The notes under the pieces: generated by a model
Databases searched by the model: none
Seen by the model: the letters and a program-made list of their open reading frames with translations, nothing else
Told to the model about the DNA's origin: nothing
Program-made: the position numbers and the translations under genes
Part shown: positions 1 through 64,000 of the stretch, in pieces
How the letters are laid out: each line of letters opens with the position of its first letter
How positions within the stretch are numbered: the stretch's first letter is position 1
Assembly (NCBI GenBank): GCA_030386875.1
Contig: CM059563.1
Location: forward strand, 51,215,602 to 51,279,601
Reading direction: 5' to 3'
Source: Morinoia aosen
Taxonomy: Eukaryota; Arthropoda; Malacostraca; Amphipoda; Talitridae
Length of the DNA stretch: 64,000 bases

Positions 1-84
1 TTAAAACTTCTCCCTGAACTGTTTGAACTTTGGGAAGCAAAGGGTTAAATAGCTTTCATTGAATACGTGGCAACCGCGATGTGT

Positions 85-372
85 GAGGCGGTTGTGGTCT
101 GCAGCTAATGTACCGCAGGTACAGTCTGCAGTTGTTATGACAGTTGTGCTTTGCAGTTATGATGGCAGCTGTGGTCCCTAGTTTAGACAACGCAGCTGTG
201 GTCCGCAGTTTATAAATCACAGTTGCGATCTGCAGTTGTTTTATCAGCTGTGGTTTTCAGTTTATTCATCTCAGTAGAGTCTCAGTTGTTATGACATCTG
301 TGTTTTGCAGTTTACACATAGCAGTTGTGGTCTGCAGTTCATGCATCGCAGTCTACAGTTAGCTGTTACCCT
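85..372. repeat. Degenerate ~28-bp tandem repeat
   Basis: About ten imperfect copies built on a core like GCAGTTGTGGTCTGCAGTTT, each followed by a variable AT-rich linker such as atnnatc. The copies have diverged by substitutions and small indels, so this is an old, decaying minisatellite. No coding potential is visible. Confidence 0.65.
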
Positions 373-375
373 GTA

Positions 376-906
376 GTTAGAATGAAGCTGACAATTATTT
401 TACAATGCGGTCCTGAGATAGCACACGATATCTATATATAGGTTGCAGTAAATTTTCAACGAGAACCGCTCATGCGAACTGCACAATCATTCAACGTCAT
501 CGCTTTTGTTTGTTCGCCGGTGTCTGTAATTGTGTTGCTGGAGAGACGATCTTCTGCGACATCACCTGCGCATATAATGATAAAAAATGACCTCAGCTAT
601 TCGTATTTGAATCAAGCATTTAGTTGCCTTGATAACTGGGACTAATTTCTAAGTTGGCGTTTGCTCAAAATGATGACATCTAACTGAAAGTTTGACGGCG
701 TGTGTTGGAAGAGATCGCAGTCTTGCGTTTCCTGATCCTCCATCGTTCTAGCGCGAATCTGATTTCAGTTCGCCCGACTTATTTCTTGTGATTTTCTACA
801 ATGGACAAAAATTGAAATAGCGTCGTCTAAAATTGTATCCTTAACAACATTTGTGTTCTTCGAAGCCTTTAAGAGACTGCCAGTTTGAGGAGGCGATGAT
901 GAAATA
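376..906. other. Unique AT-rich stretch, no gene seen
   Basis: No open frame of note, no RNA gene signature and no recognisable transposon. It leads directly into the 26-bp minisatellite. Confidence 0.5.
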
Positions 907-912
907 AAGTGT

Positions 913-2380
913 GTGCAGCGGAGCAGCGTATTATTTTTTTCTACCGGAGCAGCGTGTTATTATTTTTTACCGGAGCAGCGTATTATTATTTTTTACCGGA
1001 GCAGCGTATTATTATTTTTTACCGGAGCAGCGTATTATTATTTTCTACCGGAGCAGCGTATTATTATTTTTTACCGGAGCAGCGTATTATTATTTTTTAC
1101 CGGAGCAGCGTATTATTATTTTTTACCGGAGCAGCGTATTATTATTTTCTACCGGAGCAGCGTATTATTATTTTTTACCGGAGCAGCGTATTATTATTTT
1201 TTACCGGAGCAGCGTATTATTATTTTTTACCGGAGCAGCGTATTATTATTTTCTACCGGAGCAGCGTATTATTTTCTACCGGAGCAGCGTATTATTATTT
1301 TCTACCGGAGCAGCGTATTATTATTTTCTACCGGAGCAGCGTATTATTATTTTCTACCGGAGCAGCGTATTATTATTTTCTACCGGAGCAGCGTATTATT
1401 TTCTACCGGAGCCGCGTATTATTATTTTCTACCGGAGCAGCGTATTATTATTTTCTACCGGAGCAGCGTATTATTTTCTACCGGAGCAGCGTATTATTAT
1501 TTTCTACCGGAGCAGCGTATTATTATTTTCTACCGGAGCAGCGTATTATTATTTTCTACCGGAGCAGCGTATTATTATTTTCTACCGGAGCAGCGTATTA
1601 TTTTCTACCGGAGCAGCGTATTATTATTTTCTAACGGAGCAGCGTATTATTATTTTCTAACGGAGCAGCGTATTATTATTTTCTACCGGAGCAGCGTATT
1701 ATTATTTTCTACCGGAGCAGCGTATTATTATTTTCTACCGGAGCAGCGTATTATTATTTTCTACCGGAGCAGCGTACTATTATTTTCTACCGGAGCAGCG
1801 TATTATTATTTTCTACCGGAGCAGCGTATTATTTTTTTTTCTACCGGAGCAGCGTATTATTGTTTTCTACCGGAGCAGCGTATTTTTATTTTTTACCGGA
1901 GCAGCGTATTATTACTTTCTACCGGAGCAGCGTATTATTGTTTTCTACCGGAGCAGCGTATTATTGTTTTCTACCGGAGCAGCGTATTTTTATTTTCTAC
2001 CGGAGCAGCGTATTATTGTTTTCTACCGGAGCAGCGTATTTTTATTTTCTACCGGAGCAGCGTATTATTGTTTTCTACCGGAGCAGCGTATTATTGTTTT
2101 CTACCGGAGCAGCGTATAATTATTTTCTACCGGAGCAGCGTATTTTTATTTTTTACCGGAGCAGCGTATTATTATTTTCTACCGGAGCAGCGTATTATTG
2201 TTTTCTACCGGAGCAGCGTATTTTTATTTTCTACCGGAGCAGCGTATTATTATTTTCTACCGGAGCAGCGTATTTCTATTTTCTACCGGAGCAGCGTATT
2301 ATTGTTTTCTACCGGAGCAGCGTATTTTTATTTTCTACCGGAGCAGCGTATTATTATTTTCTACCGGAGCAGAGTATTAC
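913..2380. repeat. 26-bp minisatellite, ~56 copies
   Basis: The unit begins GGAGCAGCGTATTATTATTT and ends TCTACC. Some copies are 3 bp shorter, having lost one TAT-type triplet. Because 26 is not a multiple of three, all three forward frames encode the same 26-residue peptide, which produces long overlapping open frames; these are an artefact of a stop-free unit. Variants are regionally clustered: TTTTTTACC types on the left, TTTTCTACC in the middle, and TATTGTTTTC or TATTTTTATT types from about 1860 onward. That pattern suggests local unequal exchange. Confidence 0.97.
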
Positions 2381-2473
2381 TGACAGTGCTTCACGTACTA
2401 CCTCCCTAGCTACGAAAATAGGAAAGTATATTAATATTAACGGGGAAAGGACTCCGCGTTTCACCAAAGTGAT

Positions 2474-2835
2474 ACTCCCCTCAGGGGATCCTATACTATT
2501 GTATCTGAGGGTATAAGAGTTCCCAGGGGATATATGTTAGGTCCTGAGCTAATGCTCGGGTAGAACTTTCTTTTGTTGAACTAGAAAAAGTTTTTTGTTT
2601 TGTTACGGATTATCTTTTTTCGGTTCATTGTTTTCCTATTTTTCAGCACTCATACTTTCTTCTTCAACTTTCATCTAGTATAATGAACTTCTTTCTCAAC
2701 TTACCGGTTCAATGCACCTTGTGCATAAATTCTGCGTTCCTTGAACTCCATACTTGATGATGCTTTCCTCCTTGCTCTCTTCAGGATACTCTTGTGATCA
2801 GAGAGGCTTAAACTAGCTCATGTTACCTAATCTGA
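2474..2835 (+). mobile_element. Interspersed repeat family A, copy 1
   Basis: This is the first of at least nine near-full-length copies of a ~370-bp interspersed sequence in the window. Shared landmarks, in order: a 5' CCCCTCAGGGG head, GATACAA..TTGTATC, a TTTTCGGTTCA-type block, TTTCAGCACC, CTTCTTCAACTTT, CACCTTGTGCATA, TCCATACT, and a 3' GGTTAGGGAGGCTTAAA then TAATCTAATC-like tail. It has no open frame. The class is unknown: the length and A/T-rich tail suggest a SINE or MITE, but I see no convincing tRNA-like A/B boxes and no terminal inverted repeats. This copy starts about 95 bp after the 26-bp array. Confidence 0.85.
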
Positions 2836-3264
2836 TTTACATTTTGTGCAACAAGCAACCCGTTGATATTGGAGGCTGTATCGATGCCTATTAGAATCAA
2901 ATTCTCATAGGAACATGACGAGTAACTGACCTAAACTCATACGAAAATGGAGGAAAATTGAAAATCACTTCGGTTATGTATCTATGCCAAATATACTAGC
3001 AATTACTTAGAAATTTGTGGTTGGACACGTTTCCTTTGATTTGAAGAAAGTTAAAGCATCTGTAACTCATTTACTTTTTGAAAAAATAAAAATTCTTAGC
3101 ATCAGAAGAGAAGATTTGTTCGATGTGTAGCGCGTAGAATTTAAAAATTATAACATTAAGTCCAGTCACAGATTTTATTTGTTATAAAAAATGCATGAAT
3201 TTATAAAAAATTAGGACAGTTAGGCGAGGGAAACGACAAAGTGTTCTGGTTTTGAAATCGTGGC
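2836..3264. other. Unique AT-rich stretch, no gene seen
   Basis: Nothing supported beyond low-complexity A/T runs. Confidence 0.5.
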
Positions 3265-3398
3265 TTTAGGTCAACAAATAGTGGTGTAAGGTCAACAAAT
3301 CGTGGTGTAAGGTCAACAATTCGTAGTGTAAGGTCAACAAATCGTGGTGTAAGGTTAACAAATCGTGGTGTAAGGTCAACAAATTTTGGTGTAAGGTA
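3265..3398. repeat. 21-bp tandem repeat, ~6 copies
   Basis: The unit GGTGTAAGGTCAACAAATCG plus one base is repeated about six times with few substitutions. It is flanked by non-repetitive DNA and has no coding potential. Confidence 0.9.
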
Positions 3399-3810
3399 CC
3401 AAACATTCCCTTGTGTGACAGCTCAGTTTTTTATCCAGCAAATGGGTTTGGCCATTTTCCTCAAACTAATTTAAACTTTAGCAATTAACGCAGCGAATAA
3501 AACTTTTCCAACAATTTCATGCAATTAGTAATTATTTATGAATCTAAGCTTGAGTCCTGAGTAACACAATTATTAAATCACAAGAAGCGTTGAGTTTCAC
3601 CACGAATACTTGAGTTTATCGTAATAAGAATTTGTATGAACTAGTTTCTCAATTCAATATATTGTGTATATGTACTCAATACAACGATTGCATGTCAACT
3701 GACTTAAAATTTCATGAGAACAAAACCATGTGTGGCGTATTGTATTTCTTAAGTATCATTTCCACCACTTCCACCGCCCCACCTCCATAGCTACCATTGA
3801 CCCAATCAGC
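3399..3810. other. Unique stretch before the 27-bp array
   Basis: AT-rich and without a supported feature. The last ~40 bp become C-rich as the sequence approaches the array. If the 10.6-kb exon has an upstream exon, it must lie here or further left; I could not identify one. Confidence 0.45.
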
Positions 3811-6800
3811 CATCTCCTCCACCACCTGCACTAACCACCTCACTTCGACCACTTGCAGTAACCACCTCACTTCCACCACCTGTAGTAACCACCTCACCTC
3901 CACCACCTGCAGAAACCACCTCACCTCCACCACCTGCAGAAACCACCTCACCTCCACCACCTGCAGTAACCACCTCACCTCCACCACCTGCAGTAACCAC
4001 CTCACTTCCACCTGTAGTAACCACCTCCCCTCCACCACCTGCAGAAACCACCTCCCCTCCACCACCTGCAGAAACCACCTCACTTCCACCACCTGCAGAA
4101 ACCACCTCACTTCCACCACCTGCAGAAACCACCTCACTTCCACCACCTGTAGTAACCACCTCACCTCCACCACCTGCAGTAACCACCTCACCTCCACCAC
4201 CTGCAGTAACCACCTCACCTCCACCACCTGCAGTAACCACCTCACCTCCACCACCTGCAGTAACCACCTCACCTCCACCACCTGCAAAAACCACCTCACC
4301 TCCACCACCTGCAGTAACCACCTCACCTCCACCACCTGCAGTAACCACCTCACCTCCACCACCTGCAGTAACCACCTCACCTCCACCACCTACAGAAACC
4401 ACCTCACCTCCACCACCTGTAGTAACCACCTCACCTCCACCACCTGTAGTAACCACCTCACCTCCACCACCTGCAGTAACCACCTCACCTCCACCACCTG
4501 CAGTAATCACCTCACCTCCACCACCTGCAGTAACCACCTCACCTCCACCCCTGCAGTAACCACCTCACCTCCACCACCTGCAGTAACCACCTCACCTCCA
4601 CCACCTGCAGTAACCACCTCACCTCCACCACCTGCAGTAACCACCTCACCTCCACCACCTGCAGTAACCACCTCACCTCCACCACCTGCAGTAACCACCT
4701 CACCTCCACCACCTTCAGTAACCACCTCACCTCCACCACCTAACCTCCATCACCTAACCTCCACCACCTAACCTCCACCACCTGCACTAACCACCTCCAC
4801 CACCTGCACTAACCACCTCCACCACCTGCACTAACCACCTCCACCACCTGCACTAACCACCTCCACCACCTGCACTAACCACCTCCACCACCTGCACTAA
4901 CCACCTCCACCACCTGCACTAACCACCTCCACCACCTGCACTAACCACCTCACCTCCATCACCTGCACTAACCACCTCACCTCCACAACGTGCAGTAACC
5001 ACCTCACCTCCACCACCTGCAGTAACCATTTCACCTCCACCACCTGCAGTAACCACCTCACCTCTACCACCTGCAGTAACCACCTCACCTCCACCACCTG
5101 TAGTAACCACCTCACCTCCACCACCTGCAGTAACCACCTCACCTCCACCACCTGCAGTAATCACCTCACCTCCACCACCTGCAGTAACCACCTCACCTCC
5201 ACCCCTGCAGTAACCACCTCACCTCCACCACCTGCAGTAACCACCTCACCTCCACCACCTGCAGTAACCACCTCACCTCCACCACCTGCAGTAACCACCT
5301 CACCTCCACCACCTGCAGTAACCACCTCACCTCCACCACCTGCAGTAACCACCTCACCTCCACCACCTTCAGTAACCACCTCACCTCCACCACCTAACCT
5401 CCATCACCTAACCTCCACCACCTAACCTCCACCACCTGCACTAACCACCTCCACCACCTGCACTAACCACCTCCACCACCTGCACTAACCACCTCCACCA
5501 CCTGCACTAACCACCTCCACCACCTGCACTAACCACCTCCACCACCTGCACTAACCACCTCCACCACCTGCACTAACCACCTCACCTCCATCACCTGCAC
5601 TAACCACCTCACCTCCACAACGTGCAGTAACCACCTCACCTCCACCACCTGCAGTAACCATTTCACCTCCACCACCTGCAGTAACCACCTCACCTCTACC
5701 ACCTGCAGTAACCACCTCACCTCCACCACCTGCAGTAACCACCTCACCTCCACCACCTGCAGTAACCACCTCACCTCCAACACCTGCAGTAACCACCTCA
5801 CCTCCAACACCTGCAGTAACCACCTCACCTCCATCACCTGTAGTAACCACCTCACCTCCACCACCTGCAGTAACTACCTCACCTCCACCACCTGTAGTAA
5901 CCACCTCACCTCCACCACCTGTAGTAACCACCTCACCTCCACCACCTGCAGTAACCACCTCACCCCCACCACCTGCAGTAACCACCTCACCCCCACCACC
6001 TGCAGTAACCACCTCACCTCCACCACCTGTAGTAACCACCTCACCTGTAGTAACCACCTCACCTCCCCCACCTGCAGTAACCACCTCACCTCCACCACCT
6101 GCAGTAAACACCTCACCTCCACCACCTGTAGTAACCACCTCACCTCCATCACCTGTAGTTACCACCTCACCTCCACCACCTGCAGTAACCACCTCACTTC
6201 CACCACCTGCAGTAACCACCTCACCTCCACCACCTGCAGTAACCACCTCACCTGCAGTAACCACCTCACCTCCACCACCTGCAGTAACCACCTCACCTGC
6301 AGTAACCACCTCACCTCCACCACCTGCAGTAACCACCTCACCTCCACCACCTGCAGTAACCTCCACCACCTAACCTCCACCACCTGCACTAACCACCTCC
6401 ACCACCTGCACTAACCACCTCCACCACCTGCACTAACCACCTCACCTCCATCACCTGCAGTAACCACCTCACCTCCACCACCTGCAGTAACCACCTCACC
6501 TCCACCACCTGCAGTAACCACCTCACCTCCACCACCTGCAGTAACCACCTCACCTCCACCACCTGCATTAACCACCTCACCTCCACCACCTGTGGTAACC
6601 ACCTCACCTCCACCACCTGCAGTAACCACCTCACCTCCACCACCTGCAGTAACCACCTCACCTCCACCACCTGCAGTAACCACCTCACCTCCACCACCTG
6701 CAGTAACCACCTCTCCTCCACCACCTGCAGTAACCACCTCACCTCCACCACCTAACCTCCACCACCTAACCTCCACCACCTGCACTAACCACCTCCACCA

Positions 6801-9800
6801 CCTGCACTAACCACCTCCACCACCTGCACTAACCACCTCCACAACCTGCACTAACCACCTCTCCATCACCTGCACTAACCACCTCACCTCCACCACCTGC
6901 AGTAACCACCTCACCTCCACCACCTGCAGTAACCACCTCACCTCCACCACCTGCAGTAACCACCTCACCTCCAACACCTGCAGTAACCACCTCACCTCCA
7001 TCACCTGTAGTAACCACCTCACCTCCACGACCTGTAGTAACCACCTCACCTCCACCACCTGCAGTAACCACCTCACCTCCACCACCTGCAGTAACCACCT
7101 CACCTCCACCACCTGCAGTAACCACCTCACCTCCACCACCTTCAGTAACCACCTCACCTCCACCACCTAACCTCCATCACCTAACCTCCACCACCTGCAC
7201 TAACCACCTCCACCACCTGCACTAACCACCTCCACCACCTGCACTAACCACCTCCACCACCTGCATTAACCACCTCCACCACCTGCACTAACCACCTCCA
7301 CCACCTGCACTAACCACCTCACCTCCACCACCCGCACTAACCACCTCCACCACCTGCCGTAACCACCTCACCTCCACCACCTGCAGTAACCACCTCACCT
7401 CCACCACCTGCAGTAACCACCTCATCTCCACCACCTGCAGTAACCACCTCACCTCCACCACCTGCAGTAATCACCTCACCTCCACCACCTGCAGTAACCA
7501 CCTCACCTCCACCACCTGCAGTAACCACCTCACCTCCAACACCTGCAGTAACCACCTCACCTCCATCACCTGTAGTAACCACCTCACCTCCACCACCTGT
7601 AGTAACCACCTCACCTCCACCACCTGCAGTAACCACCTCACCTCCACCACCTGCAGTAACCACCTCACCTCCACCACCTGCAGTAACCACCTCACCTCCA
7701 CCACCTGCAGTAACCACCTCACCTCCACCACCTGCAGTAACCACCTCACCTCCACCACCTGCAGTAACCACCTCACCTCCACCACCTGCAGTAACCACCT
7801 CACCTCCACCACCTTCAGTAACCACCTCACCTCCACCACCTAACCTCCATCACCTAACCTCCACCACCTAACCTCCACCACCTGCACTAACCACCTCCAC
7901 CACCTGCACTAACCACCTCCACCACCTGCACTAACCACCTCACCTCCATCACCTGCACTAACCACCTCACCTCCACCACCTGCAGTAACCACCTCACCTC
8001 CACCACCTGCAGTAACCACCTCACCTCCACCACCTGCAGTAACCACCTCACCTCCAACACCTGCAGTAACCACCTCACCTCCATCACCTGTAGTAACCAC
8101 CTCACCTCCACCACCTGTAGTAACCACCTCACCTCCACCACCTGCAGTAACCACCTCACCTCCACCACCTGCAGTAACCACCTCACCTCCACCACCTGCA
8201 GTAACCACCTCACCTCCACCACCTGCAGTAACCACCTCACCTCCACCACCTGCAGTAACCACCTCACCTCCACCACCTGCAGTAACCACCTCACCTCCAC
8301 CACCTTCAGTAACCACCTCACCTCCACCACCTAACCTCCATCACCTAACCTCCACCACCTGCACTAACCACCTCCACCACCTGCACTAACCACCTCCACC
8401 ACCTGCACTAACCACCTCCACCACCTGCATTAACCACCTCCACCACCTGCACTAACCACCTCCACCACCTGCACTAACCACCTCACCTCCACCACCCGCA
8501 CTAACCACCTCCACCACCTGTCGTAACCACCTCACCTCCACCACCTGCAGTAACCACCTCACCTCCACCACCTGCAGTAATCACCAAAACCTCCACCACC
8601 TGCAGTAACCACCTCACCTCCAACACCTGCAGTAACCACCTCACCTCCAACACCTGCAGTAACCACCTCACCTCCATCACCTGTAGTAACCACCTCACCT
8701 CCACCACCTGTAGTAACCACCTCACCTCCACCACCTGCAGTAACCACCTTACCTCCACCACCTGTAGTAACCACCTCACCTCCACCACCTGCAGTAACCA
8801 CCTCACCTCCACCACCTGCAGTAACCACCTCACCTCCATCACCTGCAGTAACCACCTCACCTCCACCACCTGCAGTAACCACCTCACCTCCACCACCTGC
8901 AGTAACCACCTCACCTCCACCACCTGCAGTAACCACCTCACCTCCACCACCTTCAGTAACCACCTCACCTCCACCACCTAACCTCCATCACCTAACCTCC
9001 ATCACCTAACCTCCATCACCTAACCTCCACCACCTAACCTCCACCACCTAACCTCCACCACCTGCACTAACCACCTCCACCACCTGCACTAACCACCTCC
9101 ACCACCTGCATTAACCACCTCCACCACCTGCACTAACCACCTCCACCACCTGCACTAACCACCTCACCTCCACCACCTGCAGTAACCACCTCACCTCCAC
9201 CACGTGCAGTAACCACCTCACCTCCACCACCTGCAGTAACCATTTCACCTCCACCACCTGCAGTAACCACCTCACCTCCACCACCTGCAGTAACCACCTC
9301 ACCTCCACCACCTGCAGTAACCACCTCACCTCCACCACCTGCAGTAACCACCTCACCTCCACCACCTGCAGTAACCACCTCACCTCCAACACCTGCAGTA
9401 ACCACCTCACCTCCAACACCTGCAGTAACCACCTCACCTCCATCACCTGTAGTAACCACCTCACCTCCACCACCTGCAGTAACTACCTCACCTCCACCAC
9501 CTGTAGTAACCACCTCACCTCCACCACCTGTAGTAACCACCTCACCTCCACCACCTGCAGTAACCACCTCACCTCCACCACCTGCAGTAACCACCTCACC
9601 TCCACCACCTGTAGTAACCACCTCACCTGTAGTAACCACCTCACCTCCCCCACCTGCAGTAACCACCTCACCTCCACCACCTGCAGTAACCACCTCACCT
9701 CCACCACCTGTAGTAACCACCTCACCTCCATCACCTGTAGTAACCACCTCACCTCCACCACCTGCAGTAACCACCTCACTTCCACCACCTGCAGTAACCA

Positions 9801-10578
9801 CCTCACCTCCACCACCTGCAGTAACCACCTCACCTCCACCACCTGCAGTAACCACCTCACCTCCACCACCTGCAGTAACCACCTCACCACCACCTGCAGT
9901 AACCTCCACCACCTAACCTCCACCACCTGCACTAACCACCTCCACCACCTGCACTAACCACCTCACCTCCATCACCTGCAGTAACCACCTCACCCCCATC
10001 ACCTGTAGTAACCACCTCACCTCCACCACCTGTAGTAACCACCTCACCTCCACCACCTGCAGTAACCACCTCACCTCCACCACCTGCAGTAACCACCTCA
10101 CCTCCACCACCTGCAGTAACCACCTCACCTCCACCACCTGCAGTAACCACCTCACCTCCACCACCTGCAGTAACCACCTCACCTCCACCACCTGCAGTAA
10201 CCACCTCACCTCCACCACCTGCAGTAACCACCTCACCTCCATCACCTGTAGTAACCACCTCACCTCCATCACCTGTAGTAACCACCTCACCTCCACCACC
10301 CGCAGTAACCACCTCACCTCCACCACCTGCAGTAACCACCTCACCTCCACCACCTGCAGTAACCACCTCACCTCCACCACCTGCAGTAACCACCTCACCT
10401 CCACCACCTGCAGTAAACACCTAACCTCCACCACCTGCAGTAATCACCTAACCTCCACCACCTGCACTAACCACCTCACCTCCACCACCTGCAGTAACCA
10501 CCTCACCTCCACCACTGCAGTAACCACCTCACCTCCACCACCTGCCTCCACCACCTGCACTAACCACCTGCCTCCACC
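3811..10578 (+). repeat. 27-bp/22-bp minisatellite, ~250 copies, intronic
   Basis: The main unit is 27 bp, containing CTGCAGTAACCACCTCACCT followed by CCACCAC. A 22-bp variant lacks one CACCT and reads GCACTAACC instead of GCAGTAACC. Blocks of 22-bp units and ACCTAACCTCCATC connectors recur, giving higher-order structure. The + strand is almost free of G except in CAG, while the - strand has GG every few bases. Long open frames on both strands (Thr/Ser/Pro/Asn-rich on +, Gly/Val/Glu- or Trp/Leu/Gln/Val-rich on -) follow from the stop-poor unit and are not genes. The array touches the splice acceptor at 10580. Confidence 0.97.
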
Positions 10579-10580
10579 AG
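10559..10580 (+). promoter_or_regulatory. Predicted branch point and 3' splice site
   Basis: ACTAAC (10559-10564) matches a branch-point consensus and lies 17 nt before CACCAG, which ends at 10580. The sequence between is C-rich and made of the last minisatellite units. Composition changes at once to GC-rich codon-structured DNA after the AG. Confidence 0.5.
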
Positions 10581-11802
10581 GGCCCCGGTGTGCTGCTGCT
10601 GCTGCCGCTCAGCTGGTGCTTCGCCTCGCCCCCGCCCCCCCGCATGGCACCCCTACCCGCCCCTCTCTCTGGGGGCGAAGGTGTGTCCCAGCTGCTGCCT
10701 CTGGCCCAGCTGCCCAGCCCACAGTCCCAGCCCCCCAGCAGTCAGCCCTACCAGTCCCAGCCACCTAGCAGTCAGCCCAACGAGTCCCAGCCCCCAAGCA
10801 GCCAGCCCTACGAGTCCCAGCCACCTAGCAGCCAGCCCTACCAGTTCCAGCCACCTAGCAGCCAGCCCTACCAGTTCCAGCCACCCAGCAGCCAGCTCTA
10901 CGACTCCCAGCAACCCAGCAGCCAGCCCTACCAGTTCCAGCCACCCAGCAGCCAGCCCTACGACTCCCAGCCACCCAGCAGCCAGCCCTACGACTCCCAG
11001 CCACCCAGCAGCCAGCCCTATGAGTCCCAGCCACCCAGCGTCCAGTCCTACGAGTCCCAGCCACCCAGCAGCCAGCCCTACGAGTCCCAGCCACCCAGCA
11101 GCCAGCCCTACGAGTCCCAGCCACCCAGCAGCCAGCCCTACGAGTCCCAGCCACCCAGCAGCCAGCCCTACGAGTCCCAGCCACCCAGCAGCCAGCCCTA
11201 CGAGTCTCAGTCACCCAGCAGCCAGCCCTACGAGTCCCAGCCACCCAGCAGCCAGCCCTACGAGTCCCAGCCCACAGTGCCAGAAGAAAAGGATAATATT
11301 CAGACCAAATCCCAGCACAGCATCTCCCCTTCTGACGAATATAGAATCCTCAACTCCCCCGGCTCCGAATTGAGGAATGAAGCGTCCTCTGAACTTCCTG
11401 AGTGGGGATGGCCTTTGGGGAACGAGGAAGAACCTCCTGCCAGCAGCAGGGGCTCCCTAAGCCCCTTCGAGGCCGAGGATCTGAGAGGCGGAGTGTCGGT
11501 CGAGGTCCTGCAATCCAATCAGGATCACGAGCACCGGTCCTCTGATCCTGCGGAGAGCGATCCTTTCCAGCTCTACTCCGAGGATGATGTGACTTGTTGG
11601 GACGATTATTTTTGTGAGGGGGATTTGCCTCCCCCGCCGCAGCCCCCCAAGTTCTTGCTCCCCCCTCCTCCGCTGCCCCCGTTCCTGCCCGGCTTGGCGC
11701 ACTTGGCCCGCTCCGAGCACCGGCCTGACGAGGAGGCGTGCGGGCTGTGCCACTGGGCTCTCTATGGCAACGTCTCGTCCACGTTGTTGGGCCCTCCCGA
11801 TG
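10581..11802 (+). CDS. Internal exon of a Pro/Gln/Ser/Tyr-repeat protein, probably secreted
   Basis: I do not recognise this gene. The frame (codons in phase with GTG at 10590) is open for about 405 codons, much longer and far more GC-rich than anything nearby. It begins with a hydrophobic core VLLLLPLSWCFA followed by SPPPP, which resembles a signal peptide h-region and cleavage site; the initiator Met would then lie in an upstream exon. An alternative is the in-frame ATG at 10644. Next come 18 copies of the decapeptide SQPPSSQPYE (10728-11270), then an acidic region (EDDVTCWDDYFCEGD), a Pro-rich linker, and a Cys pair in ACGLCHWALYGN. The exon ends GAT-G followed by GTGAGT, a consensus donor giving a phase 1 intron. 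An in-frame TAG inside that donor (11808-11810) would end the protein if the intron is not removed. Repeat-rich secreted structural, cuticular or chorion-like proteins are possible; function is unknown. Confidence 0.6.
10728..11270 (+). repeat. Coding 30-bp minisatellite, 18 units
   Basis: The unit CAGCCACCCAGCAGCCAGCC is followed by CTACGAGTCC. Every unit is exactly 30 bp, so the frame is kept. Changes between units are mostly synonymous or swap the last residues (YQF, YD, YE, NE). The last seven units are almost identical at DNA level, indicating recent expansion or conversion toward the 3' side. Confidence 0.95.
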
Positions 11803-11808
11803 GTGAGT
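11803..11808 (+). promoter_or_regulatory. Predicted 5' splice donor GTGAGT
   Basis: A perfect GTGAGT follows codon GAT plus one base. GC content and codon-like structure fall away immediately downstream, as expected at an exon-intron boundary. The same bases also supply an in-frame TAG at 11808-11810. Confidence 0.55.
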
Positions 11809-11810
11809 AG

Positions 11811-12388
11811 CGTTCGTGGCAAAGTTTGCTCGACTATAACATTAAACTACACATCCTACATTTCTAGAGGGGTTGGAATACGAGGACCGTTAGACACAGA
11901 AGTAAAAAGATGTGAACACTCTGTTCATGGTAGGTATGATTCAGTTAACAGGTGCATGAGTCTCTCGTGATGGCGACGCCATCTTGCCATGGATGTGCCA
12001 TGCCGGCCGTCAGTCATGACCGATGTTAACATAACACAATTCGACACTTTTTAAATGAAAGGGGCGTAACTAGTCCTTTTGGCGATATTGATGAGGGCGT
12101 ATTATAGTGAAGGTGACTCAAGATTTGAGCTCAAGTTATTTAAGGAGATAAATGCTCCCGGCCCAAATGGACCGGAGGCGTACGCATGCGCGCCGCAGCT
12201 CAGGACGCGCTCCGTTTACTGGGAATGCGTCTACCGCTTACGTTCGGATGAGGGTTGAACTACCAACTATTTATTATGAAAATGACACGTCAGGAATACT
12301 GACGGGAGCTATTTTCAGTTATTCAGTTATTCCAAGTGATCAGTTACCTACTGATCACTTGGAGTACATGGATCATATTCGTGAACAA
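11811..12388. other. Putative intron or intergenic stretch with a hairpin
   Basis: No gene recognised. A perfect 13-bp inverted repeat with a 5-nt loop lies at 12332-12362 (arm CCAAGTGATCAGT). The region borders the reverse transcriptase remnant, whose frame becomes traceable at about 12385. Confidence 0.5.
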
Positions 12389-13448
12389 AACTCACTTTTT
12401 CTCTACACCTACCAACTCTTCCGATGTAATTGCTTGAATAAAAAACCTGAAAAATAAATCGAGTAAATTACAAACGCTTTCGACCAAAGCTCTTGAAATT
12501 ATTCCTCATATTGTAGCCCCTCTCATATCCAATATTATTAACCAGACTCTCTTCCTAGGCACTTTCTCGAACTCCCTGAAAGCTGCTAGAGTAACCCCTA
12601 TTTTTGAAAATGGGGAAAAATCCTGCCCAAACAATTATAAATCTATCTCCGTGCTACCAATTATTAGCAAAGTATTCGAGAAAATTGTGTATAAAAAGTG
12701 TATTTTTATTTTGAGCAAAAATCAGTTCTATATGATAAACAATTGGGTTTTCGTTCTAAAAAAATACACAACACAGGCTATATTAAATTATTTACAATAC
12801 CTTTATTCTGAAATAGATGAAGGAAAGCTTGTTCTCTCTGTATTTCTTAACTTTCGAAAAGTATTCGATTGTGTGGACAATAACAAATTATTCTCGAAAC
12901 TCCACTGTTATGGCATTCGAGGAGTTGCTCATGATTGGTTCAGATCATACTTAACAAGTCGGAAGCCATACATGTCATCGACGATGCAAAATCTGTGAGT
13001 TCCCCAAGGATCTGTCATTGGGCCCCTCCTATTTATAATTTGTATCAATGATATTGTTAAATCTACATTATTTCTCAAATTCATACCCATTGCCGATGAC
13101 AGCACGCTATCTACGGTCCGTCCAAACCAAAATCCCGCTCTAATTGCTAAAAGTATAAACAACAAACTCCAAAAGGTTTCATTGTGGCTTAAAGCTAATA
13201 AAATAAGCCTTAATATCGATAAAAGAAAATATATTACATTCTCATACAGGAAAAAAATATCTCTTCCACGCATTAAAATTGGCGAAGGGGAAATCGAAGA
13301 AACCAACTCATGTAGGTTTCTGGTCATCATAATAGATAAACTTCTGACTTTCAGAGTGCACATCGCTTAAATTAGTACTAAGTTATCAAACTCCGTCGGA
13401 ATTTTTCACAAAGTGAAAAATTTCCTGCATGAAGAACCTTTGCAAATA
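12389..13448 (+). pseudogene. Jockey-type non-LTR retrotransposon reverse transcriptase fragment
   Basis: A single reading frame encodes a recognisable non-LTR reverse transcriptase broken by stops at 12435 (TGA), 12996 (TGA) and 13368 (TAA), with a probable frameshift near 12388. Visible landmarks: KNLKNKSS before the RT core, ARVTPIF, the block YKSISVLPIISKVFEKIV, the first catalytic motif degenerated to FLNFRKVFDCVD, VPQGSVIGPLLF with the usual GPLLF, and the catalytic box reading IADDS where YADDT or FADD is normal. The end, SVGIFHKVKNF, matches the thumb region. The endonuclease domain and 5' part are missing. The fragment is AT-rich, decayed and inactive, and it merges in the same frame into the 12-bp satellite. 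Clade assignment (jockey-like rather than RTE or CR1) is by motif resemblance only. Confidence 0.88.
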
Positions 13449-14432
13449 CTTTGTGACTTTGTTTGTGACTTTGTTTGTGACTTTGTTTGTGACTTTGTTT
13501 GTGACTTTGTTTGTGACTTTGTTTGTGACTTTGTTTGTGACTTTGTTTGTGACTTTGTTTTTGACTTTGTTTGTGATTTTGTTTGTGATTTTGTTTGTGA
13601 TTTTGTTTGTGATTTTGTTTGTGATTTTGTTTGTGATTTTGTTTGTGACTTCGTTTGTGACTTCGTTTGTGACTTTGTTTGTGACTTTGTTTGTGACTTT
13701 GTTTGTGACTTTGTTCGTGACTTTGTTTGTGACTTTGTTTGTGACTTTGTTTGTGACTTTGTTTGTGACTTTGTTTGTGACTTTGTTTGTGACTTTGTTT
13801 GTGACTTTGTTTGTGACTTTGTTTGTGACTTTGTTTGTGACTTTGTTTGTGACTTTGTTTGTGATTTTGTTTGTGATTTTGTTTGTGATTTTGTTTGTGA
13901 TTTTGTTTGTGACTTTGTTTGTGACTTTGTTTGTGACTTTGTTTGTGACTTTGTTTGTGATTTTGTTTGTGACTTTGTTTGTGACTTTGTTTGTGATTTT
14001 GTTTGTGATTTTGTTTGTGATTTTGTTTGTGATTTTGTTTGTGACTTTGTTTGTGACTTTGTTTGTGATTTTGTTTGTGACTTTGTTTGTGATTTTGTTT
14101 GTGACTTTGTTTGTGACTTTGTTTGTGACTTTGTTTGTGACTTTGTTTGTGACTTTGTTTGTGACTTTGTTTGTGACTTTGTTCGTGACTTTGTTCGTGA
14201 CTTTGTTCGTGACTTTGTTTGTGACTTTGTTTGTGACTTTGTTTGGGACTTTGTTTGGTACTTTGCTTGTGACTTTGTTTGTGGCTTTGCTTGTGACTTT
14301 GCTTGTGACTTTGTTTGTGACTTTGTTTGTGACTTTGTTTGTGACTTTGTTTGTGACTTTGTTTGTGACTTTGTTTGGGACTTTGTTTGGGACTTTGTTT
14401 GGGACTTTGTTTGGGACTTTGTTTGGGACTTA
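13446..14432. repeat. 12-bp satellite TGTGACTTTGTT, ~82 copies
   Basis: The unit TGTGACTTTGTT is repeated without a single indel for almost 1 kb; only substitutions occur (GATTTT, TTCGTG, TTTGGG variants, the last enriched at the 3' end). It is stop-free in several frames on both strands (CDFV on +, KSQT on -), giving long spurious open frames. Confidence 0.97.
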
Positions 14433-16412
14433 GTTTTTTCGAGTACTGAGCCGGCCTGCATGTAACTAATATTCCTTGAAATGTTCATTTATTTCATCCC
14501 TGTTATGTTAAAATAATTCTGCGTGCATTTTTCCGTACGCTTTGTTCGTTAACATACGAGCTCTTCTCAAATGCCACTTATGTCACTCAAAGCTTTGAAA
14601 CGTTCTAGTCAAATGGGACTTTGTGCGAGGTATTGGATTTTTTTCGTGGCATTCAACTCAAGAACGACCACTCATGTGTGTGTGTGCCGCAGCCCGGAAA
14701 GCTCTAGGATTACAATTATTCCCGGAAGCCTAAGCTGCGCTAAGTCTCGCTCCAATAATGATGCCCAGTTAGTGATGCTTTCTAAATAAAGGAGCACGGA
14801 ATACATGAGTTACAATTCATGCAAAACATTGATGGATAAACTCAGTATTGAGCTCTGAAAATACTGCAGGAAAGAAGCTAAAATGGTGCAATCATTTGGA
14901 CTCGTGTTCGTTCGATTCAGATCTCTTTATTTCTAGAGTATTATTTAGAAAAATTTCCTGAGCTCATGTTATTTTGATATAGATATCACAACATAGATTT
15001 CATTTTGTCACTTAGTAGGACATGACTTCATTTCAATCGTCGGCTCTTACATTTAGATTGTAGTTCTAAACTATTGCGTCCCATGCGTTAAAAATGACGG
15101 CATTCTTCTTCAAAGCAATAGTCATTCATAAAAGCTGTAATCATTCATGTAAACTTTTCTATATGGACAATTTAAGTGTACAGCCTTATCTCTGAGTTAC
15201 TCTGTTTTGCTTTAGCATAGCGTAACAAGGAATCTGAGTCATTGTGCATAAATTGTTATTAAAATGAACCGAAATTTGCTGTTATTGTCCAGGTATTACT
15301 CATCCAGTTTACAATTTTGGAGTATGAATGTGCAAACTAAACAAGAAACCATGAAAAAAATTATGTATTATTTCCAACATGAATAATATAATGAATAATA
15401 TATTTATTTTCATCCATCACAAATATCTAGCGAGTAGCCTGATTCCTTTGCATTTGGAGCGCATGAAGTGCGCACTACATAATCATAGGGAAAACGCGTT
15501 TATCCTCATGGGAGTCTTCTTACCTATAGAGGATAATTATTAACACTCGAACGCTTGGCTCTTGCTCTCACCCGTTAATGACGTCAAACTCGCGGCTGTG
15601 AGGCTGCCGTCAGCGGGGGGGAAGCAATTTCGCCAACTCGGAGATTACACGTTCAAGTTTCCCACACCTTCATTGTCGTGACTCACCGTTGTTTTGTGGT
15701 CATTGAATGATTCTGAAGTTCAATGATTTGAGCAGCCGGTGTACACGGAGGGGATTTTCGTAATGCTACTGACCGACCAGTGGTCATAAGCTCAATTTCC
15801 TTGTATACGTTATCAAAACTATTGAAAGTCACGATGCAGGTAATGTTTTGCAATTTTCAAAATTTCTTAATACAGCTAACTTTAAATTTCAGTTGTTAAT
15901 GAACTTCCCTTAAGCCTATCGCGGTGAACGTGTAAAATGTTTCCGAAGTTCAATGGTTCGAGTCGCTCTCAGTTGACTGCTGCAACTCCGCCGTGCTGGA
16001 TAGCATGGCATTGCTTGCAAGCGGCCGAGCTCAGCGTTGATCATGAGAATGTTACGGGTGTTCATGGACAATGACTTCATAATGGTTAATGATAATGACT
16101 TCAGAATCGTAATGGTAACCTTCATAACGACGCTGAGATTATACAGGCAGCTGCAAGCAATCCTCGTCAAATTGGGCCAATGAAAAAAAAATAATCCGCA
16201 ATTTGTCACGCGATGGTTTTGGCCTTTTGCCATCTTGCGTTAACAAGGGAGTCTTTGATTTTGGACAGGCTCACCTCCGTCCAGATCAATAAGTAAAACC
16301 GCAAAGTACGCAAGTATAGCAGCATGTACAAAATTAATATTTCCATGTACCACAATAAGCTGTACGAATGAAAATTATTACGAGTACTCACCAAGTTCTT
16401 TTCCCAGATGGG
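14433..16412. other. Unique AT-rich DNA, no gene supported
   Basis: Open frames are short and show no family resemblance. A CRE-like TGACGTCA occurs near 15579. A GGTTCGAGTC near 15954 resembles a tRNA B box, but no tRNA fold surrounds it. Confidence 0.5.
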
Positions 16413-16785
16413 CCCCTCAGGGGGATACAACTATTGTATCTATGGGAATTATCGTTCTCATTAAGAAAATATGAAGTCCTTGGCCGAGATTTAGGTATAA
16501 GCCTTCTTATCTTGAATTAATTAATTTGTTTTGTTAAGGACTATCTTTTTTCGGTTCACTGCTGTCCCATTTTTCAGCACCTCTGATATTCTTCTTTAAC
16601 TTAAATCCTGTTTCATAACCTTCCTTCTTATCTTACTGTTTCGATTCGCACGGGATCCCTTGCGGGAACACCCTTTGTGCATAGATTCTACGTTCCCTTA
16701 ACTCCATACTAAATGGTGCCTTCATCCTTCCTCCCTTTGAACATCTTTCTTGAGGTAAAAGGAAGCTAAAAATAATCAATAATCA
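16413..16785 (+). mobile_element. Interspersed repeat family A, copy 2
   Basis: Carries the whole set of family landmarks from CCCCTCAGGGGG to the TTGAACATC and AAGGAAGCT tail. It has a short insertion (GGGATCCCTTGCGGGAACA type) before the CTTTGTGCATAGATTC block. Confidence 0.85.
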
Positions 16786-17363
16786 GTCAATCCATCCCAA
16801 ATGGACCTACAACTTCAGAATCCTATTTCTCATAATTTTTCTTTGACACTCGGAGGCATGACCGGTTCACCATAGATTTGGGACACAGTACGCTATCAGG
16901 GATTTCCGGAATATACAGCCACACGAAATACATCCTAATACACATTGCTACGCCCAAGTTAAAATAGATAACAATGCTGCAATGTAAATATTGGCCGGCC
17001 AATCAACTTTAACAACTGAAGGCCTCAATTATTGAAATACGGAACTAAAGAACCGTAGACTCAATACAACAATTTTTCGTGCACAAAGTTGCTAAACAAT
17101 AAAAACCATTTAGATAACATAGTGCGCAATGATTGCCTGCTATATGCAAAAATTTTCACACTCCTAATGGCTTTCTTCAAATGCTCATTCTGTTCAGTTC
17201 ATACACACATCAGTTCTCGATATGAGCACTGGATGCGATAAGCAGAATTGTTGAAATTTTCAAGGAAGGTATCCTTCGCAAACAATTTTTTCCATCGCTG
17301 CGTACCTCCTGTTGTGGTACGCACGGATGAGTCTGTGATAAATAACAATCCCTCCTTCTACTA
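16786..17363. other. Unique AT-rich DNA, no gene supported
   Basis: No feature identified. Confidence 0.5.
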
Positions 17364-18199
17364 TACCGGGTGTCCCTTAAAAATATCCCCGATATTTTAA
17401 TCGAATATATCTTCGCTCTAAATTAATATATTTGAATTGTCTTTTTCCTCACAAGGTAGTAATTTTTGTTTCCTTGTCGAAAAATTCAAGTTTTGGAAAT
17501 CGGTTAAATAACCACTTTACAATGACCAATTTACTGAAAGGGGTAGATTACCCACTTGTTCAAAGGTAAAGCTTTTAAAACAATAATAATATTCTTCCTT
17601 ATTTTGTACTTTAAAAAAAAAACGAACAAACAAAAATAAAAGAGTTACAAATCATTACCTTAAATAAAATTTAAATAAAAAAGTAATATAGTTTCCTTCG
17701 AAATCCCTCCATTTCTCTCAAGGCAAGTATTACTTTTAGCCACCATTGAACGAAGAGTTTTGCGGATTATTTCACCGTTTTCTTTCAGTTTTTGAAACAC
17801 TTCAATTCGTTGTCGAAGAATTATTAATAAAAGAGATGATATATACTTGGTAGTATATAGGATACATCATTGTGAAATTATTTTTAACAGCAGGTATTGA
17901 GAAATGAAGAAGGACACCCGTGTTGTTTTTAAAACTTTTTATTTGTTTTGTAAAACTTTTTATTTTTTTTAAACTTTTTTCAATTCAACATTTCATTTTT
18001 CACAATTTGTTTTTCTTCCCCTTTCAGTAAATCGATTATTTTAAAGTAGTTAGACAACCGATTTTCAAAAACTTAATTTATTGGGAAAGGAAACAAAAAT
18101 TACTACGTTGTGAAAAAAAGACAATTCAAATATGTCAATTTAAAGAGGAGTTATAATCAATTAAAAAATCGGTGACATTTTTGTGGGACACTCGGTTTA
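17364..18199. mobile_element. 836-bp MITE with ~185-bp terminal inverted repeats
   Basis: The left end TACCGGGTGTCCCTTAAAAA and right end GGGACACTCGGTTTA are inverted partners. The match continues inward for about 185 bp through TTTGAATTGTCTTTTT, AGTAATTTTTGTTTCCTT and TTTACTGAAAGGGG, with scattered differences. TA lies at both outer ends, as expected for Tc1/mariner-type targets. The ~450-bp interior has no transposase frame. It is a non-autonomous element whose arms have diverged moderately, so it is not recent. Confidence 0.85.
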
Positions 18200-18296
18200 G
18201 TAGGAATTATATTCTATTTAATATTCCCGTTTCGCTTTTGAGTGCTGATCAGCATACATTCTTCTATAATTCTCTTTTTTTACAATTCATCATTAT

Positions 18297-18672
18297 TCCC
18301 CCCTCAAGGGGATACAACTCTTGTCTCTATGGGAATTATCGCTCCCAGGGAGAAAATGTGCGAGGGAGCGAGCTGAGAGTCAAGTAAGTCTTCTTTTTGT
18401 TGAAATAAAATGTTTTTATTATGTTATGTTTTATGTTTAGGACCTTCTTTTTTCGGTTCACCCCTGTCCTGTTTTCCAGCACCTACTACTTTCTTCTTCA
18501 ACTTTTATCTTGTATCATGAACTTTTTTCTCAACTTTCTTTTTCTATGTATAGATTCCACATTTCCTTATCTCCTCTCTCTCTCCTTCCTGGCGTTTTCC
18601 TCCTTCCTCTCTTTTTTTTTTGCTTTTTTTGTAGCGGTTAGGGAGGCTTAAACCAACATATTATCAAATCTA
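18297..18672 (+). mobile_element. Interspersed repeat family A, copy 3
   Basis: Begins CCCCCTCAAGGGGATACAAC and ends with AGCGGTTAGGGAGGCTTAAA. It lacks the CACCTTGTGCATA block and has T-rich expansions near 18600-18630. Confidence 0.85.
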
Positions 18673-18903
18673 ACTCCATTATTCTACGTATATCGTTAAT
18701 GCACAGAAGCTTTCGGGCAATTTAGCATTATCGAGATGACATTTATTTATCTCTTCAGCTCCTGACCAGACTCGTTCCAAAGCTCATACCACTCTCTCCA
18801 AATAGATTAGATCATTCATAATCGTGACTTTTCGATAAAACCATCTATAGATTGACAATTGGTTTCAATTAACTTTAAAAATATATTTCATATTTTCTGC
18901 TAA

Positions 18904-19253
18904 TTTATGATGGTGTCCAATATATGATGGTGTCCAAAATATGATGGTGTCCAATATATGATGGTGTCCAATATATGATGGTGTCCAATATATGATGGTG
19001 TCCAATATATGATGGTGTCCAATATATGATGGTGTCCAATATATGATGGTGTCCAATATATGATGGTGTCCAATATATGATGGTGTCCAATATATGATGG
19101 TGTCCAATATATGATGGTGTCCAATATATGATGGTGTCCAATATATGATGGTGTCCAATATATGATGGTGTCCAATATATGATGGTGTCCAATATATGAT
19201 GGTGTCCAATATATGATGGTGTCCAACATATGATGGTGTCCAATATATGATGG
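18904..19253. repeat. 17-bp satellite ATGATGGTGTCCAATAT, ~20 copies
   Basis: Units are exactly 17 bp and nearly identical; three substitutions are visible (AAAATATG near 18937, AACATATG near 19228 and the ending GGTGATGGCATCC). Since 17 is not a multiple of three, all - strand frames read the same peptide. The homogeneity implies recent expansion. Confidence 0.97.
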
Positions 19254-20750
19254 TGATGGCATCCAACTATTTAACACATTATAAGGCTAATTCACATCTA
19301 CTGATCAATTCGATTCGTCTCTAAAATGTTTCTTTTTTTTTAACTATTTTTAAAAACAATTGCAACATAAATTTCTGAATACTGATGAATTCTTCTACTT
19401 ATGAAGAATCGCGGTTGGTTTTTAATGTTACTGTTTTTTCATTTTGTCACATCAACGAATCAATTGAAAATAACTTCCGCGGGACTCAGATTTGACTGTT
19501 CCCTATGATCAGAGCTGAAATTTCGTATGCGGACACATGCCGCACTTATGCGAACCATATTTTCCAATCATTGTGCTCAAACTGGCCTATCTTCTTGAAA
19601 AGTTTCTTATGTTCATCCTAACTCGTATCGAAAAGTGCCTACCTTTATTTTAGCCTATGATAAGCTTCTTTCCCTCAAATTTTGCCCAATAAGGAAGGAT
19701 TTCTTGCAAGTACTTCCTCTTTTATGGGTAATATTCTCCGCCTCTCAATTACTGGATTGTTACGGAGACCTACATTCCACGATATTTTTCTTGTCATTTA
19801 TGAGACGTTTTAACGGCCCTCCTTTGGTAAAATCCTTGATGGCTTGGTTTGTTAAAATCCTTGATGGCTTGGTTTGGTAAAATAAGCATCACTTCGGCTA
19901 TGGGGGCAGCCCCCGACCTGTGATACCGCGCGAGGATGTACGCTTTGCCCATCTTCCTTGTACCCTAAAACAATCATAGTCAATCGCTCGATCTCCTGTT
20001 CCACGTAGTCTCAAATCTACAACTTTTTACCATCAAGTTTTTCGTGTTCAAGTTTAACATTCAGATTGTATGTAACTTCAGTCGTTGTTTTATCGCCCTC
20101 CCGACGTCAAAGTAATTTTCTTTTTATATGTATATATTTGATGTGTACCCGTGCTGAAACTGTTGCAGCATGTTGTCGGATTCATTTTTCCATTTTCTTA
20201 TATTCTTACGTAATCATATTTGTCACATTATTCGTTAGAAATTTATCTCAGTATATCGGCGTAAATATATTAAATACACGGGATAGTAATTAATTACTAG
20301 TCATAAAACGGAATGATTCTTCAATTTCTGAGGCTTTCCGTAACTTTCTGAGGCTTTCCGAAAGAACACCTAAAAACAGTAACTCCGTTGTATAGTAAGC
20401 GTCGTGATATTCGAATTAGTTTAAAAGAATTCTGGCGAAATATTGGCACTCTCTCAGCAGTGACCATAACGGTAGAATGCTTGCAATTTTGTAATTATTA
20501 CCATTCGATACAGAGTAAGATATCGAGACGAAAGTTCAGTTCATCCGTCGCACCACGTAGCGGTCACTTAACTCGTTCCTCCAGTTCTTACGTGCGGTCA
20601 AATTTCGCTCGATACTTACTCTTGTATTTAACGTTCCAATCTTCACCTCAAGGATGCATTTTGCTGGCCTCTATGCTTTTAAAATGATCGAAGTGGGCGT
20701 GTGGCGTGAAGGACCAAGCTGACTTTTGTTCCTTGTTTTTCCTTCGGGTA
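19254..20750. other. Unique DNA with two tiny duplications
   Basis: No gene supported. A 27-bp direct duplication (AAAATCCTTGATGGCTTGGT) lies at about 19830-19880, and a 19-bp duplication (TTTCTGAGGCTTTCCGTAAC type) at 20325-20362. Confidence 0.5.
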
Positions 20751-20820
20751 AATCTAACGAATGCATTTGCCCCTCTTTGAGTTCAATGAACGCATTTGTA
20801 CTTCTTCTTTGAGTTCAACG
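20751..20820. repeat. Left part of an interrupted ~31-bp tandem repeat
   Basis: Two to three units of a motif like GTTCAACGAATGCATTTG plus cacctcttctttga. The array breaks off at TTCAACGA where family A copy 4 begins and resumes at 22590 after the transposon. Confidence 0.75.
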
Positions 20821-21185
20821 ACCCCTCAGGGGGATACAACTATTGTATCTGTGGGAATTAGCGCTCCCAGGGAAAAAATGTGAGGGCCCGAGCTGAGAGT
20901 TAGGTGGGCCTTCTTTTTGTTGAAATAAAATGTTTTTTGTTATGTTAAGGACCAGCTTTTTTCGGTTCACAACTGTCCTGTTTTTCAGCACCTCTGACTT
21001 TCTTCTTCAACTTTTATCTTATTTCATGAACTTCTTTCCCATCTTACTGTTTCTATGCCCTTTCTGCATAGATTCCTCATTTTCTTATCTCCATACTAAA
21101 TGGTGCCTTCCTCCTTCCTCTCTTCGATACGCTCTATTTTTGCAGCGGTTAGGGAGGCTTAAACTAACTTATGATCTAATCTAAT
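20821..21185 (+). mobile_element. Interspersed repeat family A, copy 4
   Basis: A good-quality copy: CCCCTCAGGGGGATACAACT at the 5' end and GGTTAGGGAGGCTTAAACTA then CTAATCTAATC at the 3' end. Its tail directly abuts the mariner/IS630 terminal inverted repeat. Confidence 0.9.
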
Positions 21186-22589
21186 CTGTACAGGTTGATT
21201 TTTAAATACGGGTCCCGAAAAAATCTTCAATAACCTTTGGTACAATGAACGGATTTTTGGAAACAAAACGGCAGTAGAACCCTGATATTTATATCTTTTA
21301 TTTGGTTCCTACGTATTCATGATATAACAGTCGAAATAGGAATCAGAGGATACAGTAAAATTCATCATGCGTTGAAACTGTCGCCAAGATGACGAACTGG
21401 ACAAAGGAACAATTAGCTTTCATAAGCACTGTATACTTCTCCAATGGAATAGCATTGTCCTAGCCCAGTGAAGTTTCAAGAGAGAGTACAACCTGTGAAG
21501 TTCTCCGTCAAAGAAAGTCATTTACAGGTGCGTAAAGAATTTAGCCAACAGTAGAAATCTGGCGAAGAAGAAACAGGAATGACGACCCTACAACGTTACT
21601 TTCGGATTGAATGTTGAAAAATCCAAAGATATTGCGGAAAAGAATCACAATATCAGTCTTAGGCACCTGTCACAACAGTTAGGGATGAGTCGTTGTTCTG
21701 TTCAGAAGACTTTGCAGAAAAGGTTGTCAGTGCATGCGTATAAAGTTCAATTTGGTCAAAAGTTACAGGAAACTAATTTTGAACGAAGGAATAATTTTTG
21801 TGAATGGTTCTTGGAGAAGGAGGAAGAGAATCCTGAATTTGGTAAAAGCTTGATTATGACGGACTAAGTTCATTCCAGTTTGAACGAATGTATAAACAAA
21901 GAGAACATGAGATTTTGGGCTTTTGAAAATCCCATGGAGATTATGGAAGCTCCACTTTATTCAGAAACGGTAACTGTTTGGTGCGGTTTCATGGAGAATG
22001 GCATTATTGGTCCTATATCTTCGAGGAGAGTGTTGTCCTGCCATGGTTGTCCTGCAAAGTCAAGCAAGTCAGCGATACTCGCATGCTAAACACCTTCTTA
22101 ATTCCTGCAGTGAACACTATGAATATTGCAAATCTCTACTTTCAGCAGGACGGAGCAACGTGCCATACCACAGGGGACCAGTTTCCAGCGTAACCAGTTC
22201 CCCGGAAAGCTGATTTCAAGATTCGGCGACGATCAGTGGCCTGCAAGATCTCCCGATCAATCCCCTTTGGATTTTTTCTTGTGGGCTTATCTAAAGGCAA
22301 GGGTTTATCGTGACAAACCGACGGATCTGACTCAACTCAAGGATGCCATCATATCAGAAAGCAGATTGATCGGTCCCACCCTCACCAGCGCTGCAATGAG
22401 AAGCATGCGAACACGCGCCCAATATTGCTTGCAGTCGAGTGGTCGCATGAAGAATGTCATGTTAAAAAATTTGTCCAAATAAAGGATATAAATCTCAGGA
22501 TTCTACTGCGTTTATATTTTCAAAAATCCGTTCATTGTATCAAGTTATTACAGATTTTTTCAGGTCCCGTATTTGAAAAAAACGCTCTG
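21186..22589 (+). mobile_element. Full-length but inactive IS630/Tc1-mariner element
   Basis: The left terminal inverted repeat starts TACAGGTTGATTTTTAAATA; the right end reads GGTCCCGTATTTGAAAAAAA then CGCTCTGTG. The arms match for ~70 bp, including CAAAAATCCGTTCATTGTA. The right outer bases have mutated, so the TA duplication is seen only on the left. The interior holds a broken transposase on the + strand. The length of about 1.4 kb is normal for this group. Confidence 0.88.
21385..22482 (+). pseudogene. IS630-family transposase with DUF4817-like N-terminus, broken
   Basis: The start NWTKEQLAFI..VYFSNG matches the N-terminal helix-turn-helix region seen in many insect mariner-like transposases. 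After several stops and frameshifts the next part (21607-21867) has LRHLSQQLGMSRCSVQKTL, a second helix-turn-helix, and ends at the first catalytic Asp (IMTD), where the following Glu codon is now TAA. Then come NKENMRFWAFENP, a frameshift near 22010, the second Asp in YFQQDGATCHT, another frameshift near 22190, and the third Asp in RSPDQSPLDFFLW, followed by the C-terminal helices to 22482. All three catalytic Asp positions survive, but the gene cannot make a protein. Family assignment rests on these motifs. Confidence 0.9.
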
Positions 22590-22665
22590 TGTTTGCACCT
22601 CTTCTTCCAGTTCAACGAATGCATTTGCCCTTTTTTCTTCGAATTCTACGAATGTAATTGAATTG
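22590..22665. repeat. Right part of the interrupted ~31-bp tandem repeat
   Basis: Resumes as TTTGCACCTCTTCTTCCAGT then TCAACGAATGCATTTGCCC, in step with the block ending at 20820. Confidence 0.75.
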
Positions 22666-25600
22666 TTGAATCTCATGACATGATTTGAATACTTATTTCT
22701 TGAGACTGAAATTTGATAGCCATTCATACGTCATCGAATCTAACAATTCATTCATTGATTCACCATTTTGTTCAAATATATATTTTTTACAAGATACTTT
22801 GCCTGCTAAAAAATGCAGATGTTTCATTCTCTTTTATCTCAGATTTTTTGCGTAGATGTGGATCATTTTTACAAGCATTTGCGAACACTAAAATTCCTCT
22901 AAATTACTAAATTTCTCTGATAGTAGCACCTCTATGAATGCTCAAGTTTCCATTTAAATTTTTAGCTGTACTGCAGAAGTTGAAGTTCGAGCAATATTAA
23001 TGGTCTCCTTTCCATCAGCAACGTCTCCAAACAGTACATTTTTTATAATAGTTACGCGTATTCAAAAGTTAATTCATATTTCCGTTGTCCAAGTCAATAG
23101 CCCAAACGTGTATTATTTCACCTTTTTGAAATCCAAGACATGACGTGGCGTTGCAACCGAAAATACTGGCCTAAACCCCAGATGTTTTGCTCTATTTCCA
23201 ATATCCTACGCAAACACGAACGTTGCCTCCGCTTTATTTCAATATCCTTCCTGGAGAACCATATTTTTGGACGCTTGCGGATGCACGTTGGCCAGTTTCG
23301 CACATGGTCTAATAAAGGACGCGGAACACTTCCCTCGACGCCGCTGCTCCACCAAATTGTCCCCTCACAGAGGGCTGTTGCGTCTTCTTCCCTCGTCTCG
23401 CACGAGCACAAAAGAAATTTCGACACATTTTCGGCAGATTTTGGTGACAGGTTCTGACGGCAGGGACGCCGCGCAGACACGCGGTCTGCTGCTTGTTGCC
23501 TCTTTGCGTGAGAGCTTTCTCGTGTCACCCTAACATCGAGCATCAACTAATATCGGACTGAGTCTCTCTTCAAATGCAAAAAGATGAGTGAGCTCTTCGA
23601 GTGAAAATGCACGGCACCGTAGGAAGCAGCTACGAATTTTGGGTAGCGTTTTCGAGAGTGAAGCGTTGCTGGAGATCCGCGATGAAACTTGCAGCCCAGA
23701 TATAAGACGTCGACGAAATTATTATCGAAAGCAGTTTGCGTCAATTTGCGTCAAAGTTGAAGTGACGGAGAGATGTGAGGGGGTAATCCTGAGTTTGAGC
23801 GGGTAAAAAGAAATATTTAGAAAATGAATTCATGAACATATAAAAAATTGATCGTAATCTACAAATGAAAAGATGGAAGCAGAAGTCGACAATTCTTGAT
23901 GTTTTGTAAACATGTCTTTTGATAATATTAATTCAATTTCGTTCATGAAAGCTTAGAGCACATCTCAAAAATGATTTCTGATAAAATAAATATAAGTTAA
24001 AATGACGACAGCATGAGAACGCTAGTGAAAAATATCTTGGAATGATTTTTTCTCCGTGTAGGTAATTTGAATGGAAAATTTCGTAAAGTTACAACCTTTC
24101 ATTTAACTACGGCAATTTATTTTCAAGACCATAGGAAACATGGATAAACTAATTCATGAAAGACGCAAGGCAGAAAACTCCGGTTTACTATGCCGTATTT
24201 GTTTATAAAACAGCTTCAAAAACGCGAAAACTGATATGTTATTAAGAACAACGAGTCCTCATTTTAAAATGGATTGTTCGCTGAAACATTTCTGTGCTAG
24301 AATTACTTTTACTCATGATCAAGGATTTAGTTTCATTTGCTTTTATCACGTTCCGCTTTTGGGGTCAAATGGTGTTCGGAAATCCATCTAAAAAAATCCG
24401 CCGCCGTCCCAGGACTCTATTCGTAATGTAAGGGCTTACTACGCTTTGCCAGTGTGTGGTTTCTAGACTTCATAAATTTGCATTTCTGTGTGCTTTGACA
24501 GTTCGAATTCACCACGAGGAACGAATTCACTTGCAAGAATTTGGTGTTATCTAAACACGTTGACTTCGGAGTGTAACCTTGACTTCGGAGAGTAAAAATG
24601 TACCACTAGGTACATTGTTCATATAGCCACCAATATAAATAAATAACATTTCAAACCATTTCGCTTACTCTTTTTGAAGGAATTTTATCGTACGAGGTAA
24701 ATATTATCGACCACTTATATTTTGTACATTTCTTTCAACGGATGGAAACTTATTCTAGCTCGTAAGTCAATTTTCCCAGTCTTTTTTTACAACCTAACCA
24801 AATCAACTTTACGACCTGCGCAATCGTAGTCAACGTATTAAACTTGATAACATTTTTTTTGAGGTGTGTGTCACAGACAATACCTCAGCTGGCACCGCAG
24901 CCATTGTTTGTGTTTTGAAAATATTGACCGTATTTCCGATGGCTAGGTGGATTCCGAATTCTTGGAATTCGCTCAATATTTTTTTTTAGCAGGAAAGCTA
25001 TCGATTGTGAATATTTCCATAACTCATAAATCCTTATGTAACCTTAACTTCTCTTTTCAACGGATTAAAACTGATAAACGCTTTTACAAGGACCCTCTTC
25101 ACAAGTGCCTTGCATTTGATGATCTAAATGAACATTCCGCTCTCGTTAGATCCCTTCACTTCATTTAACTGGTCTCCATGCGAGCAGCTGTGATCAAAGT
25201 ATAAAATGCACGACTGGCTGAAGTCACTTCATTTGCTCGCTCTTTGGAGCACTCAGGGATCTCATCATGAGCTGCGTGCAGTCTGCAAGATTAAGTATTC
25301 CGAGCGCCAGACTCAACATTTCCTGACTTTTAAATGTGCGACCATAACTTCTCAAAAATTCAACAAACGCCGCGATTACTACAGCATTCGTTTCAACATT
25401 GATTCCCAGAAATGCTTCAGCTGCGTGTTTTTGAAATTGTGGATCTGGGAATTATGACACTTTGAAGGTTGAATACGAGCGTAGGTTCTGACTGTTCCAA
25501 TTTAAAATTGATGGATGTGTGCTCAAATTAGGATTCAACGTAAAATTCTTCGTTCTTGACGTGACTTCGTAAAATAATGCCTGTGCTGGTTAAACATGGA

Positions 25601-26816
25601 GATCACCAGTTGTTGCCGTAAAATGCAAATATTAATGCATAAAATGTGAATACAAAAACGTAAATGTAATATGTGAACGTATAATGCAATTTTTAAATGA
25701 AAGTGAAAATGCTGCCGTTTTTAGGAAGAAGCCAGCTTAGACCTTCATATGAATTAAACTTTTTACACCTTAAGATGGTTTTCAGAGTGTTGTATCTGCT
25801 TTACATATTGCTTCCGTTCAATGATGTAAGAGCGATGCTGAACCGATTATTGTAATTTCTTTTAGATTGTCACACAGAAGTTGAAATGAAGCACGCGTGT
25901 TAACGTTCGAGTGCGTGGAAATTTCATTTGTAAATTGAAATACAAGCTGGTGAGAACAGCGGGCGAGCCGACGTTGTTTGCAAAACTTTAACGAGATCCT
26001 CACCGAAAACGACCAAAACTTTTCTGTTACCATGCAAAATACTATTGCTTAACATTCGCAAAAAGTGCTTCGTTTAACTGCGTGCGCAAGGTGCGTTATT
26101 TAAACCACTTTGTCAAACCTAACAATGTAAGAAACCTAGTTTTTGAGTTTTAGTTAAAATTTTTGCTCAGGTTTCGATGCTTTTTTAAGTTCATGCGCTT
26201 CGTGTTCGTCTCCTTGACATCAAATGCTTGTGCGCGTGTACGCCGGAGCTTATATCGTGGCGCTCGCATCTCGGTGCCTCACAGGCCCACACTCGCACGC
26301 GTATGAAACCGAATGAATTACAAAATGAATGCAAACTGTGAACTGAAAATTCTAAAATATTCGACGGCGAACGCAGATGAAAAGCTCTCGGTTGTTCAAA
26401 CATTTCTAGGCCCAAAATTCTCGGGAACACTCTGAAATCTTGGCAAAAAAAATGCGTAGCAGTTGGTGAATTCCCTACAAAATTTTTAGGAACTAACCAA
26501 CGTTGACTCGCTTAGTTAGATTTTTCCCTCTTTTTCATTAAAACTGTTCTATTAAATTTTTGTAGCTGGATGTTTTCGTACGTTCCAACAAGTAAAATGG
26601 CTGGTGAACCCATTCCTTTTTTGCCGTTACAATTTCATTTTTGCTTTCGGTGCGGCCATTTCTATTTAAACAACGTTTAAACCACAAAAACGCTGTAGAA
26701 ATTCCGCAGTAGTAGATGTAAATTCATAGGCTATGTTTTTATAACTTTTCATGCAATTCATATAAATTTGTTTTTTCAACTCGATGGTCTCCACATGATC
26801 ACGATTTTTTTTTTGC
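22666..26816. other. Unique DNA, no gene supported
   Basis: About 4 kb with only short open frames. A GC-richer patch at 23130-23550 is open on both strands (142 codons on -), but I see no domain, splice pattern or codon bias that makes either strand convincing. A 21-bp duplication (TTGACTTCGGAGTGTAA type) lies near 24560-24600. Confidence 0.45.
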
Positions 26817-26912
26817 TAGGGATATGAATCTCAAAGGCATATGAATATGATATGAATCTCAAAAACATAGGGATATCGATCTCAAAACTTCATTTTGAGA
26901 TTCATATCCCTA
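26817..26912. repeat. Inverted repeat, 19-bp perfect arms
   Basis: Arm TAGGGATATGAATCTCAAA (26817-26835) has its exact complement at 26894-26912. The 58-bp spacer holds two further degenerate copies of ATATGAATCTCAAA in direct orientation, so the structure combines a short direct repeat and a hairpin. Confidence 0.85.
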
Positions 26913-26997
26913 TGCCTTTTTATTCTCTGTTACTAATACTTTTTAATATATTGTTTTCTTTTATAAAAAAATGTATACTTTTTGATAGACGTTTGTT

Positions 26998-27074
26998 CAG
27001 GGTGCGGCAGTCAATCCTGCATTTTTAGACTCCCACAACTTTATCGAAAATGCAGGATTGACTGCAGCACCCTG
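26998..27074. other. 77-nt hairpin, near-perfect ~28-bp stem
   Basis: CAGGGTGCGGCAGTCAATCC and the following GCATTTT pair with AAAATGCAGGATTGACTGCA plus GCACCCTG, with one mismatch and a ~20-nt loop. The CAGGGTG ends resemble mariner-type termini, so a minimal palindromic MITE is the first reading; a pre-microRNA is the alternative. Confidence 0.6.
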
Positions 27075-28929
27075 ATTGTTTTGAGGCATCGCTTAAACCG
27101 CACAGTCTGACGCCAGCTCATTTCTGCCTAGATTTAAGCGCCACAGTCCTACTTTCGAATGAAGCATTTCTAAAGTGGGAAAGAAGAAAGAACAAAATTT
27201 ATGTGAAGGTAAACTCATGCAACTACAAAATGAACTGAAAAACTTAACTTCTTATTTCCCTTGACTTTACTCACTGAACAGTAAATCTTATTCCAAAGAC
27301 ATATATCTTTTTGGTGGGATAGAACACTTATGACATTTTATTTTTATAAGCCAGAAAGAAATTATGATTCATTGACATTCAAAAAATTTCAGAAGCGTGT
27401 GAAATGCATGAAAGTAATGGCTGGAATCTTCTAAAGAGCAAATAGGTATTCTACTAATTCAATGAATTCTTTTCGAGAGTTTCCTGCAGCTTTAGTAAGA
27501 CCTGAAAGCCTTTAGACGAAACGAGGAGTTTTATCTTTGTGCTATGGGTTCGAAAATGTTAAAGCGAAACAAATGCTGTGATAAAATTACGCATCTTTTT
27601 CTCATTAACTCATTAAAATTCGTGAAACTCGGGTCCGTGCACCGCGTGCCATCCATCTGAGTGGCTGGGGTAGCCGAGGCGTGTTTGCGACGCCGGCTTC
27701 CTCGTACACATAAACTTCACCGAGTTGGCCCGTCTCTTGCATCCGCAAAGAAGATAATTTATTCATTGTAATGGCAGATAGCCAGGCCTCGGGCGGACTT
27801 CCTCGTATGAGTGTTATGCTTTGCCGCAAAAAATGGAAACGAACCCCTCTAGGAAAAAATATGCTTCTCTTATGAAGAAAGAGCGGCCGCCGCCGGGTTG
27901 TTCTTTTAGGAAGATTTCATGATTTCACGCACGCTTTTCAGGCGCTGTGATAGAGCGAAAATCTTTTTGGTGCGAGGGAACTACAGATTTGCTCGCCTTT
28001 TTGGGGTTGTTTGATGCGGTGTGAGGTCGTGAGCGCTTGAAAATTTGCACTGCATTTATCGTAAGCGAAGATCTGAATTTCTTGACGCTTCCTCGATCCG
28101 GAAGAATTTATCCCAGAAAAGTTCCCGGCAATTCTACACTTGTAAAATTATCCTCGACACTTCGCAAGCTTCGCTGCAATTTTGGCGCACTCGCATCAAA
28201 TTGCCAACACCCCAGACATCGTAAAGATAAAACAAAAGCACTCTTGGTGCAATGTTTGCACTGCCGATGCCGGGCACTAACAAGCAATCCCAGTGCGGGA
28301 AGCCAGTAATTCTGCAGTAATTATCAACGCAAATTTTGCGCTGCAAATAAGCGAGCGCTGCGCTTACAGCAATGTTTTATTATTGTGATTTTTTCGACTC
28401 TTGGATGCTCAAAAGAACGTTCATTTTGAATTTAAATTGTATTTGCTTTGTTGGAGTGAAAATTGAGAAGTTTATTCAGCAATACTGTTTGCATGTTCCT
28501 GGGCACTTCAACGAAATAATGCATTAATTTGTAAGGAGTTCGTTTAATTATAGATCATTTTTAAATGTTGCAGTATGTTTTACCACAATTTGTCTATTAT
28601 TCTGCACTTCATAGCTACTCTGTGAAGGGAAGTAAAGGTTCGATGATGTTTTATTATAAGAGTGCAGATAACGCGAATACAATTTTTATTTTGTGTCAGA
28701 AATTTATAATGTCAGCGTCAAATTCCGAGTTTATTAGTAATGTAATACATGAACTATAATTTCATTTAATCTGTGAGGAAGAGGAGTGCTGTTTTCAGTC
28801 ATGTTCATTATAAAATGTAAAAAAAAGAACGCATGCAATTCGATGATTATGAGTCCCTCAGTTATATAAAAACAATCGAGCGACAATGCGGAATGTACGG
28901 ACGTCATGCGCCGGCGGCTCCTGATCAGC
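27075..28929. other. Unique DNA, no gene supported
   Basis: A GC-richer patch at 27610-27830 is open on the - strand for 74 codons without recognisable motifs. No RNA genes seen. Confidence 0.45.
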
Positions 28930-29598
28930 CTTCACAACGTCACCAGGTTATAAGGTCACCGTCACCTTCACAACGTGACCGGATTATAACGTCACCGACA
29001 CCTTTATAACGTCACCGGATTATAACGTCACCGTCACCTTTATAACGTCACCGCATTATAACGTCACCGTCACCTTCACAACGTGACCGGATTATAACGT
29101 CACCGTCACCTTCACAACGTCACCGGATTATAACGTCACCGTCACCTTCACAACGTGACCGGATTATAACGTCACCGTCACCTTTATAACATCACCGCAT
29201 TATAACGTCACCGTCACCTTCACAACGTCACCGGATTATAACGTCACCGTCACCTTTATAACGTCACCGGATTATAACGTCATCGTCACCTTTATAACGT
29301 CACCGGATTATAACGTCACCGTCACCTTCACAACGTCACCGGATTATAACGTCACCGTCACCTTTATAACGTCACCGGATTATAACGTCACCGTCACCTT
29401 TATAACTTCACCGGATTATAACGTCACCGTCACCTTTATAACGTCACCGGATTATAACGTCACCGTCACCTTTATTACGTCACCGGATTATAACGTCACC
29501 GTCACCTTTATAACGTTACCGGATTATAACGTCACCGGATTATAACGTCACCTTCATAACATTACCGGATTATAACGTCACCGTCACCTTTATAACGC
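28930..29598. repeat. 36-bp satellite, ~18 copies
   Basis: The unit GGATTATAACGTCACCGTCA continues CCTTTATAACGTCACC. Each unit has two AACGTCACC cores separated by an 18-bp half unit, with a TTTATAAC/TTCACAAC alternation. Occasional units are truncated to a half (near 29525). Confidence 0.95.
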
Positions 29599-29855
29599 CA
29601 CCCACATATAAGAATGAATTTTCAAGAAATTTAAATCCTCGTTGTAGTATAACCGACTCCAAAAGTTCTTTTTTTGACTTGGGTGTGCAACGTATTTGTT
29701 TTTCTCACTGAAATCCTCATGTTAGAGTGTTTTTTAGAAAATGAAAATTTAACTTTCTATTTAATCTTACCTTTTTATACATGCAATTGAAGCATTGTGT
29801 CCATCAGAAAAAGTAACCAAAATAACAAGTCACCAGGCTTTTGTTGCAGGCTTTG
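29599..29855. other. Unique spacer between two satellites
   Basis: About 250 bp of AT-rich DNA with no feature. Confidence 0.5.
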
Positions 29856-31660
29856 CTAAATGACATGAATTGTAAGAAAATATGGCGGCTTACATCGTGT
29901 TCCTTGCAACACAGCCCAAATGACGTGAATTGTAAGAAAATATGGCGGCTTACATCGTGTTCCTTGCAACACAGCCCAAATGACGTGAATTGTAAGAAAA
30001 TAAGGCGGCTTACATCGTGTTCCTTGCAACACAGCCCAAATGACGTGAATTGTAAGAAAATATGGCGGCTTACATCGTGTTCCTTGCAACACAGCCCAAA
30101 TGACGTGAATTGTAAGAAAATAAGGCGGCTTACATCGTGTTCCTTGCAACACAGCCCAAATGACGTGAATTGCAAGAAAATAAGGCGGCTTACATCGTGT
30201 TCCTTGCAATACAGCCCAAATGACGTGAATTGTAAGAAAATAAGGCGGCTTACATCGTGTTCCCTGCAACACAGCCCAAATGACGTGAATTGTAAGAAAA
30301 TAAGGCGGCTTACGTCGTGTTCCTTGCAACACAGCCCAAATGACGTGAATTGTAAGAAAATAAGGCGACTTACATCGTGTTCCTTGCAACACAGCCCAAA
30401 TGACATGAATTGTAAGAAAATAAGGCGACTTACATCGTGTTCCTTGCAACACAGCCCAAATGACGTGAATTGTAAGAAAATAAGGCGACTTACATCGTGT
30501 TCCTTGCAACACAGCCCAAATGACGTGAATTGTAAGAAAATATGGCGGCTTACATCGTATTCCTTGCAACACAGCCCAAATGACGTGAATTGTAAGAAAA
30601 TAAGGCGGCTTACATCGTGTTCCTTGCAACACAGCCCAAATGACGTGAATTGTAAGAAAATAAGGCGGCTTACATCGTATTCCTTGCAACACAGCCCAAA
30701 TGACGTGAATTGTAAGAAAATAAGGCGGCTTACATCGTGTTCCCTGCAACACAGCCCAAATGACGTGAATTGTAAGAAAATAAGGCGGCTTACATCGTGT
30801 TCCTTGCAACACAGCCCAAATGACGTGAATTGTAAGAAAATATGGCGACTTACATCGTGTTCCTTGCAACACAGCCCAAATGACGTGAATTGTAAGAAAA
30901 TAAGGCGGCTTACATCGTATTCCTTGCAACACAGCCCAAATGACGTGAATTGTAAGAAAATAAGGCGGCTTACATCGTGTTCCCTGCAACACAGCCCAAA
31001 TGACGTGAATTGTAAGAAAATAAGGCGGCTTACATCGTGTTCCTTGCAACACAGCCCAAATGACGTGAATTGTAAGAACATAAGGCGGCTTACATCGTGT
31101 TCCTTGCAACACAGCCCAAATGACATGAATTGTAAGAAAATATGGCGGCTTACATCGTGTTCCTTGCAACACAGCCCAAATGACGTGAATTGTAAGAACA
31201 TAAGGCGGCTTACATCGTGTTCCTTGCAACACAGCCCAAATGACGTGAATTGTAAGAACATAAGGCGGCTTACATCGTGTTCCCTGCAACACAGCCCAAA
31301 TGACGTGAATTGTAAGAAAATAAGGCGGCTTACATCGTGTTCCTTGCAACACAGCCCAAATGACGTGAATTGTAAGAACATAAGGCGGCTTACATCGTGT
31401 TCCCTGCAACACAGCCCAAATGACGTGAATTGTAAGAAAATAAGGCGGCTTACATCGTGTTCCTTGCAACACAGCCCAAATGACGTGAATTGTAAGAACA
31501 TAAGGCGGCTTACATCGTGTTCCTTGCAATACAGCCCAAATGACGTGAATTGTAAGAACATAAGGCGGCTTACATCGTGTTCCCTGCAACACAGCCCAAA
31601 TGACGTGAATTGTAAGAAAATAAGGCGGCTTACATCGTGTTCCTTGCAACACAGCCCAAA
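29856..31660. repeat. 60-bp satellite, 30 copies without indels
   Basis: The unit begins TGACGTGAATTGTAAGAAAA, continues with taaggcggcttacatcg and ends in TTGCAACACAGCCCAAA. Thirty units run in perfect 60-bp register with about 10 recurrent single-base variants (TATGG/TAAGG, CCCTG/CCTTG, GAACA/GAAAA, GCGACT/GCGGCT). A 6-bp dyad TGTAAG..CTTACA sits in each unit. The length is a multiple of three and the unit is stop-free in one + and two - frames, so open frames of about 600 codons appear on both strands; none has flanking gene signals. Confidence 0.97.
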
Positions 31661-32394
31661 GCAGAGGCGTCTCAGAATTAATGCAAGCACCTAATTAGTG
31701 GAGAGCGACTTGGTACAGTACAACCGAACTCTCCGTATTCCCGAGTATATTTTGCTTACACTGACACAGACAAGTAAGCCCATTTAACCAGTTTCACCAC
31801 TTACTGCTCCCAGCAGACCATATTTAGGCGCATTAAGCTCAGCATTTGCTGTCTTACCAGAAACTTGGTAATGAGGACGTGTTTCCTGGAGTTAACATAC
31901 GCGCCAAAATTATGGCTACATCGAGCTTGGGTTTTGCTTGGCTTAAGCAACATCGTCGCCATGATTGTTTTCTTCAAAGTTACAAAGCGCTCGCTTGCAC
32001 TAAGCTCAGTAACTTTCGTCAAGACTCGCAAAATTTAATTCATTTTGTAAACTGTTGGTTATTTTGTGAATTTAAGTCACGTATTGAAAGAGGTCAACCA
32101 GTACATTTCCTATCCATTAATCAAAATCGTTTCAAATTACTATTCCATTTTCTGACATAACCGCCTTAAAAGAATGAAAACACCGAGCTGATAACTGGAA
32201 TACCAAAACTAGCTTTGGAAAGACAAAGTAGAACATGACTTGGAACATTCCCCGTATTAGACATTTTAACTAGCAGTCATGCATGACATATCGTGTAGGT
32301 ATTCGCAAGTCGTAAATATGCTTCCAATAATTTCATTACTTTTAGGTACGAAGTTCATTTCTTCATCTCACTTGTAACCATGTAATTGCTCGTA
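31661..32394. other. Unique DNA, no gene supported
   Basis: Short overlapping open frames on both strands at 31800-32160 show no family resemblance. Confidence 0.45.
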
Positions 32395-32475
32395 GTAAAT
32401 AAATCTTTCAAATCTTCATATCTGTAGTAAATAAATCTTTCATAACTGTAGTAAATAAATCTTTCATATCGTTGA
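32395..32475. repeat. ~29-bp tandem repeat, 3 copies
   Basis: GTAGTAAATAAATCTTTCA is repeated three times with short variable linkers. Confidence 0.8.
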
Positions 32476-35026
32476 ATGCTTTAAAATCTTACTTTATGGT
32501 GTCTGAATCTCAGAATTATTTCGGATGAGCGTAAGCTCAGCCACACACTCGCATGCGAGGCTCGAGTGTGTCTTGTTTATTTTGAGCAGCTTCCTCGGGT
32601 GCGACTGCCGCAGAAACTGAAGAACCGGAGCTCGCATCTCAGGGTTATCATTTCAAGACCGTAGCCGAGGCGCGTTATAAATAAGAAGCGTTAGCGTGTA
32701 ACGAGAGTAATCCTGGGGCCGCAGTGTGGCTGCAGACTTCTCGAAATTTATTGGGTTTTCTCAGATTAGACTGAATTAGGGACCGAGATGCCCGCCCTCC
32801 TGAGTTATGCCCAGAGTGTCCTCGGTGCGCCGCAGCGACTCGGCTCGTCTGCGGTAATGTTCCTTTATCTACCCGCCTCTGTTCGTCAACTTTTATGTCT
32901 TTTTTTGTGTAGCTAAGCTTTTTACTTTTATTTGTGTGTTAGAAGTCATGATAAAGTTCATTTATTGATGGTTTTATAACATATACGGGTAGGCTTTACC
33001 ATGGGCCATATTTACAGTACCGGTATTGGTGTAAAAGTCCGGGATCAGAAAGGTAATGTAGATAACGGTGTCATCCGCTTTTTTTATTGTTTTAGAAGAG
33101 AATTTCCATCACGCAAAAGAATCCCACCATGCAGAGTGTCCCCAAAATGTACTAACTCTTTGAGTGTCCACTATGCATTTTTTCTTGTTCTAATGTTGGA
33201 CTTTTATTGATATGGATACAAGTCTAACGAGTTAAATCAAAGAAAAAACGTTAAATTCAAAAAAATTAAGTGCAATATTTGAAAACATTGTTAATCTTCA
33301 AATAAAACCAAATTTACTTGGGTAACCGTGTGTCAAAGGATGAGTACATTTTTTGCGACACCCTGTGTAAATCAACCATAGTCTTGTAAGTGCTTGAAAC
33401 AAACCTAATTATGTGCAATTAGAAAAATTAACTGATTAACTCCCAGTGTCCATTTTTGTTTCACAGAATTCATGCGTTTTCACTATATTTTGTCATCTTC
33501 ACTTCAGTCTTAGGTACCTCCTGGCAACACTTGTTCGGATTATTTAACGACTGGCTTGACATTGAGTTTTCTGTGGGAGTGTTGGCAGGAACAAAATAAG
33601 GAAACAAAGCTTAGAGCACAACTAAGTATATTGTTCTTGTCTACTTGAGGTTGTTATTCGCACTCGTATTTTTAATTAGAAAACGAACTCTTCATCATTA
33701 TAGCCATTTCATTTTACTAAGTGACAGGAGTTTTTTTTTGTTTTCATTCAATGATGGAACCCATCGTAGCGTCTTCGGTGAATGAACTCCATGCTTAATA
33801 CGCTCTGATTTTAATTTTCGTTCAGTACATTAAGAAGAGTATCTCATAATCCCCAAGTGTACAGTGCTTTTTTCTAAGCTGCTGTTCCTATGGAAACGTA
33901 TTGCATGAGAAAAGTGAAATTTTTACTCTAGTGTCGCAAAGTATTTGTGTGTCATGCAACTTCTCTTCGTCTGGGATTTTTATTTAAGTTAGTGTGTGCT
34001 TGCATGCGTGCAATACACCCTCTGATCGTCTTAAATACATCACTCAGCACACAAGTTCACAATTTTTCTGTATTTTTTGATGACATCTTTAAAGGAATTG
34101 GACTTACATTGCATCTTCGACAGTAGATGCATTGGAAGATGTCAAGTTATCATCCAATGGTGGCCGTGTAAACATTTCTGAAACTCGTAGTGAAATTCAA
34201 CAGGAAATCATTACATACTAATATCAGGGTGGAGTAAATGAGAACTTCACGGTTTAAGTTTTGTGGGTGTTTAGGCTTAAAAATCTCGTGAATGGACACT
34301 TTTTAAACTTTTTATTTAATTTAAAATATATTTTTAGGATTTTACGAACATACGGCGGGTAATATTGAAGCAATTAAAAAAAAGAATTCTGGCTGCAATC
34401 CCTGTAATTTCGAGAAAAGATTAAACTAACTCAGCCATAATTTCAAGTGCTTCTGTTGATTTGACAATTTGAATTTTAATGCTTTCTTTTTAGTCTGTGA
34501 ACGATGAGACAAATGCTATGCTAATATTAGCGTCATTGTAAGTCAGTAAACGCATTGTAAATCAATAAACTATATTTTTGTCCCCTCATCTACTCTATTC
34601 ATACTGGAGTTTATTTTCTCACTCGTCAGTTATATCTTCGTTAGAAGGACGTATTTTTTAAGGATCACAAGATAAAACTTGCGGAGAGCTTGAAATAGAT
34701 AAGTTTTATCTCGAGGAATTTTTCATCGCTGAAGCGATTGAAGTTAAAAAGATTACCTCAAACGAAATACAAAATGCTTGCAATATACTTTCATTTTCAA
34801 CAGATATACCCACGAAAAACCGTGAAGCAGTAATAAAAAACACGTTTCCAAACATTGAAAATTGGAAGAATTTCACCCAATCTTAGGCAAGATCGACTCG
34901 ATAGACAGGGAAGCGTTGACGGGCTTCTCTCAAATATCAAAGCAATATAAAATGAGTTCGGCGGGCTCAGTTGTCTTAAGTTGTTATGTGTTCTTTAAAT
35001 GGCTGTTGATTGTTTGCATACTTTAG
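32476..35026. other. Mostly unique DNA with a TATA-like site and a solitary mariner-like end
   Basis: GCGTTATAAATAAG near 32672 lies in a locally GC-richer patch, with a 42-codon open frame downstream (32788-32916, MPALLSYAQSVLGAPQRL); support for a gene is weak. GCGACACCCTGTGTA at 33355-33369 looks like one end of a mariner-type element, but no partner end was found. Confidence 0.35.
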
Positions 35027-35180
35027 TTCATAGGGATTGATGAATGATGATTTGGCACTTCGTTACTTCTAGATGACCTATTGCAGGGTTTGATGAATGA
35101 TGGTTTTGCACTTTGTTACTTCTAGATGACCTATAGCAGGGTTTGATGAATGATGATTTTGCACTTCGTAACTTTCAGAT
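35027..35180. repeat. ~62-bp tandem repeat, ~2.5 copies
   Basis: Units carry GATGAATGATGATTTTGCAC, then TTCGTTACTTCTAGATGACC and tattgcagggttt. Copies differ at a few positions. Confidence 0.85.
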
Positions 35181-36560
35181 GTCTATGAATGGTGTTTGTG
35201 TGTTGGCATTTGCTTTTAAAAGTCGGTCCATTTCCACGTGATCCGGAGGCGCACAGTGCAGTGCAGCGAAGAGTCGTATCGTTCGTCAAAGAAAAGGCTG
35301 TCGAGGAGCGGCTTATCAGCAACGCCCATCAAAATACGCTCTCCTGACGCTGGGGTGTGTGCAGGAATCGCCTCAAGACGCCATCAAGATAATAAAGAGC
35401 AGTTCTGACCCTCTAATGTCCTCTTCAGCTCTTCCCTCGTGTGAGGGTTCCATTGTTCCCTCCTGTCCTGAGCGGCACATCTGTGTCCTAGTTGGTTTCC
35501 CCTGAATCTCCCAGAAATCTACGGACCCTTGCCGTGTTTCGTTTACACTGAGGACATCTTTCATTAACAGGAGAGCTCCTATCACCTGCGGTTCCGCTGT
35601 CCTCCTTCATTAGGTGTTCTCTCCCTCAAGACAACTTCTAATTCTCAAAGGCTACTTAGTTCGGCCCCATAATTATTAGTTCTCATCGCGCCCCATCCTG
35701 TTTTTTCATTGACGCAAATATAGTGAATCTTCCGATACGACGGTCTGCGCCGTTATTGATACGGTTTACTGCTCTGATTATGGAGAATGTTTTATACCCT
35801 GAAGCTTGTTGAACAGCTTCTGTGGCACCGACAGCACAAATGAATTACATTCAGCCTATGCACTAACAAAGGTTGTAATCTCCACGCTGATATATATACT
35901 AAAGGCTAGCATACCAGTGCATCGAATAAGCCTACATTCTCTCGCTGCCAAAAGGTATTACAATCTTACTGTAGTTATGTCTCGTGGTACAATGAATATT
36001 AACGAGAAGAAACTAGAAATAGTTCCATTATAAGTGACGTTTTCAATAGTGTTAGTTACGAGGTCTAAGTAATTAGAATTATACCCATAAAAAAAGATTT
36101 GAGACCACTTTTTTGAGTGGATGTAAAACTTAAGATCTCCTCTACGGAATAAATTTTAATGCTTAACAACCCTTGCAGTGAAAGTTATAATCGGTAAATT
36201 TACTACATACAGGTACTCCTAAATACAGTAAATATGTAGTAAAGGTCAACATATTTCGTAATCACAAAAAATTTAATGTCGCAAGAAAAATTGAGGCCAC
36301 AATACGTAATTTTGTTGGAGCAGAAGAGCTACAACGAAAATTTCATTGATGAATTTACATTTAAAGTGTGCAATATTTCTTAATATTATTTTTTGCAAAT
36401 GAGCAATATCTGTTTGTGTTCTCATGTCCGGAAGTGAGACGTGACAAGGAATTCAGAAAACTTTTGTCTTGCGCAAGTCAGACGAAAATGGCCCTCACGC
36501 TGAACACCATGTCGCCTGAATTTAATGGTCGATAAAAAGACCAGAACTTGTAGCAAAAAA
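35181..36560. other. Unique DNA, no gene supported
   Basis: No feature beyond short open frames. Confidence 0.5.
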
Positions 36561-36925
36561 CCCTCAGGAGGATACAACTATTGTATCTGTGGGAATTAGC
36601 GCTCCCAGGGGGATTACGTGAATCCCGAGCTAAATGTTAGATAGGCCTTCTTTTGGTTCAAATAGAATAGGTTTTTTTTGTTTAGTTATGTACCATCTTT
36701 TTTTTCGGTTCACTGCTGTCCTTCTTTTTAGCACCTACTATTTTCTTCTCCTTCAATTTTTATCTTTTTTCATGAACTTCTTTCTCATCTTACTGTTTTA
36801 ATGCACCTTGTGCATAAATTCCGCGTTCCCTCAACTCCATACTAAATGGTGCCTTCATCCTACCCCTCTTTGAACATCTTCGTTTTGGTAAAGGGAGGTT
36901 AAAACTTTCCTATAATCAATTACTT
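36561..36925 (+). mobile_element. Interspersed repeat family A, copy 5
   Basis: Begins CCCTCAGGAGGATACAACTA, contains TTTTTCGGTTCACTGCTGTC and CACCTTGTGCATAAATTCC, and ends GTAAAGGGAGGTTAAAACTT. Confidence 0.88.
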
Positions 36926-37439
36926 GTAGCAAAAGATAAAATTTCACAGCAAATTAGCCTAAGCCCATCTCTTAAATACAGGACATCACAGAGTACGACA
37001 TTCATAGTTTTTCGGTAATCCAAATACAGGGTGAATTTTTTTGGTTAACTTTGCATAGAAATTCAATGCACGCATGCTTATTAAATGAGATTAGGGTTTA
37101 ATTGTGGATTGTCATGCGTTCAGTAAAAGTATATCTGAATTATTTAATTATTTGCTAGATTATAATGAGTTTCTTTCCATTAATATCAAACGTGGTATCA
37201 ACATCAGCTATTATTCTTTTTAAATCAGCCAGTCTTAATTTATTGGACAATAATGATTTCACAATTATCAATTTTATTTTCAAATGACTAATTTACTTAC
37301 TGCACAACAATGACCTGCTCTAATTTTCCAATTTTAATTCCTCATTGACCAACTTAAATTCCCAAACCATCAATTCTAATAATATCACAGGAGCCAATTC
37401 TAGCTCAGCAAAGACAAATTCTGTGAAAATTTTACAGTG
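36926..37439. other. Unique DNA with a solitary mariner-like end
   Basis: ATACAGGGTGAATTTTTTTG at about 37025 resembles the left end of the IS630-type elements elsewhere in this window, but no transposase or second end follows. Confidence 0.4.
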
Positions 37440-37605
37440 AGCACACTCCAAAAGAAGGAAAATTTGAAGTCCCGAACTGAAATTTGCGTGGAGCTTCTTT
37501 TTGTTGAAAATGTTTTTGTTTTAGGTGTTTTTAACATTTCTCTCTTTGGAACACCTTTTTTGTGTTTGGGGAGGCTTAATCTATCTTATCTAATACAAAC
37601 TAATG
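37440..37605 (+). mobile_element. Interspersed repeat family A, internally deleted copy
   Basis: Contains GAAGTCCCGAACTGAAATTT, CTTCTTTTTGTTGAAAATG and, after a deletion of the middle, CTCTTTGGAACACCTTTTTT then TGGGGAGGCTTAAT. Its orientation is the same as every other copy. Confidence 0.7.
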
Positions 37606-37795
37606 CAAGCTAATTAAAGAAAGTGCAAACCAATCCAAGTTAATCTAAGCCTATCTAAGCTAATCCAAGCTAATCCAATCCTATCCAAGCTAATCCAACC
37701 TAATCCAAGCCTATCCTAGCTAATCCAACCTAATACAAGTAAATCCTTGCTAATCTAAGCTAATCTAAGGTAGTACAAACCTATCCAAACCAATA
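37606..37795. repeat. Degenerate 10-bp repeat of TAATCCAAGC type
   Basis: Strings of CTAATCCAAGC, CTAATCCAACC and CTATCCAAGC run on from the TAATCTAATC-like tail of the family A fragment, suggesting that the tail seeded the array. Confidence 0.75.
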
Positions 37796-38091
37796 GAGTG
37801 TGAATTTTCCGAGTCCCTATTAACCAGGTTTGAATTGCAACACCATATTCTTATCGAAAATCTAAGAAGCGTAAGCGGAAAATATTCATGAACATATGTA
37901 CATCGCAAATTAAGACAGCAATGATTCTGAAATTTACATCGTAGTATTTCTAAACAATTGGTAAGCGTAGGTTTGTCAGTCTAACCGTCATTGCTAAAGC
38001 AATTGAAAATAATCATGTGAAGGGAAAAGTTGCAATGAAATAAAATGTCCCTGTATCGATGATACCTTTGAGGCCTATCGGTTCTTCAACA

Positions 38092-38287
38092 TCTTGCTTT
38101 CCTCTCATTCGTCCTCCCCAACCTGCAGAGCCTCGACATCTCACGGCGGCTCAGCTTTCACCCTTCAAGTTTCGCCAATTTTGCTTTCCTCTCATTCGTC
38201 CTCCCCAACCATTTGATCCTCCCCAACCTGCAGAGCCTCGATGTCTCCTCACGTCGGCTCAACTTCCACCCTTCAAGTTTCCCCAAT
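38092..38287. repeat. ~90-bp direct duplication
   Basis: Both copies contain GCTTTCCTCTCATTCGTCCT, CCTGCAGAGCCTCGA and ACCCTTCAAGTTTC. The second carries an extra internal CCTCCCCAACC segment. A pyrimidine-rich open frame here shows no family resemblance. Confidence 0.85.
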
Positions 38288-39092
38288 CCCCAGGGCTGCC
38301 GGCGCTCGGCCTGCCTCCTCATGGGGGTCGTAAGTCCTCTGTAGGAGGGGACAGCTTTTCGCTGCGCAGTGTTGCCACCTCAGTAAATCCGCCTTAAAAA
38401 ACTGAACTTCGATCTTTAGTTACCAAGCCAATGAAATGTGAAGTAACATCACTCCGGGAAAAGTTACGTACGCAAGCTAGGCGGCTTATCTTCCTCTGAT
38501 TTGAATTTTTTTTCGTTGTGTTCTTTTTTTTTTGCTAAACTATTGAATTTATTTCTCATTTTTAAATGTCTACTCAGGTTTTTGATTGTTTTAAATTGAT
38601 GAATTCTCAAAGGTGAATGTAAGTTTGCTTTTATTCTCAGCATCAAAAGCAACGAAAATTAATTTCGAGAGTCATCACGAAATACCTTAAACAAATCATG
38701 CCAATGGAATATTCCAAATCCTGATACAATGTCACTTTGGAAGCATTTAAAATTTAAACAAGATCGTGCTCTACTGATTTTGCGAATGCACTCACAAACA
38801 CAATTCAGAGCTAGAGTCACTAATGTTACTTCACATGTAAATCGCTCAGCTTCAGTGACGTGTATTGATCGATCTAAAATAAAAAATTTTCTCGCGGATA
38901 TTTTCCTTTAAGCACAAGGACTGAAAGCTAGTGAATGAAAACCTTTCTGATTTATAAAAAAACATTCTGCTTTAATTTGCTACGATTCAGTTAACAAATA
39001 TTGAATTTTGAATCAAATAATAATAATCAATTGTCTTTTGTGAAGTTACTTTGTTTCAATGAAGGGTTACTTCCATAATTGATTATATTACT
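38288..39092. other. Unique DNA, no gene supported
   Basis: AT-rich with no feature identified. Confidence 0.5.
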
Positions 39093-39932
39093 ATTATAAA
39101 TAAAAGTGCCAATATACAAGTCTTAAATCTCATTATTTATTTAGGAAAGTCAATGAAGACAAATTTCTGGAACGTTTCGACGTTTCGACCTCAAAACAAG
39201 TAGAAAAAACTAGTCAAGTATCAAATTTACATCGATCATGAACGAAGAAAGCAAACAAATATGAAAGGAACAAAATAAAAATGTTTCTGCAGTATTAAAA
39301 TTATGTTAGTAGTTGAGGAAAGGCAGATTGCATATCATTTAAAAACTGGTTTTTCTTTCAAAATATGGAGAGATTCTAGAATGCGGAGGTTTATTTCGTT
39401 TGATGCAGCGGAAATTACTCTAAAATCACCTAATCTAGCAGGACTGTCGCACTTCTCTGCATGAGAGCGGACTGAAGAGTGGGAAGGTGTGGAAAGTAAC
39501 TGATTAGTTCTAAAACTCCTGCCGGCATGCTCTGCAACACGGAATACTGAGGGCTCGAGTGGTCGAGCCCACGTACTCTGACGCACACTGTGCGCAATTA
39601 TATTTGTAAATCACAGATAAGAGCATACCTTTAGGAGTTTTATCTTTATCATTGAAAAAAGATCCTATTCTCTACGTATTGACTAACACTAACGCCTTTC
39701 CTCTACTATTAACGTAATTTTAATACTGAACTTTTTCATTTTGTTCTTTTCATATTTGTTTGCTTTCTTCGTTCATGATCGATGTAAATTTGACACTTGA
39801 CTAGTTTTTTCTACATGTTTTCAGGTTGATGATGACCCTGGTGGTCGAAACGGTACAGAAATTTGTATTCATTGACTTGCCTACATAAATAACGAGATTT
39901 AAGACGTGTATCTTGGCACTTTTATTTATAAT
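39093..39932 (-). mobile_element. Penelope-like retroelement remnant with inverted ~240-bp arms
   Basis: Arms at 39093-39327 and 39692-39932 are inverted copies sharing ATTATAAATAAAAGTGCCAA at the outer ends and CCTTTCCTCTACTATTAACG-type sequence at the inner ends. The longest clean match is around CGAAGAAAGCAAACAAATAT. Between them a - strand fragment resembles the C-terminal part of a Penelope-like protein. Inverted terminal repeats and hammerhead-like motifs are known for Penelope-like elements; here the right arm has TTGATGATGACC..GGTCGAAAC, while the left arm has lost the TGATGA part. Whether this is a natural inverted-repeat element or two nested insertions is open. Confidence 0.65.
39335..39586 (-). 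pseudogene. C-terminal fragment of a Penelope-like (GIY-YIG-type) protein
   Basis: An 83-codon frame on the - strand. It contains EHAGRSFRTNQLL, SSVRSHAEKCDS and FRVISAASNEINLRILESLH followed by ILKEKP. The arrangement (EH, a short linker, S.VR.H...C, a hydrophobic segment, then LRILESLxI...KP) is what I associate with the C-terminal endonuclease part of Penelope-like and related retroelement proteins. The reverse transcriptase and the catalytic GIY-YIG part are absent, so this is a dead fragment. The assignment is from pattern memory and needs a profile search. Confidence 0.6.
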
Positions 39933-40496
39933 TCGAATATGCAGAAAGCAAACCACTCATATATATGATTATTACTAATTTTATTGCCATTTTTGTTACT
40001 ATCATAATTTCGAAGGCTTATATATTCAGTGCAATTTTTTCACCAGCCTAAGGAGTACTCGCGTGTTGTTAATGTAAGGTGCTGTATCTATGCAACGTTT
40101 GCTTCATTACCTTTAAATAATAAACTATGTTATAATTCTAATCGAGGCAGTTTGATAACCTTTCGTTATCTTCAAATTATGTATTGCATCATGATTTTGA
40201 AGCGTTTCTTTATCACTTTAAAATCATGAATTGTGCCATTAATCGTACCACTTTGACAAGTCATCATAACTTTCATATCATGAATTTCATTATAAATAAG
40301 GCCGTAGCCATTTCGCAAACCCTTCATTACTTTCAGTAATGATTTACGTTATAAATATAGTAGTACCTGTTCAGCGACGATTTCTTCACTGTTCCAAAAT
40401 TAAATAATAGATTCTGAACTTCATTCTCTTAATGTATAAGAACGCTCCTTGATTACCTTAGATTAACATATTTTCTAATCACAACTAGAAGAAATT
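39933..40496. other. Unique DNA, no gene supported
   Basis: AT-rich with no feature identified. Confidence 0.5.
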
Positions 40497-40868
40497 TTGA
40501 TGTGCCTGGATTTCGTTTGGCCTGAGTTTCGTTGTGCCTGAATTTCGTTGTGCCTGAATTTCGTTGTGCCTGAATTTCGCAGTGCTTGAATTTCGTTGTG
40601 CCTGAATTTCGTTACGCCTTAATTTCGTTGCGCCTGAATTTCGTTGTGCCTGAATTTCGTTGTGCCTGAATTTCGTTGTGCCTGAATTTCGTTGTGCCTG
40701 AATTTCGTTGTGCCTGAATTTCGTTGTGCCCGAATTTCGTTGTGCTCGAATTTCGTTGTGCCCGAATATCGTTGCCCCTGAATTTCGTTGCCCCTGAATT
40801 TCGTTGCGCCTGAATTTCGTTGCGCCTGAATTTCGTTGTGCCTGAATTTTGTTGCGCCTGAATTTCAT
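40497..40868. repeat. 16-bp satellite TGCCTGAATTTCGTTG, ~23 copies
   Basis: Units are almost all exactly 16 bp. Substitutions cluster at the fourth to sixth positions (GTGCC, GCGCC, GCCCC variants). The - strand is stop-free in two frames and gives Asn/Gln/Arg-rich spurious open frames. Confidence 0.96.
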
Positions 40869-40872
40869 TGGT

Positions 40873-43371
40873 CCTGATCATCGACGTGTGTCGCTCCCTC
40901 CGAGCACCGCCGCCAGTTGCGTTGTTTCGGTCTCACATTTCCAGTTGCGCTATTTTGCGCTGCCCGCGTGTCGAGCAGATATAAGCTATTTACCGCGCTG
41001 CAAGGGGCTCGCTGAGAAAGTCCCTATCTAGAAATGTGTGAAAATGTTTAAGCCACTGTTATGTATTATGTCTGAGCCTCTGTTATAGTACGAAAATCCA
41101 ACTTTTTTTGTTACATCAAGTATGCTCCTACTGAGAAACATTACAGAGCGATTTCAATTTAGAGTATATTCAATAGAAATAGTTTGCATTTATCATCAAT
41201 AGACTGGAAAGACACCTAAAGCGTGAAGCGAACAACAAATAAAAAAGTGTAGGCTGATATTAAAATTTTTTGCTTCGTGTGAAGATCGTACAAAGCCTTA
41301 GGAACTTACGTAAGCCAAGAGATAAAAATGTAACTGGCATATTTGGAGCGCAGTAGCATTAATAGCTGGTGCCCTATTATTTTCTTGAAATATCTAATGT
41401 CCTTAGTCAACCTGTGTACGATTAAGAAGTCTTCTAAAAATTTTAAGTTTAATATATTCATGGTTCTTGAGATATTCTTTTCATAAAATATACCAAGAAT
41501 TCATGAAAATGATGATAATTTCAGAAAGAAAATCGCCTTACAAACAACTATTGAAGAGCAGTAAAAAATATGTATCCTAGCAACGCACGCTCCAAGCATG
41601 CGATACGAAAATAACTCCAAACATTCTGCACAAAGTGACAAGAGTTCTAGCTTTTTCTCCTCGTTCTAAAGCTGAAGAAACGGCTAATTTTTGAGTCATT
41701 CTCAAGCAATCATGGTTATTCATTGAGAAGAACGAGTCTCAGTTCTGCGCTTAAGACTCTCAGATTTCTCTAAAATTAAGCGACGAGTCAAATGGAGCCT
41801 TTCTTTCTTATGTGGCGAGCGAAGGCAGAGGAAAAGCTCTGGGGATTACGTGTTTCTATAGCTCGAAATGAAGCGATTATTGCGAGTGAAGGGCTCTCGA
41901 GAAACGCTCGGCCGTAGCTCTCTTGAGATCAGGACATTAACGCGGTTCGTTTCTCCCGAGTTCCTGTCACAAGAAATCTTCAAGTATTATTGGACTCTTC
42001 TCTGCAACCTCTTCTCAAAACAGCTTCGTCGTCTCAGATATAAAGAGAACAGTGCGCTTTCCATGTTCCAATTTTTTGAGCGTATTAATAATGCCTTAGA
42101 TGCTGGAATATGTCGAGTTCAAATTAAATGAGTTTGAATTTTTTATTTTGTGTACCCATATCTGACATCTCTTGTGATTTCGAGTCAAGCCCGAGCTCGC
42201 AAAAATGAATTTGTAATAGAAACTTCGCTATGATCTAATATTTCATTTTCTACGCATATTATCACAGAAGAAATCATTCCTCATGGGCTTGTGTTTGTTG
42301 TTAGCTTTACATCGAATGTAACTTCGTGGTATCTATTGTACTAAAGATTGTTGCATTATTAACTTTAGCTCCATCTCTTAAATTAAATATTTTCTTAGTG
42401 TTTCTTTGTATGCCTTCTTCCCAATGCCGATGATGCTGTTGTACATCTTCATTCTCGAATTACTTGCGTTCCTATTTAAAGCCGCTTGTTTGAATTAGCG
42501 CAAATTGCAGTAACCCTTCCTGAGATGGGCATCGTTAGATGTCATTCTCTTGTTATCAAACTCTTCAATTACCTCAGTAGCTCCTGTAGGGTCATCACTT
42601 GCAGCTCTAAGGAGGCGATACGAAGCGTTACGCGATAGCACTGCGAGCTTCTGACACTAAATCGTCTCTGCAAGAACCGGAGTCTCAGTCAGTGTCTAAG
42701 CTGGTGTCAACTCATCGAAGTAGTGCAACTGAGCGGGTTGGCTTTCAGCGCTCCCCTGCTTTGCCTATCTCGGTTCAGTTTTTAAGAGGACGTCGAGCTG
42801 GCAAATGGTGTGAGAGAGACATTTCTGATAAGCTTTATTGGCCGAGACTTCTGCCTAAGCGCAGTGTAATCGTGTTTTCTTTGTTCTACTTGCTGCTTCT
42901 CATGCACGGAGCTCGGGGAGAGGCAACGCAGCTTATTTTCTGCAGACTACACAAATCTTGGAGAAATGTTGGCTTGAGGTGTCAGATTAACCTCAAAATA
43001 AAATATACGGAGCTATTTTTGTTTAACGCGTGGTATTTTTGTCATTCATGTCTAAGATTTTCTAACCCTCGTTGCTGGTTCTCAAAAAAGTGCTTCTTCT
43101 GTTTGATGTCGATGTATTTAAAATCTACTGCAAAGTTTCACTCTGTGGTGCCACAGAAGATGGGCTCAATTTCTTCAGTGGAACTGGAATATATGTCGAA
43201 TGTTCGCTAAAAATTCATCGTCAGTAAACCTGGAATTAAAATTCATCCCGCAGAAGGTCGAGTTCCGGAAGATAAGCAAATTCTTCTCAATTGCAGTTGT
43301 GATATTACCTCTCTTAGCCTTATATTTATTCGTTTGTGCGATTTCAAGTTCAACAATGTGTCCGTAGAAGA
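40873..43371. other. Unique DNA, no gene supported
   Basis: The longest open frame (42692-43210, 172 codons) begins at GTG, has a hydrophobic run VIVFSLFYLLLLMHGARG in its middle and no recognisable domain. I cannot support it as a gene. Confidence 0.4.
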
Positions 43372-43439
43372 CAACGCAATCCCATATTTGCATTGCATCT
43401 TACGTAGGAAAGATACAATGCAAATATGGGATAGCGTTG
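43372..43439. other. 68-nt hairpin, 30-bp stem with two mismatches
   Basis: CAACGCAATCCCATATTTGC then attgcatctt pairs with AAGATACAATGCAAATATGG then gatagcgttg. Two internal mismatches and an 8-nt loop (ACGTAGGA) give a pre-microRNA-sized fold. The flanks do not pair further. A recent palindromic duplication would look the same. Confidence 0.6.
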
Positions 43440-43830
43440 AATCGCTTTGTAATGCTTCTCAATTTATAGGAGTTTACTTGAAGTTAGAAAATACAGTTGG
43501 ATATTCGTAATCTGTCCGCTCTTTGTCGTGTTCGTGCACGTTAGTTACCTTCATCCAGACTAATCGACATTCACTGTACAATTTTGAAACCTGTATACAA
43601 GCGTTGAATTTCCTGAGTAAATCCCTCAAGCTGCAATGTACCGCCGCTTTTTTCTTTCATCGCATACTTTTGTAAACATTTTGACGCGCAGTTCCTGATC
43701 ATATGCATGGCGAGAATCTCAGACGAAATAGCAGTTTCGTACAAGTTTGCCACGGTCTGTTACATCAAACCCTTAAATATTAACTTGCTTGTGCTTATAA
43801 GTCAGCTGTAATTTTAATGAGTGGCATGCA
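43440..43830. other. Unique DNA, no gene supported
   Basis: No feature identified. Confidence 0.5.
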
Positions 43831-44190
43831 ACCCCTCAGGGGGATACAACTATTGTATCTATGGGAATTTGCACTCCCAGGGAGAAACATACAAGGGCTC
43901 GAGCTGAGAGCTTGGTAGGCCTTCTTGTTGAGATGAAATGTTTTTTGTTATGTTAAGGAGCCCCTTTTTCTGTTCAATTCTGTCCTGTTTTTCAGCACCT
44001 ACTACTTTCTTCTTCAACTTCTATCTTGTTTCATAAACTTCTTTCCCGACTTACTGTTTCTATGCCCCTTCTGCATAGATTCCGCATTCTCTAATCTCCA
44101 TACTAAATGGTGATTTCCTCATTCCTCTCTTCGATACGCTATTTTTTTTGTAGCGGTTAGGGAGGCTTAAACTAACTTATAATCTAATCA
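43831..44190 (+). mobile_element. Interspersed repeat family A, copy 6
   Basis: Among the cleanest copies: ACCCCTCAGGGGGATACAAC at the start, TTTTTCAGCACCTACTACTT in the middle and GTAGCGGTTAGGGAGGCTTA then AACTAACTTATAATCTAATC at the end. It most resembles copies 3 and 4. Confidence 0.9.
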
Positions 44191-44862
44191 TGCAGAGTGG
44201 CAGGCAAATGCTTGTGATTTTCTACTAACGAAAATATGTCGGTACATTTAAAGAGAAATCCCATTTTTATCCACGCGTATTCTTGGATGCAAGTATTCTT
44301 TAAAAGTAGTTTTCCTAGCACGGAATTAGTTAGCATTTCTACGAGCTGAATATTCTGGCCGCATACCGTGGCTACAGAAAATTTTGATTTCTCGGCTGTT
44401 CTTAGACTAAATTTACTCGACGGCGACGCGCGGACGCTCCAGCTATCGCAGCTGCAGACGCCCATGAAAGCTAATTCTTCACGAGTTCAGCTTAGAAAAT
44501 CCTGAGCTGCTAAGAGGCGTTCTATAAAGAAAGCAGGAATTTGTTTCTTGTATTTACGATCTTCACAGCAGCGATTTTGGTCCAAGTTGCTGAGTCGCCT
44601 GATCCGAGCTCATGCGAGAATCGTGATAGCGCCGCAGTCATCCTAGTCATGGTCGTGCTGCAGTCATTTGATCTTGTACAAAAGATCGCACCCGAAGTTC
44701 TCGCGACCCATCGTCCTTATTTATAAAGTCGTTTGCACACGCTAAATATTTTGTACTGAGTAGAGAAATGTTCCTGGGGCATTGGTGAGTTTATGTAAGG
44801 AGCTCTTCTTAGGTACATCTCATTAATTCATTCCGCACTCATGTGCATACATAACATGTAAC
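44191..44862. other. Unique DNA, no gene supported
   Basis: Short overlapping open frames only. Confidence 0.5.
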
Positions 44863-45212
44863 CCTCAGGAGGATACAATTACTCTATCTATAAGAATCAG
44901 GGCTCCAAGGCGGAATATGTTAAGTCCCAAGCTAACGGTTAGATAGGCCTCCATTTTGTTGAAATGTAATAACTTTTTTGTTTTGTTACTAACTCTTTTC
45001 GGTCACGCCTTTCCTGTTTGCCAGCACCTACTACATTCTACTTCAGCTTTTATTTTTGTTTCATATTCAGTTTTATCAATTCACTGTTTCTGTTCACCTT
45101 GTGCTTAGATTCCGCGCACAAATAAGTTCATGCAATGATGCACTCTTCCTTCCTTTCTTTGGAAAGTCTTTGTCGCTATGCGGTTAGGGAAGTTCAAATT
45201 ATCTAATCTATA
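44863..45212 (+). mobile_element. Interspersed repeat family A, copy 7
   Basis: A more diverged copy: CCCTCAGGAGGATACAATTA start, CACCTACTACATTCTACTTC middle, CACCTTGTGCTTAGATTCC, and GCGGTTAGGGAAGTTCAAA end. It lies only ~670 bp from copy 6, in the same orientation. Confidence 0.85.
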
Positions 45213-47680
45213 TCATATAAAAATATTAACAGTTTTTTAAGCTCAAACTTCGAATGTTTTTGTCGCAAATTCTATTCTCATGATAAGATTAGATTGGTTT
45301 GTTTCCTACACTGTATCACTAGCATCATGTTTTTCAACTCACTCAATCATATGTTTCGCCTATTGACATGGGTATTACGATACCATTGTGTGTTAACCAA
45401 CTAAAGATCTTTTCGCAGAAACATTTTAAAACACATGTTGGTCATTGTATCATCTTTGTTAAAATTAAGCTATTTTTATTTCTCTTTTTCTTTTTGAATG
45501 ACATATCGAGCATCATTGCTTGAATGACGAAGAGTTTATACGTCCATTGAGTGAGAGCGTCAACATTACGGTATTGAGACCAGCAGAAATATAGGGCCGG
45601 CGGTTGTCTGGTGGTCTTCAGACTGCGGAACCACTGCATTGACTTGAAATACAGTCAATCCTGAAGTGAGATCAACTTATGATAACCCCAACTTCTACGG
45701 ATCACGATTAGTCTCTGTTTTTCTACTGATACGGTGTTTCGTTAACGTTATTGAATATCTGGGGAGAAAATGATAGAAAATTTTATCCGCATGTGTTGAA
45801 ATAAGCACCAAGTGTTGCACAACTCATCGAGTGTACTGCCTCCGATACGCATTAATTCTTTGCAGTACAGTGACTGTTGTCTAATGTGAAGTATTTGCGT
45901 GTCTCTTAGATCACACGACAGGTTAAAATCAGTTTTTGCGCTCCCGTCACCGAACTCTTACGCCGAGGAATACACAAAAGATTCTTTGATTCAATTTTGG
46001 TTTAGCTCGGTTTTCATGAAAAATCGTATCCTGAAGTTTTATTTTACGCGGGTTAGTTAATTTTTTGTGCATTAAACCAGATCCTCATCACCAAAATCCC
46101 GATTGTATTTTTTCATTTTAGACGTCTAATTTCGGCATGGATTTAAAGTTGATTTTTATTGGAATTTATAGTACATTGCGGACGTCTCATAAAATTTCCT
46201 GGAATTGTATTGACTTAAAAGTAGCAATTTCTCGCAAGATTTTGCTACGGCTTCTAATAAGATTGAGTCATAGCATAAATTTTTTGGTTGACTAACTGTA
46301 AAACCAATAAGTCGATTCAAATCACGCCTTTTTGCAATTAACGCCTTCGTGAGATAATTTTCTACACGTTTGGTTGAAGTTGTGATGATTCAAACATCAA
46401 ATTGTAATTTTCATAGATAGAGCTCATGAATTTGCCATTTAAATAACTCGTTATTTCCATTACCATCATTTTAATTCGTAAAGCACATCAGACACGAAAA
46501 CAAGCCTAGCGGAAAACCTTAGAATAACCCGAATGCAAGATATTTGCAGCCATCTCCCTTGGGTAATTACAGCTACCAGATGCAAAGAAAAATAGGAAAA
46601 GTATCCGACGAATTCAGCGTCCTCCAGGAAAGGCATCTGGTGGTCGGCTGCAGTAATTGCGTTTATTGGCGTTTGCGAAAAATTGGGAGGTCGATAAGAG
46701 AGAAGAGGCTCGTCGCACCCTGAATGCTTGATGAGGCTCCTCAGCGCCGGTCCAGAGCCCAAGCCTCTGCCCTCACAGCCCGGGTAACTCGGGGGTCGGA
46801 TTTTCGAACAATTTACGTCGTCGTAATCCAATAGGTAGCGTAAGTTCTTCCAAGTCGGCCTGATCTCGCTTTTTTGCTACATCACGTACCGTACGCGAGT
46901 TGAATTAGCAGAACCTACGACTGTTAGTCTTAGAAGACGTAAATTATTTGAAAATCCACTGGAAACGGGAATATTAGCTGAGGCTTGAACACTTCTAGGA
47001 TATTCAGTTCTACAATACGAGTACCTGAAATTTTCATTACACGGAGGTAACACGAATTTCATTCGTTTCATTGTTCCACACGCCTAAATTCCTCCATAGA
47101 GTCTGCAGTGTTACAGCTTCTAATGTATGTGCAATAGATTTGACAGGATTTACTTTACCTCCTGGCGGCTATGCATTGCACCCATAACTTTAAGTGTGTG
47201 AGGACGTTGGCTCAATGGCTCGCATCTTTCCACTCAGAGCGCCGGGAATATGAGGAAAGTGCGAGTGGAGCCACAGCAGTAAAGTTTTTGATTTGAGGTT
47301 TCCTTATAAAACACGTTATTGATTCTAACCATTCCTTCCCGAGATGTTGGCATGCAAAAAAAGTCATCACAAACAGTCGATGAACTTCAGACGTTCTACT
47401 TTTCTTTAAAAAATATTCTAGAGAAACTCAATGATTTTCAGATCAGTGAGCGTAGCTCTGGATTCAATACGAGCTAATGGATTCTACATGGAAGCTCTCA
47501 GGACGAAGTAACTAAGTCGAGACCGATCAGAGAGGATGACGGCTTTAATTAGCTGAACGAACTTGAATAAAATGCCTTTAAATTATGTCCTTATACTAGG
47601 TGCGTTGTCGAGTTCAGCCTCAGCAGCTCCGAGGCCACGGCTCACATTAGGCTACCGTTTCTGAGGCGCGTTCATTGCTA
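45213..47680. other. Unique DNA, no gene supported
   Basis: The longest frame (121 codons on -, 46466-46831) shows no domain or splice context. No RNA gene seen. Confidence 0.45.
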
Positions 47681-47801
47681 TGCGCAGCTTTCACTGAAAT
47701 TGGCTTGTGTGGTCATAAAATGCACACGTGGAATTTACTATACGTAGCTTTCACTGAAATTGCGTTGTATGGCCACAAATGCGCACGTGGAATTTAACCG
47801 G
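47681..47801. repeat. ~60-bp direct duplication, 2 copies
   Basis: Both copies contain GTAGCTTTCACTGAAATTG or its GCAGC variant, and a GCACACGTGGAATTTA block. They differ at several positions. Confidence 0.85.
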
Positions 47802-47904
47802 CCGTTGCTTTTTGTCAGTTTCGTGAGCACACAGAGAATTAATAAGAATTGCCTTACTCATCTGCTATTTCCGTAGATTTTAAATGTAGTGTTTATCTCC
47901 TTAG

Positions 47905-48235
47905 GATAGAGTACTTATACTACTAGGGAGTAGCCCTCCAACGGGAAAGTTGTGAGGTCCCGAAATGAAGGTTAGGTAATCTTTCCATTTTCCGAAATGA
48001 AATATTCCTCGTTTCGTTCAAACCACTTTTTTGGCTCCTAATTACATTTTCTTCAACGTTTATTTTCCTTGATAAACTTTCTTCACTCCTGCGTTTCGAT
48101 GCAAAGGATGAGGGGGAAATGCCTTGCGCTTAAATTCACCGTTTCCTTAATTCCGCACCAATCGGTGCCTTCTTGCTTACTCTCGTAGGAACACCTTTTT
48201 GTGGTTTGGGAGGCCTAAACTAACTCATAATCCAA
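47905..48235 (+). mobile_element. Interspersed repeat family A, copy 8 (diverged)
   Basis: The 5' head is degraded, but GAGGTCCCGAAATGAAGGTT, CCTTGCGCTTAAATTCACC, GGAACACCTTTTTGTGGTTT and GGGAGGCCTAAACTAACTCA follow the family order. It is the oldest-looking near-full copy. Confidence 0.75.
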
Positions 48236-50149
48236 TGTAATTAACTACTTATGCATCCTAGTGAGTCACGAAAGTTGTTGCCGCTGTTCAATGAGTAAAT
48301 GATTAAAATTAATTTCCTGCATGGCACTTGTATCATTTTTTCTCGAAAACCAAATCACCTTGGAAGAGCAGGCGTAGAAAATTCATGCAAGCTGAAATAG
48401 GAAAATAGCTATCGCAATGCCCGGCAGTACCCCTTAAAAATAAAAGGAAAGCCTGCATAGAATAAGGAGTACAGGAGTAGAAAAAATCAATGTGGCCTTA
48501 ATTCTTTCGCCGTCGCAAAAATCTGTCTTAATTTTAACGATTATTCAGGACTCACCAAGCGCGCTATAGCAATGAATGTGCTTCACGGAGAACGCTTTTC
48601 GGAATTCGTCCAAAAGAAAATAGTTCTGTTGGATGCTGCGAACGTTCTTCATTGAAGAGACCTTCTTTATACTCGCTCCGGAAACTGCTAGGCTTTGATG
48701 CAGCAAATGAAGGGTTCTTTCAGTTGAATAAGTGCGTATCGCAGGGCAGTGAGCTCTGCAAACATTAAGCCATTATGAACTTACAGCTCTGTCAAACTGC
48801 ACGATTTCTCTGATGTCCTTTGTTAATATTGCGCAAAAATGTGAGTAGCAATCTGATTTTAGTAGTAAATGTTAGTAGGAAAAGATGTTCCTAGGCCTTG
48901 CACACATGCCGTGAATTTTTGGCATTGATATAGCATAACATACGCATTGCTCAAGTATGATTAAACCATAAGCCATCTAAAATAGTTTCATTCGGTTCCG
49001 TGATTAATTTTTAAACACGTTTGGCATAGGCTGGCACTGGCGTCAGGTTTAAATTCTCAAAGAGAATTTAAAATGCTAAATTCAGAAAAAATGTGCATGA
49101 ATTGTTTTTAGAGAGTATTTTGAAAGTCACCTGAACAGAACCGGCTAAAACACTCGCTCATCCGTTAGCTGCTGAACATTTTTAGCGAAATCAGCGCGTA
49201 TAAATTTATTTCAATACAAACTCAAAGCAACGTCAGTCTATGCACTCCAGTTACTCAATGAACATTCATATTCTCTATTCTCGACCAATTGAGTTACTGG
49301 AAGTAGATATAAGCAACTTGGGATGAGGCGATAAACTCGTGATAGATGTGCCATTCCGATAAGACGCTGATAGAAAGAGAACCGAAGGTTGGCTCGAGGG
49401 CGGCCGAAAATGTGACCGAAGTGCTGGCTGCGGCATGCCGGGATAGAGATATCCGCTACTACACCGTCTAAAATAAGCTCAGGTATGAATGTTATTTTAC
49501 TCCTTGGGTTCTTATTTAATTATACCGCACTTGATTTTACTCTTTAATATCCCAGAGGACTTTAAAAAAGCTTCAATATATCCTATTTTTAAGGAATTTC
49601 TTCATTAATGAAATCTTCAGAGTTTACTGCCACTCTCACCCTGATAACGAGGGCCACCTGATGAAAGTGCCAGCTTAATTATGGTGATTGTAATAACAAC
49701 ACGAGTTCAAACATGCAGACGTTAAAGAGTTAACTCCGCTGTCAAGTCGGGTGTGTGAGATTGGGTCGTCGAATGTTTTATTTGTATTTTTTATTGGCAA
49801 GGACCAGATTAATGCGATGGACTGCATTATGTTTACCACGTTGACAGCGTATTGGGACATATGTTTACCATTAGGTCAATTTCTCATATGCTAACTGGTT
49901 TAAATGAGCAGCTTTTCAATTATTTCACTACATTTTATGGAATATATTTTAGCTTACCCTGCAAAATATTAACATGCTTCAAAATTTTTCACACTTCTTC
50001 AAAAAGATAGAAATACATTCGAGAGCTCAAAAGAGTTTTTCCACATTGCTACCCGCATCTCTGAACGCACGACTATTGTGCTTATCTTGGCATGCATTGA
50101 ATTTTTTCCTGTAGTCTTTGTATTCAAAATTAAATTGAGTTACAGAATC
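48236..50149. other. Unique DNA, no gene supported
   Basis: Contains a small perfect hairpin TTTAAATTCTC-AAA-GAGAATTTAAA at 49048-49072. Otherwise no feature. Confidence 0.5.
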
Positions 50150-50255
50150 AGATGACTCCATACCAAATGATGCCTTCATTCTTCCCCTCTTTGAAACACT
50201 TTTGTTGTGGTCAGGGAAACTTAAGTTAACTTATGCTCTATCATCTAATCCGTCT
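50150..50255 (+). mobile_element. Interspersed repeat family A, 3' fragment
   Basis: ACTCCATACCAAATGATGCC, CCCCTCTTTGAAACACTTTT and GGTCAGGGAAACTTAAGTTA match the last third of the family. The 5' part is absent, and the orientation is again +. Confidence 0.75.
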
Positions 50256-51997
50256 AGTAGGATTGCTGTGAAAACACTCTTGTTAAACGTCAGGCGAAGG
50301 ATTTTTGCGAAAAATCTAAAAACTTCTTAATTTCGCGCTTGCGAAGCTCTTGGCAACAAAGTGTCTACGAGTTGTTTACGGTTAATACAGATTTCCACGT
50401 TAGTTCCAAGGCGAGCCAGAGGAAAGACACATGTCTAATGATATCTTCTTTTAAGTCAATACTAGATCACCCGTGACGTGTTATTGTAACATTACTCATT
50501 AAATTTCTCTATTTTAAAGTATTCTCTTGGAAACGTATACGTATCTTTGACAACTTGTATCCGCAGTACAGGATTAGAGAATCAAACATTTTACCTTACA
50601 GTTCCAGTGCAAAAAAAAGCATGAACGATGACAACCAATTCAGCAAGCAAGCAAACCATCAAGGATACTAGAGTTTTACCAGCTCATGGAAAGGTTTCAA
50701 GGTTTATGAAACTTAAAATTCTCGAGGCAATCTTAGAGTCGTACTTTAGGGAGCACGCAGCGCGCACATGCGTCAGCACATCAACAGCAGCCGTCAACCA
50801 CCTTCAATAGACCCATTAGACCGCCCTCTGCACAGCCGCCAAAGATCCTTCCGTTAATGCACCGCCCGTATAAGAGAGCGCCGGTCCCGGCTTTCAATCA
50901 CCGCTCTTATTTTCGAGTTCTGTCGCCAGTCTCTTCCTGAAAAACTCTCCGTATTTTTTCCCGTATTTTGGATTATGATCAGTCCGCCCTCGGCGCATTT
51001 AGATTGATTGCACTTTTTAGCGACGCAATGAGCGCTCTCTGGAACGCCGGAATTGAACTTGGTTTTGGACAGAGTTTTTCTTTTGAGGACCGGCGTGAAT
51101 GTTTAATGCATCGCTCAGAGGTGATTTTTGGACGCAACTTCGTCATAGTCATGCTTGATAATGTGCAGCTTTTACATCCATGTAAACTGAGAGTGATGAT
51201 TCAAATTGCTTGACATTGAGCAAAAGTTTTCTAACGAGAACGAGAATTGTGTGAAGTTATTATTTTAAAGCTCCGAAAGTGTCGCGTGCCTAGATGTTCT
51301 CCCATGCACCACCTCAAGTGCAACAAATTACACTTGACACAGGATTTTGATATATCAAAGTTTCAATACCAGCGTATCGTCGTCTAAGAATCCTTGCATA
51401 ACTATTTTATAAAATTATGGCTCTAATTGCGTATCATAAATTCTTTAGCATTTACAAGGATATTCGATTAATTAGCTTTGTTTTTTATTATCATAATCCG
51501 ACTGGACAGTTTCTGTGGATGGGAGGATATTTTTTAGAGTTATCACAAAAAAAAATTTATTGCGTCTCTTGTGGGAAAAAATAACCAAACAAGATAAAAA
51601 ACTCGTCTAAATTTAACAATGATGCTAAAAGTAATAGAGAATTAATCGAAAATATGAACTTTGCGCTCGTTAAAAACATTTTTAACTTACACACTCTGAT
51701 ACTTAACAGTGAAATAATATAAAAAAATTCAATCAATCCCTTCAGTCCAACGCCGTATCACCTCGCTAGGAGTGCTTTGTGGACATACGCTCAGTGTATT
51801 TTCGTATTCACTGCATTGTACAAAGTAACACGACGCCATTAACAATGCTTGCTATATTCTGAGCTGCTGCATCGATTCGAAAATAAATCCGAACTTATTG
51901 TAATGGTTCCAGAAATGCTGAAAGGACTGTAAGCACTTTGATGTCCAACGCAAAGAGGTATGAATTGATATCAGTGGTCAAAGCCAAAAACTAATAA
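50256..51997. other. Mostly unique DNA
   Basis: No gene supported. A GC-rich patch at 50740-50930 contains a possible core promoter, listed separately. Confidence 0.45.
50869..50900 (+). promoter_or_regulatory. Possible TATA/Inr core promoter
   Basis: TATAAGAG at 50869 sits in a GC-rich patch and is followed 27 bp later by TTCAATC, which resembles the arthropod initiator TCAKTY. No convincing coding exon follows, so this may be chance. Confidence 0.25.
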
Positions 51998-52944
51998 CTA
52001 CACCTTTTTAGCTTCAAATTAAAATATGTGAAGTTCAATTTAAAATTTGTAAAGTTCAATTTAAAATATGTAAAATTCAATTTAAAATTTCTACAGTTCA
52101 ATTTAAAATATGTAAAGTTCCAATTAAAATATGTAAAGTTCAAATTAAAATATGTGAAGTTCAATTTAAAAATTATAAAATTCAAATTTAAAATAGATAA
52201 ATTTCAAATTAAAGTTAGTAAAATTCAAATCAAAACACTTCCAATAATTAGAAATTGTTAAGCTCTCTAACCTCTAAAGTTCTCTAATTTGAGTATTAAT
52301 CGCTGTATTTAGCCTTATTATGGTCCCCATAACTTTCACTGTTATAAATTACCTATACTATTGTAGCATGGATACTATACATTTCCTTATAAAACACTGA
52401 TATTTCAACTTTCATTCACTTTGTTATTGACCCCTTCAAGATGAACAACTTTGCGGACAATCTTTGCGGGTTTCCATTTCGCTGTCTTCTGAGAAATCCG
52501 AGTTGTCCGCAAAGTTGTTCATCTTGAAGGGGTCAATAACAAAGTGAATGAAAGTTGAAATATCAGTGTTTTATAAGGAAATGTATAGTATCCATGCTAC
52601 AATAGTATAGGTAATTTATAACAGTGAAAGTTATGGGGACCATAATAAGGCTAAATACAGCGATTAATACTCAAATTAGAGAACTTTAGAGGTTAGAGAG
52701 CTTAACAATTTCTAATTATTGGAAGTGTTTTGATTTGAATTTTACTAATTTTAATTTGAAATTTATCTATTTTAAATTTGAATTTTATAATTTTTAAATT
52801 GAACTTCACATATTTTAATTTGAACTTTACATATTTTAAATTGAACTGTAGAAATTTTAAATTGAATTTTACATATTTTAAATTGAACTTTACAAATTTT
52901 AAATTGAACTTCACATATTTTAATTTGAAGCTAAAAAGGTGTAG
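51998..52944. mobile_element. Foldback: 947-bp near-perfect inverted repeat
   Basis: The left arm 51998-52460 and right arm 52503-52944 are reverse complements separated by 42 bp. The inner ~200 bp of each arm (for example GACCCCTTCAAGATGAACAA) appear identical. The outer ~250 bp of each arm are a ~21-bp tandem repeat of AAGTTCAATTTAAAATATGT, the left arm having about one more unit. Long inverted repeats with internal tandem repeats are typical of Foldback-like elements. The ends read CTACACC..GGTGTAG; I see no clear target duplication. Open frames rich in Lys/Phe/Asn/Leu in the arms are by-products of the AT-rich repeat. Confidence 0.92.
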
Positions 52945-53109
52945 ATATCGGGAGGGTGGATGGGAATGGTATGTTTATTTGCGTGCCAGATCGCTTAACG
53001 AATTTTAAAGTACATCAGCCCCTTCCTCAAAATGTCTGACGTGGGAAACAGAAGTACTGAGATTAACCCTGTAGGTTACCTGACCAAACATATACTGTAT
53101 GTGCGTGAG

Positions 53110-53334
53110 CTCTTAATCCCTCACGGGAATACAACCACTGCATCTATGCGAATTAGCTCACCCAGAGGGAAAATGCAAGATCCTGAGCTGAGGGTTATGT
53201 ATAACTTCCTTTTGTTCAAGTAGAATCATTTTTTGTTCATTAAGAACCATCTTTTTAGGGTTTACATTTTTTCAGTGCGTACTACTTTCTTCTTTAACTA
53301 TTATCTTGTTCCATAAACCTCTTTTAATCTATCT
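53110..53334 (+). mobile_element. Interspersed repeat family A, copy 9, 5' part
   Basis: From CCCTCACGGGAATACAACCA through GATCCTGAGCTGAGGGTTAT to CCATAAACCTCTTTTAATCT. It is interrupted at 53335 by an hAT element and resumes at 53956. Confidence 0.88.
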
Positions 53335-53955
53335 CAGCAGTTCTTAACCTGGGGGGCGCGCCTCCCTGGGAAGGGGGGGGGGGGCGATTGAATTCCAGGG
53401 GGTGATGCGAGTGTCTGTGACATTCTCAAGGATGGCTTAGTGACCGTATATGTGATACGAGTTTCACCAGTGCACAAGTATAAGAATATTTTCATCGGGG
53501 TACTATTAGAATGTATACCCACCAGCCTGCAGTGTGAGATGAGCGTATCTGTGATACAAGCTTCATCAACTCCACAATTTTCGGTGCCTTAACCCAGCAG
53601 ATTGGGAGTCGGAATGAATATCACGTGTATTGGTAGGTTAGATTAGGTTGAATAGAATATCACGTGTATTGGTAGGTTAGATTAGGTTGAATAGAATATC
53701 AGCGGTTGAGAGTTGGGGAAAGTATTGGAAAGCCATAGAATAGCATGGGAAATCATGGAAAAGCCATGTTGAAGCTGAGCTGGTCCTATATCTAATCCTG
53801 TCATTTTTTTGACAGGCCGTGTGTACTCGTTTAAGGTAATTATCGATCCCCGTCATTCTTGACGGGCCGTGTACACTCGTAATTATATAAAACGAAACAC
53901 TTGCCTAAGCGGTATCCTTAAGGGGGCGTGGAAGTAAAAAGGTTATGAACCACTG
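53335..53955. mobile_element. 621-bp non-autonomous hAT element
   Basis: Left end CAGCAGTTCTTAACCTGGGG and right end CTTTTTACTTCC-complement (GGTTATGAACCACTG) form short hAT-type inverted repeats of the CAGNGGTTC type. The flanking 8-bp sequences ATCTATCT (53327-53334) and ATCTAGCT (53956-53963) are a target duplication with one mismatch. There is no transposase. The interior has a G14-type tract at 53377-53393, a 39-bp duplication, and a ~50-bp segment (CAGCCTGCAGTGTGAGATGA) shared with the 61.05-kb region. Confidence 0.9.
53616..53700. repeat. 39-bp direct duplication inside the hAT element
   Basis: AATATCACGTGTATTGGTAG followed by gttagattaggttgaatag is present twice head to tail, with a third start at 53694. 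Confidence 0.9.
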
Positions 53956-54085
53956 ATCTAGCTGTTTCAATGTGCCGGGTGTGAGGACACTCCTTGTGCG
54001 TAAGTTTCCGCGTTCCCTCCTTCCATCCTTTCTTAGTAATACCGTTTTTCTGTCTAGGGGCTCAATCCAACTTCTAATCCAATTG
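53956..54085 (+). mobile_element. Interspersed repeat family A, copy 9, 3' part
   Basis: Continues with GCTGTTTCAATGTGCCGGGT, CACTCCTTGTGCGTAAGTTT, CGCGTTCCCTCC and TCTAGGGGCTCAATCCAACT, exactly where the family sequence broke off at 53334. Confidence 0.85.
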
Positions 54086-54590
54086 TGTGCTCTAGGAAGT
54101 AATGAAAATAATACTTGATAAACGACACCTTGTAACGATAGCCTGGACTTAGAGTATGAAAGAAACTATGGATAACTTTGCTAAAACACTGTTCAGAAAT
54201 CATTCATATACTCCGGATGAAAGTTCATGAAATTGCAAGCCAACATTACTTAACGGTCAGAAAAACAGCAAACTCCATCGCAGCCGGCAAACCACAGCTC
54301 TTTTTGTGGCGTACATCACTGCAGGAAACTGCCAACCTAAGAGGAGACGTAAATCTCGATGGAGTACACTGCATTAACATTAATGGAGTACACTGCATTA
54401 ACATTAATGACAGAAAACCTGACATCCGACACCCGCCTCGTCAAATCAAGTTCCACGCTCAGTCTCTGGTGTGACGCCATGACAGGGTCCTGCTTAGAAC
54501 GACTTTATTTATGAAACTCAGCTGCGTGACTTACCCGGCGTTATGATCAATTGGTGACGGAATTTGTTATGCTGCCTTCAGTCATGAGCT
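54086..54590. other. Unique DNA with a 24-bp duplication
   Basis: GGAGTACACTGCATTAACAT plus taat is duplicated at 54360-54408. No gene supported. Confidence 0.5.
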
Positions 54591-54591
54591 T

Positions 54592-55095
54592 GTTGGGGCG
54601 GGGCTGTGGAGGGGCTGTTGCGGGGCTGTGGAGGGGCTGTGGCGGGGCTGTGGCGGGGCTGTGGCGGGGCTGTGGCGGGGCTGTGGCGGGGCTGTGGCGG
54701 GGCTGTGGCGGGGCTGTGGCGGGGCTGTGGCGGGGCTGTGGCGGGGCTGTGGCGGGGCTGTGGCGGGGCTGTGGCGGGCCTGTGGCGGGCCTGTGGCGGG
54801 GGCTGTGGCGGGGGCTGTGGCGGGGGCTGTGGCGGGGCTGCGGCGGGGCTGCGGCGGGGCTGTGGCGGGGCTGTGGCGGGGCTGTGGCGGGGCTGTGGCG
54901 GGGCTGTGGCGGGGGCTGTGGCGGGGGCTGTGGCGGGGGCTGTGGCGGGGGCTGTGGCGGGGCTGTGGCGGGGCTGTGGCGGGGCTGTGGCGGGGCTGTG
55001 GCGGGGCTGTGGCGGGGCTGTGGCGGGGCTGTGGCGGGGCTGTGGCGGGGCTGTGGCAGGGGCTGTGGCAGGGGCTGTGGCGGGGGCTGTGGTGG
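54592..55095. repeat. 11/12-bp G-rich satellite GGGGCTGTGGC, ~45 copies
   Basis: Most units are 11 bp; clusters of 12-bp units have five G. GGGG runs recur every 11-12 bp on the + strand for 0.5 kb with almost no A. The array is stop-free in all three + frames and also on - (Ala/Gly/Trp/Arg-rich and Pro/Gln/His-rich frames), which I regard as non-coding. Confidence 0.96.
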
Positions 55096-56685
55096 ACTAA
55101 GGCGGGATGGGACAGTGCCGCAGGAGCCCATCAAGACACCTGCAGAGGCTGGAGTGCACAGCAGCGGACGTGAACATCCTCGTCTGATGGAATAGAGTTG
55201 CAGGAACTCGTGAGAAATGCGGTCCCAGTTCACTCTGGACTTACTGATCATTATTTGTTGTCAAAAGCGGCTTTCCAAGAATGGCTGAAACATGTCAGTC
55301 GTGAACTGGATTAAATGTTAGCTGAACAACTGTAAACTAGAGAATTTCAATCATATCGTGAAAAGTTTTTTGAAAGATATCGTGATTAGGAGCACATGAG
55401 GAAGATTGACCAAGTTGTGCCTGTTAATTCCTGCAAAAATTAAATGGTTGATAGTTACGTCCAAATGTTCTCGCGTTAAAAGCTTGGCAAAATCTTTCTG
55501 TGGTGCACAACATCAATGCTTTGAGCTGTGACTTGCTTGTATTTGATAGAAATTACAGTCTCTTACTCGTACCCCAAAGTTATCAAAACAAATTGCATTT
55601 CATCACGCTCGGGCAGTGTAAATATCCACCCTGGTATTGTAACCCAAATCTGAACAATCGTTCGGAACCGATTCAAGCTCGCCCTCGCCACATCGTTCAA
55701 TACAGCATTTCAGTTCTTGAAACCACGATATTTTTGAGCTCATACGTAGGGGTACGCAGTTTTATTCACGGGTGACTGACTACAAAAATTTCTATTTCAA
55801 ATTTGCGAGAAACGAGCGAAATTTTACGCAAAACACAACCCAGCTAATGACGTACGGGCGCAGGCATTTTTGATCACCTTTGCGGGAGGCACACTATCTT
55901 GAGCTTCCCGATTGGTTGACATTTACTGCTTTTCTGTCACGCATTATTCAACGAGTAGTCCAAGCGTCAGTAAACCGGTGCAGCGGACGCGGCATTTGCG
56001 TTAGCTTATGCAACTATCAATGAAACGAGAGGTTCTAGTGAGGGAGGGAGCAAATTCAGAATTGTTACGAAAACAAATCGATGCTGTGATTACTGGATGA
56101 CGGGCAGAAGTGACATAATAACGTATTCAAATTTTACAAGGTTGGCCTGCTCGTCGCTTTTGATAATTGTGGAACACATCGCGAATCATTCATATACGCC
56201 GTCATTTACGTTACTTCCCATGAATGTCGGTAATGAAGCGTTCTCGTAAAAGCGTCATCATTTAGTAGACAAGTCACGAAATCAGGGATTGTAAGTTTTA
56301 CGACGCTCATCATAACAACTGGAGCAAAATGTTACTGACACAATGAGATGCTAGGAGCCATTATTTAATGTTCTTCTGATTTGTCATGTAAAGGTAAAAT
56401 CTATGTAAAATTTGCCGTAACGTTTCGCTCAACATCATCTACGCGATCTTGAACTTCTGCAACATGCATCTGTAAATCAGTCGAATAAATAAATTTCCCA
56501 AACACACTTTCTTACCAAACGAAAATTGGTATCATTGCATTATTTTGTAAAATTAGGGCTTCGATGGAAAGAGTCTGTTAGTGCTACTTCTAAATACCGC
56601 AAAAAATCCAAAGCGGAAGCTTTGTGCTAGCGATGGTTCGTTACTCTATGCCCGTAACGATCCGACAGCTGAAATAGGTCCCTCA
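55096..56685. other. Unique DNA, no gene supported
   Basis: Short open frames only; no RNA gene or transposon recognised. Confidence 0.5.
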
Positions 56686-56900
56686 ATGTTCATCATCATT
56701 GGTCAAGAGTAAACTAGGTCCCTTAATGTTCATCATCATTGGTCAAGAGTAAACTAGGTCCCTTAATGTTCATCATCATTGGTCATGAGTAAACTAGGTC
56801 CCTTATTGTTCATCATCATTTGTCAAGAGTAAACTTGATCATCATTAATGCTGATGAGTAAACTAGATCCCTTAATGTTCATCATCATTGGTCAAGAGTG
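56686..56900. repeat. 40-bp tandem repeat, ~5 copies
   Basis: Units read CCCTTAATGTTCATCATCAT then tggtcaagagtaaactaggt. The fourth boundary carries a rearranged short copy near 56840. Confidence 0.93.
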
Positions 56901-57302
56901 GTGTGTTTGAAAAGTCGCCATCCTGTATGGCAATACCTCACCGCAACAAACATGAGACCAGCTCTAGCGTGAACGCGCTGTAACGCATCACAAATGTGAT
57001 GTTCATTAAGCCGCACCCCGCAGTTAAACTCCGAGTTTTTGCATGTTCATCTCGAGCGTTTGTGAACGCCGTATTTTTGCGGTCTGACGGGATGAATTCT
57101 GGGTCTTTTGAAAGGAACTCGATTGCAGAGCGCACAAGAAAGAAGAGGCGGTGCCTCAAATGAAGTAATTAGCTGTCGCCTTACCAGCAATGAAAGACGC
57201 ATTCACTGCTTCTGTTCGTGCGGGGCCGCCGCCACTAACCAAAGAAGAACAACCTAATTGGAGCAATTAATGGCGGGTGCCATGTGAGGAGAGTTGGTGC
57301 GG
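56901..57302. other. Unique DNA before the 20-bp satellite
   Basis: A 73-codon - strand frame shows no resemblance to a known family. No other feature. Confidence 0.45.
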
Positions 57303-60300
57303 TACTGACGTCTTTAGTGAAATGCTGTCGTCTTTAGTGGAGTGCTTACATCTTTAGTGAAGTGCTGTCGTCTTTAGTGGAGTGCTGTCGTCTTTAGTGG
57401 AGTGCTGTCGTCTTTAGTGGAGTGCTGTCGTCTTTAGTGGAGTGCTGACGTCTTTAGTGGAGTGCTGACGTCTTTAGTGAAGTGCTGTCGTCTTTAGTGG
57501 AGTGCTGTCGTCTTTAGTGGAGTGCTGTCGTCTTTAGTGGAGTGCTGTCGTCTTTAGTGGAGTGCTGTCGTCTTTAGTGGAGTGCTGTCGTCTTTAGTGG
57601 AGTGCTGTCGTCTTTAGTGGAGTGCTGTCGTCTTTAGTGGAGTGCTGACGTCTTTAGTTGAGTGCTGTCGTCTTTAGTTGAGTGCTGTCGTCTTTAGTGG
57701 AGTGCTGACGTCTTTAGTGGAGTGCTGACGTCTTTAGTGGAGTGCTGACGTCTATAGTGGAGTGCTGTCGTCTTTAGTGGAGTGCTGTCGTCTTTAGTGG
57801 AGTGCTGACGTCTTTAGTGGAGTGCTGTCGTCTTTAGTGGAGTGCTGTCGTCTTTAGTGGAGTGCTGTCGTCTTTAGTGGAGTGCTGTCGTCTTTAGTGG
57901 AGTGCTGTCGTCTTTAGTGGAGTGCTGACGTCTTTAGTGGAGTGCTGACGTCTTTAGTGGAGTGCTGACGTCTTTAGTGGAGTGCTGACGTCTTTAGTGG
58001 AGTGCTGACGTCTTTAGTGGAGTGCTGACGTCTTTAGTGGAGTGCTGACGTCTTTAGTGGAGTGCTGACGTCTTTAGTGGAGTGCTGACGTCTTTAGTGG
58101 AGTGCTGACGTCTTTAGTGGAGTGCTGTCGTCTTTAGTGGAGTGCTGACGTCTTTAGTGGAGTGCTGTCGTCTTTAGTGGAGTGCTGACGTCTTTAGTGG
58201 AGTGCTGACGTCTTTAGTGGAGTGCTGACGTCTTTAGTGAAGTACGGTCGTCTTTAGTGGAGTGCTGACGTCTTTAGTGACGTGCTGACGTCTTTAGTGA
58301 AGTGCTGTCGCCTTTAGTGACGTGCTGACAACTTTAGTGGAGTGCTGACGTCTTTAGTGAAGTGATGTCGTCTTTAGTGAAGTGCTGTCGCCTTTAGTGA
58401 CGTGCTGACAACTTTAGTGGAGTGCTGACGTCTTTAGTGAAGTGATGTCGCCTTTAGTGACGTGCTGACGTCTTTAGTGGAGTGCTGACGTCTTTAGTGA
58501 AGTGATGTCGCCTTTAGTGACGTGCTGACGTCTTTAGTGACGTGCTGACAACTTTAGTGGAGTGCTGACGTCTTTAGTGACGTGCTGACGTCTTTAGTGA
58601 CGTGCTGACGTCTTTAGTGACGTGCTGACAACTTTAGCGGAGTGCTGACGTCTTTAGTGAAGTGATGTCGTCTTTAGTGAAGTGCTGTCGCCTTTAGTGA
58701 CGTGCTGACAACTTTAGTGGAGTGCTGACGTCTTTAGTGAAGTGATGTCGCCTTTAGTGAAGTGATGTCGTCTTTAGTGACGTGCTGACGTCTTTAGTGA
58801 CGTGCTGACGTCTTTAGTGAAGTGATGTCGCCTTTAGTGACGTGCTGACGTCTTTAGTGAAGTGATGTCGTCTTTAGTGACGTGCTGACAACTTTAGTGA
58901 CGTGCTGACGTCTTTAGTGAAGTGATGTCGTCTTTAGTGACGTGCTGACGTCTTTAGTGACGTGCTGACAACTTTAGTGACGTGCTGACGTCTTTAGTGA
59001 AGTGATGTCGTCTTTAGTGACGTGCTGACGTCTTTAGTGAAGTGATGTCGCCTTTAGTGACGTGCTGACGTCTTTAGTGAAGTGATGTCGTCTTTAGTGA
59101 CGTGCTGACAACTTTAGTGACGTGCTGACGTCTTTAGTGAAGTGATGTCGTCTTTAGTGACGTGCTGACAATTTTAGTGGAGTGCTGACGTCTTTAGTGA
59201 AGTGCTGTCGCCTTTAGTGACGTGCTGACAACTTTAGTGACGTGCTGACGTCTTTAGTGAAGTGATGTCGTCTTTAGTGAAGTGCTGACAACTTTAGTGA
59301 CGTGCTGACGTCTTTAGTGAAGTGATGTCGTCTTTAGTGACGTGCTGACGTCTTTAGTGACGTGCTGACGTCTTTAGTGACGTGCTGACGTCTTTAGTGA
59401 AGTGATGTCGTCTTTAGTGACGTGCTGACGTCTTTAGTGACGTGCTGACGTCTTTAGTGAAGTGATGTCGCCTTTAGTGACGTGCTGACGTCTTTAGTGA
59501 AGTGATGTCGTCTTTAGTGACGTGCTGACGTCTTTAGTGAAGTGATGTCGTCTTTAGTGACGTGCTGACGTCTTTAGTGAAGTGATGTCGTCTTTAGTGA
59601 CGTGCTGACGTCTTTAGTGAAGTGATGTCGCCTTTAGTGACGTGCTGACGTCTTTAGTGACGTGCTGACGTCTTTAGTGACGTGCTGACGTCTTTAGTGA
59701 AGTGATGTCGCCTTTAGTGACGTGCTGACGTCTTTAGTGAAGTGATGTCGCCTTTAGTGACGTGCTGACGTCTTTAGTGACGTGCTGACGTCTTTAGTGA
59801 AGTGATGTCGCCTTTAGTGACGTGCTGACGTTTTTAGTGAAGTGATGTCGTCTTTAGTGACGTGCTGACGTCTTTAGTGAAGTGATGTCGTCTTTAGTGA
59901 CGTGCTGACGTCTTTAGTGAAGTGATGTCGTCTTTAGTGACGTGCTGACGTCTTTAGTGAAGTGATGTCGCCTTTAGTGACGTGCTGACAATTTTAGTGG
60001 AGTGCTGACGTCTTTAGTGAAGTGCTGTCGCCTTTAGTGACGTGCTGACAACTTTAGTGAAGTGATGTCGTCTTTAGTGAAGTGCTGACAACTTTAGTGG
60101 AGTGCTGACGTCTTTAGTGAAGTGCTGACAACTTTAGTGAAGTGCTGTCGCCTTTAGTGACGTGCTGACAACTTTAGTGAAGTGCTGTCGCCTTTAGTGA
60201 CGTGCTGACAACTTTAGTGGAGTGCTGACGTCTTTAGTGAAGTGCTGTCGCCTTTAGTGACGTGCTGACAACTTTAGTGGAGTGCTGACGTCTTTAGTGG

Positions 60301-60872
60301 AGTGCTGACGTCTTTGGGGACGTGCTGACGTCTTTGGGGACGTGCTGACGTCTTTAGTGACGTGCTGACAACTTTAGTGGAGTGATGTCGTCTTTAGTGG
60401 AGTGCTGACGTCTTTAGTGGAGTGCTGACGTCTTTAGTGGAGTGATGACGTCTTTAGTGGAGTGCTGAAGTCTTTAGTGGAGTACTGACGTCTTTAGTGG
60501 AGTACTGACGTCTTTAGTGGAGTGCTGTCGTCTTTGGTGGAGTGCTGACATCTTTAGTGTAGTACTGACATCTTTAGTGTAGTACTGACGTCTTTAGTGG
60601 AGTGCTGACGTCTTTAGTGGAGTGCTGAAGTCTTTAGTGGAGTACTGACGTCTTTAGTGGAGTGCTGACGTCTTTAGTGGAGTGCTGACGTCTTTAGTGG
60701 AGTGCTGACGTCTTTAGTGGAGTGCTGACGTCTTTAGTGGAGTGCTGAAGTCTTTAGTGGAGTACTGACGTCTTTAGTGGAGTGCTGACGTCTTTAGTGA
60801 AGTGCTGTCGTCTTTAGTGAGTGCTGTCGTCTTTAGTGGAGTGCTGACGTCTTTAGTGGAGTGCTGACGTCT
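57303..60872. repeat. 20-bp satellite, ~178 copies, mosaic of unit types
   Basis: Main types: AGTGCTGTCGTCTTTAGTGG, AGTGCTGACGTCTTTAGTGG, CGTGCTGACGTCTTTAGTGA, AGTGATGTCGCCTTTAGTGA and CGTGCTGACAACTTTAGTGG. The 20-bp register is kept for ~3.5 kb; one 19-bp unit occurs near 60820. The first and last parts are homogeneous, while 58250-60300 is a mixture arranged in higher-order groups. A TAG stop in the unit blocks long frames. Confidence 0.97.
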
Positions 60873-61003
60873 ATGTTACAAAACTAGAGTCCACATCACC
60901 AAAAATGCTCTTGGTTTGAACGTTGGGGAGTGGATCAAGAGTTTGAGACAGCGATCTAAAATACTTTCTTATCCACACTAGACGTTAACTCATGCGCTGT
61001 TAA

Positions 61004-61245
61004 TCTATACTATAATAAGAGCCGCGTCCGTCGGTCCGTCCGAAGCCAGCCTGCAGTGTGTGATGAGCGTATCTGTGATACAAGCTCCAGCCCTATATAT
61101 TTTAACGGGCCGTGTTCACGCGGCCTCATCAACTGTCGGGAGGTTGTATTATTTAATTTCGTACGGCCTTTCTCTCATTTCGCCCTCTTTTTTTATTTCA
61201 AATAAAGCGGGGGGGGGGGGGGGGGGGGGTGGGGGGGTGGACTAG
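61004..61245 (+). mobile_element. Possible short non-autonomous Helitron
   Basis: TCTATACTATAATAAGAGCC preceded by A resembles a Helitron 5' end, and CTAG followed by T at 61242 resembles a 3' end, giving ~240 bp. A G21 run at 61209-61229 precedes the 3' end, and the expected terminal hairpin is not clear. A segment (GCGTATCTGTGATACAAGCT) is shared with the hAT element at 53.5 kb. Confidence 0.35.
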
Positions 61246-61320
61246 TATTGATAATGCGCTATCGAACTGATCTTCGAGAAGGCAAGAGCATGCAGATTTA
61301 CTTATGTCAATTTGTATGTA

Positions 61321-62000
61321 TCAGGTTGGTGCAAAAGAAATGTTTGATTGTTAGAACTGATGTTGTAATGATATTTGTGATTTATTTACATTCTGTTGTA
61401 CCTGTAATATAATTTTGTGACTAAACTAAACAATTTCTTTCAGCTTATTGCTGTCACTGATATTTTTCATAAATATTGGTATCCATGTTTGTCACATGTA
61501 AAGATCACACAAGAAATGTTCTACTGAACGAGTTTCATTAAACTGTTAATGCTAGTGCGGCAGCAAAATCTACTCAGAACACCTATAAAAATGGAGTGAA
61601 TGATGGAAGCGGCCAGAGAAAGTTTTCTCGTTTTCGAAGTGGTGATTTCACTTTGAAAGATGAGCCAAAGAAAGGCCGTCCAAGAACGCTGGATTCCGAT
61701 CAGTTGAATGTTCTTGTGTCCGAGAATCCTGCTGTTACCACGAGGAAAACTGCAAGGCAGACGTGGCCCATACCACATGCTTCGGAATTCCATTTGTTTT
61801 GGGCATTACAGAACTATTTTAGTGAACTTACGTTGTCAACAAGAGGAGAGATTGAGAAAAGAGTTGAGTTTGTATTTTGATTCTAGCCTTCGGAATTTCA
61901 CAATCAAGGCATTTATAAGCTTGTTGAAAGGTGGAATGAGGTCATTGTAAGCAATTGAGAGTGTGTTAATGAATAAATATTTCCATAGTCATTGGCTTAT
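61321..62000 (+). mobile_element. Internally deleted mariner element
   Basis: The left end TCAGGTTGGTGCAAAAGAAA, preceded by TA, is a classical mariner terminus. The interior holds both ends of a transposase with the middle missing. The right terminus is degraded and its position is approximate. Confidence 0.8.
61548..61950 (+). pseudogene. mariner transposase, N- and C-terminal pieces fused by deletion
   Basis: The N-terminal helix-turn-helix part reads KFSRFRSGDFTLKDEPKKGR followed by PRTLDSDQLNVLVSENPAVT, diagnostic of mariner transposases of the SETMAR/Hsmar1-like type. After TRKTARQ the sequence jumps to SEFHLFWALQNYF, a counterpart of the C-terminal Y/H-LF-x-L-x-N/H-x-L block. It continues, after a frameshift and stop near 61878, into FDSSLRNFTIKAFISLL. 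About two thirds of the protein, including the first two catalytic Asp residues, is missing. The element cannot move itself but could in principle be a substrate if its ends were intact, which they are not. Confidence 0.85.
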
Positions 62001-62164
62001 TCATTTTACCCGAGATATTTAAATTGGACATTACCTTCGCAATATCTTGATACCTGTTTGAGTACATATATTGTACAGGGTGATTTTTAAACATGGGGTC
62101 TGAAAGAAAATTTGAATTCTTGTGTTAATGAATGGCTCTAATGAAAATATAATTTAAATCATTT

Positions 62165-62390
62165 TTAATATACTATTCTTAAAGTACCGCTCCCTTGAGT
62201 GGAGACAAAATTGGCCCGATCACGCAAGCTGTTCATTACGACGCTGGTGAGATCAGATCCAATTCGCTGGATTTCTTCCTCGACGGATGCCTTGAGCTGG
62301 TGTATAGTTGTCGGTGTTTCACGATAAACTCGCCTTTTAAGATATCTCCAGAGTAAAAAATCCAAGGGTGATAGGTCAGAATGAAGACGA
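62165..62390 (-). pseudogene. IS630-family transposase C-terminal fragment
   Basis: Reads SDLSPLDFLLWRYLKRRVYR, ETPTTIHQLKASVEEEIQRI and SDLTSVVMNSLRDRANFV. It is collinear with the C-terminus of the transposase at 22.25-22.48 kb, including the third catalytic Asp region (SP-D-x-SPLDF-LLW). No N-terminal part follows upstream on the - strand. Confidence 0.85.
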
Positions 62391-62789
62391 TAAAAATCTC
62401 AAAGGGAAGATGAGTTGTTCTTTAGCTATGCTTGCCATTTTTGAAGTAACGCTAAAATCGTATTCATTTTTCAGTTGAATGCGCCTTTCATATCCGACTG
62501 TGTATCTTGGTTCCCAAAATGTCCAATAAAATTAGTATTTCTAAAAATTTCATAAAAAATATGATTTTATGAATCCATTCAACGATTTAGGGGCTATTGT
62601 CGACCCAGGGTCGTTAGAGCCCAATGAGCCATTTTTGTTTCCTTGTTTAAGAAGGATTCTCAGGTGGTGGGCTACTGCGCCCTAAAATTTTATGGGGCTA
62701 CGGGCAATAGATTTTACCCCCCCCCCCCCCACGGAAATCAAAAATCCTGAATTTTTGACCCCATGTAAAAAGAAAACAAAAAAATCTGG

Positions 62790-63600
62790 CTCTTTCATTT
62801 TGTTAGCAATGTTTTAAGGATTCCAAAACTGCCTTTGGTTTTGATTTAGCATGAAAACTCTTTGACTTGTATTCAATTGAAATATCAGATGAAATGACAT
62901 AAAAAACAAATATTTTCCATTTGCTGAAAAACTAAGGATAAAATAAGAATTAAGGAACAAAATGTGGTTCTTTTTAATAATTACACATAATGGCTTATTT
63001 CAGAAGAATCGGTCTTCAAATAAAAAATTATCATTCTTCAAGAAATGAAAAATATTTTTTTTTATACATATCATTTATACATTTCATCTACAATTCACAG
63101 TGTAAATATGAAATTGTGATTGCATTTTATTTGTAGACGATAATGCATGATAATATATTTTCAAGATGATAATACAAAATTCCAGGTAAAAATTTGTTTT
63201 TTGCCTCTTACGAGAAATCCTCATTTTCAACATTCAAAAGAATAGAAGTCCTTGAGTTTTCATGCTAAAATAAATTCAAAGACAATTTTGAAATCATTGG
63301 AACATTTCTAACGAACTAATCTATTTCAATTAGCCAATTTGTACATTCAATTTTTATTATCAAAGTTCAAAACAAAAATTTTTTTTATATTTTAGTTAGT
63401 GATCAAATATCGTATATCAAAAGAAAAGGGAAAAGAAAATGAAAAATTCAAATCAATTAGTTTGATTGATGTTACAAGGATTTCAAAACTATCATTCTAT
63501 TTGTTATAGCATGAGAACTCACTGACTTTCAATCTTTTGAAATATCCTTATAAATGAACTAAAAAAACTAATATTTTTTTTTTCAAAAACTAAGGCCTAA
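62790..63600. repeat. Three diverged copies of a ~100-bp AT-rich segment, one inverted
   Basis: Copies at about 62795-62890 (+), 63225-63320 (inverted) and 63465-63550 (+) share AGCATGAAAACTC, a preceding AAGGATTCCAAAACT-type stretch and a following CTTGTATTCAATTGAAAT-type stretch. Low-complexity composition limits certainty about the boundaries. Confidence 0.55.
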
Positions 63601-63748
63601 ATCGAAAAATTTACATTAGTAAAAAATGTCCATTTTCAAACATACATATACTGATCAAATTTCAGATGAATCGGATCAAAACTTAAAAATCGATGAGTTG
63701 ACACCCTTAAACAAGCTTTTAGGCCCCATATTTGAAAATCATCCCATA

Positions 63749-64000
63749 TATTGAACCAGGAGTATATGCACTCCCTGTAGAGAGGGTATGACGTTTGCCG
63801 AACTGATTGAATGACATTCAAAGGTAAATATTGAAAAATTATGTAGTAATATTGCTAATTTATCTCTATCGGAAAATAATTATCTATTTCTCGTGGTATT
63901 TGAGGAGTATATCATGGGAAAAAATCTGCGTTCAAAAAATATTAAACATTTTGCATTAATTCGGTTGTAAAAAACACCTGTGATGCCTGTTTAATATTAT
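63749..64000. other. Unique AT-rich edge of window
   Basis: No feature identified. Confidence 0.5.

Follow-up and report, generated by a model that had tools for sequence, protein, structure and literature searches.

A 1995 study of a gene which we take to be IFI6 (6-16) reportedly found repeat units that supply donor splice sites to the transcript, and repeat-borne splice sites are its point of likeness to the array described here. In the human ABCA7 gene, intron 18 holds a VNTR with a 25-bp C-rich unit, whose arrays vary in length and reach 10.7 kb (PMC5954066). That VNTR and the present array have in common a C-rich unit with a splice signal, a position abutting a splice site, disruption of the reading frame when a copy is used, and variable length (PMC5954066). 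The 'mirages' in the amphioxus Adh3 and globin genes are likewise minisatellite-like boundary repeats, many with AG/GT signals and with length differences between haplotypes (PMC3087553).

Structure of the locus

The window, i.e. the whole stretch of 64,000 nucleotides of Morinoia aosen DNA that was analysed, is rich in tandem arrays (47 TRF rows); searches for RNA families at gathering threshold and for tRNAs gave no hit in it. Of five contig-end stretches, one of them unreadable, none displayed a telomere array. The features relevant to this work are as follows.

3816..10580, + strand: minisatellite of about 255 copies of a 27-bp unit (CCTCCACCACCTGCAGTAACCACCTCA), ~6.8 kb
4719..4993, + strand: longest AG-free run in the array, including a block of 22-bp CTAAC units and followed by a decoy YAG ending at 4995
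5088..5719, + strand: 26-unit (632-bp) block which the second copy of this locus lacks
10521..10523, + strand: TAA in frame with the exon ORF, which a frame-keeping upstream acceptor would read as a stop
10532..10580, + strand: terminal degenerate units with 13-bp sub-repeats
10560..10564, + strand: CTAAC, predicted branch point (branch A at 10563, 17 nt before G10580)
10578..10580, + strand: CAG, putative acceptor, the sole array AG in a CACCAG context and supported by a paralogous exon
10581..11802, + strand: coding exon, phase 0 at its start and phase 1 at its end, with a signal-peptide-like start (GPGVLLLLPLSWCFAS) followed by a Pro/Gln/Ser-rich protein
10705..11272, + strand: coding repeat with a 30-bp unit (SSQPYESQPP) in frame, to which the second copy adds two units (60 bp)
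11803..11808, + strand: donor GTGAGT (GTAAGC in the paralog, at the same place and in the same phase)

TRF delimits the minisatellite at 3816-10545 (period 27, 255.5 copies), and repeats continue to 10580; the tandem units are of the size typical of minisatellites and VNTRs (~10-100 bp). Besides the 27-bp unit there are 22-bp units, which have CTAAC and are AG-less, and 14-bp units (CCTCCACCACCTAA), arranged as recurring cassettes. AG and CTAAC reside mostly in separate unit types: among 22-bp units the common form (CCTCCACCACCTGCACTAACCA; 32 exact copies) contains CTAAC and lacks AG, and among 27-bp units the common form (94 exact copies) contains CAG, but its TAAC is part of a GTAAC, which does not fit yUnAy. 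Positions 3811-10580 comprise 190 AG dinucleotides, all of them YAG (157 CAG and 33 TAG), and 256 TAAC, 75 of which are of the CTAAC form. The combination of TAAC, C-rich tract and CAG that the original prediction ascribed to each unit was not confirmed.

Neither the exon at 10581 nor its paralog has an in-frame ATG ahead of the signal-peptide-like start, and each would thus seem to depend on splicing from a preceding exon. The paralogous exon (L016:1192-1741), located 222 kb away, begins with CAG|G in phase 0, ends in phase 1 and has a similar signal-peptide-like start (tblastn E 0.01). On these two grounds we infer that 10578-10580 is the acceptor and that the array is intronic. The repeats run right up to this CAG, as expected from the earlier claim that they directly precede the exon, and the tract ahead of the exon is C-rich. 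The encoded protein is probably secreted. Pfam had no match to the exon (E up to 1) or the paralog (E up to 5), and matches to solved structures were disregarded (R. bromii Amy16, E 0.01, in the repeat region; two more at E 0.68 and 0.72). An exon upstream of that at 10581 was not found, and a comparison of the two paralogous regions for other exons gave 140 matches at E up to 1, with none convincing among the best 25.

The last 49 array bases carry 13-bp sub-repeats (CCTCCACCACCTG) matching half of the 27-bp unit; given these, growth of the array near the acceptor is possible. The final units do provide the CTAAC of the predicted branch point, but they supply the AG only loosely, as the register of CACCAG differs from that of the unit's CTGCAG. 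For this reason the decoys are not copies of the used AG. Given the shift in register and the paralog, whose intron end has no such array, the suggestion that the array expanded from the intron's own 3' end is not supported in the form proposed.

Splice-like signals in the array

Subtraction of the used acceptor leaves 189 decoy YAGs, in line with the 'some 200' originally predicted. The AG lies in CTGCAG at 144 of the 190 sites and in CTGTAG at 33, and CACCAG occurs once, at the used AG. In a tally of branch motifs in range with no AG in between, 11 of the 190 YAGs had CTAAC (the used one included), 161 another TAAC, 12 another yTnAy and six none. Seven of the ten decoys with CTAAC in range stand behind AG-free runs of 82-277, the shorter of which (82-255) precede the decoys at 5627, 6460, 6902, 7985, 9182 and 9981. 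The used AG has no other AG ahead of it within 10521-10578 (58 bases).

Acceptor scores were calculated with a simple matrix, whose frequencies are not fitted to Morinoia aosen and which serves for ranking only. The array median was 4.49 and the used site scored 4.57, with 23 of the 189 decoys above it. The paralog acceptor scored only 1.32, below the array median, and hence the matrix is a poor guide. As sequences, the predicted decoy acceptors thus exist and score like the used site by this measure.

Among 20,000 shuffles of the letters of one 27-bp unit, 259 had TAAC and YAG at splicing distance. Under the stricter requirements of yTnAy (passed by 793/20,000 shuffles) or CTAAC (145/20,000), the unit itself does not qualify. 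Acceptor-like geometry on one strand was present in three of 17 array units hand-picked from the 47 TRF rows, the own unit included, which corresponds to 3/34 readings. In view of the shuffles and of this control, the mimicry of an acceptor is one moderately unlikely event, not 200. A six-base palindrome was found in eight of 16 units tested (own unit included), and CTGCAG is also present in one other array; the palindrome may therefore be due to chance. In the shuffles, a YAG within a six-base palindrome arose in 289 of 20,000.

With the intron in phase 0, a stop codon directly follows the AG in 181 of the 189 decoys, and none of them (0/189) keeps the ORF. In the rest of the window, 11.9% of 1,437 YAGs are followed by a stop; in the second copy of the locus, 183 of 192 decoys are. 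In a phase 1 or phase 2 intron, the first full codon would be a stop at none of the decoys. AG|TAA, YAG and palindrome all derive from one unit sequence, so that they are one coincidence and not 189. As no decoy keeps the ORF, productive isoforms by alternative acceptor choice, which the original prediction had raised as a consequence, are unlikely to judge from the reading frames.

Predicted RNA folding

Decoy AGs, mostly in the palindrome CUGCAG, are predicted to be paired (93%). Their mean unpaired probability was 0.069 (over 187 decoys, the final three of the 190 AGs lying outside the counted positions) versus 0.80 for all array positions, and that of the TAAC A's was 0.98 (250/256). AGs in 25 random 360-base segments from the rest of the window were unpaired at 0.33 (383 AGs). 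For the 77 AGs of ten array segments, unpaired values were 0.09 at the A and 0.05 at the G, versus 0.47 and 0.19 for the 629 AGs of 80 dinucleotide shuffles of these segments; mean fold energies were -29.6 and -17.9 kcal/mol, respectively. Two CTGTAG units (33 AGs) pair weakly with each other or not at all, and the same is true of CTTCAG units (six AGs).

In five contexts of the used site, unpaired values were 0.84-0.98 for the A of the AG and 0.60-0.95 for the branch A; in eight of the ten decoys with CTAAC, the A was at 0.00-0.02. Like decoy Gs, that of the used AG is predicted to be paired (0.07-0.09 unpaired), and the paralog acceptor gave 0.81 for A and 0.08 for G. Masking is thus predicted to tell the used AG from decoys at the A only. 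In the second copy, the mean AG value was 0.066 (185 of 193 AGs). A preprint in which structure was varied in another intron states that overall structural similarity predicts cryptic 3' site use poorly, although one mutant class did correlate with it (PMC13228592).

Second copy of the locus

A second copy is present on the same contig. Its array measures 6,875 bp versus 6,764 bp here (3816-10579) and differs in 18 blocks, including changes of 26 and 33 units, part of which may reflect errors in array assembly. The nearest 5' flanks (411 and 851 bp) and 3' flanks (530 and 1,638 bp) are free of mismatches. Single-copy flanks overall had 30 mismatches in 5,939 bp upstream, where one more row that could not be anchored was left out, and five in 4,463 bp downstream. 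Across the 30-kb stretch compared, the match runs to either end, and the copies match again about 220 kb further on. The second copy is either a real duplication or a second haplotype retained in the assembly. At the level of assembled sequence, the comparison shows a hypervariable array with large block changes versus identical immediate flanks, and copy number varies between the copies as in a VNTR, with the reservation on array assembly made above.

Interpretation

The reading that we put forward, with about even credence, is that of a poison-acceptor array: a self-masked minisatellite at the 3' end of the intron that is a nearly neutral load and yields no protein isoforms. In this reading, the repeats occupy the 3' part of an intron in phase 0 and leave no base between themselves and the acceptor. 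Neighbouring units are predicted to pair as 6-bp hairpins (CUGCAG) which bury the decoy AGs; the A's of TAAC would stay open, as would the A in the AG of the used CACCAG. The spliceosome would normally take the terminal CTAAC-CAG with its fitting branch point, AG-free run and exposed A. Leakage into a decoy would give a transcript stopping at the first codon, so that the array could be tolerated as a nearly neutral load, and output may fall with the number of unmasked units. We think it rather improbable that the ~190 near-identical acceptors, nearly all with a stop codon directly after them, silence one another through palindromic pairing of adjacent units to the extent that splicing fidelity, and with it output, depends on hairpin pairing and possibly on temperature, and shifts with the hypervariable copy number and the mix of AG-bearing and AG-less units.

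An ordinary intronic minisatellite without effect is a realistic alternative, although we lean against it. The AGs would simply be ignored, the tract being C-rich and A-interrupted instead of U-rich and most units lacking a good branch point, and masking would be irrelevant. The abundance of arrays in the window (47 TRF rows), the occurrence of acceptor-like geometry (3/17) and palindromes (8/16) among the array units, the scarcity of CTAAC in range (11/190) and the minisatellite 15 bases past the paralogous exon all fit, and amphioxus arrays with splice signals reportedly leave regular splicing intact (PMC3087553). However, competition would be expected from the ten decoys with a CTAAC in range, of which seven follow AG-free runs of 82-277, and a YAG within a six-base palindrome was uncommon in shuffles (289/20,000). 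A coding repeat, i.e. a mucin-like PPPPAVTTS domain, is extremely improbable. One frame of the 27-bp unit is open and ORFs within the array reach 326 aa, but 22- and 26-bp units break the frame, so that neither one open frame nor indels in threes are seen, no ORF spans the array, and a TAA separates it from the exon ORF. Substitutions in the PPPPAVTTS frame, summed by hand from the unit table, number 105, 100 and 45 at first, second and third positions and are thus fewest at the third. On frame and substitution pattern, we reject a coding origin of the array.

If the array were a regulatory rheostat, its length and its proportions of CTAAC-containing AG-less and AG-bearing cassettes would set the loss of transcripts to poison acceptors, and alleles would differ in output. 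Large array differences between identical immediate flanks and the immediate stops at nearly all decoys are in keeping with this. Evidence from the human ABCA7 VNTR, which has a donor in its unit, is divided: longer arrays go with lower expression and altered splicing, but cryptic donor use in the VNTR is independent of length (PMC5954066). We consider such a rheostat unlikely, and equally doubtful is that PCBP/hnRNP K-type proteins bound to the C-rich RNA strengthen or block the terminal acceptor. The array RNA is indeed C-rich and G-poor, and mammalian alphaCPs reportedly enhance acceptors with C-rich tracts (PMC4797308). The self-masked, nearly neutral array remains the reading we prefer. 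With ~190 near-identical AGs upstream, the locus is an extreme natural test of 3' splice site choice, for which the scanning model, branch-point quality, AG exclusion and RNA masking predict different outcomes, and one assembly offers two naturally differing arrays with identical immediate flanks.

Comparison with known systems

The repeat of the 1995 study is said to provide donor sites to the transcript, whereas the acceptor-like sites of Morinoia are predicted to be mostly unused. The disease-linked ABCA7 VNTR begins at a used splice site; the present array, which looks like its counterpart on the acceptor side, ends at a site of presumed use. The ABCA7 VNTR lies on the donor side, the used GT being its first two bases and one in-array donor being used (PMC5954066). 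In Morinoia, the used AG and the unit AG are in different registers (CACCAG versus CTGCAG/CTGTAG), so that the former is no in-register unit copy, nearly every decoy leads to an immediate stop, and the AG is mostly in a self-pairing palindrome. As in the amphioxus mirages, splice signals are carried by the repeats. However, mirage units span the boundary and include exon sequence (PMC3087553), whereas those of Morinoia stop at the acceptor, and the exon bases after 10580 (GGCCCCGG) are absent from the array unit. The scale differs as well, with three to six units of 150-160 bp in BflGb6 and units of 10-72 bp in Adh3 (PMC3087553) versus ~255 units of 27 bp in Morinoia.

Architecture of the array

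The window lies on contig C8 of a genome of 1.99 Gb. Its 27-bp array was detected by Tandem Repeats Finder at 3816-10545 (255.5 copies) and ends at CAG 10578-10580, from which an open frame extends to a donor at 11803. When the region 3811-10580 was cut into units against the consensus, 261 pieces were obtained, 192 of them 27 bp and 41 of them 22 bp long. Cassettes recur along the array, each consisting of a run of AG-bearing 27-bp units followed first by 14-bp units that end in TAA and next by 22-bp CTAAC units. Coordinates of relevant features refer to the forward strand:

141-352: a further, degenerate array of 27-bp period, likewise with the palindrome CTGCAG in its consensus
919-2379, 28929-31660, 54597-55092, 57305-60872: minisatellites, which with units of 11-60 bp are very abundant in the window
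3816-10580: 27-bp array, presumably intronic
10578-10580: CAG, putative acceptor ("used AG"); the other 189 YAGs of the array are termed decoys
10581-11802: coding exon ("exon 10581")
10705-11272: 30-bp in-frame coding repeat of this exon (SSQPYESQPP)
12438-13370: reverse transcriptase remnant (Pfam RVT_1) divided between two neighbouring open stretches that share a frame, 12999-13370 above and 12438-12998 below the curated cut-off
from 13450: 12-bp array, located after this remnant

Exon 10581 and a paralogous exon

The ORF of exon 10581 opens directly after a TAA (10521-10523), and no ATG is present upstream of its hydrophobic, signal-peptide-like start. The used AG is the sole AG between this in-frame TAA and the exon; hence, no other acceptor of the array is usable within this ORF. 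In tblastn the exon weakly matched a locus 222 kb off (37% identity, 65 residues, E 0.01). The related exon at this locus (L016:1192-1741; L016 and L019 are sequence stretches around the paralog) has the same layout, with a CAG/G boundary and a Leu-rich start without preceding ATG. Both exons contain a C.....C / PPPP / C..C pattern, start in phase 0 and end in phase 1, the paralog donor being GTAAGC. Homology is suggested by this common layout more than by the weak E-value. At the sequence level, exon 10581 and its putative acceptor are well supported.

The 3' end of the paralog intron is a plain tract, TTTGATGAACGGTTCATTCCACAG, without an array of this kind. A separate minisatellite of the paralog (L019:257-448), equal in its 27-bp period but not in unit sequence, begins 15 bases past the exon end (L016:1741 = L019:241). 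Arrays hug the corresponding exon in both paralogs, on opposite sides.

Acceptor-like sites within the array

The many decoy acceptors of the original prediction were found: all 190 AGs in 3811-10580 are YAGs. The proposal that each unit unites a TAAC or CTAAC branch point with CAG did not hold, as CTAAC and AG reside mostly in separate unit types. A TAAC other than CTAAC precedes 161 of the 190 YAGs, the distance from TAAC to AG being 24 nt in 165 cases. Only 11 of 190 YAGs, including the used AG, have a CTAAC before them with no intervening AG. The context of the used AG (CACCAG) is unique among the 190 array AGs; unit AGs occur in CTGCAG (144), CTGTAG (33) or variants (12). When the final 40 intron bases were matched to the unit without gaps, the best placement (28/40) put the used AG at the unit's CCACCA and not at its CAG. 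Since the two are out of register, the decoys do not represent copies of the used AG, and the suggested growth of the array from the intron's 3' end is not supported in that form. Half-units of 13 bases are, however, still present in the last 49 intron bases, and their persistence would be compatible with such growth without demonstrating it.

Two properties of the decoys were absent from the original prediction: immediate stops and pairing of their AGs. The intron is of phase 0 as read from the exon's own frame. A stop codon directly follows the AG in 181 of 189 decoys, and none of the 189 keeps the exon frame open. For comparison, 11.9% of 1,437 YAGs in the remainder of the window have a stop directly after them.

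The palindrome CUGCAG has the unit AG as its last two bases, which makes 6-bp hairpins possible between neighbouring units (folding energy of two consensus units, -6.5 kcal/mol). Partition-function folds predicted 187 decoy AGs to be on average 93% paired, with array RNA overall 80% unpaired. The predicted unpaired fraction for the A of AG was 0.09 in the array versus 0.47 in dinucleotide shuffles. The A was predicted to be 84-98% unpaired in the used AG and 81% in the paralog acceptor. As the G is predicted to be paired in both (0.07-0.09 unpaired), the contrast between open and buried sites is limited to the A. In a chance control, 289 of 20,000 shuffled units contained a YAG in a six-base palindrome; six-base palindromes of any kind, however, occur in 8 of 16 tested array units of the window, and CTGCAG in one other array too. 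YAG, stop and palindrome all stem from a single unit sequence; together they amount to one coincidence.

Comparison with a second copy

About 30 kb or more of C8 is present twice (51.2 and 53.66 Mb; 2.43-2.44 Mb apart), with a second matching pair ~220 kb further along. Single-copy stretches of the doubled region are about 99% identical or more. It may have arisen by recent duplication of a large segment, or it may be a haplotype left unpurged. The second copy of our region, 2.44 Mb distant, has 0 mismatches in the sequence flanking the array (5', 411 + 851 bp; 3', 530 + 1,638 bp); farther away, one stretch of 4,463 bp has 5 mismatches and another of 5,939 bp has 30. Within the 27-bp array, unit-by-unit comparison revealed 18 differing blocks, including a 26-unit block only in the window copy and a 33-unit block only in the second copy, and base-by-base alignment gave 113 mismatches and 33 gaps. 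Its outermost units, 19 at the start and 10 at the end, are constant. Although the 27-bp array is strongly changed, the 26-bp array at 919 is of equal length in both copies and differs by one base. Between the copies, the 30-bp coding repeat shows an in-frame difference of 60 bp, equal to two units; a 12-bp array differs by 240 bp and a 17-bp array by 17 bp. Assembly error inside the 27-bp array might also account for its differences between copies.

Proposed splicing mechanism and known relatives

Most likely, the spliceosome would take the CTAAC at the array end, with branch A 10563, and the next AG downstream of it, which fits the scanning model and the concept of an AG exclusion zone (PMC1431707). 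Decoys would be restrained by poor branch points (GTAAC), by a tract that is C-rich instead of U-rich and, in our reading of the predicted folds, also by pairing of their AGs. Ten decoys have a CTAAC in range; in all eight that were folded the A is predicted to be buried (0.00-0.02 unpaired). Precedent for splice signals hidden by RNA structure is described in a review (PMC11802352). According to a mutagenesis preprint on a different intron, however, overall structural similarity predicts cryptic site use poorly (PMC13228592). Leakage into decoys would yield transcripts that stop at once, so that the array would be expected to cost gene output and not to create isoforms.

One minisatellite is reportedly known to supply several splice donors. 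Among the matches listed, which mostly excluded subscription papers, we noticed no short-unit, intron-confined array with acceptor-like units and an immediate stop. The human ABCA7 intron-18 VNTR (298 to 10,678 bp) has the exon-18 donor GT as its first bases, one unit is retained via a cryptic donor independently of length, and longer VNTRs accompany lower expression and more exon-19 skipping (PMC5954066). The ABCA7 VNTR thus hugs a donor, whereas the 27-bp array hugs a putative acceptor. In amphioxus, 'mirages' are intron-exon boundaries repeated as minisatellites, the repeated boundary in BflGb6 being an acceptor (PMC3087553). A mirage repeats the boundary itself, whereas the array described here ends at the putative acceptor CAG.
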